Origin: Eutreptiella sp. 'Long Island Sound 2002'
Taxonomy: Eukaryota > Euglenozoa > Euglenophyceae > Eutreptiales > Eutreptiaceae
Direction: 5' to 3'
Length of the DNA stretch: 64,000 nucleotides
Assembly: GCA_964036045.1 (NCBI GenBank)
Contig: OZ038378.1
Location: forward strand, 38,193,228-38,257,227
Part shown: in pieces, positions 1 through 64,000 of the stretch
How the letters are laid out: each line of letters starts with the position of its first letter
Numbering within the stretch: the stretch's first letter is position 1
Notes under the pieces: generated by a model
The model's database searches: none
What the model was told of the DNA's origin: nothing
The model's input: only the letters and a program-made list of their open reading frames with translations
Translations under genes and position numbers: made by a program

Positions 1-2544
1 AACAAAAAACTCAATCATGGCAAAGGAGGGGTGCCGCTCCCTCTTTTCCGGGTATAACCATGTTGCCCGCAGCAAGGAAACACATGCGCACGCGTGCCAT
101 GAATGCAACAACAGGATGCCAAACCCTATGTGTACTGGTGGGACCCTGCTACGGCCCCTGGTGCTACTCAGCCACAGGTACCAAGTGTGACCCCCTGCTA
201 GCGCATGCCGCCCTAGCACCTGGAGACACGAAGTGGTTCACTCCATACATACCCTCCAAAGCGGGCAATGCCCGTCGCACACGTCTGAATTTTGTCAAGC
301 ACATGGTGTTTTGCACTTTTTTGTGCGCTGACCATCAATGTCAATGGCCTGCCCACCAAAACAAAACGCGGTACCACGGGACAAAATGTTGCAAAAACAA
401 CCATCTTTGCAAGGAGTGTGCGCACAAATGGAATTTCCTTCATTGGAATGCACGAGCCCCAGTTGTCCAATAAAAAGAAGAATTTTCGGGATGCCAACAA
501 GAGTTTCAATTACGGGCATTTTCACCTCGTGTCCAACTGATTGGGCGTTGGTAGACGTGGTGCGGCCCTTGCTGTCCATAAGCGCTCAACAATTGTATCC
601 TCCCTTGCACTTGATACACGCATCTTGTGTGTTGTATGTACGACCATTGCACAACACTCGCAACTGGTAAATTTGGCTCAATTTCACACCAACCACGGAA
701 CCCGTGACAGGCATTGGAAACACCAACACTGGGTGGTGTCTGCCCTGCATGGGAGACCTCTTGTGCTTCCAGCTAACTACCATTCGTTGGTTCAGCTCGC
801 ATTTTACGGTGTGAACCCCCCACAATCAGAGTGCAAGGATGTCCTAAACACCAGAAATGGTGAGGCGAGAGCACCGGAATACCTGGGCGTGTTCTCCTTT
901 TGCAACAAAAGCAGATTTTCCAAGGTGTATTTGCAGCCAACGGATTGCACAATGGGTCTTGAGGATGTTCAGCATGGCATCAAGCATCGCCGCCATAAGC
1001 GGAACTCAAAATAGCATGTCGTCCACTTAGAGGTATATGCGTGGTGCGCTGTGCATGCCGCGGAAGGTGAAACATATTATTGACATAAACAACGAGAAGA
1101 CCAACGGCGATGGAGGGTCACCCTATGCAATGCTTGCTTTCGGCTGGAACAATAATGTTTTGATGATGGTATGTCCTACAAAGAAATAGCAGTCCCCGTG
1201 CCATGTCTGCAAGATAAGTTGAATGAATGCTTTGGGTAGATTGATGAAGGTAATCGCATTGTGTATGAAGACATGTGATACGGTGGGAAAAGCATTTTCG
1301 TAGTCAGTGCTCGGCAGGGACGTGGCAGGGGCGGATTCCCATTCACTGTGCACCCCCCATATTTGGTTTATAATCTTGCCGCCTTTGAAGCAGCAAATTT
1401 GTTAGGAGGGGGAGGTGCGGGATCACTTTGTGGTGAGTGTCGGTCTTCGTTTGCGGACGTCGCCGTGCCGCTCTGCAATGTGTCGTCGTTGGAATCGCCA
1501 GTTGAGCCGGAAGTTTGGCGCGTTCAGGCAGTTAGACCCCGCGCTCTGCAGCACAAGGGTCGCCATGGGACACTCCAGCGGTGCCGTTGAGCACGCAATT
1601 TGCATCAGCAGCTGTTCTAGTTGGAAGAGTATAATAGTCGCAAACCATTTTTTTTGCTGTACCGCAATTCGGCACAACTGGGTCACTCTATTAAAGAAAA
1701 GCTGATCCTTCAAACTTGGGTGCTGATGCTCACTGCTAGTGCATATGTAGCAGAGCAAACTACGAGCTCTACCCTAACAAAGATCTACAACATGCAATAT
1801 TCTTTCAATTCATGGGGAATCACTTTGCACCAGCCGTCGCAAGATAACTACCACGTGGGCTATGCGCCCCCATTGACCCACAGATTGTTGATGGCACAAT
1901 GAGGCCTGCCTCGTGTGGCCCACCCGGGGGAAACCTGCATTTTCTCACCTACCCTAGTACAACACTTCATCGCATGGTGTACGGCCGTAGGATGTCTTAT
2001 GAAACCTTGCTTTTTGCACCTGCTACAGCGAAGTACGGTCCGCAAATCGTGGCAACCATATTTTCTTGTAGCCCAAAGACTCAACACTTTTTCCAAAGCT
2101 TGCATATTTGTCCTGGATAATTTGACCATTGATTCTGTCTACTGTTTGCCACTGTGGCATTGTCCTATTTTTCAAAAGTTACATCGTAGATGTGACTTGG
2201 CCGAGCATCTCGTCAAAACGGGGATCCTCACTGTGGGTCACCGCACTGCCAACCAACCGCAAGTCCCGCTAGAGTTTGCAAAACTCGTGGGGGCAAGCTG
2301 GGTTCGTGCCTGCGAAAATGCAACCAAAAATTTTGCGTCACACCCCATCAGCGACTCGTCCAGGCCCACAGCATGGGTACATGGATGGGCCAAGTCCCGT
2401 GCCGTGCAATCGTTTGTGCCCTCGCTGCACGTTCCATAAATGCGGTGTAAGGGGACATTTGCTAGTGTCTGGAACTCGGTACCCATCAGCGTTGTTAGAT
2501 GTGTGTGTCTGTGTGTAAGCATGCCTGTGCAGCTAATGCGAGGT
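1..2544. other. Unassigned diverged DNA, no supported gene
   Basis: Short open stretches occur on both strands (for example 60-473 plus, 541-1014 plus, 1860-2129 minus), but none shows a domain, a start context or a codon pattern I can defend, and they overlap each other on opposite strands. The base composition is balanced with few homopolymers. The texture resembles the degraded transposon DNA seen from 4 kb onward, and it may be further remains of the same Helitron. That is inference only. Confidence 0.4.
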
Positions 2545-2712
2545 TTTTGGGGGGGTTGTGCACATTTCATTTTGGCGTTCTAGCGGCGCTCTAGCGAGGT
2601 GTTCTAGCGGCGTTCTAGGGAGCAAAGCGGCGCCGCTAGAACGCCGCTAGAACACGCCGCTAGAACGCCACTAGAACGCCAAAATGAAAAAGTGCAGAAC
2701 CCCCCCCCCCCC
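2545..2712. repeat. Hairpin (foldback) MITE-like element
   Basis: The left arm, at about 2547-2590, starts with a G run followed by GTGCACATTTCATTTTGGCG. The right arm, at about 2660-2712, carries the reverse complement of this, ending in GTGCAGAAC plus a C run. Both arms contain short repeats of TTCTAGCGGC (inverted: GCCGCTAGAA), so the whole 168 bp can fold into one long hairpin. There is no coding capacity. The layout is that of a foldback or MITE element. Target-site duplications are hidden by the flanking G and C runs. Confidence 0.7.
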
Positions 2713-2859
2713 GGGACCTTTGCAATCGTTGCACATACGTGCTTGCACACAAACACACTGTGCAACAACACCACACAGCACGTGTCCAGGCAACACACAC
2801 ACATGCACCCCACCCAACACCATCTACAAGCCTACATCACGAGTGCACACACCCCAGCA

Positions 2860-3013
2860 ACTACCCAACAAACAACGAACCATGCAACCATGCAACCAAC
2901 CAACCAACCAACCAAACTCAGCTGTCACAAAACCCATACACCAACAACCAACCAACGAACCCAACAACCAATCAAGCAACCCGAAAACCATCAGCCAACC
3001 AACCAACAAGCCA
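2860..3013. repeat. CAAC-rich imperfect microsatellite
   Basis: The plus strand is dominated by tandem CAAC/CCAA tetramers, with clean runs near 2893-2915 and 2994-3008 and interrupted units between. It lies between two poly-G/poly-C tracts (about 2700-2712 and 3031-3042). Open frames read through it only because the repeat lacks stop codons. Confidence 0.8.
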
Positions 3014-3589
3014 GGTGCCAGTGCACGTAGGGGGGGGGGGGGCGGTTGCATAACCTGGGAGGACGGGGGACAAAGCATCCCAATGACCAAATCAGCATAT
3101 CTCGTGACGCTACAGCAGTACACTAGGCAACCCCATACCACAGACACACATGGCACGGAGGAGGGAAGGAGTAACACACCTACCTCTTGGTGTCACTGTG
3201 TAGCCACTTCTGCACATCCACATTCCAATAAAAAAAAACCAGCACACCTGATGAGGAAATGGATACCCTCCCTAACCTTAGGCAAAACAAGCAGGGGCCC
3301 CACAACATAGAAAGAGGGGGGGGGGGCTGATAGCTCGACATTTAGGGGTGTTTGTGCGGTGCTTGTGTTCGACCGCTTGGCCCAACCCCCCCGTGACATC
3401 TTGTGATGTGTGTTGTGTTGTGCATATGCCTATGCCAAAGTGTGTGGGGGCGGGGGCACATATGACTATGTATGTGTCAAGTGTGTTGGTTTTTATTAGT
3501 GTATGTGTATTACCCCTCCACCCCAGCCCCACTTTGGTGTCCCTTAGATGCGACGCATGCATGAATGTTTTTGTTCTAGTTGTGTTCTA

Positions 3590-3845
3590 GGCCAGAATGT
3601 TCTAGCGAACGTCGCTAGAAAGTCGCTAGAACGTCGCTAGAACGAAATTTTTTACACTCGGAAATCAGGTGAAAACACTTAAATTATGAAAAACGAAACA
3701 TGGGCCCCCGAGTACGGTTAGGGGGGTCCAAGTTGAAACCGCCAAAGCCCCCCCCCCCCCCTACCTCCACGGGGGGGTAACCCCCTCTTTTTTTCGTTCT
3801 CGCCACTCTAGCGGCGTCTAGGCTAGAACGAGATGGCCTCTTCTA
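3590..3845. repeat. Second cluster of CTAGCG/CGCTAG inverted motifs
   Basis: TTCTAGCGAACGTCGCTAGA and further GTCGCTAGAAC units lie at 3600-3642. Motifs with TCTAGCGGCGTCTAGG recur at 3805-3850. The motif is the same as in the hairpin at 2545-2712, which suggests a related element or the far end of one larger element of about 1.3 kb. Between the clusters are A-rich and C-run stretches without genes. Confidence 0.5.
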
Positions 3846-4088
3846 GCGTGTACCAAGGGCAACAACAAGCGCTTGACGTGCGCGTGAACATGGGACATAT
3901 TGGCCGGCGGTGTTTGTGAAGAAACACGGAGTGTCTGAACTTAAAGTCTAGATAACCACATCTACCTGACTACCTTGAAAAGTGCCAACACTAGAAATGG
4001 CAGAGATAAAAGAATGGTCCTCAAACTACCTCTTATTTAACCTATTTTACTCAAATTTGGTCGCGAGTAGTGCCACCGAATGGTCGCG

Positions 4089-5433
4089 TCATCGGGCCCT
4101 CCTAAACTGCAAGATATCGTGCACGTAGCGCATTTTTTTGGTGTAGTAGGCAGATTTTGGCACACGTGGAACGAAGGTTGCACAGGCTACGTTGAAGGAG
4201 GAATCAACACTTGTATGTTGAACATCCTCGGAAGTATTGACATCATGAATGGTAGAGTTGGATGGCAATTCAAAACTGAATTCCGGGTGTGGTACATGCC
4301 CCAAGATATGGCCACAAAAATTTTTTGCTACAGATTTTGTAATTTGTGGATGCAGTCGGTGTTGCTCTACGATAGCACGAATTTGTACCAAGCCCAAGGC
4401 GCAATGATCCGAAATGCTCACTTCAGCAACAGATGATGCTTCGTCGAATTCCTCGGTTGTGAGTGGCACATGTGTAGCCAAGGAATTGTGCAAAAGCGTA
4501 TGCAGTTTTAACTGGAAAGGGTTGCCAACGTACATGCTGTTCGCGGTGCAACTAGCAAGTGCCAATCCTAGGGGTAAATTTATACGCATGAACGATGTCC
4601 TCGTGAAACGAACGCTACAATGCAGGAAATCAAGCTAGTTGTGAAGTGCTGAACACGAAGCTGCCATGGTCTAGCACTTGACGCAAGGTTTGACCTTTGC
4701 GTTTGGCGATGGAATGTGCACAAAAATTCGGGGTTGCTTTTCCGGTAGCACACATGGAACTGGAATAAAAGGGAACGACACATGGCGTGGTTAGAGAGTT
4801 TCACCATCGCCGGCTATTCGGAAGGTTTTTAAACAACAGAATTAGTGGGTCCGGTGATGACTCTAGAGTGGCCCGCAAGACACCGTGCTTGCACGATGGC
4901 CAAAGCCACATGCCACTTACCACACCTAGCTGCTCCATGGATCCCGCTATATTTGGAAGACATTGTGCTTAGGAAAGATGCCCCTGGACATGGTTCGAGG
5001 CAGAGGTCGGCGGACATGGTAGCTTGTATTTCATGAGTGGATTGGATCTTTTGCTTCTTTTTGCTCGCCGCTCTACAAGGTGTGCGAGAAGCTAGCTGGA
5101 CACGATGATTCTTGTAAAACTGCTAAAGTCCATTGGTGGCACAAGATCTGGGGGATGTACATCAGATTGTAGGTACCCCGATTTAGGTGTGTGTCCAATA
5201 CAAGTTGGATAACATCCTTGTTTGTGGTAGGCACCGTGGCCTAACGTATTGTCGCTGTGCTTGACCAAAATGGGGTCTTTTTCCAGAAACTCGTAGCGAT
5301 CCCATTTTTGAACCCATGTGGTACACCCTTCACCATGTGGAATGAATTGAAGCTCTTCAGTGCTGGGTATTGTGCGTGTGCTCTCCAAGATGGCGATTAT
5401 TGATGCTCTTTGTATTCGGATCGTGTTGCGCAT
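4089..5433 (-). pseudogene. Coding-like minus-strand fragments downstream of the helicase
   Basis: Two stretches read like decayed protein. At 5092-5433 the frame contains FIPHGEGCTTWVQKWDRYEF and has a Cys/Trp-rich, soluble-protein character. At 4089-4589 a 166-codon frame continues the same strand. Between them the sense switches frame several times with stops. I do not recognise a family. They lie downstream of the helicase on the same strand, so they could be extra Helitron ORFs or captured gene fragments. Confidence 0.35.
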
Positions 5434-5487
5434 CGAAAAATGTTAGTTGGTAGCCAAATTCCTCCTAGGACGGGGTTTATTTGATTG

Positions 5488-6345
5488 TAAAGGTAATACT
5501 GCAAGGCGTACACCTACAATAATAGCCCTGGACAAGAGACGAACCACAAGCCAACGGCCACAAGAAACCTGGGATGAATGCAAAACCGACAATGAGTGTG
5601 ACGGGCCATCTTTGAAGATGTACGGACACATTCCCAAACGGTTCAGGGCGCCGGATGTTAGATGCATGCAATCCTGCAATGTGTCACATGCTCTTTAATG
5701 TGGCCCCTGCTTAGAATTGCGTGCTCATAGCGGTTGTGCATGCAAAGGAAGAAAGGTCACACCGCGAGGCGTACACTTGTAATCCTAAGTTTAAGCATTG
5801 ACACACAGTGGCAACTGTACGATTTTCATCGTGTGATGCAATTTTGTCTTGTGCACAACACGTGCTAATTGTGTGGCCCGACTTTGTTAGTGGAAATAGT
5901 CTAACTGTTCTTGTCTTTATGAACATTGCTGAATGATTGATGTTGGGTGTATAGATTGGACAATCAATTGACAGGATTAGAATAAGAAGGTAACAACGCA
6001 AGGCGTACACATGAAGTCCAAAGTCCAAATGGTGTGGTATTGACCCATCCTAATATGGGTCGGGGTGACACATTTTGAATACATGCCAGCATCCCATGGA
6101 CCCCATGGTAGTTATTGTGGCTGTGGTTTAGGCTTTTGTGCACATAATGGTCGTGCATGCACACATCGAACGGCAACATTGCGAGGCGTGCACTTGGAAT
6201 CCTAAGTGCAACCATTCACACACGTTGCCATATGATGTAGTCTCTTTGAGGCTTACTGGGTGATTGATGTCAGACATGTTGTGTGGACAAACAGTGGACT
6301 TGATTAGAATAAGAAGCTAAGACCATGAGGTGCACACCTGAATCC
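5488..6345. repeat. Five diverged copies of a GCAAGGCGTACAC-centred repeat
   Basis: Copies centre near 5497, 5757, 5988, 6180 and 6318, about 140-260 bp apart. The consensus core is GGTAACACCGCAAGGCGTACACCT, split here as GGTAACACCGC and AAGGCGTACACCT, followed by text like AATCCTAAGTNCAACCATTG. Two copies are preceded by ATTAGAATAAGAAG (5970-5985 and 6297-6310). A further copy lies at 7698-7735 and two at 20156-20545. The family therefore sits at both sides of the Helitron relic. Confidence 0.6.
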
Positions 6346-6434
6346 CAAAGTTCAGGTGTTGACGTCATGACCCATCCTAACAAGGGTTGGCAGGACGGAT
6401 GTTAAATGCATGCAGGCGTGTTGTGAGACAGGTG

Positions 6435-7389
6435 CTAATTACTATGGCCATGTGTGTTGATAATTTGTGCTAAAAACGGCTTTGCATGCAAAAAACTATA
6501 GCACACAGAACAGGTGGAAGATGATGTAGCATCCGCGGAAAAGACTAATTCGTGACACGATACTGTAGCTACTTCGCTAGCCGCACCGTGCCTACTTTGG
6601 TCACGTTGCGGCAAATGCCATCCTGGATTTCTACTTCCATCGCTGTGCGGCAAGTGCATTTGTGATGGCTTGGGTTCGGGCACACTTGGGTTTGGGTTTG
6701 CAAAAGGTGATGGCTCCATTATTTTTTGCAAAGGGAGCTGCCCCTTGACGCGGTTTCGAAGTAGACGCAGAAAATCGCGACACATGTAGTGTGGTGAGTG
6801 TCTTATATGGGCGTGTGGATTTTGAGTCCATATCCCCAACTCAAGGGTCCATACACAGAGCTTTTCGTGTGGATTGTTGGTCGCTTTCATAGTCCAAGAA
6901 AAGGATAACAACCACAGAAACATGTCAAAATCCCTCATCGCAAAGGGATCGCCTAGAACAACACCAACAACGCCATGTATTACATACCATACCCGATGGG
7001 ACAATCCTGCAGTGCTCGATACGATAGCCGTCATACCCATGGGATCTTCAAAGCGAGGTACACCACGGAAGCGAGTGCTCGGTTCGACAGTATTGTCGGC
7101 CATTGGCTCGTTTCACCCCCACACCGACCGGTACCTTGTGCCGGGGCTGAGTTTGGAGGGCGGGATCCTCAAGGAGCAACCAATGACATTTGTACAGCGC
7201 CTCGTCTTGCTCGATCTGGCGCTCTAAGTATGAGACGTGATGGAATACCTTAATGTAGTAGTTGAACTCAATATTATCATGGACTAGACAGAAAACGCCT
7301 AGACAAGAGGCCACGCGAATAGAAGTTGCCGTTGCTTGGGCGTGTTTTGCGTGTGCCCCGTTAGCCGCTTGCCCTTTGTTCGAGCACAT
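6435..7389 (-). pseudogene. Unrecognised coding-like minus-strand region
   Basis: A 222-codon frame (6435-7103) and an overlapping upstream frame (7048-7389) look like pieces of one decayed protein. The upstream piece carries LERQIEQDEALYKCHWLLLE, the downstream piece MRDFDMFLWLLSFSWTM. Composition and hydrophobic patterning fit a real protein better than chance, but I cannot assign a family. The strand matches the Helitron relic. Confidence 0.3.
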
Positions 7390-8099
7390 ATCTATTTATC
7401 CTTGTCCCCATGAGCTTTATTGTCGTGGTATTCGCCAAAAGGTCCCATCGCCTAAAGCCAGCTTTGTTGGGCACCTCCTTTGCTTGCCTTGCTATGTGTT
7501 GGTTGTGTGGTGATGAATTAGGACAGCTCATCCTTGTTTGTTTAATTGTCCGGTGTAAGCAAAACATGAGCATTGCACTAGGTGATGGCATCGGATAAAT
7601 CAAAACGAAAAGACAATGGTGTGGTTCATCGTAGCGTCTTGGCATGACATGGATGCAACATGATGACGGCCAACCCAACCACTAGATTGGGAATGAACTT
7701 GTAGATAAAACCGCAACGCGTGCACCTTTATTCACAATCCATCGGTTGGTGCTAACAGCAGGAAGCGTGCCTCGGGGAGGCAAGCAATACATTAGTCGGG
7801 GTGTGAATGCGCCGTGAACACATAGCAAATTGTGCAAACGATATGCTTATTTGGACGTAGTGCATCCTCATTTGAACAAATCCCTTGCACAGCGAAGCGT
7901 TGGAATCTTTGCTTAGCAAACTCGTCTTACGAGTTCTTATCCAGATGTAGTTGGAGAGAAAGACGGCCGTGTTGTGAAGTAACTTGGATACTATCATTGG
8001 CGCCCAAGAAGTTCAAGGCATGGACGCGTCGCTGGCGTCAACTTGAATTCTCTTCCGTGATGCGTGTCAACCACTCGTGAATTTCTTGCTCCGATATTG

Positions 8100-8861
8100 T
8101 AGCATGATTTACTTGGCCGTGGTGTTCTCGTCCTCTAGTTTTAGGACGCTCCTCCGATGTTGCGTGGTTTGATGCTAATTTTTTCCGTTTTATCTTGGAT
8201 TGTTGGTTGCCTTGGAAGCGGCTTTTCTTGGATTAGGGCCCGGAACTTGAGTTGCATGACTGTTTCCTTGAATACTTGTTCACATACCCCGTCCTCGGCC
8301 GTTGTTTTGCCCAAGATGGCGGTTGTTCGGCTGAATGACATCACGGTGGATGACAAGTTTGTTAGCGTGGCAGATGTTTCTTTGTCTTGGGGATTTTCTT
8401 GGTTGGCCATAACTGCGGACTTGCCCAGGGTGCAAACGATCCTCTTTTTTGTGTTTTTGCAATATGCGCCTTGTTGCTAGATGTATGCGCTAACTTGATG
8501 TTATGTGATGGCGAACCCGTACAGCTTCCAGCAGTTGATGGGGGCAAAGAACGCCATTCGTGGATGTGACTAGCTGCATGTGTTTCGGCATCTGCTACAA
8601 TGGGAAGGGTCGCACACTCCGTCATTGCCCGATGGACGGCTTCGTCATACTCATTCAACGCATCTTCGTGCATGTTATCATGAAAAGCATACACCCTTGA
8701 ACGCAAGGTGCTCGAATAAGTTGCAAACAATTGCAAAACACTTGCACAGCACTGTAGAAACGAACACGTGGGTTGTCCCATTAGTTGGATAGTGGTACAC
8801 GAGCATGACAAATCGGAATCCGGATGTAGCAAAATCAAGTTGTGTTCCGTAATCATGCCAT
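8100..8861 (-). pseudogene. Decayed minus-strand coding stretch after the helicase
   Basis: Two overlapping frames (8362-8856 and 8141-8410) share the same strand as the helicase and follow it directly. The first includes HDNMHEDALNEYDEAVHRAM, an acidic helical stretch. The second is Lys/Thr-rich. The change of frame at about 8400 suggests an indel. No domain is recognised. It may be the C-terminal continuation of the Helitron protein or a separate downstream ORF. Confidence 0.3.
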
Positions 8862-9877
8862 CTAAACACCCTGCCCATATTCTTCGTGATTGCCCGAAAC
8901 ATGTTCAATGCATACATTGTGAATAACCCGGGTTCGCATTCCAATAGCAACAAACACTTGCCGGGGTAGAACACTACGGTTACCAGAATCGATGTAATAA
9001 CACATTTCTTGATTGGTGGGAGCACCACCCATGTCGACGTAGCAAGCACTGAAATTCACGATTGTCACCCCAATTGAGCCATGAAGTGTTGGTTGCATCG
9101 TTGCAGGGCATTTCTACATCCAACTAGCATAGGAGCATCTTCAAGGTCTTAGAGTGAGACATTGGAGTTTGGGCTAACGTGTTGCTGAAGAGTGACGTGG
9201 TTTTCCTCCGTTTCCTCTCCAATACGCACACGATTAAGCAAGTCAATGAATTGGGCGTAGTTTTGGCGCATACCTTCGGTTAATGCGAATGGCATGAAAT
9301 GGTTTCGAAAAAGGAAGCCGTCAAAAATAGCTCAATCGATGACGGGAAGCTGCAATGGATCGCCCACAAGGAGCACGGTGATGCTCCCAAAAGGATTGCG
9401 CTTCTCACCGTGCACATGTGTGGTGTTTCATGCAATGTGTCAACGAACTTGTTTGAGAAAAATTGGAACTCATCGACAATGATATTTTCGGCATTACGAA
9501 TCATCCACCACAAGGTTGTGCCCTCCTTTATTTGCCTCTCAAGATCCAAAGACAAGGAGAAGGGGCTGTGGATGGGACGTCCTCAAACAGTAAGGGCCGC
9601 TGCGCCACTAGCACGACATACTAAGATTCCAAAACCTAGCGCTCGCAGCTTGGCAATCAATAAGCAAACAACGTGCGATTTGCCAATTCTTGGAGCTCTT
9701 GTGAGAATGGAACACAACTGCAGAGGGCTACCTCCGCTTGATGCTCGGCACTGAGGAGAACTATCCGGGCCATGTTCAAGATTTCGCCGTTGGACGTGGG
9801 TAATAAAGGTCTCAAAAACTAAATGTTGCCCTAAGTTCAGTGCCTTGACAAGGGCTTCTGCGACTCGAGGGTCCGTG
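8862..9877 (-). pseudogene. PIF1-like (Helitron-type) helicase, broken
   Basis: Read on the minus strand, the frame opens with DPRVAEALVKALNLGQHLVF and reaches a degenerate Walker A (RAPRIGKSHVV in place of GPAGTGKS, about 9690-9660). It continues with GRPIHSPFSL, matching the PIF1 GRTIHS block, then IIVDEFQFF (Walker B, about 9490), NPFGSITVLLVGDPLQLPVI (motif III, GD-QLP) and LTEGMRQNYAQF (motif IV, RQ). Near 9000-8900 GMRTRVIHNVCIEH matches the conserved GM-V-L-N block. An in-frame TGA precedes GRPIHS, a frameshift lies near 9407, and another stop follows motif III. The gene is therefore dead. Its upstream end at 9878 is the insertion point of the TIR transposon, beyond which the frame resumes at 16806. 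Confidence 0.8.
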
Positions 9878-9879
9878 TA

Positions 9880-9902
9880 CCCTTCGTGAACGGCCGTTAA
9901 GT
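9880..9902 (+). repeat. Left terminal inverted repeat of the TIR transposon
   Basis: CCCTTCGTGAACGGCCG begins immediately after TA at 9878-9879. It matches the reverse complement of the right end with a single C inserted in the latter. Confidence 0.85.
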
Positions 9903-10139
9903 GGCCGTTTGAATAATTGGGTGAATTTCACGTGAATTTACTCAAATTTTGAGGTTTTTGGGGGAAAATGCCATATTCTTGCTTCATTTCAAGGGCTTTG
10001 AGGGGCCAAAATTCCTCCCCTAGCTTTGTTACGCATCATCCAATGAAAGTCCCGCCCCAAAAGCATGCATCACGACCGCACCGTGCCCAAAACGAGAGGT
10101 GCCGGAACCCGGCAAGCCTGTAGCCGATTCACAACCGTG

Positions 10140-10218
10140 AATTCACCTGAATTCGTACGAAATTCGCACGAATTTCGTACGAATTTCGTACGAATTTCAC
10201 GTGAATTCACGTGAATTT
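10140..10218. repeat. CGTACGAA palindromic cluster, left subterminal
   Basis: Tandem and alternating ATTCGTACGAAAT/GAATTTCGTACGAAT motifs, plus variants with CGCACGAA and CACGTGAATT, cover about 80 bp. The unit is itself palindromic. Similar clusters recur at 12195-12330, 14325-14445 and 16475-16560 inside the same transposon. Subterminal arrays of this kind are often transposase-binding sites. That role is inferred. Confidence 0.7.
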
Positions 10219-10327
10219 ACACAAATGTTACCCGTGTGCACCCCCTGATTTGTCCTCACACCCCTAGTAAGCCCCACAGCATGCACCCCGGTCACAGGCA
10301 ACAATGGTCTGGGTTCGTAAGGTCATC

Positions 10328-12091
10328 TCATGTCCGTCTCTTGCGGCACCGGAACCGCCGCTGTAGAGTCTGAAGGTGCTGCATGTCGGTTAGAAGCCGT
10401 CTTCTTGTGCGGCTTGCATACGTTTGTACACTTATGGGCCCTTGCCCATGTTGAGCCCCTTTGGTCGCATCCCACCCATGCAACCAAAGGCTATCGTGAA
10501 TGGTGTGGTTGTCCACAACCACTTGCACCCCTAGTCTCCCCCGGAGGAGGCTTAGGCCCCCGCTGTTGCGCAACATGCGCTTCAGCCTCCGGTGACTTCC
10601 CTCCATGGCAAAGCAGGAGAACTTTGACAAGATTCTCCACTTCTTTGCAAAATAATACATGTGGTCGATCCAAAGATGCGTCCACAGAAGTTTGCCCCAC
10701 TGGAGCTCATTGTGGGCAGCGCCCATGGCTATGCTATGGTTCCGGAGCCGCCCCAAGTCGGCCCCGGAGAACCATGCGGAACACCACGCGTATACACACA
10801 TGCTTGCAAAATTCTCCCACCACGTTTTGCACAACGACTCCCAACTTTTTCCCCCTACTTGATGCTGCCTGACACTAGGCTGCTCTAGGCAAGCATCTAT
10901 TATGTTCTCCCAACCCCTATTGCGCATGAAATGGATGGCAGCAGCACACTCCATCCTCACTTTCCCCTTGCTGTTTGCCTTGTCATTATTTAATGAGGCA
11001 CGGGTGCAAGTTCGTGCAGCAAGCCGTGCCTCATCTAGAACCGGTTGCAGCATGGTGCGTGCCACAGTGGCCGGTGCCTTCCCTGTCAATTGTACAACCA
11101 GGTCCCGTGTCCCGTTGACTACACACAACAGGACACGAAGGACCCCATGGAGGCCATAATCAGGCACTCGCCTATCACTCGTAATGGTCCTATATATAGC
11201 ATTTATGGCAACGGCTGGTTCCCAGTTGCCGTCTATCGCACTTGCTGTGCCAAAGGTAGCAAGGCACAGAGCACGGTTACGCATGCAGACCCAACACACA
11301 GTGGCACCAGGGGATTCTACCTTCCAGTTTTGGCAGCCCGCCATGAGCACCTGTGCCTTACCATCTGCACACAGAAAAAAAAGGGACTGCGTATCGTTCC
11401 CTGCCGTATCCTTAAAACTTACGGTTGCGGCCTTGCGCAACTCATCATCAAAATCAATTTCCTGGGAGGCCGCGTAGAGGGTCTCCCACTTTTCACTGCC
11501 CCCTAGTAGCCACCAACTAGATAGTTGGTTGGGGCTGGCGGTGCCACCAAGCGTGCAATGGACGTACGAGGCCTCATGCCTCGATGTACCGTCCACCGCA
11601 ATAGGCAACCAATGCAGCCGTCGGTCCCCGGGCTGCATGATGGCCGAGGGTGGGGGTGGTCGACAATTGAATAGGTGGCCGATGCGTTCAGGTAGGTAGC
11701 AGGCCGCACCATTGATGGCCGTGTCGCCACCCGTATAGGCAGTGAACGCCCGGGACTCCGGCAACGCTAGCTGCCGAAGCATGCCGAACACCTGGTCCCA
11801 TACCACACCGTACGTCATGCTCCCCACTAGGTACCGGGACTCTGGCCTAGAGAGGTGCAATGACCGGATCCTCCAAACGGCCATAATCAACCTCTCCTCC
11901 TGGGTGGGCTCGGGCTGAACGGTGACTACAATTCTTGTTTCGGGGGTAAGCACTATTTGCCCCGTGTCGGGCAGGTACTTGACGGTGTAGGGTGCTGCAA
12001 GCTCCTTGGTAACAACCTCCTGGAGCTCTTGTAGGCGCCGCCGTCGTGTACGATCCGCTAGCAGATGGAATGGCTCCTTGGGCCGTGGCAT
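10328..12091 (-). CDS. Transposase-like protein, 587 aa, intact
   Basis: This is an uninterrupted frame from an ATG at 12091 inside the TIR element. I infer an RNase H-fold (DDE) transposase from the layout. D167 lies in AVDGTS and D243 in LCADGKAQVL, followed by a CWVC pair (Cys266/Cys269) that looks like a zinc ligand. A conserved-looking YGLHGVLRVL block comes at about 312-321, and E497 in FAMEGSHRRLK comes after a long, mostly helical insert. The N-terminus is basic (DRTRRRRLQ) and the C-terminus ends in RRFRCRKRRT, consistent with DNA binding and nuclear import. I do not recognise a named superfamily: KDZ and Plavaka hallmarks were not evident to me. It lies last in the minus-strand gene order. 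A CATCCAACAG acceptor-like site sits just upstream of the ATG, so it could also be the terminal exon of a longer transcript. Confidence 0.65.
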   Translation of the reverse strand: MPRPKEPFHLLADRTRRRRLQELQEVVTKELAAPYTVKYLPDTGQIVLTPETRIVVTVQPEPTQEERLIMAVWRIRSLHLSRPESRYLVGSMTYGVVWDQVFGMLRQLALPESRAFTAYTGGDTAINGAACYLPERIGHLFNCRPPPPSAIMQPGDRRLHWLPIAVDGTSRHEASYVHCTLGGTASPNQLSSWWLLGGSEKWETLYAASQEIDFDDELRKAATVSFKDTAGNDTQSLFFLCADGKAQVLMAGCQNWKVESPGATVCWVCMRNRALCLATFGTASAIDGNWEPAVAINAIYRTITSDRRVPDYGLHGVLRVLLCVVNGTRDLVVQLTGKAPATVARTMLQPVLDEARLAARTCTRASLNNDKANSKGKVRMECAAAIHFMRNRGWENIIDACLEQPSVRQHQVGGKSWESLCKTWWENFASMCVYAWCSAWFSGADLGRLRNHSIAMGAAHNELQWGKLLWTHLWIDHMYYFAKKWRILSKFSCFAMEGSHRRLKRMLRNSGGLSLLRGRLGVQVVVDNHTIHDSLWLHGWDATKGAQHGQGPISVQTYASRTRRRLLTDMQHLQTLQRRFRCRKRRT

Positions 12092-12194
12092 GGTGTGAGA
12101 TACAGGACCTGTTGGATGGGCAGGCAGTCATCGCAAAGTTTCTACCATCCCCCTCCCGCAGACAACTCTCTCTACTGTGATTCGCATGCAATTA

Positions 12195-12330
12195 AAAGAA
12201 ATTCACATAGATTCGCACGAAATTCGTACGAAATTCGTACGAATTTCGTGCGAATTTCACGTGAATAGAAATGTGTGAATATTCTGAAAATGTGAAATTC
12301 GTACGAAATTCGTGCGAATTTCACATGACT
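12195..12330. repeat. CGTACGAA palindromic cluster upstream of the transposase ORF
   Basis: Runs of GAAATTCGTACGAAATTCG and related hairpin-forming units lie between the transposase start (12091) and the coiled-coil frame (ends 12623). This may be promoter or intron sequence. Confidence 0.65.
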
Positions 12331-12470
12331 GTCACAGAATTTCTGCCAAAGCCTCATCCTTCTGCCCTCGTTGACCCTCACAAAGCAAGCTCAGGATGGT
12401 GCTCATGGGCTATCAGACACCCAGTCCAGTGGCTGTCATTCCGGCTGTCACTCAGCCAGCAGTGTAACAC

Positions 12471-12591
12471 GTCAGGGGGCATAGCATACCCCAAATAAAA
12501 TACAAACAGTTCCGCAGAAAAAATCGCAAAAAGGTCAGGGGGCACACCGTACCCCAATTAATGTACAAACAGTGCTGCAGAAAATTTCGCA
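12471..12591. repeat. 63-bp tandem repeat, two copies plus a partial one
   Basis: GTCAGGGGGCATAGCATACC at 12471 and GTCAGGGGGCACACCGTACC at 12534 each start a unit that ends in CAGAAAAAATCGCA or CAGAAAATTTCGCA. A third, partial unit with a long G run starts near 12593 (GTGGGG...TACCCCACATA). Confidence 0.75.
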
Positions 12592-12622
12592 CAGTGGGGG
12601 GGGGGGGTACCCCACATATCGG

Positions 12623-13327
12623 TCAAACTGCCCATGCTTGGCGGGGGGGGGGCAGGATAACATTCGTTGTGGTTAGAAAGGACAGGTGCTCCGGAGGGTA
12701 CCTACGCACCCCCCCCACGGGACCAGAGCTCCGGCTAGCGGTGCCCTGGGAGCTCTGCTCCGCCACCGCCTCCCCAAAGGAGGGGTCCATGGCCGCCGAC
12801 GTGAGGCGGTGGGGGGGGTACTGCCGGCGCACTAGTGCTTCCTCCATTGCGGCAGTCACCTTGGGGGCGTCGGGGGCCACACTGTCCACATCGACCTGCT
12901 GGCCACTGGCCATCATGGCCATCCGCAGGCCGGTGGACACTGCGGACATCTGGCCGGCGCATGCCTCGGCCTGGGCATGCCAGGCCTGTGCGCCGGCCTG
13001 GAGGTACCGGACACCGGCAGCACTGGCCCCCCCCCTGTCACCCGGCGGGGCGGGGGCCTTGGCACCCTCAGCCCTCTCCACTGCCTCTGCTGATTGTGCC
13101 GCTGGCTTTGCCTTGCGCAACGTCGCCACGTCGCGCTCAAGAGTCTTCACCTTGGTGGCCAGCAGGTCACGCTCCTTGGTGACGTCCGCCAACCGCGACT
13201 CGTAGTCCCGCCTGTCCTCGTTGGCCCTGGACAGACGGGCCTCGAGGTTGCGGTTGGCGGTCTCCGCGCTGATGGCGCGTGCCTCCCACGCCCCCGCCCG
13301 CTGCTGGTCCACCCACTCCTGCACCAC
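12623..13327 (-). CDS. Coiled-coil protein segment of the TIR element
   Basis: This frame of about 234 codons opens with EWVDQQRAGAWEARAISAET and carries a strongly heptad-patterned stretch (NRNLEARLSRANEDRRDYES and on to about residue 75). A Pro/Ala/Gly linker follows, then a second Ala-rich helical part. I see no catalytic motif. It follows the dioxygenase-like exon 3 on the same strand. The junction at about 13330-13370 is full of G runs in which the frame changes, so it is probably the C-terminal part of the same gene product, interrupted by homopolymer slips. A separate accessory protein is the alternative. Coiled coils in this position could mediate oligomerisation. Confidence 0.5.
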   Translation of the reverse strand: MVQEWVDQQRAGAWEARAISAETANRNLEARLSRANEDRRDYESRLADVTKERDLLATKVKTLERDVATLRKAKPAAQSAEAVERAEGAKAPAPPGDRGGASAAGVRYLQAGAQAWHAQAEACAGQMSAVSTGLRMAMMASGQQVDVDSVAPDAPKVTAAMEEALVRRQYPPHRLTSAAMDPSFGEAVAEQSSQGTASRSSGPVGGVRRYPPEHLSFLTTTNVILPPPRQAWAV

Positions 13328-13339
13328 CCCCCTCTACCC

Positions 13340-14230
13340 CCGCCCCCCCACCGGCTCCGCCTGCTCCGCCCGCACTGCCCGCTCCGCCGGGGTGGCCGTA
13401 CGCGGGGCTTTGGGGGTGGGGGGGTGGGGCCCGTGTTCCCTTCGGGGCGCCCTTTCCGCTTGCGCGTGGGGGGGGGTTCGTCCTCCTCGACGTCAATGAC
13501 GTCAACCACCACCCCCATCTTCGGCTGCCTCCCCACATGGACGCGCATGGCAAGCCATGCCACGTCCACCCACTCCGGCCTCCGCTGCTCCCAACCCGTG
13601 AGCACATTCAGCCCAAAAACCCCAGCCGTCGTCACCGTCCCCGCCTCCCCGATCCGCGACACCCCCGTCTGCACCCGCCAGTGCCCACTCACAAGCCGGT
13701 AGGCAAACATGCCCACCAGCTCCTGCCCCGCAGGCAGGTTGGACCCCCCCCCCCCCCGGACCACAATGGGGCAGGGGAAGGAGATGCGGAGGGTGCCCTG
13801 CACCCCCCGCGACTCCAACTCCATGTCCCACACGGCACTGAGGTGCCGCGGCCGCCCATCGGGCCCGGGCGGCACCTGCTGGGTCCAGGCCGGATCCGGC
13901 TGCCTGGCGGCCAGGGTGACCCGGTCCAGGGGGGGGGTCGTTGTGGGCGTCGCCCAACTCGTCGCGGGACGGCTGGGGCACCACCACCTCGCGCGCCACA
14001 TGCCCCCTGGCGGTGCTGGCCTCGCTGCCTCCTGAACGTCGAGAGCGCTGCGACCCCTCGCTGCGCACACTGCCGGCCTCACTTGGTGACCGTCCACCGC
14101 CGGTGCCTGCGGGCTGGTCGCTACCGGGGCCTTCGGCGGGCTCGGCGTGCTCCTCGGGCAATCGGGGCCGGGGCTTGTACCGGCGCTTGGTGTGGTGCCG
14201 AATATCCGGCGACCAAGCGGTGAACGGGAC
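13340..14230 (-). pseudogene. Exon 3 of the dioxygenase-like gene, frameshifted in a G run
   Basis: The exon probably begins at 14230, after an acceptor-like TCTGCATGCAG, with VPFTAWSPDIRHHTKRRYKP, a basic stretch that continues the exon 2 frame in phase 0. It is followed by a Pro/Glu/Ser-rich linker. At 13927-13937 there is a run of nine G on the plus strand. With nine, the frame becomes a Gly/Pro-rich shadow. With eight, it would continue into a convincing protein stretch that is visible in the neighbouring frame (VWDMELESRGVQGTLRISF, MFAYRLVSGHWRVQTGVSRI, WLAMRVHVGRQPKMGVVVDV). It then ends in an acidic/basic tail (DVEEDEPPPTRKRKGRPEG) like a nuclear localisation signal. I call it a pseudogene because of the visible break, but a sequencing error in the homopolymer is equally possible. 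Confidence 0.5.
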
Positions 14231-14492
14231 CTGCATGCAGATGTGGGGAGGTGTGCAAGGCACAAATTGAGAAAGGGGGAGTGGACACGAGGCAATGCAA
14301 GAGCAAAAGGAGCAAATTGGACGAATTTCGTGCGAATTTCACATCCCGAGAAAATTCACACAAATTTATTCACGTGAAATTCGTACGAAATTCGTACGAA
14401 ATTCGTACGAAATTCGTACGAATTTCGTACGAATTTCACGTGAATTTCGTCCAATTTGCCAATACACAAAGCAAACACACAAGCAAGCACAC
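14231..14492 (-). other. Probable GT-AG intron (262 nt)
   Basis: The donor GTGTGC follows TGCGAGTGCAAG at 14493 and the acceptor is GCATGCAG at 14231. Removing it joins exon 2 (ending in CPCECK) to exon 3 (starting VPFTAW) in phase 0. The intron holds a CGTACGAA cluster (14325-14445). Confidence 0.55.
14325..14445. repeat. CGTACGAA palindromic cluster inside an intron
   Basis: Five or more tandem ATTCGTACGAA units are flanked by CACGTGAA and CACATCCCG-type text. It has the same family motif as the subterminal clusters. Confidence 0.7.
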
Positions 14493-15687
14493 CTTGCACT
14501 CGCATGGGCAGGTGATGCTCCATGCCCCGGTCCTCGCGCACTTGGGCGACCGCCACGCTGGGACCGTGTTCACCAGGTGCCACAGCGTGGTCGGCCGACC
14601 CGGGGGGGCAATGCCGGACAAGGCGAAGTGGATATCCGACTCCGCGTCGACATCGCCCCCCTTGGCGACCTCCAGCTGGTGCACGCTGCCCACGAAGAAC
14701 AGCATGCACTGGGGGCCGACCTCGATGACGGCGAGGTCGGAGGCCGGGGCCGACCGGGAGATGAAGGTGGGGTGGAAGGGGCAGGTGGGGGGGCCTGTCG
14801 GGAGCGTCTGGGGGGGGTCGGCGAAGAGGGCCTGGGCAGCCTCCCCCTCCCACAACCCCACCCTCCCAACCGCCCCCTTCCCCACCCACAACACCTTGTC
14901 CACGCTGGGGAGGTCCCGGCTGGACAAATCCCCAGCAACGTCCAGGGCCTCCTTGGGGGGGATGGCGTCCAAGTGTGTGGTGTTGGCCTGGTGGTGTTTG
15001 TGTCGGGGGTCGGGGGTCCACAAGTTAAAAAGAACCCCCTGCAGCCCATCCTTGGAGTCGGGGAGGGCAAGCAATCCATAATGGCGGCTGGTGGCCACCA
15101 TAAGCAGCATGTCCCCCCGATGCAGCTCAACGGTGTCCCAGCGCGCCTCCCCCGCCTCCCCCAGGGCCGTCCCCGCCTGCACCGCCACCTGGTAGTCCTC
15201 TGACAAGCAGAGGAAGCTACTCAGGTGGCAGTCCCCCACCTCCCTGTCGCTGGGGGGGAGGACGTCGGGGTGGGTGGCCACGTCGGTTTGGGGGAGCTGC
15301 GGCCCACTCCCCACACTGGCCACAATGACGTTGCCCGGCGTCCTTGGGTGGAGGTCCCCAACCCCAGGGACACTTTCGGTGAGGTGGGGGTGGAACTTCT
15401 TGAAGAGAGGCCCCCCCACTCCCGACCCCAAGGTGCTCTTGCTTTGCCACCGGCGGGGGAGCGCAGGATCCTTGGCCTGCTCCTCACTCCGCGCGGCGTT
15501 GAAAAGGAGCTCAAAATTCTTTGCGACGACCTTTTCGTCGCCGGTGCCCCACGCCTTCATCACCTTGTTCCACCCCACCTCACAATCCCGTGCCTCCACA
15601 AGCCCCCGAAGCACAATGTAGCCGTTCCCATCAACAAAGTTGAGGGGCGGCTGAGAGGAGTCAACCCTGTCGGGGGCGGGGTCAGGG
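14493..15687 (-). CDS. Exon 2 of a 2OG-Fe(II) dioxygenase-like gene carried by the TIR element
   Basis: In the joined model this exon supplies residues 210-608. It opens with a Pro-rich linker and then NGYIVLRGLVEARDCEVGWN, which resembles the N-terminal strand/helix of double-stranded beta-helix oxygenases. Candidate iron ligands are H349-P-D351 in VATHPDVLPP and H412 in VELHRGDMLLMVATSRHYGL, followed by a strand with Q and LFNLW. A GD...H layout with HxD about 60 residues before the distal His is typical of the superfamily. Fungal KDZ transposons are known to carry TET/JBP dioxygenases, so a DNA-modifying role is an attractive inference, but the TET/JBP, JmjC or phytanoyl type cannot be set by eye. 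The second half of the exon has no motif I know. The frame is intact over 398 codons. Confidence 0.5.
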
Positions 15688-15783
15688 CTGCCCGTCACCC
15701 CATGAGGGGGGTCGGGAAGGGGTTCGGTGCGGAGGGGGGGTTCACTCGAAATGAAGGGGGGGGCGCATGAGGCACCACGCTAC
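15688..15783 (-). other. Probable GT-AG intron (96 nt)
   Basis: The donor GTAGCG follows TTTGCAATG at 15784 and the acceptor GACGGGCAG ends at 15688. Splicing joins phase-2 codons (TG + C = Cys) and keeps the frame open. Unspliced, the first frame stops at once (TAG). Confidence 0.55.
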
Positions 15784-16412
15784 CATTGCAAAGAAGTTGT
15801 GCTATAGAAGGTGGGGTGGGTGACGTCGGGGACGTGCACTTGGGGGGGGATGGTGGGATGGAAAGGGGCGACGCCCAAATCATCCCACCACCGGGGGTTG
15901 GCAAGATGCCAAGAAAAGGGGAAAAAAGAGTGGTCTGCTGGTGCACCTGCAGCAAGATCCTGCAGGCACACCATATCGCAGTGGGGGGGGGTGTGGACGG
16001 GGTTAGTGGTGGGGTACACCTGGACGTGGGCGTCCTTAGGCTTCCCCACAGGGTTATTCCTCATCGAGTTGAGGAGCTGGTCAACACTGGAGGGGAGAGG
16101 GGTTAGATGGAGAAATTTGAGGGTGGGGAGTTGGTGGCGCAATTCCCTCCACAGGGTTGTGGCCCATCCCCTCCCCCCGAGGTAGCTGTTGCGGGTGGGG
16201 CTGCGCATGTCGATGTGGATGACATCGGGGCAGGGGTCGAGGGAGGCTGCCCAGCCCACGATGTCATCCACCCCCAGTGCCTCCGACTCGTACGTTGCCT
16301 CCTCCAATTGATGGTGGGCAACGGGGAGGGCTTGGTAGTGGGCGAGGGTGTCGGCTGAGGGGTCGGGACGCGAGGCCAGGCTTGCGAGTTGAGACATAGT
16401 TTGCTGCGACAT
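15784..16412 (-). CDS. Exon 1 of the dioxygenase-like gene (209 codons)
   Basis: The ATG at 16412 in context TTTTAACAATG is preferred to the upstream non-ATG opening. The product begins MSQQTMSQLASLASRPDPSA. After a helical N-terminus come alternating strand-like segments (CPDVIHIDMRS, LKFLHLTPLPSSVDQLLNSM). A TPPHCDMVCLQD block containing another HxD-like triplet (H144-C-D146) follows, and then SFFPFSWHLANPRWWDD. That second HxD makes exon 1 a possible paralogous or degenerate oxygenase unit. No family is recognised with confidence. The start lies about 390 bp from the right end of the transposon, just inside a CGTACGAA cluster that may act as promoter and transposase-binding region. Confidence 0.5.
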
Positions 16413-16474
16413 TGTTAAAAGAGAAGAACGCGAGGGCTTTGAGAGCTCTAACAAAGCGAAAGAGTGGAAAGGAG

Positions 16475-16610
16475 GGTAAATTCGTACGAAATTCGTACGA
16501 AATTCGTGCGAATTCGTACGAAATTCGTGCGAATTTCACATTCTCATGAATCTGTTAATCTAGCGTGAATTTATGCGTGAATTTAGGTGCGTGAATTTCA
16601 CATTCACGCG
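16475..16610. repeat. CGTACGAA palindromic cluster, right subterminal
   Basis: Repeated AAATTCGTACGAAATTCGTG units are followed by GTGAATTTCACATTCACGCG-type hairpins. It lies 60 bp upstream of the exon 1 ATG and about 200 bp from the right TIR. Confidence 0.7.
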
Positions 16611-16779
16611 AATCTCACCAAATGTGTTAAACCATGCGGGGAGTTTAAACCTCTAAATTGCACCTATTTGTTGCATCTTACTTTGGGCGAAGGTAGCACG
16701 ACAAAAGCACACGATAGCACCAAGTTACGAGCAAAACACAGCAAAATTGGGTGAAATTCACGGTACCGTGAATCTCGGA

Positions 16780-16803
16780 TTCAAACGGCCGGTTCACGAA
16801 GGG
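16780..16803 (-). repeat. Right terminal inverted repeat of the TIR transposon
   Basis: CGGCCGGTTCACGAAGGG ends immediately before TA at 16804-16805 and is the inverted match of 9880-9896. The 110 bp inside it (from about 16692) is shared with 19520-19623, a second terminus of the same family. Confidence 0.85.
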
Positions 16804-16805
16804 TA

Positions 16806-18990
16806 CACGCGGCATTCATGAATGCCCTTAACTCCTCCGCCAATTGCGGATATGCAAAATTGTGGATCTAGCTTAGCTTCTTCTGCCATGCCCGGTTCAT
16901 CCTTCACGGCGCGATGTTTATCGAGCTCGTCCAAATGTGGCATGTATGTTTGGAAGAAAGTGGAGTCGATGATTTCTTCGGCGTGGAGTACTTCAGCTAG
17001 CACACAAATTTGCTCAATTGGATAACAATTGGATTGGTTGAGCATTACCGAGTGACATTGTCTACGGACGGGAATTGTTGCTCATGGTCTGTCTTCATTA
17101 ACGGTGGGGACAACAATACTCCTTGCAAGAAGTAAAGGTTTGCATCTTCTCCATAAGGAAGGTAGAAATTCCTCTTTGGGATTGCAATTCTCCTTCGCAG
17201 AGTCCACTTCTTGCCGTTGTCATGTGTGAACTTCTTTGCCATCTTATCCAGAGGCGACGGCCACCAATATGGTGGCTCTCCTTGTTCTTGACAAACCTCC
17301 ACCCCAAAGCAATGTGCGCTTATTTTGTCATCGCAGTCACTAGAGGGATAATCGTTTACTAATTCCTCGGCCGGATTATTGGCTAGCTCACTTGTTGCAT
17401 TGTGTTCACCGTGTTCTCGTCTGTACTAGCGATAGTAGTCTAGCGATAGTAGTCCGGGTACTTGATAGGGAGTGTAATAGCCAGGCTTTCCAAATACTGG
17501 TCATATGGAGCAAAGTACCAAACATATGCACATGTAATACCGTCCGGAAGATGCTTGCGACGCTTTCAACGTCCCGGCTTTGGATGCGTGGGAATGCATA
17601 CTACCTCTCGACTACCCTTACATTGACGAATGCCTAGGAGCATCATGCCATTCTCGATCCGTCCCAACGATCGGAGCTTTAGCAACAGCTCCACGTCACT
17701 TGCATCAGGAAATATACCGATTGGCACAGTTACCGTCTTCGCCGGCTTCATCAAATAATTGGCAAGACACAACTCACACCCGATTGATGTAGTGTGTTGT
17801 TGTTGCACATTATTAAGGGGGCCTAACTAGCAAACGACGGTTGTGCGGGACCACACATCCATCATCTGCTTCTTCATATCAACAATATGCAAACGGACAC
17901 ACGTGCTGTCCAACTATTTCTTGAGGCGCGGCAAACGGGTACCCAGAGTTTAATGAGGTACATACACGCCCTCGTCCTACATTGAAACACTTGTTAGGGT
18001 AGCATTGATGCACCATGTTGCAATCCTTGTGCAGGTATGCGGTAAATTTTGGGTCGAAACCATCGCTTTCTCGAGGCATTGTTGCACAAATGACATCGTC
18101 GGCTATGGTAGCAAGTTCACACCATACAACACCGTGCAAATGAAGGCGGCCCTGTTCTTAATATTCAAACAAAAATCAGTAACCACACACTTTTCCAAGA
18201 AAACCCTTTTTGCGAATAGCCAAAAACTCTCGCTTGAAAATTGCTACCCGCTTGTGGAATGCAACGCAAGCCTCCATATCGTAGCCATTTTGAATTAGCT
18301 TGTTGGTCACCTTGCTTTTTGGGTATTCTCGAGGACACACGGCTCCCGCATGGCATTAGTTTTGCACAACAGCTTGCAAATCGGACCAGTTATCATTCAT
18401 TGCCAACGTGATGATAAGGCCCCCTTGCCCCATTCACGACTCATGGCTATAAGATCTCAGTCCCGTGAATGCAGCCAACAGAGTCGGTCGTCCCAATCAA
18501 CAACACACCCCACCATTGAACAATGTCCTTTGCGCTTCGAACATCCGGCACCGACGGTATCGTCCCCAGCTGCGCCTACTAGTCAAGGCAAGAAGTCACG
18601 TGCAGCCTACCAAGATGGTGTACAATCCATGAGCCACAATCTAGAGCACGAGGGGACACATAAGGGTGCTGCAGAGCTCAACCCGTATTATCGGTACCGA
18701 AGGTATGTACCTTCCAAACTCGTTGGCACCCGTTCCTTTGGCACAACCTTCCTTACTTTGGAATGAATCTAAATAATCGGCAAACATCATTACGGAAAAC
18801 AAATATGCCACTCGCGACCACATCTGTGTGGCGCACAACAGACAGCAATTTTGTGCGCATTTTTGTATCATCTCGTGGAACAATGAACTTGTGCCCACCA
18901 CCAACGGGGCACCAAAGTAGTTTTGCACAACGATAGCAAAGGGCATCAAACAATAGAGAGTACAAAATGTCCAAACCATCAAGCCAATGC
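16806..18990 (-). pseudogene. Rep-side remains of the Helitron protein
   Basis: Several minus-strand pieces keep Helitron-like wording in the right order. At 18641-18982 there is a helical stretch. At about 18165-18300, in an adjacent frame, is CVAFHKRVAIFKREFLAIRK. At 17879-18139 ADDVICATMPRESDGFDPKF leads to a HKDCNMVHQCYPNKC block (compare the H-C-P-C region of Helitron N-terminal domains). At 17045-17302 comes WTLRRRIAIPKRNFYLPYGE with LYFLQGVLLSPP (compare the R-Y-L-LLL block). At 16806-17045 the linker continues towards the helicase and ends exactly at the TIR insertion. Frames change repeatedly, so it is dead. The HUH motif itself was not located. Confidence 0.5.
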
Positions 18991-19237
18991 TCCCTAACGG
19001 ATTTCAGAGACGTGTTGGATGATTAACTCTTTTTGGCGTGGAATACTTCTTTCGCAACCGCACTAATGACCCCAGAGGAGTGACAACGTGAGGCTTTGGC
19101 ATGTTGCTTGTCACGTGTATTGCCATGACCACCTACAATGCCTTTATCACGTTGCGTCTCGGGCCCCGTCAGCCCAATCGCCGCCCAAAAAAAATCCCGG
19201 CAACATTTTACGGTACCTTTGGGCCTAAATTTGCGAA

Positions 19238-19410
19238 GTTCGTACGAAATTCGCACGAATTTCGTACTAAATTCGTGCGAATTTGGCAAATTCGTACGAA
19301 TCTGGAGTTTGTGGTGAAATTCGAAGGCAGCGCGCGAAATTCGTACGGATTTCCAAAAATTCCAAAAATCACCAAAAACTCACCCAAATTTGCGTGAATT
19401 TCGTGCATGC
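19238..19410. repeat. CGTACGAA cluster of a second family member
   Basis: The region is rich in AAATTCGTACGAAATTCGCACG and diverged versions, 150-400 bp before the solo terminus at 19623. Confidence 0.6.
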
Positions 19411-19519
19411 GTCAATTTCTTAAATTCGTGTTACGTTCACCCTAATGGAGCCGAATATTCGCAACCTACCAACAAGGTACAACATCAAATTTCAAGACGT
19501 TTCTAGTGACAACGTTATG

Positions 19520-19623
19520 GAGAAACGCACACGATGGCGCCAAGTTACGAGCAAAACACCTCAAAAAGTTGTCAAGTTCACGCTACCGTGAATCTCCCAT
19601 TCAAACGGCTGGTTCACGCAGGG
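19520..19623 (-). repeat. Second terminus of the TIR-transposon family
   Basis: About 100 bp here match the last 110 bp of the 9880-16803 transposon (CACACGATGGCGCCAAGTTA, then TTCAAACGGCTGGTTCACGC and AGGG), again followed by TA (19624-19625). A CGTACGAA cluster lies upstream. I cannot find a matching left end: a TACC at 19213 is the only candidate and does not resemble CCCTTCGTG. This is therefore a truncated or deleted family member inserted into the N-terminal part of the Helitron relic. Confidence 0.7.
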
Positions 19624-19625
19624 TA

Positions 19626-20123
19626 TAGGTGTATTCCTTGCACCGCTAGTTGAACCTTTTGTGGCCTGCTCCTCGCTCGTGCTCCTTGATCCGCCGGTTG
19701 AAGCCCTGGTACTTTGAACCTCGGGCGTGTTTTTTGATCCGGCGGTCGAACCCTTGCTGGCTTGAGCCTTAGGCATGGTCTTTGATCCGCCGTTTGAACC
19801 CTTGGTGGCTTGAGCCTCGGGCGTGTTCCTTGCACCCCTTGCGGCCTGCGCCTCGCGCATGTTCTTTGATTGGCCATTGAACCCTTGGTGGCTTGAGCCT
19901 GAGGCGTGTTCCTTGCACCCTTGGCGGCCTTGGCGGTGGGCGTATTTAGATTTGCCGATATTAATGCTTGAACTCCTAGTTGCTGGCGTTTTTGCAATCG
20001 CTGCATGATCGTGTTTGGCAGCCTGGCATGGTGTCGACCGATGGTGGGCGCGGGTATATCCGGATGCTCCTTGACCAATCCACCAACAACAAAGTCAATG
20101 TCGACCTCCAAACATTGTTGCAA
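19626..20123 (-). pseudogene. N-terminal repeat-containing coding region with 16-aa tandem units
   Basis: Read on the minus strand, it begins near 20123 with a region containing TIGRHHARLPNTIMQRLQKR and runs into 16-residue repeats of the form KGSTxGSKNTPEAQAT. At least four are contiguous between 19649 and 19840, with more diverged units upstream. The units are encoded by a 48-bp minisatellite. A one-base frameshift near 19865 moves the repeats to the neighbouring frame, and the region is cut at 19625 by a transposon terminus. The repeats are Ser/Thr/Lys-rich and look unstructured. It could be the N-terminus of the Helitron protein or a different ORF of the element. No ATG precedes it in frame. 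Confidence 0.45.
19649..19840. repeat. 48-bp minisatellite (four units)
   Basis: GTTGAACCC-type starts recur at 19649, 19697, 19745 and 19793, each followed by a TTGGTGGCTTGAGCCT-like block and a GTGTTCTTTGATCCGCC-like block. The period is a multiple of three and encodes 16 residues on the minus strand. Confidence 0.75.
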
Positions 20124-20155
20124 CGCGTGCTTTCAATGATGAGACACGGAATGGT

Positions 20156-20545
20156 AAGAAGGTAGCACCGCAAGCCGTACACCTATCGTTCAATGTCCAA
20201 CCGTTGAGCGCGGAGCGCACAAAAAGGAAACTTCTAAATACGAAAAAAGGGCAGAACCACATTACATGCATCACATTCACATACGCCGTATCGATGATGC
20301 CCGTTCTACCACACTAGTGTTTGGTATGCCCTTCATGGCAACCATGATGGTATGCTCATACAGCTACCCAAGGAAGTACCCAAATCATGTTATCTATGAC
20401 TCAGGCCCTTTAATGCATGCACGTGTAGTAGGCGACCCATGCTAATGACTTTTGCAATTTGGACTCTAGACTGTAGGACATGGAGGGACGAGATGGTAAC
20501 ACCGCAAGGCGTACGCCTATATTTCCGAGTCCAACCATTGTCACC
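20156..20545. repeat. Two more copies of the CGCAAGGCGTACAC repeat
   Basis: Cores at about 20158-20185 and 20492-20520 match the five copies at 5488-6345, including the trailing TCCAACCATTG-like text. They lie just outside the 5' side of the Helitron coding relic. Confidence 0.6.
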
Positions 20546-20664
20546 ACAATGCGAAACAAAACGGCTCATCGGGTAAAACCGACACATGCACCCGTGGCAA
20601 GTTCCGGGTTTGGTGCCACATAGCCCAAAAAGGCCAAAAACGGACTCAAAATGGACATAATGCA

Positions 20665-21225
20665 CTTGCGTGTGCACCCCAAATGGACCACGAGCATTTT
20701 TGGCAGAACCCGGTGTTGACCCATTTTTTACCCTCTTTGGTCGGACAGGGCCTATTTTCAAGGCAGTTTGGGCTTTTCCATGGCCCAAAACGCGTCACCA
20801 CCGGCTTAAAACGGGCCAAAAACACGTGTTTGAGCGTCCCAAATGGTCCACCATCACTTTTGGAAAACCAGTTTTTTCACCAATGTTTGACCCATTTTGT
20901 GTCGCACAACGCCCCATTTTCAAGGCATTTTGGCATTTTCATTGGGCCAAAACAGGTCACCGGGAGCTTCAAATGGGCTAAAAACGCTTGTTTGAGTACC
21001 CCAAATGGTCCACGATCACTTTTGCAAAAATGCATTTTTGGCGTATTTTTGACGCACGTGTGGTCCCAAAACGGCCCATTCTAAAGGCATTTTGGGCTTT
21101 TCCATGGGCCACAACACGTCACCACGGGCACAAAATGGGCAAAAAACGCTTGTATGATCATCTCAGGTGGTCTAGGAACAATTTTGGAAAGAATCATTTT
21201 TTCGCCTCGGGGACCCCATTGGACG
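20665..21225. repeat. 160-bp diverged tandem repeat, four units
   Basis: CCAAATGGNCCACNATCANTTTTG anchors (written here as CCAAATGG and its follow-on) occur at 20679, 20839, 21001 and, weakly, 21161, a spacing of 160-162 bp. Each unit also has CAAGGCATTTTGGGCTTTTC and a CCCAAAACNNGTCACC block. A single diverged unit recurs at 27870-27960. The open frames here are by-products of the repeat. Confidence 0.75.
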
Positions 21226-22436
21226 TACCGTTGGCCCCCCAATGTCCGCGGCCCGGGTTGCCCTATGGCTCCACCACATGACCACTGGTACGGCGGTCCA
21301 GGCGTCTCCTTGGAAAATTTTGAGGCTTGGATATCACAAAAAGTTGGCGGGCTGCAGGTGGACTAGGTGCCCTCGGAATTTGGATTTGAGCCACGTAGCC
21401 CAAGACACGGCCCGTTCTCGGTTTTGGGGCTTGTTGACACAATCTACGCCCAATTTGGCCCTCTTTAGCCATTTTTGGGCCATTTCTTGGACATGTTGTG
21501 GAATCAAAGGCCGACAAAGGGCTCTTTCCCACGGGGCAATCAAGGCGCACTTGGGATGCTGCCAACGTTTCCCTCCGTGTGTCCCTTTTGATTGGGTTTT
21601 GGGCCAAAAAAAGCTGTTTTGGGGGACAAAATGCGCAGTTGTGGGAGAGCACCTCCCGACTTGCCGCCCCCATCATGTCACACCACCGCCGAGTTTTTGG
21701 CTCAAAAACTGGATTTGGCAAGGCCACCACCTAGGGAATAGGATGGCCACAGCAGAGTAGAGCCGGACGCGTTGGAACAGAGTAATGGCCAAAACGGAAA
21801 GGAGAAGTGTTACTTGTTACTTGTTGCTTGTTGCTTGCTGGCTTGTTTCTTGCTTCTTAGCTACATTTAAGAGGCGTGTAGTTATACATACCTACACGGA
21901 TATATGGGTGAAAGCGCCGGGGCGGGTTCACACCCGGTGATATCCACGTATTGCGCGACACCTTTTCAGTGTTTTTGGATATTGTCATCCATAGCGTGCA
22001 AGTTGATGCGAGTTGTTTTTCTTTATGATGGCTATAGTTCAGCTTTGTCAAAAATGTCTCACTTGTGGTCCAATTCATGGGGGAATGGCCGTGCAACGAC
22101 AGAAAGCGAGGGACATCAGGCCAAGATAGCTATTCTACCTGTAGACTAGGCAACCAACTAGGAATGTTCCTAGAGCCATTGGTATGACATATCGCCACTT
22201 CAGCCAATTCAGCCAGGGTGAATGGATGCCGATGTCCATGCCGAGTCCAATAGTGTAGGTCCTTTGTTCTATTTCAACGATATGTTTGAGAAATTCACCA
22301 AAAAGTTCGGCAGCTCTTCCAGAGGGCGTCCCGAAACCTGAATTTCGTTCCGGCCAAATTGCGAAAAATGGGGACCAAATTAGAAGTGGCCCACACGTGT
22401 GCCTAGTGGCTACGTAACTCGTGCCATCTTTGGGGT
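21226..22436. other. No gene seen
   Basis: This is unique or highly diverged sequence. Near 21805-21860 it holds a short CTTGTTACTTGTTGCTTG-type microsatellite. The overlapping plus and minus frames at 21242-21760 give no recognisable protein. Confidence 0.45.
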
Positions 22437-22540
22437 CCCAGCACCCCCCTTAGATAACAAGACTCCTCCAATGGCTACAGACAATGTGTACAATAGCCGA
22501 CCGCGTCTACCCGGGGCAGACAATGTCATTCATTTAAATT
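22437..22540 (+). repeat. Left copy of an inverted repeat pair
   Basis: It contains GATAACAAGACTCCTCC, then GGCTACAGACAATGTGTACA and GTCTACCCGGGGCAGAC. The reverse complement of 25020-25112 contains the same blocks in the same order with about 75-80% identity by eye. Confidence 0.6.
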
Positions 22541-22721
22541 CACTAGTAAATTGGTCGGGTTCACTGGTAAATGATGTTATCAGAGTGTTTCAAAGGAAGG
22601 GGGGGCTGCTTCCGGGACATTTGGAAAAATGGGTGATTTGTGGAAAACCTCATTTTCATACCATGTTTTCAAACATGCCAACCACGCCGAATTTTCATCT
22701 CCATTTGTCACACACTTTAGC

Positions 22722-23140
22722 AGTGCAGCGTTGGGCCCCCCTTAGGCGGCAGGGAGTTATGTAGCCACCACACCGAGTTGTAGGCCATCTCTGATTTCGT
22801 CCCCGACACTGAAGCACTGGGGAACCCCCCTCCCCCCTGCGCAGCAAGGGTTTTGTGGCCACCGGGCACACTTGCGAGCCACTTCTCGTTATGTCCCCCG
22901 CAGTGAAGCATTGGGGACCCCCTGGGTGGCAGGGGTTGCGTAGCGACCAAGCATACTTGCGGTCCACCTATGATTTCGTCCCCCGCTTTGAAGGATTGGG
23001 CAACCCCTGGACGTCAAGGGATATGTAACAACCAGGCATACTTCTGGGCCAATTCTGATTTCGTCCCCGGCATTGCAGCGTTGGGGAACCCCCGACCGGC
23101 GGGGTTTACGTAGCCACGACGCCCACTTGTGGGCCACTTC
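22722..23140. repeat. 84-93-bp tandem repeat, about five units
   Basis: Unit starts with TGAAGCATTGGGGAACCCCC-like text at about 22722, 22810, 22901, 22989 and 23073. Each continues with GGGTTNCGTAGCCACCANNCACACTTGCGGGCCA-like text (broken here into GGGTTACGTAGCCAC and CACTTGNGGGCCA) and ends in TGATTTCGTCCCC. Confidence 0.75.
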
Positions 23141-23149
23141 TGCTTTCGG

Positions 23150-23815
23150 CTCATTGAGGCCAGTCTCGCCGGTGAGACTGGGATTTTGGGGCCTTGCCTA
23201 TATAGCCCACTAGAGGCCAACTTTTTTCCCGCGAGACTGGGATTTCAGGGTCTTCTTTAAATGTGAGAGGCCATTTTAGGCCAGTCTCGCCGGCAAGACT
23301 ATCATTTTCGGGCGTTGCCTATAAGGGAGAGGCTATTTGAGACCAACCTCGGCTTCCATATCGGGATTTTAGGCCCTTGCCTATAGAGGACAGGCTGTTT
23401 GAGGCCAGTCTCACCGGCGATACTGGAATTTCGGGTTCTTATGTTTATAGAAGAGGCTGTTTCAGGGCAGTCTTGCCGGAGAGACTGGCATTCTGGGGGC
23501 TTGCCTAGGTGGGAGCGGCTACTTCAGGCGAGTCTCGCCTACACGGCTAGGATTGTGGGGTCTTCAATATATGGAAGAGGCCGGCGAGACGGGAATTTCA
23601 GTGTCTTCCTTTACATAGAAGGGGCCATTTGAAGCCTCTCTTGCCGGCGAGACTACTTTTTTGGGGCCTTGCCAATATAGGAGAGGCTGTTTGAGGCCAA
23701 TCTCGCCAGCGAGACTGGGATTCCAGGGCGGTGCCTATATGGCGGAGGCCATGTGAGGCAAGTTTCGCCGGCGAGACTGGATTTTCCGGGTCTTCTTTAA
23801 ACGGGAGAGTCAATT
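23150..23815 (+). repeat. ~60-bp tandem array with a GTCTCGCCGGCGAGAC palindrome
   Basis: About eleven units with the text GAGGCCAGTCTCGCCGGCGA, then GACTGGGATTTTGGGGCCTT, then GCCTATATAGGAGAGGC. Each unit contains a 16-bp perfect or near-perfect palindrome. The same family occurs inverted at 25262-25625. Confidence 0.8.
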
Positions 23816-25019
23816 TGGGCAAAGAAGAAGAATCAGTTTGCTGAATGTAGCCGTTGAGTACTTATATTCTCGGAAACAGGTACTGTGATGTGCTGTGCTT
23901 ATAATCTTCATGTATCCTCTTTGGCATATATTGTGCTCCACATTTGCCGCCAGAGCGCTGCAATACGTTATTTCTTCAAAATGTAGCATTACACCCCCTC
24001 TTTGCTTGCATTACAGTTTCTATATGTTGCACGGTATTGTTCATACAGTCACAAGTCGTTTGTCCTGCCTGTCTGCAAGGCACCACCTCATTGGGCGCAT
24101 TACATCATGTTTCTGTATGTATGCCTCCCTGACGGACTACCGACCAGTCGGAGAGCACCAATTGAGAAATTTGGGTTCATGAGTTGCGTCGTGCATGCCT
24201 GCTGCCCTATGTTTGTTCATTGAGGTGCTGTTTGGGAGGACATGAAGGTGTGAATTTTCATCCCTCAACAATATGCACCACTTTGTGTAGGGTTGACAAA
24301 ATAGGTATCAAAAACCCAATAATTCGGCCACATTCCCAAATATTCCCCCTTCGTGTCTACGACATGCCGGTATTGTCTACTGTAGCGGACCGCGTCGAGA
24401 AGATAGTGTCTATGTGGGGCACACATTGTAAACAAATTACAGACCGCAATTACTTTGATTCATGGATTGATGGGCGGGGTACACTGGTAAATGGGGTGGC
24501 ATACGCCGGTTTCTTGCATATTGGGGGCCCATGGCCCTCCCCAAGGGGGGGGGGGGGGGCAGAGAGGGTGGGGCCTTGGGGGGGGGGCGCCATATCCACA
24601 AGCATCTACGACTTTGTGTGTCCGATTGGATCCTTGACCCACATCTGGCCCCAACTCCGCCTCAAGGAACCCCCCCCCTATTTCGGACACGTTGAACGCA
24701 TTGAAAAAAGGATTTCGGAAATGAAAGACAATCGAGGATGAGTTGGGCGAAGCCACTAAGTTGCGTGATTCAAGGTTTGTGCACTGCAAGCTAAAGGCCA
24801 CAGTGATGCAGCATGTGTGTTTATCCCGTCCAGCCGCCACTTGTGGGGCCCGTAGGACCTCTTGGGGGGCCCAAGTCCCCCAATATGCCAGAATATAATG
24901 TTTTACAAGAATACGATGTTCTACAAACGTATGCTACCCTGTTTACGTTCGTACCCCATCCGTTTACCCATTAATGAAAGGAATTGCGGCTTGCAGTCTA
25001 TAGACACTTTATGCCCCAT
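23816..25019. other. Spacer between the inverted palindrome arrays
   Basis: About 1.2-1.4 kb separates the two arrays. Plus-strand frames at 23895-24741 are open but unremarkable. A long G run lies at 24546-24558. I see no transposase or other domain. At 24365-24430 there is a further diverged copy of the GACCGCGTC...TAGTGTCTATGTGGGG text found in the inverted repeat pair. Confidence 0.4.
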
Positions 25020-25112
25020 GTGGACACGGTCTGCCCCTGGTAGACACTGTGTGCTATTGTAGACACTGTCTGTAGCTACGGCACAAGTCTTGTTATCAAA
25101 GGGGGGAGCACG
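25020..25112 (-). repeat. Right copy of the inverted repeat pair
   Basis: Inverted relative to 22437-22540 (see there). It contains several GTAGACACTGT units in tandem. Confidence 0.6.
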
Positions 25113-25261
25113 GGCTAGCCCCTGCGTAAGTGCCAAGGTGCAAAGCGCCGAGGTGCGCCTTGTGGCAGGGAGGGTTGGCAGCTTCTCGGCTCTAGACACG
25201 GTCCTGCCCATGTAGACGCGGTCTCGCCGTCAAGATGGAGCTAAAATAGCCATGCCTCAAT

Positions 25262-25625
25262 AGGTAGGACCCCAAAATCCCAGTCTTGCCTGCGAGACTA
25301 GCCTCAAGCTGCCTTTCCAGGAGAAAGAAGACCTCAAAATCCTAGTCTCGCCGTCGAGACTGCTCTCAAATGGCGTCTCCTATATAGGCAAGGCACCAAA
25401 ATCCCAGTCTCGCCGGCGGAGCTGGGCTCAAGCAGCCTCTCCCATAGAGGCAAGACCCCAAAACCCCCGTCTCGCCGGCGAGACTGGCCTCAATTGGCCT
25501 CTCCTATATAAGGAAGACCTCGAAATCCTAGTCTCGCCGGCTAGACTGGCCTCAAACAACGGCTCCTATATAGGCAAGACCCCAGAATACCACTCTCGCC
25601 GGCGAGACTGCCCTCAAATTGCCTC
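25262..25625 (-). repeat. Inverted counterpart of the GTCTCGCCGGCGAGAC array
   Basis: About six ~60-bp units in reverse-complement orientation to 23150-23815: CAAGACCCCAAAATCCCAGT then CTCGCCGGCGAGACTGGCCT. Confidence 0.8.
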
Positions 25626-25779
25626 TCTTATGTACACACAGCCCCCAGACCCGAGGGGGGGGGTCCACTACCTACCCATTATCCGACTGCCGCTCGTCGT
25701 CATCATCACCGTTATCCTCATCACCGGGTTTCATGATGGACACCGGCATGCAATGCGACAATTTAGGAAATCAGTCCTC

Positions 25780-26540
25780 CTAGCTGACCGCATACATGGC
25801 ATCCATGTCTTGGACATTCGAAGTAACCTGCTCGATGAAATCGGGAAACAGACCGGCACAACCCATGTAACACGTGGCAACATTCGGTGCCTCTGACAAA
25901 CAGGAAATTAATTGGGCTTGCAGAACGGGACTGCTGGTCATGCAAAGCAGCCAAAGCTCCTCACACTCGTTATTGTTAGCATTGGGGATTACACTCAAAG
26001 CACAGAGGGCCCAGCTTGCTGCAGTAGTTCCCAGTTGGCTTTTGTACTGACCTTGGTCTGTCATTAAGACGTTGGGCACCTGACAAGAAAATTTAGATGG
26101 AATGGCAAAAGTGCAGATCCGCTCCTCATACACAAACATCGAATGCCTAAACACCTTCTCATAAATCTTAGTAGTGACAAATTGCCGGCCAGCAATCTCA
26201 TGTGCATCCCTCAGCTATGTCCGCAAGAACTTCACATCACTTCATCAGGACTCCTTTTTGGGCCAGTTTGCCGAATAAAATCATCTAGGCAGCGGCGACT
26301 CTTGCAGTCTGCCGTCAACTGCAATGCCCAGTCAACAAAGGCATTAAAAGGTTCACTTGGATCAACCACCTTACACAGGGCACTAGAATCCTTAAAATGA
26401 GCAACACGAAGAAACTGACGGAAAGGCAGAGCTTGCATACAAAAATTTTTGAGGTACAAGCAAAGGCCGATGACAAACACTTCAAGAGGGCATACAAACC
26501 TTGGAAGTTGCCGAAGAACGCGTTGCAGCGTGTTAATGTT
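25780..26540 (-). pseudogene. Unrecognised protein-coding relic
   Basis: Two minus-strand frames abut and read as one protein. The upstream piece (26232-26530) includes LEVFVIGLCLYLKNFCMQAL and AFVDWALQLTADCKSRRCLD. The downstream piece (25780-26210) includes RDAHEIAGRQFVTTKIYEKV, FRHSMFVYEERICTFAIPSK and TTAASWALCALSVIPNANNN. They are split by a two-base insertion (ATGTGAAG, near 26232) and a TAG at about 26215. Composition and predicted helicity are those of a genuine globular protein, and the overall feel is of a transposon-associated or host gene fragment. I cannot name the family. Upstream, minus-strand sequence continues to 26760 without a clear start. Confidence 0.45.
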
Positions 26541-27016
26541 GAGTAATAGATGATCTTATGGTCCAATGCCAGCAAAATAAAAAGATCCTAAGAGAGACTG
26601 GTATCCGTGTAACAAACAACAATAACAGGTAAAAGACATCGATGACAACGCAACAAGTATGCAAGTATGACGAACACGGGCAAAGCAAACCAAGCAAGGG
26701 AACACATTTTACCAATGTGTATGAAGGGGCATACCTCAACATCTGTAAAGAACGCATCATTTCTTGGTAATACGGAAAACAGCGCGCTGCAGCACATTTT
26801 TTTTAAGAAAAAGGCTTTTTAGGAACCTTCTTTCAAAGGAAGTGCAACAAATCAGATGGTCCATCAACAAGGATGATGGATGGCATAACCCCATCATTGT
26901 AATCCACCGTGGACAACTCCCTCGGCATACAAGTGGCGGAGATTGGGTGCAGTTTGTCAAGGCACGTCTCTGTGTTACAACAAGGCTCCAATGAGTGTAC
27001 AAAAGTGTTGTCTTTG

Positions 27017-27044
27017 AAAAGAACGCGCTGCAGCGCGTTCTTTT
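27017..27044. repeat. 28-bp perfect palindrome
   Basis: AAAAGAACGCGCTG is followed directly by its reverse complement CAGCGCGTTCTTTT. Diverged relatives lie at 26514-26535 and 26786-26815, about 250 bp apart, so it seems to be the repeating core of a local family. Confidence 0.8.
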
Positions 27045-27112
27045 TTGTACCTTACAGAATTGATACCATGTTTTCACTATTTTTATATGGAACACCAGCA
27101 TGTGTTACGCAG

Positions 27113-27728
27113 AATGTGCATTATTACAACGAAGCGGGCAACCACCCCCAAAAAAAGAAACCCCAAAAATAGGGGTATAATTTTGAGTACTGAGTTGGCC
27201 CAAAAACGTGGCCCAAGCCCGCAAGGTACGCGATTGGAAAGAGCCGACTAAGAAAAACCGTCCGGCTGCCTACTTGGAAAACAAACCGGTGGCTGGCCAC
27301 CTATGCACAGCAAACGGTATTTTGTGAAACTCTCCAACACATTGTTGAGTTGGAACCCGAGACCAACAACGATGAATTCGACATGAACAAATGCCCCTTT
27401 TTACTTTATAGAAAATTGGATAAAGTGACAATATGTCGGAGATATGACCCCGGAACGGTCTCTGGGTATGTGCATCGTCTGCACCAGACCGGCAGAACTG
27501 GGCCTTTGGCAGTGAAACGATTTTTTCGTTCAGGCCGGCATTTTGACGCAGCGTTGAGTTAGACCCCAACTCAAATTGAGTTGAAAAGCCAAGAGTGAGC
27601 ATTTTCGGAAAGGTATAACATACCCACCCATCCGGAACAATATTTTTGAGCAATCGGCCCGGTCCCGGCGAAAGTCTGATTAGTACATGGATTTGACCCC
27701 CCCGTCCTCGTTTTCGGACATACATGTA

Positions 27729-27730
<2 letters not shown>
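27113..27730. other. No gene assigned
   Basis: A minus-strand frame at 27270-27725 is open for 151 codons but has no recognisable motif. The region carries AACCCGAGACCAAC / GTTGAGTT repeats facing each other. Confidence 0.35.

Positions 27731-27768
<38 letters not shown>
27729..27768. repeat. (GT)n microsatellite
   Basis: About 18 uninterrupted GT dinucleotides follow CATGTATACATG. Confidence 0.95.
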
Positions 27769-27769
<1 letters not shown>

Positions 27770-30735
27770 CCTCAAATCTACGCCCCTCTCCACAACTCTA
27801 GGTGGCTCCGGAGCATGGCTCTAGGATTTGCCACAAGTGTACAAATTTGTGCATTGATGTGACTAGTTGGGCCAAAACGGCTCAAAATGGGCTCATGTCA
27901 GTTGCTTATGCAACCCAAATGGTCCATGCTCATTTTTTGATATACAGGTCTACGGGGCAGCATATATATTTATGATATAAAAGCTGACATGTGAAGGATG
28001 GTTTGGCCTGGGTGGGGCGCCACTCACATGAGTGGCTGGTAATCGACCCGGGGGCTTTATGCCCTTCAGCAAAAGCACCACCTACCATTGGAGTGTGGAG
28101 TTCTTAAAAAAGGGGGGGGGGCGTAGTAAAACTTAGTAAAAACATTTTGTACTACGTTTTTCCTCGTCCGGTACTAAGTATTACCAAACACCATGCACAC
28201 CATGCAGCACATTCTGCACAACCCTAGATTCACCCGAGGACCCTGTGTTTGCAACCATGCCCCACCGCAGGCAGTTCCTTGATTCCTTCTGCAACCCATG
28301 TTTCTGGATCAACAACATCTGCGGCTTACCTGCGGCACTGAATGTATTTTGGACACTGGCGACATCATTCTGGAGCATAGGCACTTGGTGACCCAATTGC
28401 GACATCGTATGTCACTGCTGGTGTTGAAGCGGATATCCTACTGCCGTCAGGCATGGGCAATGAAGTTCTCTATGTTCACGTCATCCACACAGATGTTTTG
28501 GGGTAAACCCGGCTCGACTCGACAATGATTGCCTTTGTCCTACGAAAAAAGTTGGACCCCCCCCCCCCTGGTCGCAGGCCTGTAAGCGTAAACTAGATCG
28601 TTATCTCCTGTATGCCCCAGCCAAGCACGATCCCAGGAGAAGCAAGTGGCTTCTTCTTTGAAGAAGTGCCATCTTGACCACCAAGTGGTCGTGATTGACT
28701 TCACCCTATGAATACCCCATGTGTTCCGTGCATTCCGGCCGTGTTGGGCACTGCCCATTTTGGTGAGTCTGATTCACTTTGGCACTTTGGCTGTGTGTTT
28801 CTTTTGGCCGCACCATCCTTGTGTGAGAACCTTCCCGCTTGGATATTGTAGCCCCCTGGCTTGTGCTGAAAGCCTACAGTCCGCTGGACACCATACTGCA
28901 CATTACTCTGCGTTCACCTTTCACTAATTGCCGTCAGGCGTGACAGCATTAGCTGTACTTGATGGCGCCATCCTGAATGTAGGAACGAGATGTCTTAGCC
29001 CCAAAACCAACACACCCACCCTGTGGAGGGAGCCCTGCCATTGTATGGCTGTTTGCCCAAGTCATAGTACCTTGCATCCCTTTGTGCAGTGAACTTTGCT
29101 CTCCCACTCTGATTCTGGTCCCTCTGTCCGCCCCATGGCCCACAATGCAATCAGATCTGACGCAAAGCTTGCATACTGCTGCAGCACTCAGCTACACTCC
29201 ATCATTAGGATGAAGGGGTTGCAGACGGAGAGTGGGGTAAAGCCATAAAGGTGAAGAAAAGTGACGGCTAACCCATTTGCACTCGCGAGTTGATCCCTTG
29301 GTGTTGTTGTGGAGGAGGCCCTCCGCTTTGCAATCAGGTTAAAGTCTTTGGGGCTGCCCCCACTGTGCAGGGCACATGCTGAGATCTGGGACTTCGCGTC
29401 ATCAATCCTTGGATGTGGTGGGCTCCAGGGTTGTTTTTGAGCACTTTCACTGTCGCACCTGCAGAAATTGCAGCGAGGGTCGCACACTCTGAACGTCAAC
29501 CAAAAACATACCTCGAGCCAGAACAAGGGTATATCTCCACAAGGCAGTCAGCTGCCCCCGCCCCCCACCTCGGAACACAGGTTCCTGCCGGAACCTGGAA
29601 TCTGGAACCCTTGGTCCTTGTGACACTGCACACCAGTTGTCATATGTACCCCCCCCCCCTCTCCCCCGCCCCACCAGCGCACGCAGGGAAACAACAACAT
29701 GGAGGACGTCCTCCACAAAAGCGACATAAACAAAAAGTCCTCATGTTTTTTGTCCGCAATTTCTTACCCCTTTTATGGTGCACCCCCTATCTGCGCTTCG
29801 AGGCTGCGGAATCCCACTTTCCAAGATCCTGGGCTGCCGATGTTGCCGAGTCTGTGGTGTCCAGGACTGTCCTTTGGGGATATGAGATTGGTTTTTGTCT
29901 CCTACTGAGGACCGCCTCGGCGGTTTTCGTTCATCGGCAGCAGTTGATGGTCAAACAACGCCGGTGGCCAGTGCCCAGCAGCAAGTCCTGGCCGGTCGGT
30001 GCACTGTGTCTGCCTCAGCACCTCATCGTGTTTTTTGCATGAACGACAGCCCTGGGGTGCCAAGGGGGTCTGGTGGCGTGTGAAACGGCCTGCGGTGCTT
30101 TTGGATGGTCTGCCGCTCCCTGCGGCTACGAACCTGAAGGACCTGGGGCAGGCAGAACTGTGTGAATGTGACCAGTAGTTTTGCTGTTCCAGTCTCGCGG
30201 GGCACCCTCGCAGGGTGCGCACCTGGACAAAGTTGCCACCTTGGACTTCAAGAAGTGCTGCACTAGCATGGATGCTGCATCTTCGCTCAAGCTGGCAGCC
30301 ATGAACCCTGTTGGGCTGGTGCAGTCAGATCCCAGTGTGCTGCAGCACGTCGCAGCCAACCCCACACAGGAACGGATTTCCGCATGCTCTGTCCACATTG
30401 ACTTCCTGAACTTCCTGAGTTGCATGTGCTGACCTGATCTGATAACTCCCACATTTGCATTTGGCACGGGGCTAGGTCTTCCTTTATTATGTGGTTTCCT
30501 TCAATCCCTCCAGGCTCTGTTGGTCACCACGGACGCGAAGAGCCTCCTTGGTCAAGAACTTAGAAGAAGGGGAGAAGAGCATGGCTAGTACACCCATGAT
30601 TCCAGGTTCATCGTGGGGGTCAGCTCTGATAATCTCCAGCTGATCCTGCCCCTCTGAGTGTTCGGTTAGGTCAGTCTGTGGGCTCGAGGGCTGATAAGCC
30701 TCACTGCGGGGCCTCAAGCACAGTGTGTGCTTGAT
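27769..30735. other. Long stretch without a supported gene
   Basis: Coding-like pieces occur on the minus strand (29188-29526, 29902-30222, 30126-30467; the last includes SEDAASMLVQHFLKSKVATL), but frames conflict and no domain is visible. Poly-C runs lie at 28556-28567 and 29649-29658. This is probably diverged transposon DNA. Confidence 0.35.
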
Positions 30736-30905
30736 GGCAGGTTTTGATGCTTCTTCCACATTGGGGACATGGCATTTTCACCCAGTTTCACCCATTCCCA
30801 CCCCTTTTCACACATTTTGCGCTTATTTGCACCACATCCACGCCTTCCTATGTTGAGTTCTCCCCACCATGGGGACCCCGAGAAGGCAGGGGTTATGTAG
30901 CCACA
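30736..30905 (+). repeat. Dispersed direct repeat, copy 1
   Basis: It begins GCAGGTTTTGATGCTTCTTC and includes the TTTCACCCAGTTTCACCCAT block. It ends with CCCCGAGAAGGCAGGGGTTA. It shares this order with 31719-31892. Confidence 0.7.
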
Positions 30906-31718
30906 TTGACACATATTCCATCGGTCCCTTTGCTGCTCATCAAACACGGAACCTGAACAGAAGATGCAGAGTATGTGGCACGTTACACATCTTCTGTGCG
31001 ATGTTGATGTCAGATGTCTGACATGATTGTGTGATACTGTGTCAGTACACAATGCTCAGGTGCAATGAATTCCAGCACACACAAGTTTCAGTGGAGTAAA
31101 ACCCATCAAACTTGAATGCAACATTTTTCAGTGAAAAAACGAAAAAAAATTTCCATCTCAGATTGCAATTTTTACACCCCTCGGCTACCTTGCACCCCCA
31201 AGGCTAAGGTAGTTGGGGTCTCCGAATTTTGGAAGAGAGTGCCTGGGGCCTCTTCAAGGGGAATCTAGTCTAAAAGTAGTGCGCAATGCAGGCGCAGTGC
31301 AAAGATCCCCCCAATCATGCTTCTTGCCCCCCCCCCCCCCCCGCCCTAGCTCTGGGGCACGCGTAGCCGGAGTCCAATGCGGACATTGCAATTTGACCGT
31401 TGATGCCCCCTTTGCACAAGCACGGGCTTGTCCAAGCACGGAGTGGGCGCTGGATTGCTATTTTCAGGACCTTCTAGGACTGCTGTTTTCATGGTTTTCA
31501 AGCAGGGTGGGGTGTGTTTGACGCACTTGTAGAGGGAAAGGTGAGCTCATTCATACCTCCATTGTGCATTCTGCTCATAACAACATCATACCAGACATTG
31601 TGGGGGCGCACTTAGCACAGTGCGCACGCAAAGCAAGCACAGTGCAACTATTTGGGCATGTGGACGTACTAGGGATCCATACTTTGTGATACCAGGGGGA
31701 CATCATTGTTCTTTGAGA

Positions 31719-31892
31719 GCAGGTTTTGATGCTTCTTCCACATTTGGGATATGGGTTTTTTGGAGTTTCACCTAGTTTCACACATTTCTACCCTTTTTCA
31801 CACTTTTTTGCTCATTTCCATCACATCCACTCTTACCTCGGTGGATTTCTCCCCACCACGGGATCTCCAGAAGGCAGAGGTGATGTATCAAT
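31719..31892 (+). repeat. Dispersed direct repeat, copy 2
   Basis: It begins GCAGGTTTTGATGCTTCTTC and ends CTCCAGAAGGCAGAGGTGAT, about 983 bp downstream of copy 1. Identity is roughly 80% by eye. Confidence 0.7.
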
Positions 31893-33061
31893 GTTGTTCC
31901 CCCCAACCCATCATGGGAAACCCAAGTAGGCACGGCTGATGTCGGACCTCAAGATCATGATCAAGGCCGAGGGACAATCCAGCATCCTCTCCAAAGTGCT
32001 GTATCACGTCCAAGTACTATAACCGAACGTGACCTCACGGGCTTGATCAACGCCAAGGGTCCTTCGTGCTAGCCAAGACGTACCATGTAGTCATCCCAAG
32101 ACGGCTAGAAAGGATATCCTTAATTAGTGCCCTAAAGGTTTTGATTAAATCCTGCAGGTTTTGGAGTTGGAAAACAAGACCACAGCGGCAAGTAGAGCAT
32201 GAACAAGATATGGATCGAATCAATGAATAGTTTTGAAATCCAATGTATCACAGAAGGGCCGGAGATAGACAATGCAAGCTTAAGTACAAAGATTCAATCA
32301 CAAAAGGATAAAACAAATGATCTTTATATGAAAAATTGACATTAGTTTGGCCTCAAAAATGGTCTCAAGCACTTCATGTGCACATTTTGACATGCAATGG
32401 AGTAGGTTAGGAATCTGGGGCATGTAGGTTGCTCCAGACACAAGATATGACTTGGCCAGCATGGCCATGCAACTTAATTCAAAAACAGTTAAAAAGTAGG
32501 TCCACAATAAGTAGGCAAAACCATTGAGTACAGGGGTCCCTGGGTGGGAGACCACTACGCTTAACCAACAGGGCCCAAGGCATGAAATGCCTATTTTATT
32601 TCGGTATTACCCCCATGAAGGAAGATACCTCTGCTCACCTGAGTGGTAGGGGTGACCTTCAGGGGGGGCTAGGGTTATAACCCTAGTTACCTTGAAAAAT
32701 GTACTAAAAACTCAAAAAGAGTGATTAAAAAGATTAAGTGTTAGTTTTCATAACTTCCCAAGGTTTAGGGGGGGCTCGGCCTGGATCACATACCCCAAGA
32801 AAGACATGGTAGTTACTTTTTCTTAATACCCCTTACAGTACTAGTTGATCAAGCTAGTAGGACCAAGGAAAAAGGGTCGAATTACCCTGAAATTACTTTA
32901 GAAAATCCCTCAAACCAGCATATGACGTTCTCATTACTTCATAGAAGCTTATCACACTGTAGGTACCCTCGAAAAGCAGTGTAATGTACCGCGAATGATC
33001 TCTTTTCAATGGGGCATTCCTCAAAAGTCGCCAGCGTGCGGCGAAAACCTTTGGTAAAAAT
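31893..33061. other. No gene seen
   Basis: The sequence is AT-richer. At about 32525-32575 a minus-strand TGGTTAAGCGTAGTGG box resembles a tRNA A box, but I could not find a matching B box, so it is not called as an RNA. Confidence 0.35.
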
Positions 33062-33135
33062 TTTGGGGGTAATGGGGTTTGAACCCCGGACCTCCTCCCT
33101 AGAGTGTACATGCTTGCTCACTAGGGTATTGTCGA
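33062..33135 (-). tRNA. tRNA-like sequence (pseudogene or SINE head)
   Basis: On the minus strand, CCCTAGTGAGCAAGCATGTA resembles a D-arm/A-box region. AGGAGGTCCGGGGTTCAAAC plus CCC gives a T-arm with a B box (GGTTCAAACCC) and a four-pair G/C stem. A matching 5' acceptor strand is not evident, so a functional tRNA is unlikely. A pol III-derived SINE head or tRNA relic fits better. It ends exactly where the 797-bp duplication starts. Confidence 0.45.
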
Positions 33136-33930
33136 ACGGTCTAATGCGGACGGCGATTGCTGTATAAATAGCCTTTTAGTAAACGTCCTGACCAAAGGCC
33201 AGGGTGGAGCAATACTCCCAATGGAGGGCACAAACCTCTAGGAGCCGAAAAAAATAGAAAATGGAACCAACAGGGAGTGAATCCTGAGGTTTAGCGAAAG
33301 GGTTAGCGATTTAAGAAGTGAAACCGCTAAAATCTGACGAAAAGACGTTAAAAATCGTCATTTGTAGTCCAAAACTTAAAGTCGCAGACAAGCGCAACTG
33401 AGCCGTGCTCAGAAGAAGAAGTTAGGAAGGCAAATGGCACCTCTGAAAGAGGGTATGAGCCGTGGTTCTTAAAGCTGTTAAAAGAAATTTTTGCATGGTT
33501 GCATCAAAAATTTTATAAACTTTAGGAAAAAGAGTTTAACAGACAACCGCACAACACAACAAGCAGACAACCCGCCTCTCAAGTATGTTACCGTCATGCC
33601 ACACACATGCATTGCTTTCTCGTCGTTAGTTTCGTTAAAACGCTAGGGTAGTTACCGCTGCGTTCGTTGGGGGTTTGGGTGTTCACCTCTCTTGCTCTCA
33701 CAGGTCGAACAAGGAATGAAAGGTATGTTAGTCGAATGGAGCATGCAACGCGCACATAGGGTTAGAGTATGCGTTGTGCTCACGATGCATGTGCCTCATC
33801 CAGGCATCCACACGTTGTAGCACTTCCCCTGTGCATTCACCCACTCCTTGCTTTTCTTCACACGTCCAAAGAAAGTGCTTGCTCGTGCCTCCATCGCCGT
33901 TGCGTTGACATAGGTAACATAGGTAACATG
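33134..33930 (+). repeat. 797-bp direct repeat, copy 1
   Basis: It starts GAACGGTCTAATGCGGACGG and carries CTGTATAAATAGCC (TATA-like, about 33171-33184), then a long A-rich stretch and a Cys/His-containing short frame. It is directly followed by copy 2, with about 95% identity by eye. No flanking gene explains it. A tandem duplication of a promoter-like or LTR-like unit is possible. Confidence 0.8.
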
Positions 33931-34705
33931 GAACGCTCTAATGCGGACGGCGATCGCTGTATAAATAGCCTTTTAGTAAACGTCCTTACCAAAGGCCAGG
34001 GCGGAGCAATACTCCCAATGGAGGGCACAAACCTCTAGGAGCCGAAAAAAATAGAAAATGGAACCAAGAGGGATTGAATCCTGAGGTTTAGCGAAAGGGT
34101 TAGCGCTTTAAGAAGTCAAACCGCTAAAATCTCACGAAAGGACGTTAAAAATCGTCATTTGTAGTCCAAAACTTAAAGTCGCAGACAAGCGCAACCAAGC
34201 CGCTCCCAGAAGAAGAAGTTAGGAAGGCAAATGGCACCTCTGAAGGAGGGTATGAGCCGTGGTTCTTAAAGCTGTTAAAACAATTTTTTGCATGGTTGCA
34301 TCAAAAATTTTATAAACTTTAGGAAAAAGAGTTTAACAGACAACCACACAACACAGCACGCAGACAACCCGCCTCTCAGGTATGTTACCGTCATGCCACA
34401 TGCATGCATTGTGTTCTTGTCGTTAGTTTCGTTAAAACGCTAGGGTAGTTACCGCTGCGTTCGTTGGGGGTTTGGGTGTTCACCTCTCTTGCTCTCACAG
34501 GTCGAAACAGGAATGAAAGGTATGTCAGTCGAATGGAGCATGCAACGCGCACGTAGGGTTAGAGTATGTGTTGTGCTCACGATGCATGTGCCTCATCCAG
34601 GCATCCACACGTTGTAGCACTTCCCCTGTGCATTCACCCACTCCTTGCTTTTCTTCACAGGTCCAAAGAAAGTGCTTGCTCGTGCCTGCTTCGTAGTTGC
34701 GTTAA
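33931..34705 (+). repeat. 797-bp direct repeat, copy 2
   Basis: It starts GAACGCTCTAATGCGGACGG and has the same TATA-like box at about 33968-33980. It loses similarity near 34700, after TTGCGTTAACATAGG. Confidence 0.8.
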
Positions 34706-36930
34706 CATAGGGTTGTTTAAAACGCTAGGCCTCGTTTTGCGTTGTGCTGTTGTTCGTCATTTCACTACTTTTTTTCCTGTAGCACACAAGGGTAGCAGTG
34801 CATAACACACACCATGCATTAATCGCTTAGGGTTGTTTATGAATCGCCGTCGGGTTGTTTAAACGCTTAGGGTTCCTCTTGCGTTCGTTGTCCTTCGGCA
34901 TACACATGATGCATGGTGAGTAAGGTTAGTAAGCCTAGGAGGAGCTCACCTTCTAGTTGAGTTTCGTTGCGTTTGGTTAAATTGTAGGAAAAATTGCTGT
35001 CCTTCGCCCCCCTTCCTTGCATGCTGCATGATCCATTAAAGGGCTGTAGGCCACGCGCTGTGCACGTGGTAAACCTCTTGTTTAGGTTACCCAGAGCTCT
35101 GCCCTACGGTTCTATAAGAGAACGGGCGGAGTCCTTAAGTTTGCTTGCTTGATAGTGTTGTTCTGGAATAGCGTATTATTTTCCTGTCAAAGACCCGTAT
35201 ACTACGGCGAGGCAACATAGGTTCCTCCGTCTAGAACAGTCCTCCATTTGCCTATGCTTTCACGTGGGAAAGGGAGGGTGAAGCGTGCAGCAGCAGTTGC
35301 CTTCGGCAACTTCCCATTTTTCGTCCAGCCTAAAAAGGGCGCTGATCACACAATCAGAATGGGTCAATGAACGACTTCATTGAGAACAAACCTTACAACA
35401 CGCTGTGCGCTCAAACAATGCACCTCTCCCTCCAAGCCCTATCAGGGAAACACGTGGAGGTGTCCCTGGCAGGCTATAGTTGCCTAGCGGCGCTGTGTTC
35501 CCTTGCAACGTCACAGGGGAGCCAATAGGGCTCGTGACATCTTTGACATTGCCACCTAGTAGCTTGTGTAGGGGTTAGGGTCAGCAGGCCTGGTAGGGAC
35601 TGAGTGCGGTTGTACTCACGCTGCCTTCAAAGGCTGGTGCTAGCATCAGTGTGTGTAGTGTAGTGGTGTCCCCTGCTCCACGTGCTTTTCCTCGCGGGCA
35701 GCGGAGTATGTTAGTTTTTGCCCATCAGAAAAATAGGCGTTTTGTATGCCCTTAGCACACTTGGCCACCCCTCCCCTCTAGTAGGTAGGGCTTTTGCTGT
35801 TTCCCCCAAAGGTTAGGCGCCAGCACAGAAATTGGGCGCCCTAGGAGTGGTAATAGTACCTGACTAGGACCTTCGGTCCGACATCAGCGAAGCCCGAAAG
35901 GGAGCCATGCCGGGGAGAGAAGTGGGACACACACAGACATACTCAGCACACTTAGGGGTATGGTAACACCGCCAAGAAGAGTAGAACCCCATGGGTCTGG
36001 ACAAGTTAGGGGTCCTAACTGTGGGCACGCTTGCCCCCCAAGGAGGGTGGACACACCTTGCTTCACAGCACGTTGCTTGTCATTTGGCCCTGGTCTAGGA
36101 AGCCACCGCTTTTCGTTGGCTCTCCAAGGTCATAACATTGGGGCATGTAACATGCAACACGTGGTCAACAAGGCTGACACTCGCTGGGTGGCCGCAAACC
36201 TGATTAGCGGCCACCTGGTTCACGCTGGTAACCATAGGCATAGGACGGCAGGGCACCTAAAGCAGCGGATGTGCAGGTGTTTGGAAAACCGATCCCGATT
36301 GAGGGAGGACTCAGTACAATCATTGAAACTGGAGCTCTACCGGAGTCCTGAACCTGTCCTGGTACACACTGATTAGGTCTAGTTGTCAGCACAAGAGTCC
36401 TCACCGCCCCTGGGAGGTTAGAAAAAAGAGGGGGTTGCGTGTAAAGGGCCTCAACGGTGAGTTCCAATGGGGGGGAATCTGTTCACGTTGGCCGGCATGT
36501 TCAGGTGACCTGCAGTTGAGGTGGTCGTATGGAGGTGGGCAGCCCGGACTGATCCGACCCCACGGGTACCTAGTCCAGCGCGTGGGCGCGTTCTTGGTAC
36601 TACACTGCACGGATGAATGTGTGGTGGGGGGCTGGGGCAATCGGACTCACCGACCATTGGGCTGCAAACAAGATAAGCGGCCTGGTGGTGTTCCTATGAT
36701 CTTCAGTGTTGCTTCTCTCTTGGTGAGGGGGAAGTGTACCTGCAGGGGGAGCAAATACTCCTGCAGGGGAGGCCCGAAGGAGACTCCCAACAGGAGGAGG
36801 GGAAATTGGGGGTATACCACCGCCTCCTGAAGCTGGCAACCTCCTCAGTTTGGTTAGGCACAATAAATAGATAGGCACAAGGAGATTGGTTTTTCTTCTT
36901 ACGCTGGGACACGGTCTCAGCACGGGTTAG
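34706..36930. other. Non-coding region, possibly gypsy LTR or untranslated sequence
   Basis: No credible gene. TTCTATAAGAGAACGG at about 35110-35125, followed by a C/T-rich start-like region, resembles an LTR promoter. GTTTAAACGCTTAGGGTT motifs recur at 34713, 34843 and 34857. It lies just downstream of the minus-strand gypsy pol and could include its 3' untranslated region and LTR, but I could not pair it with a second LTR. Confidence 0.35.
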
Positions 36931-37266
36931 TCACAGTACCTCGTTGTTATCAATGAGGTAGGAACAAAAGACGGGGTTGATACTACCGTCGAAATGGATG
37001 AAGGCAGATATGGGTTCCCAGGTTGCCTCAGAAACTCCATAGCCCTCCCAAAGGGTGAGGAATTTCCAACCCTGTTTATACTCGCGGCGGGCTATACCTG
37101 CCACTACGTAGTATCCATTGACTGCCATTTCTTCGGCAGTCAAGTCCTCAAGTTGGTCAGCCTCTTCAGGTGAGGCTGCGTTCTGCTGGTCCATTTTCTC
37201 GACCTCTTTGTCGCTTAGGCGCCACTCATCCCAGGACAAGTCATCGGGGGAGTGGTAGTGCCTCAA
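36931..37266 (-). pseudogene. Gypsy C-terminal chromodomain
   Basis: The frame reads NGYYVVAGIARREYKQGWKF and then LTLWEGYGVSEATWEPISAF. This matches the chromodomain pattern Y-V-E-I---R---Y-VKW-GY---TWEP, with the aromatic cage residues Y, W and W in place. Chromodomains at the end of gypsy integrases direct integration to modified histones, a known property of chromoviruses. It follows the integrase core after a break at about 37390-37267. Confidence 0.7.
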
Positions 37267-37389
37267 CTGTTTAGCAGCACAGAGTAGTTCACCAGCTAGA
37301 CGTGGGCTGCACCCGACATGGATCCTACATCCATCTATCCTGATGATATGATAGGGCCCAAAATAGGGGTCCTGTAGGCAGTTACGCGG

Positions 37390-38022
37390 CTAGGAGGGTA
37401 GTCGTGAGTGGTGAACCAAAACAAGGTCACCAACCTTAAAACTGGGGGGTCGCCGTAGGCGATTCCGTCGGCTCAGTTCACGTTCACGGATGTGTCTCAG
37501 GTTAGTTCTAGCCTGGTTAGCCATAGACTGCTTGTGCTCTAGCCAATCCCCAACGGGGCTCTTGAAGTCCTCAGTAAAGGGGGTTCCAAAGAACCAAGCA
37601 GGTCGTCCTCCATGAAACAGCTCGTAGGGGGTGAAACCCGTAGATGACCTTCCCTGAGGGTTCATGGTTAGCACTGCCCATGGCAGTAGCCGTACCCAAT
37701 CTTCCGTACGTTCCTGCTTCATCGGGATTCTCAGGTTCTGCTCCACCACACGGTTCTGTCTCTCGCATAGAGGGTTAGACGTGTGAGTATAGGGCACCCC
37801 TGTGGTCACCTCAACATTGAGGGCGTTCAATACACGCTTGTACCATCTTGTGTCACTGCGGATGCGTACATCTTCGTCAGAGTGCACCTGTTTAGGTGCC
37901 CCGTATGGCTCGAACCTTTGTTCGACCAACATTTTTACAGTTTGCTCACCTGTAATTTTCTTATTGCAAGGAAACACACGGGTGAAGCGTGACAGGCCAC
38001 AGGTTACCACTAGGCAGCTATC
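37390..38022 (-). pseudogene. Gypsy integrase core
   Basis: The DDE triad is visible. The first Asp is at the end of the preceding frame (YVDFIHSLP, about 38050), the second is in QVHSDEDVRI and the Glu is in NPLCERQNRVVEQNLR. The C-terminal GPY/F-like SFKVGDLVLVHHSRLPS is present before a stop. A TAG at about 38023 splits it from the RNase H frame although the sense continues directly (DSCLVVTCGLSRFTRVFP). Confidence 0.8.
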
Positions 38023-39333
38023 CTAGCCACCAAAGCGAGGTAGGCTGTGGATGAAATCCACGTAGAGGAGAGAGTTAGTACAATAGGGTATGGGTAAGCT
38101 GGCAATCAGTCCCCTATCCCTACTATCACTCTGCCTGCTGGCATGACAGCCACAAGCATCAACAATGGTCTGCATGCGAGACCTCAGTTCAGCCAGGGTT
38201 AGACTGGAGTAGAAACATTCACGGAAGAAGTCCACTGAGCGATTAGCGCCAGTGTGACCTGAGCTGAGATGGGACCACTGTAGACACCCATCGAGTCTTG
38301 CCTCAGGCACAACCGTACGATCCTCGTAGAAGAGGTATTGGTTATTCTTATACCACTGGTGCCCGTCTATGACACGGGGTTCGAGACCAGTGCTGAGGGT
38401 CTGGAGAATATGTGTTTGTTCTGACTGATAGTGGGTTAGACTCCAACCCTCGAGGATTCTAGCCGTACGCATAGACAGGTCCAGTTGGACGTCCATGCGC
38501 TGGAAAGCCTCTTTGGCAAGAGCCTCAGAGCTCTCACCAATAAGCGCATCGAAGTTGTTGCGCGATATGTAGTCAGACAATTCGTTTTTTACACCAGGGG
38601 TATGGCGGACGGTTAGTCTGAACTGACTGAGGTAAGTCCACCATCGTTTTAGTTTTGCTTTCTTTGGTGGTGGGCCCTTCTGAAAGGACTTCACTGGTTC
38701 TTGGTCACAGAGCCAGACAATAGGGTTAGATCTCAATAGTCGGGACTGTGAGGAGAGCACCAATATACCGGCGAGGAGTTCCTGGCCGTAGGTACTGTAG
38801 TTGGAACGCGCCTGTTTCCATTTCCAGTTCCAGTGACCAAGTGGCACCTGTCGCCACTCACTGGCGGGATAGTCGTGTTTTAGAGAACCATCACGGTTCA
38901 AACCTGAGGTTGGATAATGGCAATGGGTTGGCTCAGCTGGGTTAAGCGCTTGCCATTGGTAAATTGTTCCACCCCCCCCTTCATCACTGGCATCAGTGAT
39001 CAGGACAATCTGACCCTTAGGGCGAGCTACCCCCGGGCAGTTGGAGGATGCGATTTTCTTCTTCAACTCCCCGAAACACTCCTCCTCTCTGGCGGTGCAC
39101 CTCCAGGGGGTAGCTTTCTTTATTAGGTCAGTGAGTGGGGCAGAAGAGTAAGTAAAATTGTGGATGTGTGGCCAATAAAGGTTACGGGCGCCCATAAAAC
39201 TCGTCACCTCGTGTGGACCCTTCTTAGGGTCATCGCGAGTCTGCATGTCCTGCAGGGGCTGCATCTCAGACGCGGCTGGTTTCCACCAGCCATATCTGAC
39301 ATCGAAACTAAAGTACTCCATCTCCTCTTTCAA
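38023..39333 (-). pseudogene. Gypsy RT thumb, RNase H and integrase zinc-binding region
   Basis: A 436-codon open piece. It starts in the RT connection (FMGARNLYWPHIHNFTYSSA, LTDLIKKATPW). RNase H follows with IVLITDASDEGGGG (first Asp), YSTYGQELLAGILVL (Glu) and IVWLCDQEPV (Asp), then HTPGVKNELSDYISR (final Asp). Integrase begins with a zinc-finger-like SGHTGANRSVDFFRECF and ends at YVDFIHSLPRFGG. The catalytic residues are present, so the damage is recent relative to the Helitron. Confidence 0.8.
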
Positions 39334-40135
39334 AAACTCGCATTTTTCGAGCTTGATTCGGAGATGATTCTCTTGTCAAACAGTGAAAAACTCACGGAGG
39401 AGGAGGACATGGTCCTTCAGGGTCTTGTTACCCAAACTCACGTCATCGATGTGAGCCTCCATCTCAGCCCCTCAAGAAATCAACTCTTGTACTAGAGGCC
39501 TGCGCCTCAGTAGATACACATTTTTGTTCATCAGTTCTTGGAAGAGTGCCGGGGCGTTAGCTACCCCAAAAGGCATGACCTTCCATCTGAGTACACGACC
39601 CTTAGGGGTTATAGATGCCAGCAGCTACTGAGTTGCGGCGGTTAGGTCAACCTGCCAGAAACCACTGCGTTTATCCTTTTAGGTTTTATACCTGCATTGT
39701 GCAATACGCTCAAGGATTGTTTCCATGTTAGGAATACTCCCAGAGTGGTTCTGGGCTTTCTTATTGACCTCACCATAGTCAACAACCTGTCGCAGGGCAG
39801 TCGATCCAGGTTTAGCAACCAGGAAGCACGGACTGCAGTGATGGGGGTAGTCCCCTTTCTTATATTCCTCTACGAGCCCAGCATCAATACATTCCTGGAT
39901 CTTGCGCTCGATTTCCTCAACCTGTTCCTGAGGAGCGGGGTACGGACGACGTCTCCCTCGCGCTTTCTCAAACTCAGTTTTTAATTTCAGGTCCATCTGG
40001 ACCAGTTTTTTGCAGGATATGGGAGGCGGCAAGGCGCCGAAGACCTCCTCAAAGGTTAGAAGCAGTTTCTTCAGTCGAGGGTCAAGGTTCAGAAGTAAGG
40101 AAAAGTGCTTTTCCAATGCTTTAGGGTATACTTTA
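39334..40135 (-). pseudogene. Gypsy reverse transcriptase fingers and palm, with stops
   Basis: The part at 39679-40116 includes YPHHCSPCFLVAKPGS and LRQVVDYGEVNKKAQNHSGS, the conserved opening of gypsy RT. The palm, at 39334-39680, is broken by several stops. The YxDD position reads AHIDDVS (about 39450), so the aromatic is replaced by His. The 5' side ends at the junction with the plus-strand LTR near 40135. Confidence 0.75.
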
Positions 40136-40137
40136 GT

Positions 40138-40884
40138 TGTATTACAGGTGCTCTAAGCACTCATGCATTTTTATCTTAGTATTGGCCCAACCAAAATGGG
40201 TGATAACACATTTTGACCTATGGAACCAAACACTAGATCAGGATATTGTGTGGACCCCTTAATCCCCAAGCTATAGGCACTAGAACAGCTTTTCCTGGGT
40301 TGCTGAGGCACTAACATACTGAGGGCAGAGCCTATGAGTTTCTCTATGTTTTCTCATGAATTCTTAGCTATCCTAGTGGTATGCTCCCTAGGGGGCTGGG
40401 GCACCTCTTTTTGAGAGGTCCTTGGTTCAATACCCAGCCAGCCTAGCTAAGTAGAAATATCCCATGTGACATGGTAGTGAACTCAGCGCCACAAGCCATG
40501 CCACCTCAGCACCTATGGGACCCAAAAACAAAGAGTGCACATCTCTAGATGGCACTGTGGATGGGAGTGAGCCCTTGGGGCAGTTTTCCGATCAGGTTTT
40601 CTCAAACATGTAAAATATTTCATCCTGAGTTGCAATGTATGCTAATTGCTGTGGTCTATTGTTGATAGTTGTCTTTATCTAACTCTTTGTGACTGCAGCC
40701 CTTCATGCTTTGATCCTGATAATCTTCTACTTGCTTATCTCTGGCTTGGGTTATCCTGGAGTGGTTGTATTTCCACAATAAAACATTTTCCTCATCACAA
40801 ACAAGCAGCAGGAACCCTACACCAGCAGCAAGCAGCAGGAGAGGCACAACAAACACACAGTGTTGAAATCACTATAAAGCTTTC
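40138..40884 (+). repeat. Presumed 5' LTR and leader of the plus-strand gypsy element
   Basis: It is bounded on the left by the point where minus-strand RT coding sequence stops (about 40135; a TG lies at 40138) and on the right by a primer-binding site. It contains an AATAAA at about 40779. No second LTR is in the window, so the extent rests on context only. Confidence 0.45.
40367..40445 (+). tRNA. tRNA-like sequence inside the presumed LTR
   Basis: TAGTGGTATGCTCC resembles an A box and TTGGTTCAATACCCAG a B box in a T-arm (GGTTCAATACC), 38 bp apart. The middle CACCTCTTTTTGAGAGG forms a stem. The acceptor stem is weak. It is probably a SINE or tRNA relic rather than a functional tRNA. Confidence 0.4.
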
Positions 40885-40896
40885 TGGTAGCAGAGG
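40885..40896 (+). promoter_or_regulatory. Primer-binding site, initiator-Met-tRNA type
   Basis: TGGTAGCAGAGG differs at two positions from TGGTATCAGAGC, the site complementary to the initiator tRNA-Met 3' end used by many plant-type LTR retroelements. It sits 86 bp before the gag ATG. Confidence 0.6.
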
Positions 40897-40981
40897 CAGA
40901 CAGTCTCTGCGTACCGGCAGCAACCCCGTGCCGTACACCCAGTGCGCAGAGATCTGTCATATATAAGCAAGAACGGCGAAT

Positions 40982-42768
40982 ATGGACACAAAGAAGGAGG
41001 ACACCGACGTGAGGACAGCGCCTGAGGCACCAGCAATGCCAGCACCCGGTGAACCTGGACCTGGACCTAGCGCTGTACCTTCGGTGCCCTTACATCGGCC
41101 AGTGGACGTGGCGGATGATTCGCTGGAAGGACTTCAGTCGGCCTTCCTTGCCCTCTCAGTCGAGGAAGTGGACACCAATCCTGTGAAGAGAAAGAGAGAG
41201 AGAGAGAAGGATGCTGGAGAAAGCATGGCAGACGAAGGAGTAGACCATGGGCACGACCCGATGAGCGAGTCGACCTTGGAGGGCGCACCAAGCGCTTCTG
41301 GCCTCCACGCATCACCCTCTCCTACAACCACCACACTGCCAACTCCAGACCCAGCCGCTACAACATCCACTCCCATAACCAACCCGCCTATGGCTGAGGG
41401 CACAGGCTTTACTGGTATGCCTACCTACCCTACCACTGCGTTTCCGGAGGCAACTACTACCAGTGAGCCGGAGCCTCCAGTTCTGCGCCGCGATGGTATG
41501 CGGCTGACTATCACCATCCTCTACCCGCTACGGGAGCCTATGTGGATGTTCCTGGGTATGCAACCTTGAGTGGGCTGAGGAGAGGACCTGAGTCATGCGG
41601 GAGCAGGAGTAGAGGATCGGGGAGATCCTCCAACAGGTCCCTGACGCGATCAGAGATAAAAGAGGCTCTCCAAGGAGCCACCTCTGAACTTGTGGTCGAT
41701 CTCACTCAAGAGATTCGGGCTAAACTAGAGCCCCTGATTCCGCCCCAGGCGTCACCTACCACGGTGGGAATGTCACCCCATCGAGTACAGGCTCACCACC
41801 TGGTGGCAGGGTTGACAAACACCCCGGGGTGCCTGAGGAGGCGACCAATGCCGACCCCTGCAGCGATACCGAGAAGCCCTTTTGTGCCGAGGACGGCCCA
41901 GCCACCCTACAGCCACGTGGGGAATTCTACGAGAGCCGAGCTGGACCGGCTGGGGCTGACAGCCCTGAGGGCAATGGTGGACGTGGAGCCCTATGGCTCC
42001 AGTGACCTAGGCGGAGACCCCTCTGACGATGAGCCGCCTTCAATGACTTCTGCTTCGCCCTCGGAGGACGACGACCCTGAGGACCCCGAGATCCCGAGAG
42101 GGCGGAAGAAGAAGAGGATGAGGAAGACCAAGCGCCCTGAGGGACGCAGGTCTCAGGAGGCTAAGGCCATTGCCACCTCCAAGATCGTGGTGAACCTGCC
42201 TGAGTTCACAGGCAAAGACCTCAGCGAGTTCGCTGAGAATTTCTGCCGGTTCCTACGATTGACCGGCCAAACCCACGCTAGTGGACGGGTCAAGTGCAAT
42301 CTGCTCCTGCAGTGTTGCAAGACCAAGTACCTGGAGAAGCAGGTCAAGCAGATCGTCACTAAGTCCGCCACCTTTGCCAACGTGTTGGTTGCCTTGGAGA
42401 GGCAGTACCCGACCTATGAAACCGACCCCTCCATCAGGGCCGAGATCCAGAACCTGCCCGTACTGCCCAACAACCCCAAACCTGGCAGGGTCTCTGAGAT
42501 ATTGGCTTACCTGGATCACTGGGCTGGACGATTGAGGCCCGGTTCCTACAGCAGCGACGACCTGCTTTTCTGGTTGGTGGCTAAGCTCCCTCGAGAGCTG
42601 TGGGACGAGTGCCGTTCAACGGCAGAGCGCAAGGCTAGAGCCCTCCACTACAATGATTCATGTGTACTACTCCTGGAGCTAGCGCTGGAGAAAGAAAGCG
42701 ACCAGCACCTGAACAACTACCGTACTCGAGGGGGAGGCTCTGGAAGCCAAGGCAAAGGGTACCAATAA
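40982..42768 (+). pseudogene. Gypsy gag (matrix/capsid part), frameshifted
   Basis: The ATG at 40982 opens a 195-codon Pro/Glu/Thr-rich N-terminus. Its frame closes at 41569, while the sense continues from about 41542 in the next frame for about 400 codons. A basic linker (RGRKKKRMRKTKRPEGRR) leads into a capsid-like helical domain (NLPEFTGKDLSEFAENFCRF, LLQCCKTKYLEKQVKQIV, LVALERQYPTY, LPRELWDECRSTAERKARAL) of the Ty3 gag type. It ends at an in-frame TAA (42766-42768), after which the same frame resumes with the nucleocapsid part. Gag packages the element RNA into virus-like particles. Confidence 0.7.
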
Positions 42769-42810
42769 TCCAGACCTGGACAGGGGACTACCCCCAAACA
42801 CGCCCGTATC

Positions 42811-43389
42811 ATGGAAAACGTCAAGGAGCTCTTCTGGTGTGATGCCAGAGACGAGCAGGGCCTCCTGCAGCACGCCCCTGACTGCGAGCAGCGAGACTGC
42901 TTCGTAGTCCAAGGGAAGAAGCAGGAGACCAATACCGGCGCCAAGGCGAAGATGCCAGATCACTACAGGTGTACTATCACCTGTGCTTTCTGTGGGAAGA
43001 GGAAGCACTATGAGGATGAGTGCTACCACAAGCAGCGCCTGTCTGCGAAGCTGAAGGGTGAGGATCCTGGCAAAGGCTCTGGCAAAGGTGGAGGCAAAGG
43101 CAACGGCAACGACTCCGGCAAGGGCAAGTCAAAAGGACGTGGAAAAGGGCAAGAAAAAAACCAAGGTGGACGAGGAGGAGGCGCTAATCGCCAGCCAGAC
43201 AAGGACAACAAAAACCCTGACAAGAACGGAGGCAACCCCAACCCTAATCCAGGGGGGAACTCCGAGCCCTCTGGAGGGCAGTCTGGTCCCATCACACGCT
43301 CGCAGACTCAGGCCCAGCGAGAACAAGGGGCCAAGCGTGGCATGAAGGTGGTAATGACGGCAATGCTAAGAAGAGAAGCCGTTTCATGA
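42811..43389 (+). pseudogene. Gypsy gag nucleocapsid with CCHC knuckle
   Basis: It is in the same frame as the capsid part, beyond a TAA. It holds CAFCGKRKHYEDEC, a CX2CX4HX4C zinc knuckle, followed by a long Gly/Lys-rich RNA-binding tail with GKGSGKGGGKGNGN-type repeats. Protease follows 90 bp later in another frame. Confidence 0.75.
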
Positions 43390-43439
43390 GAATGGCCCGC
43401 CAATCGCGGAACAAGGGGTTCGAGGTGACCTGTCCCGCG

Positions 43440-43904
43440 GAGTTCTGACGGGGACGCTCCGTTGGGACCCTGGACCTGGTGTTCTGGGTACGTATCCGAC
43501 TAGGGGGACGTAAATCCCTGGGGGTATTGGATACTGGCGCCACCATATCTATAGTGGCCAAGAAAATTTTACCTTGTGGGAGCCTGAAGAACACCATGAC
43601 CACCGCGGCTATACGAATGGGGGATGGACATGTGGTGCACAGCTGCGGGGACTGTGAAGTGGAGGTACCTATGGGCTCCCGAACTATCGCCCATCGGTTC
43701 TATGTGATGGACACTGAGGCTTTCGACTTTGTATTGGGGACTGACTTCTTCGTGCAGCACTCCCAGATACAATTGCTGACGCTGCAAGCGCCCTACCTCC
43801 TCTACGTGGACCACGGCAGTGGCAGAGAGTCCGTACCACTGGAGCAGTCGGAGCAGAACCCGAGCTACCCGAGGGTATCGAAGGAGGAGCCCTCGAACAT
43901 GTAG
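43440..43904 (+). pseudogene. Gypsy aspartic protease
   Basis: The frame LGVLDTGATISIVAKKIL carries the catalytic DTGA. Further on, FVLGTDFFVQHSQIQLL matches the hydrophobic-Gly flap-to-strand element (ILG-DFL) of retropepsins. About 140 codons are open. The RT expected next is missing: coding sense continues weakly to about 44100, where the composition changes to the GC-rich LINE. Confidence 0.8.
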
Positions 43905-44347
43905 GCGGCCTCCAAAACTGAGGACTATCAACTATTGGGGGAAGTCCTAGACAGAGGTCTGAAGGCGGCCTACCTCACGTGGAGGGGCATCCCCCCTCCA
44001 CGCAGCCTCGAATCACTGATACAGCGCACCCAGCAGCCGCACGTCCCGCCACCACAACCGGGCACATACGGCAATGCAGCGGTGGCCAGGATAATGGCCA
44101 GAGGTACCCGGCTCGACGGCTCATCCTACTCCCCCTGGAGAACCACCGCAATCATCACCACCCCCCCGCCCCGATCTCGCGCCACAACAGCGACTAGGGC
44201 CACGAACGTACGGGCCCGAACGTCGGCCGCAACGTCCTCCACATCCCCCAACCGATCCACCTCCGCCCCCCCCACACCCGCTGCCGAACCACACCAACAA
44301 CACGCCGCCGACGCCACGCGGACTACAGGCGATCCGGCACCATCTAG

Positions 44348-46474
44348 GGCCGGCACACCACAGAGCCCCCGACAAGAGCGTGCGTCCAAGCGGGCGGCGC
44401 AACAACAACCAACACAACACCACGCGGCCACAGGGAGCCGGGGACACCGAGCATCACCTGCCAGGAGCGGAGCCCTACCCGGCCCCACGAATACGGGGGC
44501 GGTGGGTACCCAGCCCGGGTAGCCCCCCGGCACCGCACACCCGCACAGGGTACCGGCGCCGAGCCCCACAGGGAGCCCGCAACCCCTAACACCACCCGTC
44601 GCGCCGGCGCACGGCCCACGGCCGGCAGCCAGCCAAGCGGCAACAACACAGGCCGCCCGCACCATGGCACACCTGACCGGCCGGCAGCGGACCCAACGTA
44701 CACGCCGACCAACAACCTCCCCACACAGACACACACCGCTACCCGGACCTACGCCACCGCCGCCCGGCCCTCCGACGCCGGGCACCCCCACACCCACGGC
44801 CCCACCAGGGGCCTAACCCCCCAGGCTTCGGCGACGTCCGGCACGGAGGTCCTACCGGCCACAACGCACGGCGGGCCGGTGCCCCAGCGGCACCACGCCC
44901 CACCAACCGGACCGCCGGCATCGCCGGCAGAACCGTCATCTCCCGGCCGCCAGGCCCCTGGCCCAGGCCCCGGCCCGGATCCGCCACGCACCGCCGCCCC
45001 AGCGGACGCCCCGCAGCCCGCGGACCCGGGGAGCCTACCCGAGCCGCCACCCGTGGCGGGAGGCCACGCCCGGGGGGCACCGCCACCGGCGGACGATGGC
45101 ACCGAACCGCCTACACCGCCGACCCAACCGCAGCGCGACGCGCCCGCCCTGGGCGCGGAAGGACTGCAGAGACCCCGGCAACGAACGCCGACACCAGCAC
45201 CAATGGGGGAACCTGGCGGGGGAACGGACCAGCCATCAGTGCGGAGTGCCGACCTGACGAACGAAACGGCACACGGAGGCGACGAGGCATTGGCAGATGG
45301 CCAGCCTGAGGCGGAACCCGAGGGGCCAGCTCCGGACACCGGGTGTGCGGACGGCCCCCACCGGCCCTCGGCCGCGGATAACGGGGGCGCCGCCCCCCGG
45401 GCGAACCTGGCAACCCGCGCAGGCGCGAGCACGCCAGGGGAGGCGCTGCAAGGAGATCCACCCGAAACCAGCGCGGGGTCAGAGGCCCGGGAAACCACGC
45501 CCGACACGCCCCAGCGCGCGGACGAAGGAGGAACGTCACCCAGCGGGCACAACCGCGACGACGACTCCTTCGATGCCTTCATGGACTCCTGCAGGGATGA
45601 CCCCCAGGCGGTCCCAGCACCGGAGACGCCACGCGTCCAACCGGAGCCGCAACGCGACCAGGCGGACGATACGCCCCTCACGGTGCCACGAAAAGCGCAC
45701 CTCCAGCGCGACTACACCACCCTGGGGCAGATTGCCACCACGGGCGAGGGGCAGGCGACCGCGAGGGGCGCGACGGACCGGACTACGGAAGAGCACAACG
45801 CCCCAGGTGAGGGCAAGCGCGTGGAAGCGGCCACCCACACCGCGAGTGAGCCTGTCGCCCCACCGCCGGGGGCCGCCCCGCCCTGGGGGCGGGGACACCT
45901 GGACTATGCACGCTTGGAGGGTGACGCCAGCCACCCCAGCGAACAAGCGGAGCAAGAAGCGACCCAAGACCTAGGCTTCTGGATCCCCAGGCTTGTCACA
46001 GGGGAGCAGCTCGAACTGGCGGTCCGCATACGATGGGTACTTCCTTCGCGGTCCCGCCACTTCGCGGAGGGAACACGCACCATGGCAGACATCACGTTTG
46101 GTCATCGGACAGGGCACACGCCCCCCGCCACCATGGACCACCCCGGCCAATGGCGCTATGTGGCCACCCGGCTCATGGCGCATATGGGAGCCTACAGCCC
46201 AGATGAAATGAACGGACTGCACTGGCGGTGGCACCAGCGCGCCGCCCTGCGCATCCGTACGGCCATGCAGGACCATAATATCTGGGACATCCCTGGATCA
46301 CCGGGCTACCAGGGACACGCCTCAGGCCACTGGCAGCCGCGGTCCCAAGACGTCCCGGAGCCCCCCAGGCAGGCGGCGCGCCGAAACTCACCGGAACACC
46401 CACGGGGTCCACCACCCGGTAGGGGTTCCCCCTCTGGCACATACAGCAGCCCCATGCGGCCGTTCACTTTCTGA
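44348..46474 (+). CDS. LINE N-terminal ORF, Pro/Ala/Glu-rich, function unknown
   Basis: The frame is open from just after a TAG at 44345 to the TGA at 46472-46474. The first ATG is at 45203 (PAPMGEPGGG), leaving about 423 codons, so either that ATG or a non-AUG start is used. The first two thirds are low-complexity Pro/Ala/Gly/Asp. The last 150 residues look folded: DLGFWIPRLVTGEQLELAVR, RWVLPSRSRHFAEGTRTMAD, MNGLHWRWHQRAALRIRTAM, with many Trp and Arg. I do not recognise the domain. Being upstream of the AlkB ORF, it is probably an ORF1-type RNA-binding protein of the LINE. It ends 212 bp before the next ATG. Confidence 0.5.
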   Translation, partial: GRHTTEPPTRACVQAGGATTTNTTPRGHREPGTPSITCQERSPTRPHEYGGGGYPARVAPRHRTPAQGTGAEPHREPATPNTTRRAGARPTAGSQPSGNNTGRPHHGTPDRPAADPTYTPTNNLPTQTHTATRTYATAARPSDAGHPHTHGPTRGLTPQASATSGTEVLPATTHGGPVPQRHHAPPTGPPASPAEPSSPGRQAPGPGPGPDPPRTAAPADAPQPADPGSLPEPPPVAGGHARGAPPPADDGTEPPTPPTQPQRDAPALGAEGLQRPRQRTPTPAPMGEPGGGTDQPSVRSADLTNETAHGGDEALADGQPEAEPEGPAPDTGCADGPHRPSAADNGGAAPRANLATRAGASTPGEALQGDPPETSAGSEARETTPDTPQRADEGGTSPSGHNRDDDSFDAFMDSCRDDPQAVPAPETPRVQPEPQRDQADDTPLTVPRKAHLQRDYTTLGQIATTGEGQATARGATDRTTEEHNAPGEGKRVEAATHTASEPVAPPPGAAPPWGRGHLDYARLEGDASHPSEQAEQEATQDLGFWIPRLVTGEQLELAVRIRWVLPSRSRHFAEGTRTMADITFGHRTGHTPPATMDHPGQWRYVATRLMAHMGAYSPDEMNGLHWRWHQRAALRIRTAMQDHNIWDIPGSPGYQGHASGHWQPRSQDVPEPPRQAARRNSPEHPRGPPPGRGSPSGTYSSPMRPFTF

Positions 46475-46686
46475 GTGTCTATTTTTTTTCGATTGACCCT
46501 CAGCATTTTGTTGATGGATCCACCAGTAGTCCAGGCTATTCGGTGATTGGAGAAAATCCTGGGCTGTTCAAGTTCTGGAGCCTTTCCCGCAGTTTTCAAA
46601 TCATCATCTCAATTCCCGAGTTCAAATCCACGCTCGCAATCTTTCAATTGACGCCAAGCCACCTTTTCGTTCATCCCGAAAACACC

Positions 46687-49398
46687 ATGAATTTCACCCT
46701 ATTTGGAAGCTCCAAAGCCGCCGATGATGGCCTTTCAACGCTATTCAACTATTCTCCGTCACACCTCTTTCAAAAACACCAAGCCTCAAATTCGCCGTTG
46801 CAAACACGCTTTCCGTCACGCCAACTTGAAGCCATTGAAGGCAAAATATTTGACACACGCCAACGCATTTTCGTTCCCGAAGTCTACCGCCGACTACAAG
46901 ACTACTCCGAGTTTTACCTGGATGTGGAAGGCACCGATATTCAATCCGCCTTCGTACGGAGCAACTCCACGGAAATTCTAGATCGAGGTAGGGTCTCTTC
47001 CGTTGCGCACAATAACTACAACGAGCTCGAAAAGCTTTTGTTCAAGCACAAGCGTTTCTACCTAAAGCCGTATGAGTTGGACTATTCCCAAGCCGAAGCC
47101 AAGGGGTCTCCACCCACCGCCACCCCGTGGGCTAAACAATTAAGAACCGTGCTAGATAAAGCCAAAGAAGAGAACAAAGACCTCAAAGGATGGTTCGTTA
47201 TTCCGGCGTGGGACGCTCAAGTGGTTGCCGCCACCTTTCGCATGCTAGGCTCAACTTCCGCCCTTTTTCCTCTTCTTCCGTACATTTCTAGCGTGATATG
47301 TATGCACGGGGCGCAACTCCGGGACGCCTACAAGGTCAAAAGGGACGGCAAAGACTCCTACGAGTTCCGCACGAGCGGCCACCAAACGATGCCGTATGTT
47401 GCCTTGCTCCTAAACACCTCTTCCTTTGACGGGTGCCGATATGAAGACATCAATTTTAAGTTTGAACCTTTCCGCTTCGCCGCCAAGCACGCCCATCCAA
47501 CGGTGCGAGACCTCCGGTTGCACAAAACACTACGTTTTGAGGTGAGCATAGAATTCCTTGATCACATTGAGCCTTCGCCGCCGGAAGAGAGAGATAAAAC
47601 TACACCAAGGCAACGCAAAATTGGAGACGCCCGTGCTTTCATGAAGTTAATGAACGAAATGTTTGTCCCCGCGCTAGCAAACGTATCGGTGAACACCAAA
47701 AATGCCTACTACCCGTTTGGCCACATAGTCCCTTCCGAGAGCCCGCATTGGGCCTACTACCGGTTTGATTGGGAACTCCCATCTCGCTTTGCCGACGAGC
47801 TCATGTTTAAGGTCCGAGAGTGCGCCCAATTCCTCACCGGAGAACTCCTTGCAATGGACATGCACGCTTTGCCGACTACCGAAGTGTATCGAGCCGTGAT
47901 CGCTAGGGACCGAAAGGAAAGAAACAAAGACCTACAAGCTCCGGAAATGCTCACCATGATGATCGCCAACCTGCCCGGTGGACGGGGCGCCTCACCGCCC
48001 CTAGGAGCGATGTTCCGGTCTAAAGACTCCTTGGTCGTGGCGATTGACACCACTCACGCGCCGTGCGACGTCATGAAGACCGGTGTCCAAACATTAGCTA
48101 TCCGCTTCTTCCACTCATGCGGCATTGTCCTCTTTCATGGCATAGATGGGCAATTAGTGCGGTTCTCGTCACGATCCGACGGCAACGCGAGGTCCGCGCC
48201 TTCGGGCGCCCCCGAGCGAGCCCACGCGACGCCGGCCCCGCCCTCATACGACTCATCTATGGCCCCGAAGACCGCCGTGCTCCTAGTGGCCCCAAGATCG
48301 GCGCACGCTCTCGACTTGCGCGTCCAAGCGGGGTTTCTTGGCCCGTACGTGTCGTTCGAGCCCACGCGGCCTCCCTACGAACACCAACAAGCCTACCTCG
48401 TGGTCTACGAAAAGGGGGAATCCGCGCTGCTAGCGCATGATTTCAAATATGGAGACGCTGCCTTTGCCCCACTACACCGCAACCTCATCGCCCTCGAGAA
48501 GATCCTCCCCGCTCAAGACCCGGATGTGGCCGAGCACGAGCAACCCATAGTGCAGCGCCTCCAAGCGGGAGCCGCCTTGGGGTCCACGGCCTTCGTGTCC
48601 CAACTTGTCACCGCCCTTCGTGAAAGGCCCGCTACGGGGCTGACTGAGCGCATCAGCGAGTGGAACGCGGCACCGGAGGACGCCGGCGCCGCTACGCCAA
48701 CGCCGGGACCAAGCCGCATCGAAGAGATGTCCGAGACCAGCGTCCCGCTGCTTGCTCCACTAGGAGGCGAGGCGACCACCCTCCTACCCCCCGACCACGG
48801 TGCCCCCACCCCCGCCTCGGATATTCAAATCGACCCCCGCCTCCCCGCTGGTTTTTATTACGTCCGCGACGTATTCTCCGAAAGCCAAGAGGAAACGGTA
48901 AAAAAGATTCTCCACAACAACACGTGGGAGAAGTACCACGGGCGCTCAGTCCAACACTTCGGCCACGCATACCTCGGCCCGAGCAAAGTCGCCGCCACGT
49001 CCCCCATCCCGGAAGAGTTTTCCTCCATCCTCCAAACCTACAATGCCGCGCTGGAGCGGCTAGGCCTCTCACACCCTCCTCCCAACCAAATCACGGGCAC
49101 AATGTATCTCCCGGGAGAGGGCATCGGCTACCACGGGGACGACCCCTTGCTAGGCGACCCAGTGTCCATTTTTGGTTCCCAATCGGACACCACAATGTTC
49201 TTTAAGAACCCCTCCAACGGGGACTCCTTTCGCATCCGCCTGTTTGCCCGCTCTCTCCTGGTCCTCACGGGGGCCGCACGCCATGAGTGGCACCACGGTA
49301 TACCTCGACGGAGAGAAGACGAAGTGTTTGGGCTAACCGTCCCTCGTACCGTCCCTCGCCTCGCTCTAATCCTCCGACACATACCACAGGCAAGCTAA
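46687..49398 (+). CDS. LINE ORF with C-terminal AlkB-type 2OG-Fe(II) dioxygenase domain (903 aa)
   Basis: I prefer the ATG at 46687 (AACACCATGAAT) to the upstream GTG opening. Residues 1-500 form an unassigned domain with folded character (FRMLGSTSALFPLLPYISSV, PSESPHWAYYRFDWELPSRF). A linker and a strand-rich part (VLLVAPRSAHALDLRV) follow. From about residue 718 an AlkB domain runs to the end: LPAGFYYVRDVFSESQEETV, YLGPSKVAA, GTMYLPGEGIGYHGDDP with the HxD iron ligands His816/Asp818, then the distal His in HEWHHGIPRR (about 870). It closes with R-LALIL-R (RxxxxxR), the 2-oxoglutarate and substrate-binding signature of AlkB. AlkB enzymes remove alkyl or methyl groups from DNA or RNA bases. 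Here it may repair or demethylate the element RNA or cDNA. No stop or frameshift interrupts the 903 codons. Confidence 0.85.
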   Translation: MNFTLFGSSKAADDGLSTLFNYSPSHLFQKHQASNSPLQTRFPSRQLEAIEGKIFDTRQRIFVPEVYRRLQDYSEFYLDVEGTDIQSAFVRSNSTEILDRGRVSSVAHNNYNELEKLLFKHKRFYLKPYELDYSQAEAKGSPPTATPWAKQLRTVLDKAKEENKDLKGWFVIPAWDAQVVAATFRMLGSTSALFPLLPYISSVICMHGAQLRDAYKVKRDGKDSYEFRTSGHQTMPYVALLLNTSSFDGCRYEDINFKFEPFRFAAKHAHPTVRDLRLHKTLRFEVSIEFLDHIEPSPPEERDKTTPRQRKIGDARAFMKLMNEMFVPALANVSVNTKNAYYPFGHIVPSESPHWAYYRFDWELPSRFADELMFKVRECAQFLTGELLAMDMHALPTTEVYRAVIARDRKERNKDLQAPEMLTMMIANLPGGRGASPPLGAMFRSKDSLVVAIDTTHAPCDVMKTGVQTLAIRFFHSCGIVLFHGIDGQLVRFSSRSDGNARSAPSGAPERAHATPAPPSYDSSMAPKTAVLLVAPRSAHALDLRVQAGFLGPYVSFEPTRPPYEHQQAYLVVYEKGESALLAHDFKYGDAAFAPLHRNLIALEKILPAQDPDVAEHEQPIVQRLQAGAALGSTAFVSQLVTALRERPATGLTERISEWNAAPEDAGAATPTPGPSRIEEMSETSVPLLAPLGGEATTLLPPDHGAPTPASDIQIDPRLPAGFYYVRDVFSESQEETVKKILHNNTWEKYHGRSVQHFGHAYLGPSKVAATSPIPEEFSSILQTYNAALERLGLSHPPPNQITGTMYLPGEGIGYHGDDPLLGDPVSIFGSQSDTTMFFKNPSNGDSFRIRLFARSLLVLTGAARHEWHHGIPRRREDEVFGLTVPRTVPRLALILRHIPQAS

Positions 49399-49481
49399 CC
49401 CACGAAAGCCAGAGGGCCGGGTACCCGCCTCCTGCACTGTCCAGCCCCCTCTACCTGAACACAAAAGGGCCAAGATTCAGT

Positions 49482-52400
49482 GAACCACCGGCCCAGTCAC
49501 GGCTTCCACCATCACAGGCAAGGGGCTAGACGACGAGCTCACCTCGGCCGGGATACCGGCCGACCAAATTCAGCACTTTCTTTGCCTTAGCCAGCCCAGC
49601 CAGCCCGGCTCCCCAGTGCCCCCCCAGCCCCCCCCTATCCCGCCCCCCCCGAGATCCAAAACGCGCCTACGGAAGGGTTACCAACGGCCTCACCGCCCCC
49701 CCATACCCCTCCCTTCAGAACTGCGTTTTCTATCCCACAACTTGCAGAAGAAACCCATAGTGAGCAGCCAAATTCTCCGACACCTCAAGAACGACTTCGA
49801 CATCCTCTTCCTCCAAGAAATCAATCACGCCCCCATCCTCCCCCACGTATACGCCTACGGTTCGGGCACTAAAGCCACCATCGTTTCGAATATCAGCCAA
49901 GACAAACACTCCAGAGGCGAGCATGGTTCCGTCTTGGTCTGTTCCCCCCGGCTCTCCCGCTTCGTTACCCCCCTTCCCCGGCTAGATACAGAAGGGATGC
50001 TGGCGGCAGCCGTTCTCACTCTCCCGGGGGCCCCGCCCACCTTGCTGGTCTCGGTATACGCCCCAAGCACGGACGTCCACCGCTCAAAAATTGAAAACAT
50101 CCTACGGCCACTCATGCATCAGTATCCTAACCACGTCCTCGGTGGGGACACCAATTGCATAATGTGCCCTGAACTAGACGGATCGAACCTCCAAACGGAC
50201 AACGAATGGCCGTGGCTTCGCAGACAGATCACGAGCGACCCGCCGCGCCTCATCGATACCTTTCGGCACTTTCACCCGACCGAGCGGTCCTTCTCCCGAT
50301 ACCCCACCCCGTACAGGGCAAGCAGTAGCCGCCTTGACCATATTTTGCTCTCCCCGGCGGCCTCGGAATTTTTTGCCCCCACCTCTGCAACCATCCAAAC
50401 CGACGACAAAACGTCAGACCACCACCCAGTCACGTACACCTCTCAAGTCCCCCCTCACCCTTTTACCGAAGCTCCCACAACTAAGAGGAAAGTTTTCCGA
50501 AAACTGACGGAGCGGGAACGCTCCAAGCACCACGACTCCCTTGCCCCCCTGGCGCGGTGGTGCGAGTCTACCCTCCCCCGCTTTGAGTCCTTGTCCTCGG
50601 CGGACATCGAGCTTTTCACAGACGTCGTGCTGGAGGAAGTGGCGACCAGCTACCACAGTATCACCACGCCGTCACGCCCTACCTCCTCGGCTCTGGTAAA
50701 GAAAATCAAAGAGTCCCTGCAAACCCTGCCTCCCCCCAGCCATCCCAACTACCCCGCTTCCATGGACACGCTCAACAAACTCGTCAAGGAGTGGGAAACC
50801 AAAGTGAACAAGGCCGCAACCACCAAAATCCATCGGTGCCTAGTGAGGAAAACTAGGGTCAAACGCACCATCAACGAGGCGCTCAACCCCGTGGAACGAG
50901 GTGAAATAACGCTGAAGCGCCCGGGCACCACACAGCTCGTCTCCACCCCCAAAGAAGTGGGCTCTATTTTCTCTTCTACACTCCTCACCCTGGGGGGCAG
51001 CCTCGAATACGCACCGCCGAACACTCTAGTGGATCGCCTACTCGCACACTCCCCCGCCTGCCCCGAACCCACAAAACACGGCCTCCTCCCTGACATTACC
51101 TGGGAATCGTTACGCAACACGCTTAAGAGATCCAAGCCCAACAAGGCGGGGGGGCGGGACTTCACAAACAACTACACTTTGCACGTCTCCCCCCCCCCTA
51201 TCCAACAATTCATTTGGAAGGTATGCAACTACTACCTCCACCGGCCGTTGCCCGAGAAATGGCTCGAAGCCAACATTATCTTGCTTTTTAAGAAAGGGGA
51301 CGTGATGAACCCGGTAAATTACAGGCCTATAGCATTGCTGAACAGCGTTTACAAAATAATTGCAACACACGCCAACCGAGAGCTACTGGCAGCGGCCATT
51401 GAACATTCCATCATACACCCCACCCAGTTCGGCGGGCTTCCGAACCGCAGATGCCAGGACCACATTTTCAACCTCTTATCCACGTTTCGGGAATCGGTCG
51501 GTAGCTACAGCCTCTACATTGATTTCAATAAGGCTTTTAACTCCGTCCCCCACACCACCCTCTTCACAGTTCTATCCCGCCTGAACTTTCCTACGCCCCT
51601 TGTAAACCTCATTCAATCCTTGTACCGTGCCCCTCGCGACTTCCCAGTGGTGTCAGGTCAAACCCACTCCTCACACCTGCAAACCAGAGGCGTTCGGCAA
51701 GGATGCCCCATGTCACCAATCCTTTTCTGCCTCTACCTGAATGTGCTCCTCTTCGCCTTGCCGTCCCACGTCACTGCACCCCCCTCCCCACACGAATCGG
51801 GCCACGCCTTTGTTGACGACCTCCTCTATCGATCAGAGAATGGGGACCGCATACAACAAGTTTTAAACTTCTTCGACACGGTCGCCAGGGAGTGGGGTCT
51901 AGACCTTAACCTCAGCAAAACCGAGATCCACGCTATGGGAACAGCTCCCCCCAGAACCTTCACCTCCCCCTCGGGCACCCCCCTGTCGACAACAAACCAA
52001 AAGACGAGGCAACCACACAATTGCTACAAATACCTAGGGGTATACATCTTCACCGCCAACCATGAGGCACAAACACTGGCATTGGCCAAGTCGGAAATAC
52101 GCTCATTTTTCACAACCCTCCAACCCCTCCAGCTCACCCTTTCGGAATACATTCTCTTGGTGAACGTCCAACTCATCCCTATTCTTTCCTACCGCCTCAT
52201 GGCACACCCCCTGGCCCTGAACGAGTTGGGGGCCCTTCAGGCCATGATCTGGCAAAATGTTGCGCATGACCCCTCCCCGGACAGAGCCAACAGGATCTCC
52301 CGCCTCGTCTCCCCTAAGGCCCGCTACACCCCTCGCCACCAGGGAGGCTTAGGACTCCGCCACTTCACTTTTTCAATTTGCATGGCCCTGGTAAACACCG

Positions 52401-54529
52401 CAATAAGGTACCTCAACGGAGACGGCCCGGCCTCGACAAACGAATCTTTTTCCGAAGCAATGCTCTCCACCACACGCAACCCAATCCAAGACACCATCAT
52501 GGACGCATGCCACGCCATAGGCTTCCGATACCACAGCACCGGCCTCTGGGCCTCCTGCCCCCCCTCCCTTTTCCTCCCAAAAGAAAAAGTCCAGGTCCGG
52601 TTCCTAGCCACCAAGCCGGCACCACAATACAGCAAGTTCGGCAACAGATTAAAACGGACGCCCCAGGACCTGGGGTTCCACCTAGGTACAGTCACGGAAG
52701 TGCACTCAGAATCGGCCACACTCCAGTTTTCGGACGGCACCACCCACACCATCAAAAACCCCGGTCTCCGCCGCAACGAGAAAGAATACACCTTTCAAAA
52801 CCCAGCCATTTCTGTCCTCCCTCAACTGGCGGGGCGCCACGAACTGCTCACCCCCCCCCTTCTTCACCCTCAAGAATACATCCTCAACCCCCCCCCCGGG
52901 CCATACGGCGGGGTCCTACTCGACTCGTCACTGCATGGCGAGCTGTACCGGCTCCCAGATGAACCTCACTCCCTTGACCCCGACGACCTCGAAGAATGGG
53001 GTTGTGAAGCAGCCCTTGCCCTCCTCCTCGCATCGTCCCCCGGCACGACATGGGTGTACTTGGATGGCTCAGCGGGCGCCTTGGGCTACGGATCGGCGGC
53101 CACCCTGTTTTTTCCAAATGGCTCCAGATGGGTACTGTGCCAAACGTCCCCGTACCAGTCATCAGAGGGATCGGAGTTCTGGGCCGCTATTATGTTCCTA
53201 CGGTGGGCCCTTGCATCTCACCCGCACCTCACCTTCGCCGTGCTAGGGGACAACCTCCACGTTATCACTGTTCTCTCTCCGAACACCCCCCCAGGCCTCC
53301 CATCACGCTCGCCAGCCGGCACGTGGGAATCCTCTCTCCAGTCCTTTCAGGCCTCCCTACGCCCAGGGATGATCCAGGGTTGGGGGTGGATCAAGGGGCA
53401 CGCCGGGTTCGTGGGGAATGAAATCTCAGATGCTTACTCAAAGTGGGCCGCCCACGTGATGGTCTGGGACCCCTCCCTCCTTCCCCCCCCCCCGATAGGG
53501 TGCATATCCAGGGGCCCCCTCCCAGTCATACACAAATTGACTACAACCTCAATCAAGCATCTCCTCCCTCGCCACAAACACGAAAACATCCACGCACCGT
53601 CCAGCTTCCATTTTTACAATCACACTTCGTGGTTCAAAGGCCTCCCTTTCAAATGGTCCTCCGGAAATTTCAACATGGCGCCATTTGCTTTCCACGACGA
53701 CTTGCGCCCTCGCCATTGCCACGCTTGCCCCGACCCGCACCCGATGGATGTTATCTCTTTCGTCTCACACTGCCCAACGTGCGAACACCTGGTCCAATCC
53801 TACATTCAATGCTGGCGCCCCCCCTTCACCACGGTGGTGTCCCAATGGTGGTCCGCGACCACACACGTGGGGGAGAGACGCAATTTCGTCCGGGGGCTTG
53901 TTCCCATGACGCTGTACACCAAACTCACAACCCCCCCCTCCGGCCGAAGAAAACCAGCACACTGCCACGACTTAAAACTCGCCCTGAAGGATCGTGTTCC
54001 CCTGCTCCTCAGCGCCCTATACCGCACGCTGGAATGGCTAAAAGACCACCCCCCCCCAGCCCCGCTCACCCCCCCTACGGGCCCCAACTCATGGGGACGC
54101 CCCTGGTCGCCCTACAGCACGTCGCACACCGCCCAACAACGCCCCCCCCCCGCCTACCACCCTCCCCCCCCCCTCCCGGACAAAGTTGCACACAAGCCCC
54201 CAAAACGCCCCCGCCCCCCATCTCCTGCGGCACACACCAAAACTCGAAAACACGGCCGCCAGCCCCCAAGGCCCGTCCGGCCTCTATCACTGAAACGCGG
54301 TACCGCAAGTCAACCCCAGCCAGAGCCTCCGCCCCCCAAACGGCCGCTCACAATCAGGGACATGTTCAACCTCCCCCCCCCCCCTAGACCAGCACCCCCC
54401 CTCGCCGCCTCCGCCCCCATTTCCGCCCCTTCTCCTCGCATAACAAGGTACTTCGCACCAGCCCCCCCCTCCCCCGCGAGTACAAACTCACAATCGTCCT
54501 CACACTCGTCCAACGTGTCATCTCTTTGA
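49482..54529 (+). CDS. LINE ORF2: APE endonuclease, reverse transcriptase, RNase H
   Basis: The frame is open from a TGA at 49479-49481 to 54529 with no ATG until 49997, which would remove the first endonuclease motifs, so initiation is non-AUG or depends on upstream translation. The endonuclease shows SHNLQKK, LFLQEIN (catalytic Glu), VSVYAPS, GGDTN (Asp), SRLDHILLS and TSDHHPVTY (His). RT shows NYRPIALLNSVYKII, QFGGLPNRRCQDHI, SLYIDFNKAFNSV (motif A), VRQGCPMSPILF (motif B) and AFVDDLL (motif C, about 51811). RNase H shows WVYLDGS, SSEGSEFWAAI, AVLGDN and GNEISDAYSKWA (D-E-D-D). A Cys/His cluster, CHACPDP...SHCPTC, follows near 53715-53780, then a Pro-rich tail. All catalytic residues are in place over some 1,640 codons, so this copy could be recently active. 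Confidence 0.9.
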
Positions 54530-55089
54530 AAAAGCCACACTTACACATTTTCTCACGCCGACCCTCGACAGCCCTAGCGGCGCGATCAATCAGTACTACC
54601 ACACTGGCACTCACCAGTCACTTCTGCAAATGAATCCCTCCCCCAAGCCACCCCCCGTGCTCAAGCCGTCATGCTCTAACCCCCAATCCGCAACCACACC
54701 GCCTTCGGGTATCAAGCGGAGACCCCGGCCTGCGGTTGTCTATAACGGGGCTGCCAAGTCTCTTTGAGATGAAGCAGACGAGGACAGCAACGTGCAGCGG
54801 TACTCAGCCCGCGATTGAACTTGATTTTGGGCTCCCGCCCCTCCCCAAAAAAGCTTGGCGCGCAAGAGCCTTTCTCCCCGGCCTGGCCAGCCACAAAAGG
54901 CGCCGTTCAGTGCAAAAAAAAAGCCCCATGCGGCCGTTCGCCCCACGGAGGAGCCCGGGCAGTCCCCACGCCTCGAGGGTGCAAGGCGACACGCCGAAGC
55001 AGCGCCAAGAGATGAGGCACCCTGGCCGATCCCGTCGCCGCGGCCGCACGCCGCCCCCCGCAGCGTGACGAGTCGTCTTCAATGAGGAT
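54530..55089 (+). other. Inter-ORF region of the LINE
   Basis: It has no clear gene. AAGCCCCATGCGGCCGTTC at about 54922-54941 repeats CAGCCCCATGCGGCCGTTCA found at the 3' end of the first LINE frame (46449). This may be a duplicated segment boundary. Confidence 0.45.
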
Positions 55090-56773
55090 ATGGACAGGGA
55101 CCACGGGGGCCCACGCGACCCCCACGCTCGGCGAACATCATCGACCTCCGACCCCAGACGCCGGTCCAAGAGGCCCCGCACCGAGCGGACGCACATCCCC
55201 ACCATTCTCACGCCGGCCGAGCGCGAGCGGCAAGCAGCACTTCAAGCGGACCCTCGCCACACGGCGGGCGAAACGTCCAGCTCATCCGCCGCCTCCCTCC
55301 CGGGGTCAGCGGCCGATCCGCTACCGAGAGGACCACACGCCACGGACACGCGACCAAGGGAGCCCGCGCCCGACCCCAGCCCTACGCAAGGGGCGGGGGG
55401 GCAGCCCTCCCCGCAGTCCAGAAGCCGCCAGGCCACGGAGGGCACATCGCGGCAGCCGGGACACGACGCGAGCGGACCAAGGGCGGACACAGAGATGACA
55501 GGGACCTCCAGCCCCCAAGAGCCCGCTGGCCCACTGCCCACCGCCACGCCCTGCTCGATGCCCCGGCAACGGGAATTCCCCACGGAGTACGTGCCTTTGG
55601 GACACCCGGGCGCCACCTCACGGCACCCCTCCCCGGCTGATGCGGCACTGGACCAAGACCGGGTGGCCATGCCCCCCCTCGCCCCCCCGACCGCCACAGC
55701 AACGGGGCACGGATCCCTTCGACGAAGCGGAACTGAGGGCGCTCTACGACATCCACGCTTCCACGCCCTCGAGCGAGCTGGTGGCCACCCTCCGGGAACA
55801 CCTCCGTAACGTCGACCCGAACAGGCTTTTCGCCGTAGTCCCCCTGCCACATGCCCCGACAACCCAAATCTTTGTGCGACAGCTCCAGGCGCTCGTCACC
55901 TCCGGGACACAGGTCTCTGACGACCTCATTGAAGCGTGGATCTGGTGGTTCAACACCCACCAACCGGCCCAAGGGGGCGTGTGGGTCCCACACCTGGGCT
56001 AGGTACCCACGCTCATAGCGCCGCCGAAAGACCCCAGGCCCGCACCCACCACCGGAGGCCGGGAGCGGGCCACCCCACCACCGAGACCCGACAACCTCCG
56101 TATCCCACCGCACGAGGGCCTGGAGGCATGGGAAAGCGGGACCGCCTGTAGCAGGGGGCACAACCTCACGAACCTGACGGCGCACTACCCGGAGACGGCG
56201 CGCGCAGCGCCCCCGCCGCGCGAACGTGACCACGGTACCATCGAAATGATCGTGTTGGAGAATGGCCACTACTACCAGGTGCGGATCATCCCACACCCGC
56301 AGGACAACCATTGGAGCCTGGAGGCCGTCGACTCCATGCTCCGGGCGACCACGGACCTGCCGGACAACCCTACCCCCCTGCTCGCAGACCAACCCCCGGA
56401 CCCCCTGACGGCCATTGTGTCGGGGACGGCAGGCACCTGGCACCCAGGCCACGCCCTCTACTGCCTCTGGAGGTGGGCGCGGCGCCGCTGGCCGCACACC
56501 AGGGCGTGGTCAGCAGCGTGGAGATTCTACCTCGACGGCCGGCAGCAGGCGGAGGCCATCCCGGAACCGACGGCGGAAACCCCCACTGAGCCCAACCTGT
56601 GCCCCGTCTTCGCGATCCACCAGATCCGGGCACTGGCGCTGGGCGGGCAGCTGCAGCCCGCCATCCGCACTGAGACGGAGGCCCGGGCGGCGCACGCGGC
56701 CCTGGTGCAGGAAATCTTCAGTGCCCTCCGCAGCGCCCTTGTACGACGTGTGGGTAACCCCCCAGGCCCCTGA
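55090..56773 (+). pseudogene. Ulp1/C48 cysteine protease-like ORF of the LINE, two breaks
   Basis: The ATG at 55090 starts a basic, Pro-rich region with a nuclear-signal-like PRRRSKRPRTERTH. In the C run at 55673-55691 the sense moves one frame (+1). Then come DPFDEAELRALYDIHASTPS, SDDLIEAWIWWFNTHQPA and VWVPHLG, resembling the start of Ulp1 domains (W-D--I--yl). A TAG at 56000-56002 stands where TGG would fit, and the same frame continues. Then VRIIPHPQDNHWSLEAVDSM gives the candidate catalytic His (56309) and Asp, and NLCPVFAIHQIRAL gives the candidate Cys (56600) in a context like the DCG-F block of C48 peptidases. His to Cys spacing is 97 residues, longer than in yeast Ulp1. Such proteases process or deSUMOylate proteins. 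The role in a LINE is unknown. Confidence 0.55.
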
Positions 56774-58010
56774 CCCGCGGCCAACCACAGGACCTGCAGC
56801 GACAACGCACGGCCGCACGCGCACGGCACGAGTCCCACACCGGCCACGCGCAGGGAAGAGACAGCGCGGCAGACGCGGGACCGCCTCCTCCCGCCAGAGG
56901 ACCGGACGATGACCGTCACGCCAGCGGCAGCCGGGTCGGCCACGAACCACAACGACCCCGGCCGGGCAGACCTCGCCCAACAAGACCCCTCGTACAACCC
57001 AGCAACCCGCGGCCGCGCAACATGCTACGGCACCACCCGTTGACCGGACACACCAGCGGGGACGGCGTCCACCTGCCCGGCACGCACGACGGACACCCAA
57101 GGAGTGGAGGCTAGCCTTAGCAGCCCACGGTGTCGGACACAAATACGACCCCAGCGACCTCTTCCCACATCCACCGGACGGGGGCCGCACTTCCCGGACC
57201 CCAGCGACCCGCCTGCAACAAGGAAAGGGGGCAGCGCCACACCCGGGGCCGGCATCCCACCTGACCCTCCTCTCCCACGTAACGGGTCCGCGAGGGGCCG
57301 GGCAAAGGGGCCAGCCAAACACGCGGAGCTCGCGGCCGAACCGATGACCACGGGGATGTTGTCGAACAGCGCACGCCACCGGATCCGGGCGCTGGCGCTG
57401 GGCAATTCACGGCAACCCGCCGTCCGCACTGACACGGAGACCCGGGCGACACGCCCAGCCCTTGTGCACGCAAACTTCAGTAACCTCCACGGCGCCCCGG
57501 TGCGACGCATGGGACGCCCCCCCAGGACCCTGAGCCGCGCCTGGCCACAGGTCCTACCGCGACAACCCAGTGGCACACAGCCGCGCAACACACCCCAGCA
57601 ACACCTGACAGTCCGACAAACCGACGAGACGGACGTCAACCTGCCCGACACATGCAACAGATGCCCGGAGAGTGGAAGCCGGCCTTCGCAACCCGTGGTG
57701 TCAAGCACGCACGGAAACCCCACAACTTTCTCCTACAACCCCCCGGGCGAGGGCCACGCTTCTCGGACCCCACGACCCACCTGCAGCAGGGAATGGGGCG
57801 GCGCCACGCCCGGACCCGTCCTCCCGCCTCACCCTCCTCTCCCGCGAGCCGGATCCACAAGGGGCCGGGCAAAGGGCCCGGCCAGATACGCGGAACCCGC
57901 GGCCGGGCCGATAACCACAAGAATGGTAACGAACCACCGGCCAGAGTATTACCGTCCAGGGCGAGGATCCGGAGATAAGTGCACCGCGCGGACCAGCGCG
58001 CACCTCCTCC
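56615..58010 (+). repeat. LINE 3' tandem repeats derived from the protease-like ORF end
   Basis: A segment beginning ATCCGGGCACTGGCGCTGGG at about 56625 recurs at 57380 (ATCCGGGCGCTGGCGCTGGG), an offset of about 756 bp, including the text encoding RTETEARA / RTDTETRA and the CGACG-TGGG end. The block between (57110-57370, with GGGGCCGGGCAAAGGG) recurs at 57672-57935. The region is therefore roughly (A-B)(A'-B'), followed by unique sequence. Open frames here are by-products. Confidence 0.7.
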
Positions 58011-58685
58011 GGGGAGTTGAGCGCCTGGGACGCGCAAGGTTACGACACGTATAACCTATGCGAATGGTACAGGGGACACACTCCCTGCAGACAGTTAACA
58101 GCGTCCATGAGAGGGAGAACCCTACGTGCTCATTTGGATCAGGTACCCTTGAATTACCAAAGTGAAACCGTGGTTCAACCGAGTTCAACCGCGCACTTTC
58201 ATTACGGCTTCCCCACGGTTGAACCCCTATCGAGGTACAGCAACAAATTGCTAAGTAGCAACCTGAAAACCGCTATTTTTCAGCCCTGCAAGAGATGCCA
58301 CACCCCCTAAAAAGAGTGCTTTTGAAAACCTTCTTACCTCATTGGTGCAAAACACTGGAGACATATTTCTCTTGGATCATATTTCACGGCGGTGGTGGTG
58401 TAGGTGCCAGTGGCGGCAGCTGTATTGGTGAAACCGCACAGCTTCACCATCAACCTTTCGTTAGGCGTGCTGACATACACCCCTGCGCCTTGTTTGGATT
58501 CCCCTTAGGACTTTGGACCCTTTTTAGTGAACAACAATTACATGCAAGCCTACACTTGATTGTCAGAAGCTTGCTTCCTCATGGATTGCACTAAAATGTA
58601 ACCGGCTTTCGAGGTGGTTCAACCGCTGGACAGGCGCGCGGTTGCACCGGCTTCACCGGTTCAACCGCTGTTGCACGAAGCGCTA

Positions 58686-58975
58686 CACAAAAAACACATC
58701 TTCACCTTGGGAAGCCAAACGTGACCAGTTCGTTCTGCATCGCCACAGGCAGTCGTCCCCATGCAATGCCTGTGTACGGTACGAGCACAATGCGCTGTCC
58801 AGACCACGCCAGAGGCATGTGGGGCCTAAGAGCGTTAAACATGACCCCATATCGAGGATCCACAATGTGTCCCAATAAGAAATCACGCCCCCAACGTATC
58901 CATGCAGGACGAGAAGGCCCATTTGCACAAAGTAGGGCACTGGTAAACAGTTCCCCCCCCACGAAATAAGCTTCT
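58686..58975 (-). pseudogene. Captured-looking coding fragment inside the TIR element
   Basis: On the minus strand, WGGELFTSALLCANGPSRPA, then WIRWGRDFLLGHIVDPRYGV, LRPHMPLAWSGQRIVLVPYT and GRLPVAMQNELVTFGFPR read as a continuous globular protein piece, but without start, stop context or known family. It is flanked by GGTTCAACCG motifs. It could be part of a transposase or a captured host exon. Confidence 0.4.
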
Positions 58976-59265
58976 TGTACCTAGGGACGGTTGAACCCAG
59001 AAATTGGGATAAAGTGCGCGGTTGACCTGCGGTTGAATGGGTTGCCGTCATGGCACCAAAAAGCGTCCAATGGTACAGACCACAAAGTATTCACATTTGT
59101 GACGCGGGCAACACGTTGCAACTCATATGTTCATGCTTTGGGCAACATTAAGCGATTGTTTTGCCGTGCAAACGTTGTCATGAAGCACAATCATAATTGT
59201 TCATTTGTGATAAGGGTTCAACCACACCGTTGAACCCCGTTGAACCACTTGTAGGCATGTGTGCA

Positions 59266-59525
59266 TTATGCCACATACCTTCGCTTCGGCATCCCAATAT
59301 CCAAAATGAGGCGCACAGCGTCGGATCCTGTGAATGCTTTTTTTGTAGGCCTTTTTGTCTGTTTGGAAGCCCTCTCTGTGTTACCAATTCGGTCAGCAAG
59401 TTGTTTCCATAGGCGTTTTGTCGTGCCGTTTGTGCAAAAGAAGGTGAACAAGTCGTCCACCAGCTGTTGGTCCCCCGACCCGCTGTCGTGGTCGTTCACC
59501 ACTTGCAGCCAGTGGTGGGACATTT
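59266..59525 (-). pseudogene. Second coding-like fragment inside the TIR element
   Basis: The minus-strand frame has LVDDLFTFFCTNGTTKRLWK and GSDAVRLILDIGMPKRRYVA, plausible protein text of about 85 codons. The strand matches the fragment at 58686-58975, which would lie downstream of it. No family is recognised. Confidence 0.35.
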
Positions 59526-59745
59526 TTCAAAAAAGGTTTGTCACGTGTCAGTTTCAGGCGGTTATGCAAATATTTTGTTCAGAAACGCGCGCGCCGCTGG
59601 CACAGCCGCCGCCGCCAGCGCTGGCGGTGGTTCAACCGCGGTTCAACAGCGGTTCAGCGGTTCAACCGCGCCCCTTCCGAGTTCAACCGGGTTAAACCGG
59701 GTAAAACCACTGTGTGAAGTACCTGATCCAAATGAGCACGTAGGG

Positions 59746-60099
59746 AAGGGCTGCAACACTGCCCGGTACTCCTGTCCTCCACAACCCTACCCGGGGCATG
59801 CGGGGGGCCACAAGCTCACCACACGGGGCCGCGCCGGCCCCCCTGCCAACAGGCACGGGTGTGTTACGCCGAGCCCAACCCGCCACGTCGGACGGAGCGT
59901 CCAGACACCACAGCACAAGCCGAACCACGCTAACCATCCTAGCCACCACACCCAGCACCGTGACGCAGACACGCCACCCGAATGACCCGCAACCCACGAC
60001 ACGAGAAGGCGCACGGCAGACAGACAGGGCCAAGCACGAGCACAGCACCACCGAGCTGGAACAACACCCTGGGGCTCCCATGGAGAGCACAAGGAAACA
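59746..60099. other. GC-rich flank, no gene
   Basis: Composition matches the LINE 3' region on the other side of the TIR element (57.9-58.1 kb), so the TIR element probably inserted into LINE-related or satellite-flanking DNA. Both-strand open frames reflect the high GC content. Confidence 0.4.
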
Positions 60100-60840
60100 C
60101 CGAGGTGCAAGCGGAGCACACACACAGCCCAACACCCCAGCCAGGAGTGGCGGGGCGCAGCCAAAACCCAAGCCCAAAGACACACACCCACACCGCGCAC
60201 CCGTGGCCAGGAGTGGCTGGGTGCAAGCGGAGCACGCACACAGCCCAACACCCCAGCCAGGAGTGGCGGGGCGCAGCCGAAACCCGAGCCTAAACACACA
60301 AACCCACACCGCGCACCCGTGGCCAGGAGTGGCTGGGTGCAAGCGGAGCACGCACACATCCCAACACCCCAGCCAGGAGTGGCGGGGCGCAGCCGAATCC
60401 CGAGCCCAAACACACACACCCACACCGCGCACCCGTGGCCAGGAGTGGCTGGGTGCAAGCGGAGCACACACACAGCCCAACACCCCAGCCAGGAGTGGCG
60501 GGGCGCAGCCGAAAATCGAGCCCAAAACACACACACCCACACCGAGCACCCGTGCCAGGAGTGGCTGGGTGCAAGCGGAGCACACACACAGCCCAACAGC
60601 CCAGCCAGGAGTGGCGGGGCGCAGCCAAAACCCGAGCCCAAACATACACACCCACACCGCGCACCCGAGGCGAGGAGTGGCTGGGTGCAAGCGGAGCACA
60701 CACACAGCCCAACACCCCAGCCAGGAGTGGCGGGGCGCAGCCGAAACCCGAGCCCAAACACACACACCCACACCGCGCACCCGTGGCCAGGAGTGGCTGG
60801 GTGCAAGCGGACCACGCACACAGCCCAACACCCCAGCCAG
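60100..60840 (+). repeat. 116-bp satellite array, about 6.3 units
   Basis: CCAGGAGTGGCGGGGCGCAG recurs at 60141, 60257, 60373, 60489, 60605 and 60721, exactly 116 bp apart, and a truncated start is at 60837. Each unit has a second related box, GGCCAGGAGTGGCTGGGTGC, and CACACCCACACCGCGCACCC. The array breaks off in the middle of the box into a GTAG run. The period is not a multiple of three, so the long frames through it are not genes. Confidence 0.9.
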
Positions 60841-60858
60841 GTAGGTAGGTAGGTAGGT
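60838..60858. repeat. (GTAG)n run at the array edge
   Basis: Four to five tandem AGGT/GTAG tetramers lie directly after the last truncated 116-bp unit. This could be a LINE-type 3' tail or simple slippage. Confidence 0.75.
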
Positions 60859-61320
60859 GCACTCGGTCGTGGAGAGGCGCCCCATGGTTCCCCCTGGCGT
60901 CGCCCCTGTGACGAACAGGAAGAGGCTCCGCGCGTGAAGAGGGGAGGCGGCTTACATCCCGCTAGACCTGACTTTTGGCCCCCAACAAAGCGGCCCCGGG
61001 CTACACCGGGAGGGCTGTTCGCCGCCAGCGTGACGTGCTTGTCTCGCCGGGAGGCTGGGCCCCCGTGCTTGCGCACGTCCCCTCCTTTGGGCGGAACCCT
61101 AGGGGTTCACCGGACTTCCTGGCGTATCCCGTTCCCAAGGCATGCATGCATGTTCTTGGTACTAGGGTTCCGAGGCGCTTGGGTGTCGCACGCTCCGCCT
61201 CGAGTCCCAAAGCAGCGCTGGCCTTAGGATGCAGCCTTACCCCCGGGCTCCGGATCTCGTTTGGCCGGGTCACCTGCATGGCGCGGGCTGCCTCAGTGCC
61301 TTGGCTGTGGGCACTGGGTT
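60859..61320. other. Unique GC-rich spacer between the two satellite arrays
   Basis: No gene. It contains a CATGCATGCATG short repeat at 61141-61152 and several GGGAGGCTGG / CCGGGCTACACCGGG hairpins. Its position between inverted satellite families makes it the likely pivot of the arrangement. Confidence 0.4.
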
Positions 61321-62040
61321 TCCTACTGCTGGCTTGCGTTGGTGGTTGGGTCCGGGTTGCGGTTGGTCGTGGGTTTTGTTTTCACCTGCCCGTCGTGGCT
61401 GGGGTCTTGGGTGGGTGTGTTTGGGCTCGGTTTGTGGTGTTGTCCCTCTTTTGCCGGCTGTTTGTGGTGTTCGTGGTTGGGCTTTGGTGTCGGCCCGCTT
61501 TCGGGATGTGTGTGGTTTCGTGCGCGTTTCCCTTGGCCCCTGCCGCGGTGTGGGCGTGCGTGCTGGGCCCGGGTCTCGGCTGTGCCCCGCCCTTCTTGGC
61601 TGGGTTGTCGGGGTGTGTGTTTTTTTTTTTTTCTTTTGTTTTTTTTTTGTTTTTCCGGTTGCTTGGTGTCCCCGTCCCGGGCCTTCTGGTCTCTCCCCCC
61701 GTCTCCTTTCTTTTTGGCTGGGCTGCTGGCTTTTTTTTTTTTTTTGTCTGCTTGTTTCGGTGCCCCTTTTCCCGCTGGGCCGCTGTTCCTGGCTTGGTGT
61801 TGCCGGTTTTTGCTGGGTGGTCCCCCTGTGCCTGTTTGGGGGTCCTGTCTTCGGTGCCTTCTGGGGGGGGGGTTTGGCCTCCTTTTCTGTTTTTGGCGGG
61901 CGGTTTGGTGGCTGTGGGCTCTTTTCGCGCGGCCCCCCTTTCCCCGCCCCCCCTTTTTTTTTTTTTTTTGGGGGGGGGGGGGGGGGGCGGGGGGGGGGTC
62001 GGCCTCGCTGTTTCTCCCTTTGCCTTCCCTCGGCTGGCGC
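61321..62040 (-). repeat. Degenerate inverted copies of the 116-bp unit with homopolymer blocks
   Basis: The reverse complement of 61527-61620 reads ACACCCCGACAACCCAGCCA, then AGAAGGGCGGGGCACAGCCG, then ACACCGCGG, a diverged 116-bp unit. A second diverged copy lies at about 61370-61450. Between are T-rich blocks (61620-61665, 61728-61746) and an almost continuous G run at 61969-62000 containing one C, the longest in the window. Confidence 0.6.
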
Positions 62041-64000
62041 TTGCTCTGTGGCTGGTGTGTGGTGTGGTTGGTCCCTCGCCACTCCTGGCGGAGGTTCCTG
62101 TGTGCTACTCCCCGCCACTCCTGGCTGGGTTTCGCTGCCGCTGGTGGTGGGCGGTCCCCGCCACTCCTGGCTGGGGTCCGTTGGCGGCGCTGGTGTGTGG
62201 TGTGTGGTGTGTGGCGGTGGTTTGCTGGTGGGGTTGTGGCTGGTGTGTGGTGTGGTTGGTCCCTCGCCACTCCTGGCGGAGGTTCCTGTGTGCTACTCCC
62301 CGCCACTCCTGGCTGGGTTTCGCTGGCGGCGGTGGTGTGTGGTGTGTGGTGTGTGGTGTGTGGCGGTGGTGTGTCGTTGGGGTTGTGGTTGGTGTGTGCT
62401 GTGGTTGGTCCCTCGCCACTCCTGGCGGAGGTCCCTGTGTGCTACTCCCCGCCACTCCTGGCTGGGTTTCGCTGGCGGCGGTGGTGTGTGGTGTGTGGTG
62501 TGTGGTGTGTCGCGGTGGTGTGTTGTTGGGGTTGTGGTTGGTTTGTGGTGTGGTTGGTCCCTCGCCACTCCTGGCGGAGGTCCCTGTGTGCTACTCCCCG
62601 CCACTCCTGGCTGGGTTTCGCTGCCGGTGGCGGTGGGCGTTCCCCGCCACTCCTGGCTGGGGTCCGCTGGCGGCGGTGGTGTGTGGTGTGTGGTGTGTGG
62701 TGTGTGGCGGTGGTGTGTTGTTGGGGTTGTGGTTGGTGTGTGGTGTGGTTGGTCCCTCGCCACTCCTGGCGGAGGTCCCTGTGTGCTACTCCCCGCCACT
62801 CCTGGCTGGGTTTCGCTGCCGCTGGTGGTGGGCGGTCCCCGCCACTCCTGGCTGGGGTCCGTTGGCGGCGGTGGTGTGTGGTGTGTGGTGTGTGGCGGTG
62901 GTTTGTTGGTGGGGTTGTGGCTGGTGTGTGGTGTGGTTGGTCCCTCGCCACTCCTGGCGGAGGTTCCTGTGTGCTACTCCCCGCCACTCCTGGCTGGGTT
63001 TCGCTGGCGGCGGTGGTGTGTGGTGTGTGGTGTGTGGTGTGTGGCGGTGGTGTGTCGTTGGGGTTGTGGTTGGTGTGTGGTGTGGTTGGTCCCTCGCCAC
63101 TCCTGGCGGAGGTCCCTGTGTGCTACTCCCCGCCACTCCTGGCTGGGTTTCGCTGGCGGCGGTGGTGTGTGGTGTGTGGTGTGTGGTGTGTGGCGGTGGT
63201 GTGTTGTTGGGGTTGTGGTTGGTTTGTGGTGTGGTTGGTCCCTCGCCACTCCTGGCGGAGGTCCCTGTGTGCTACTCCCCGCCACTCCTGGCTGGGTTTC
63301 GCTGCCGGTGGCGGTGGGCGTTCCCCGCCACTCCTGGCTGGGGTCCGCTGGCGGCGGTGGTGTGTGGTGTGTGGTGTGTGGTGTGTGGCGGTGGTGTGTT
63401 GTTGGGGTTGTGGTTGGTGTGTGGTGTGGTTGGTCCCTCGCCACTCCTGGCGGAGGTCCCTGTGTGCTACTCCCCGCCACTCCTGGCTGGGTTTCGCTGC
63501 CGCTGGTGGTGGGCGGTCCCCGCCACTCCTGGCTGGGGTCCGTTGGCGGCGGTGGTGTGTGGTGTGTGGTGTGTGGTGTGTGGTGGTGGTGTGTTGTTGG
63601 GCTTGTTGTTGGTGTGTGGCGGTGGTGTGTTGTTGGGGTTGTGGTTGGTGTGTGGTGTGGTTGGTCCCTCGCCACTCCTGGCGGAGGTCCCTGTGTGCTA
63701 CTCCCCGCCACTCCTGGCTGGGTTTCGCTGCCGCTGGTGGTGGGCGGTCCCCGCCACTCCTGGCTGGGGTCCGTTGGCGGCGGTGGTGTGTGGTGTGTGG
63801 TGTGTGGTGTGTGGTGGTGGTGTGTTGTTGGGCTTGTGGTTGGTGTGTGGCGGTGGTGTGTTGTTGGGGTTGTGGTTGGTGTGTGGTGTGGTTGGTCCCT
63901 CGCCACTCCTGGCGGAGGTCCCTGTGTGCTACTCCCCGCCACTCCTGGCTGGGTTTCGCTGCCGCTGGTGGTGGGCGGTCCCCGCCACTCCTGGCTGGGG
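62041..64000 (-). repeat. Higher-order satellite array running off the window
   Basis: CCCTCGCCACTCCTGGCGGA anchors lie at 62073, 62261, 62410, 62559, 62753, 62942, 63091, 63240, 63434, 63666 and 63898. Spacings are 188, 149, 149, 194, then 189, 149, 149, 194, then 232, 232. The first eight form two 680-681-bp higher-order units. Long units contain an extra GGTGGGCGGTCCCCGCCACT block, and short ones lack it. The reverse complement carries CCCAGCCAGGAGTGGCGGGG, shared with the 116-bp array. TGTGTGG runs separate the blocks. Confidence 0.85.

Follow-up and report, generated by a model that had tools for sequence, protein, structure and literature searches.

A two-ORF LINE of Eutreptiella with an AlkB-type dioxygenase domain at the end of ORF1 and a spliced leader at its 5′ end

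In this euglenid contig, an open reading frame that ends in an AlkB signature lies directly before an endonuclease-reverse transcriptase (EN-RT) ORF, and the locus raises the question of whether a retrotransposon owns the dioxygenase and, if it does, what the enzyme would act on. An earlier note on this DNA had claimed that a LINE encodes the enzyme. The window, by which we mean the whole stretch of 64,000 nucleotides that was analysed, holds a young LINE that is full length and has two ORFs. The protein of its ORF1 carries an AlkB 2-oxoglutarate/Fe(II) dioxygenase domain at the C terminus, and the element is a member of an old AlkB-LINE lineage.

One insertion between target-site duplications

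The 18 bp at positions 46448..46465 recur without a change at 54922..54939, directly after a run of A, and therefore everything between them is one insertion, a LINE of 8456 bp (~8.46 kb; 46466-54921) with all of its features on the plus strand. Its sequence marks it as an insertion of the kind produced by target-primed reverse transcription. It interrupts an open frame, which has 748 open codons once the flanks are joined. No direct repeat of at least 25 nt, as expected of LTRs, was found at the element ends (40000-64000 checked).

The element opens with a spliced leader (46466..46491), complete at 26 nt and matching the Euglena gracilis form given in the relevant passage of PMC6242988, and continues with a 5′ UTR (46492..46686) that reaches to the first ATG. 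From this ATG, ORF1 (46687..49398) runs for 903 codons without a stop, as the earlier note had stated, and the same frame is already open from 46543. The 903-aa product consists of a conserved region of unknown fold and a C-terminal AlkB domain (about residues 715-903; 48829..49395), within which the Pfam match covers 48994-49320. ORF2 (49616..54529) encodes 1637 aa counted from a GTG, and its frame holds no ATG up to and including the start of the endonuclease domain. It comprises endonuclease, reverse transcriptase, and RNase H, the last below the cut-off: PF00075 scored 22.6 bits in the family of the window element (family A) and 31.8 bits in family B, described below, against a cut-off of 25.8. 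PF03372 and PF00078 are both present in window ORF2 and in a family B copy (L029). The 3′ UTR (54530..54913) is followed by an A9 tail (54914..54922), the last A of which is common with the duplication.

Genomic copies and divergent families

We searched the host genome (2.28 Gb) with ORF1, and 48 places, the window included, were scored among 3408 candidates; in all 48, ORF1 extends over its full length at 99-100% identity, with no stop. In protein clusters, the best row for ORF1 comprised 163 member sequences and the best row for ORF2 comprised 372. From the 47 other copies, 20 were taken as 10-kb stretches. Fourteen of these carry ORF1 and ORF2 collinearly and at full length over about 8.45 kb, which bears out the expectation of further genomic copies with the same ORF beside the LINE RT; the other six (L009, L014, L020, L021, L026, and L028) show truncations, deletions, or rearrangements inside the 10-kb stretch. 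The earlier note had named copies lacking ORF1 as the outcome that would speak against a unit, and none was seen among those fetched, but the copies had been found by ORF1 itself and this comparison is not a fair test.

Both ends lie within the stretch in 17 copies (window included). All 17 have a 3′ A run and 16 have a target-site duplication, which is exact and 14-20 bp long in 15 cases and carries one mismatch in L023, with none present in L011. The elements SLACS and CZAR insert site-specifically into SL RNA genes; unlike them, the AlkB-LINE copies have duplications that, in all 16 cases, differ in sequence. Counting the window, 15 copies are full length; ORF2 is free of stops and indels in 10 of them, and the damage in the remainder is a one-base gap (L011, L015, L023, and L025) or a stop (L022).

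Twenty ORF1 copies differ by 0.33% on average, L022 having been omitted from this set since its alignment stops two bases short. All 10 variants that are common to at least two of the 20 are synonymous, where about 28% would be expected without selection, and these shared variants define sublineages of 13 and 7 copies, plus a set of two. Singletons in ORF1 are 43 silent and 12 replacement changes (4 and 1 in the AlkB part), a silent excess that is partly due to the choice of copies, which were picked by ORF1 protein score so that ORF1 is intact by choice in the sample. ORF2 was not selected directly; across 11 gap-free copies its singletons comprise 53 silent changes, 48 replacements, and 1 stop, again with about 28% silent expected.

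A genome search with PF13532 returned 151 matches among 1107 candidates (150 scored), with open frames from about 100 to 1546 aa and an internal stop in 11 of the listed rows. For analysis, we took 22 matches that were TE-like or unclassified, together with 11 cellular-looking ones. The 22 fall into family B (14 matches: L029-L039, L041, L046, and L047), family C (six: L042-L044 and L048-L050), and family D (two: L040 and L045). AlkB lies directly upstream of EN and RT in families B and C. In family B, L029 has ORF1-AlkB followed by an open EN-RT-RNH ORF, and L030 has ORF1-AlkB before an EN-RT ORF2 that is broken; in family C, L051 has ORF1-AlkB and then EN and RT in two broken frames, its RT part being 91-96% identical to P0022. 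Family D (L040, L045, and L052) has AlkB frames of 365-377 aa with no RT in the roughly 2.4 kb that follow (context from L052), and it is not counted as a LINE.

ORF1 is homologous end to end between families A, B, and C, with 24-27% identity over 833-863 aligned residues and pairwise BLAST E values of 1e-79, 1e-38, and 7e-55; the ORF2 sequences of A, B, and P0022 are 37-41% identical pairwise. Three families as divergent as these rule out a recent one-off capture of AlkB. Because they retain ORF1-AlkB and the same catalytic residues, the domain is old and apparently kept by selection. The dN/dS comparison that the earlier note had proposed gave ratios for AlkB of 0.40 in family B (45 pairs from 10 of 14 sequences, leaving out L029 and L030, which were without anchor, and L046 and L047, which have altered 3′ ends) and 0.27 in family C (10 pairs from five of six sequences, L043 being omitted for an indel); these agree with constraint but are biased in both directions, as picking copies by Pfam score favours intact frames and lowers the ratio and neutral decay after insertion raises it in both families.

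The alternative in which a host gene, or a chance neighbour of the LINE, accounts for the AlkB ORF is refuted by the duplication that encloses both ORFs, by the many copies with the same junctions, and by the same order of parts in three families, and we assign this explanation practically no weight. The claim of a LINE encoding an AlkB-type dioxygenase is thus upheld by the unit within the duplications, its copies, and the common architecture of three divergent families. As to where the domain came from, in a tree with the 11 cellular-looking AlkB genes the LINE and family D domains join two host genes, L056 and L057 (88/86, not starred), and A, B, and C come together as a single branch with a support of 71/80, which is not significant. 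BLAST among the AlkBs of A, B, and C gave 66-96 bits, and each of them gave at most 57 bits against any of the 11 cellular-looking genes. The simplest reading of these comparisons would be that the domain was captured once, from a host gene of the L056/L057 type.

Spliced leader at the 5′ ends

All 21 copies open with the 26-mer ACTTTCTGAGTGTCTATTTTTTTTCG, which is exact in 18 of them; among the inexact leaders, L017 and L019 have one extra T and L014 has the first base changed at a rearranged junction. Family B also starts with the leader (L029). ACTTTCTGAGTGTCTATTTTTTTTCG is the E. gracilis spliced leader as printed in PMC6242988, the only paper found with the leader's 24-nt string in the open-licence PMC text, and PMC3621762 gives for Eutreptiella a 28-nt leader, longer by two bases at the 5′ end. 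Directly ahead of the 26-mer, 20 of 21 copies have a C, and in 15 of 21 an A precedes this C. Reverse transcription therefore extended to nt 1 or nt 2 of the 28-nt form in 20 of 21 copies, with the provisos that nt 1-2 could in some copies equally be target site and that the choice of copies excluded 5′-truncated ones. In the window, the base ahead of the 26-mer is the C at 46465, which would correspond to nt 2 of the 28-nt Eutreptiella leader (PMC3621762, as above).

Since the copies begin with the spliced leader, the template for retrotransposition was probably trans-spliced mRNA carrying the host leader. Such 5′ ends indicate movement as mature trans-spliced mRNA and raise the question of how new copies get transcribed. 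Outrons of E. gracilis have a C-rich tract followed by a terminal CAG, according to the text of PMC11170887 that deals with them. Copies that start with the leader have lost such a site, which may keep most of them from being spliced again in the same way. A source copy would instead have the C-rich tract and CAG directly 5′ of ATTGACCC, with the leader absent there, and the few sublineages seen in ORF1 would fit a small number of such source copies.

The trypanosomatid LINEs ingi and L1Tc have the EN-RT-RNH order found here. They resemble the AlkB LINE in being non-LTR elements of Euglenozoa whose hosts carry out spliced-leader trans-splicing; according to the relevant part of PMC8190864, however, they have a 5′ Pr77 promoter and unspliced transcripts, whereas AlkB-LINE copies begin with the spliced leader. 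Our literature search for a LINE starting with a euglenid leader covered the best 20 of 66 matches.

The AlkB domain and its possible substrate

The full AlkB signature that the earlier note had described at the end of ORF1 was confirmed at the level of residues and by matches in PDB and Pfam. The iron ligands are H816 and D818 of the HxD motif (codons 49132-49140) and the distal His H870, the last H of HEWHH (49294-49296), and R891 and R897 (49357-49359 and 49375-49377, all on the plus strand) occupy the positions expected for the 2-oxoglutarate arginines. These five residues are invariant in a six-row alignment of the three families. A match to an AlkB profile had also been proposed as a check, and window ORF1 matches PF13532 (2OG-FeII_Oxy_2) with an E value of 2.5e-7 and a score of 31.5 bits, which is marginal if taken alone, the cut-off being 31.2; the scores are 52.8 bits for family B and 44.6 for family C.

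Searched against PDB with phmmer, window ORF1 matched Schizosaccharomyces pombe P8A3.02c (E of 3.1e-13), human ALKBH8 (6.7e-13), and ALKBH6 (4.5e-10). A profile of the three families gave ALKBH8 at 7.6e-28, P8A3.02c at 2e-17, ALKBH6 at 1.5e-12, a DNA N6-methyl adenine demethylase entry at 5.5e-12, and ALKBH7 at 1.6e-7, with weak matches to ALKBH2, ALKBH3, and ALKBH5 (0.001-0.12). The best sequence matches of the domain, human ALKBH8 (PDB 3thp) and P8A3.02c (5yl6), are cellular enzymes. In sequence, the LINE AlkB domain is ALKBH8-like, and a repair enzyme of the ALKBH2/3 type as its closest kin is ruled out by the weak PDB matches. For the double-stranded beta-helix fold of such enzymes, AlphaFold models had a low mean pLDDT, 38 for the AlkB domain alone and 25 for ORF1 with 13 family rows.

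The R-x-N-x-x-x-R motif of bacterial AlkB has A or S in place of N in the LINE AlkBs, and this could suit a catalytically dead domain whose role is confined to RNA binding or structure. Such an outcome seems quite improbable to us, however, because the catalytic H, D, H, R, and R plus a Y are invariant across families in which ORF1 is 24-27% identical, a pattern not expected without catalysis.

ALKBH8 has an RRM before its AlkB domain and a methyltransferase after it. As ALKBH8 is the best solved match (7.6e-28) and the nearest host genes in the tree, L056 and L057, are similar in motif style by eye, the LINE enzyme might work on the host, either by altering tRNA as ALKBH8 does or by interfering with host RNA defence, and so help element RNA, in trans, to be translated or to survive. 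Against this, the RRM and methyltransferase of ALKBH8 are absent and no other Pfam domain was found in ORF1 (E up to 0.01 in A and up to 0.1 in B and C), nor did Pfam, NCBIfam, or PDB give a match in ORF1 outside AlkB. ORF1 of other LINEs is an RNA-binding protein, and the fusion to ORF1 suggests action on the element's own RNP, which leaves host-directed action unlikely.

The reading that we prefer, with a probability of about one in two, is that the AlkB LINE is copied from trans-spliced mRNA and that the AlkB of ORF1 demethylates element RNA. The ORF1 protein would bind the RNA of the element, and the AlkB domain would oxidatively remove base methyl groups from it, either ahead of reverse transcription or while it proceeds. 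Left in place, these methyl groups could halt the RT or flag the RNA for surveillance. The earlier note had suggested that marks or lesions might be erased on the element RNA or on cDNA, and the leader at the 5′ end gives such a suggestion an RNA setting of its own. As the copies show, the trans-spliced mRNA is inserted at many sites by target-primed reverse transcription. One plausible target would be the leader/cap end, because the RT must read to the 5′ end for a full-length copy. Trypanosome leaders have a heavily methylated cap, which makes this end an attractive target if euglenids are alike in this. A bolder form, in which an old euglenid LINE lineage carries an RNA demethylase that clears leader/cap and other template methylation and lets the RT reach nt 1, is one that we regard as doubtful; if true, it would place an epitranscriptomic eraser within a LINE ribonucleoprotein and link it to the chemistry of RNA 5′ ends in a host that trans-splices. 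The LINE AlkB might instead have a chemistry other than demethylation, given that ALKBH8 is known for hydroxylating the wobble uridine of tRNA.

A further alternative is that the enzyme acts on DNA, removing methyl marks or lesions (6mA, 3mC, or similar) at the target site, on the nascent cDNA, or in the inserted copy, and would protect the element from silencing or repair. The DNA N6-methyl adenine demethylase entry among the profile matches (5.5e-12) speaks for it, as do two retroelements with nucleic-acid-modifying enzymes, an orchid Gypsy element and a Symbiodinium LINE, in the portions of PMC9289625 and PMC5890265 that describe them. The ALKBH8 match, however, surpasses that entry by about 16 orders of magnitude, the repair types ALKBH2 and ALKBH3 are weak (0.001-0.022), and we consider action on DNA rather unlikely. 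The AlkB (2-ODD) domain of the orchid element is reported to bind RNA and, in vitro, to demethylate m6A RNA (PMC9289625, same portion).

No report of AlkB in a LINE was found among the matches listed (open-licence PMC text), and the nearest precedents among them are AlkB in the orchid Ty3/Gypsy and a DNA methyltransferase in the Symbiodinium LINE. The main text of the E. gracilis draft-genome paper has no 'AlkB', 'retrotranspos', or 'transposable' (PMC6366073), and PMC6338049, on accessory domains in retrotransposons, mentions neither AlkB nor an oxygenase. For the Diplonema genome, a dozen AlkB-type homologs are reported, with no transposon link given in the passage concerned (PMC10161547).

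SymbioLINE-Dnmt is also a LINE, and the ORF upstream of its RT ORF likewise encodes an enzyme that modifies nucleic acids; it occurs in several lineages and is under purifying selection, according to the sections of PMC5890265 on it; its enzyme is a cytosine methyltransferase, a writer, whereas the AlkB LINE has a demethylase-type oxygenase, a probable eraser. Methyl-writing retroelements are known, and here a LINE lineage would have the eraser built in. Its retention down to 24-27% ORF1 identity suggests that LINEs are truly hampered by base modification of their own RNA or DNA, a question that the AlkB LINE makes testable in a free-living alga. The Phalaenopsis element is likewise a retrotransposon with an added AlkB domain, but it is an LTR element of the Tat family with the domain in an extra ORF, ALKBH5-like, and found in Phalaenopsis only in that screen, as far as the portion of PMC9289625 on it goes. 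The window element, in contrast, is non-LTR with EN-RT, has an ALKBH8-like AlkB at the C terminus of ORF1, and belongs to a lineage old enough to span families with ORF2 sequences 37-41% identical.

Spliced leader at the 5' ends of the LINE copies

The euglenid spliced leader starts all 21 family-A copies examined (the AlkB-encoding LINE of the window and the genomic copies L009-L028) and is exact in 18 of them; in the window copy it lies at the insertion point, at 46465-46491. The leader is likewise found at the 5' start of the copy in L029, which belongs to the divergent family B of the same genome, again adjoining the insertion point. Because the copies start with the spliced leader at the insertion point, their sequences indicate that the template for retrotransposition is a trans-spliced mRNA.

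In L023, a one-base variant of the leader opens a second sequence at position 8983, immediately 3' of the LINE A tail and target-site duplication, and this sequence is apparently a different retrocopy.

Start of ORF2

In both the window copy (49481-50000) and L029, the first ATG of the ORF2 open frame falls only inside the endonuclease domain, at residues 173 and 149, respectively, with the domain motif at residues 84 and 64. ORF2 is therefore probably initiated at a non-ATG codon, through re-initiation or otherwise.

Flanking sequences

The window LINE interrupts a proline-rich frame of 748 codons, with parts at 44348-46465 and from 54940 on; Pfam gave no match for the part within ORF 44879-46474. 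Tandem arrays with units of 116 bp and about 149/195/231 bp occupy 59974-64000, and their base composition is strongly strand-skewed. The family-B copy adjoins an apparent Ty3/gypsy-type pol fragment on the minus strand, in the last 0.7 kb of L029 (judged by eye).

A fourth AlkB family

Frames of 365-377 aa in L040, L045, and L052 form a fourth AlkB family (D), with no RT nearby. Two copies are 93% identical across 174 aa, and in L052 the AlkB is preceded by a QRKLPDFF motif, which resembles a PCNA-binding box.
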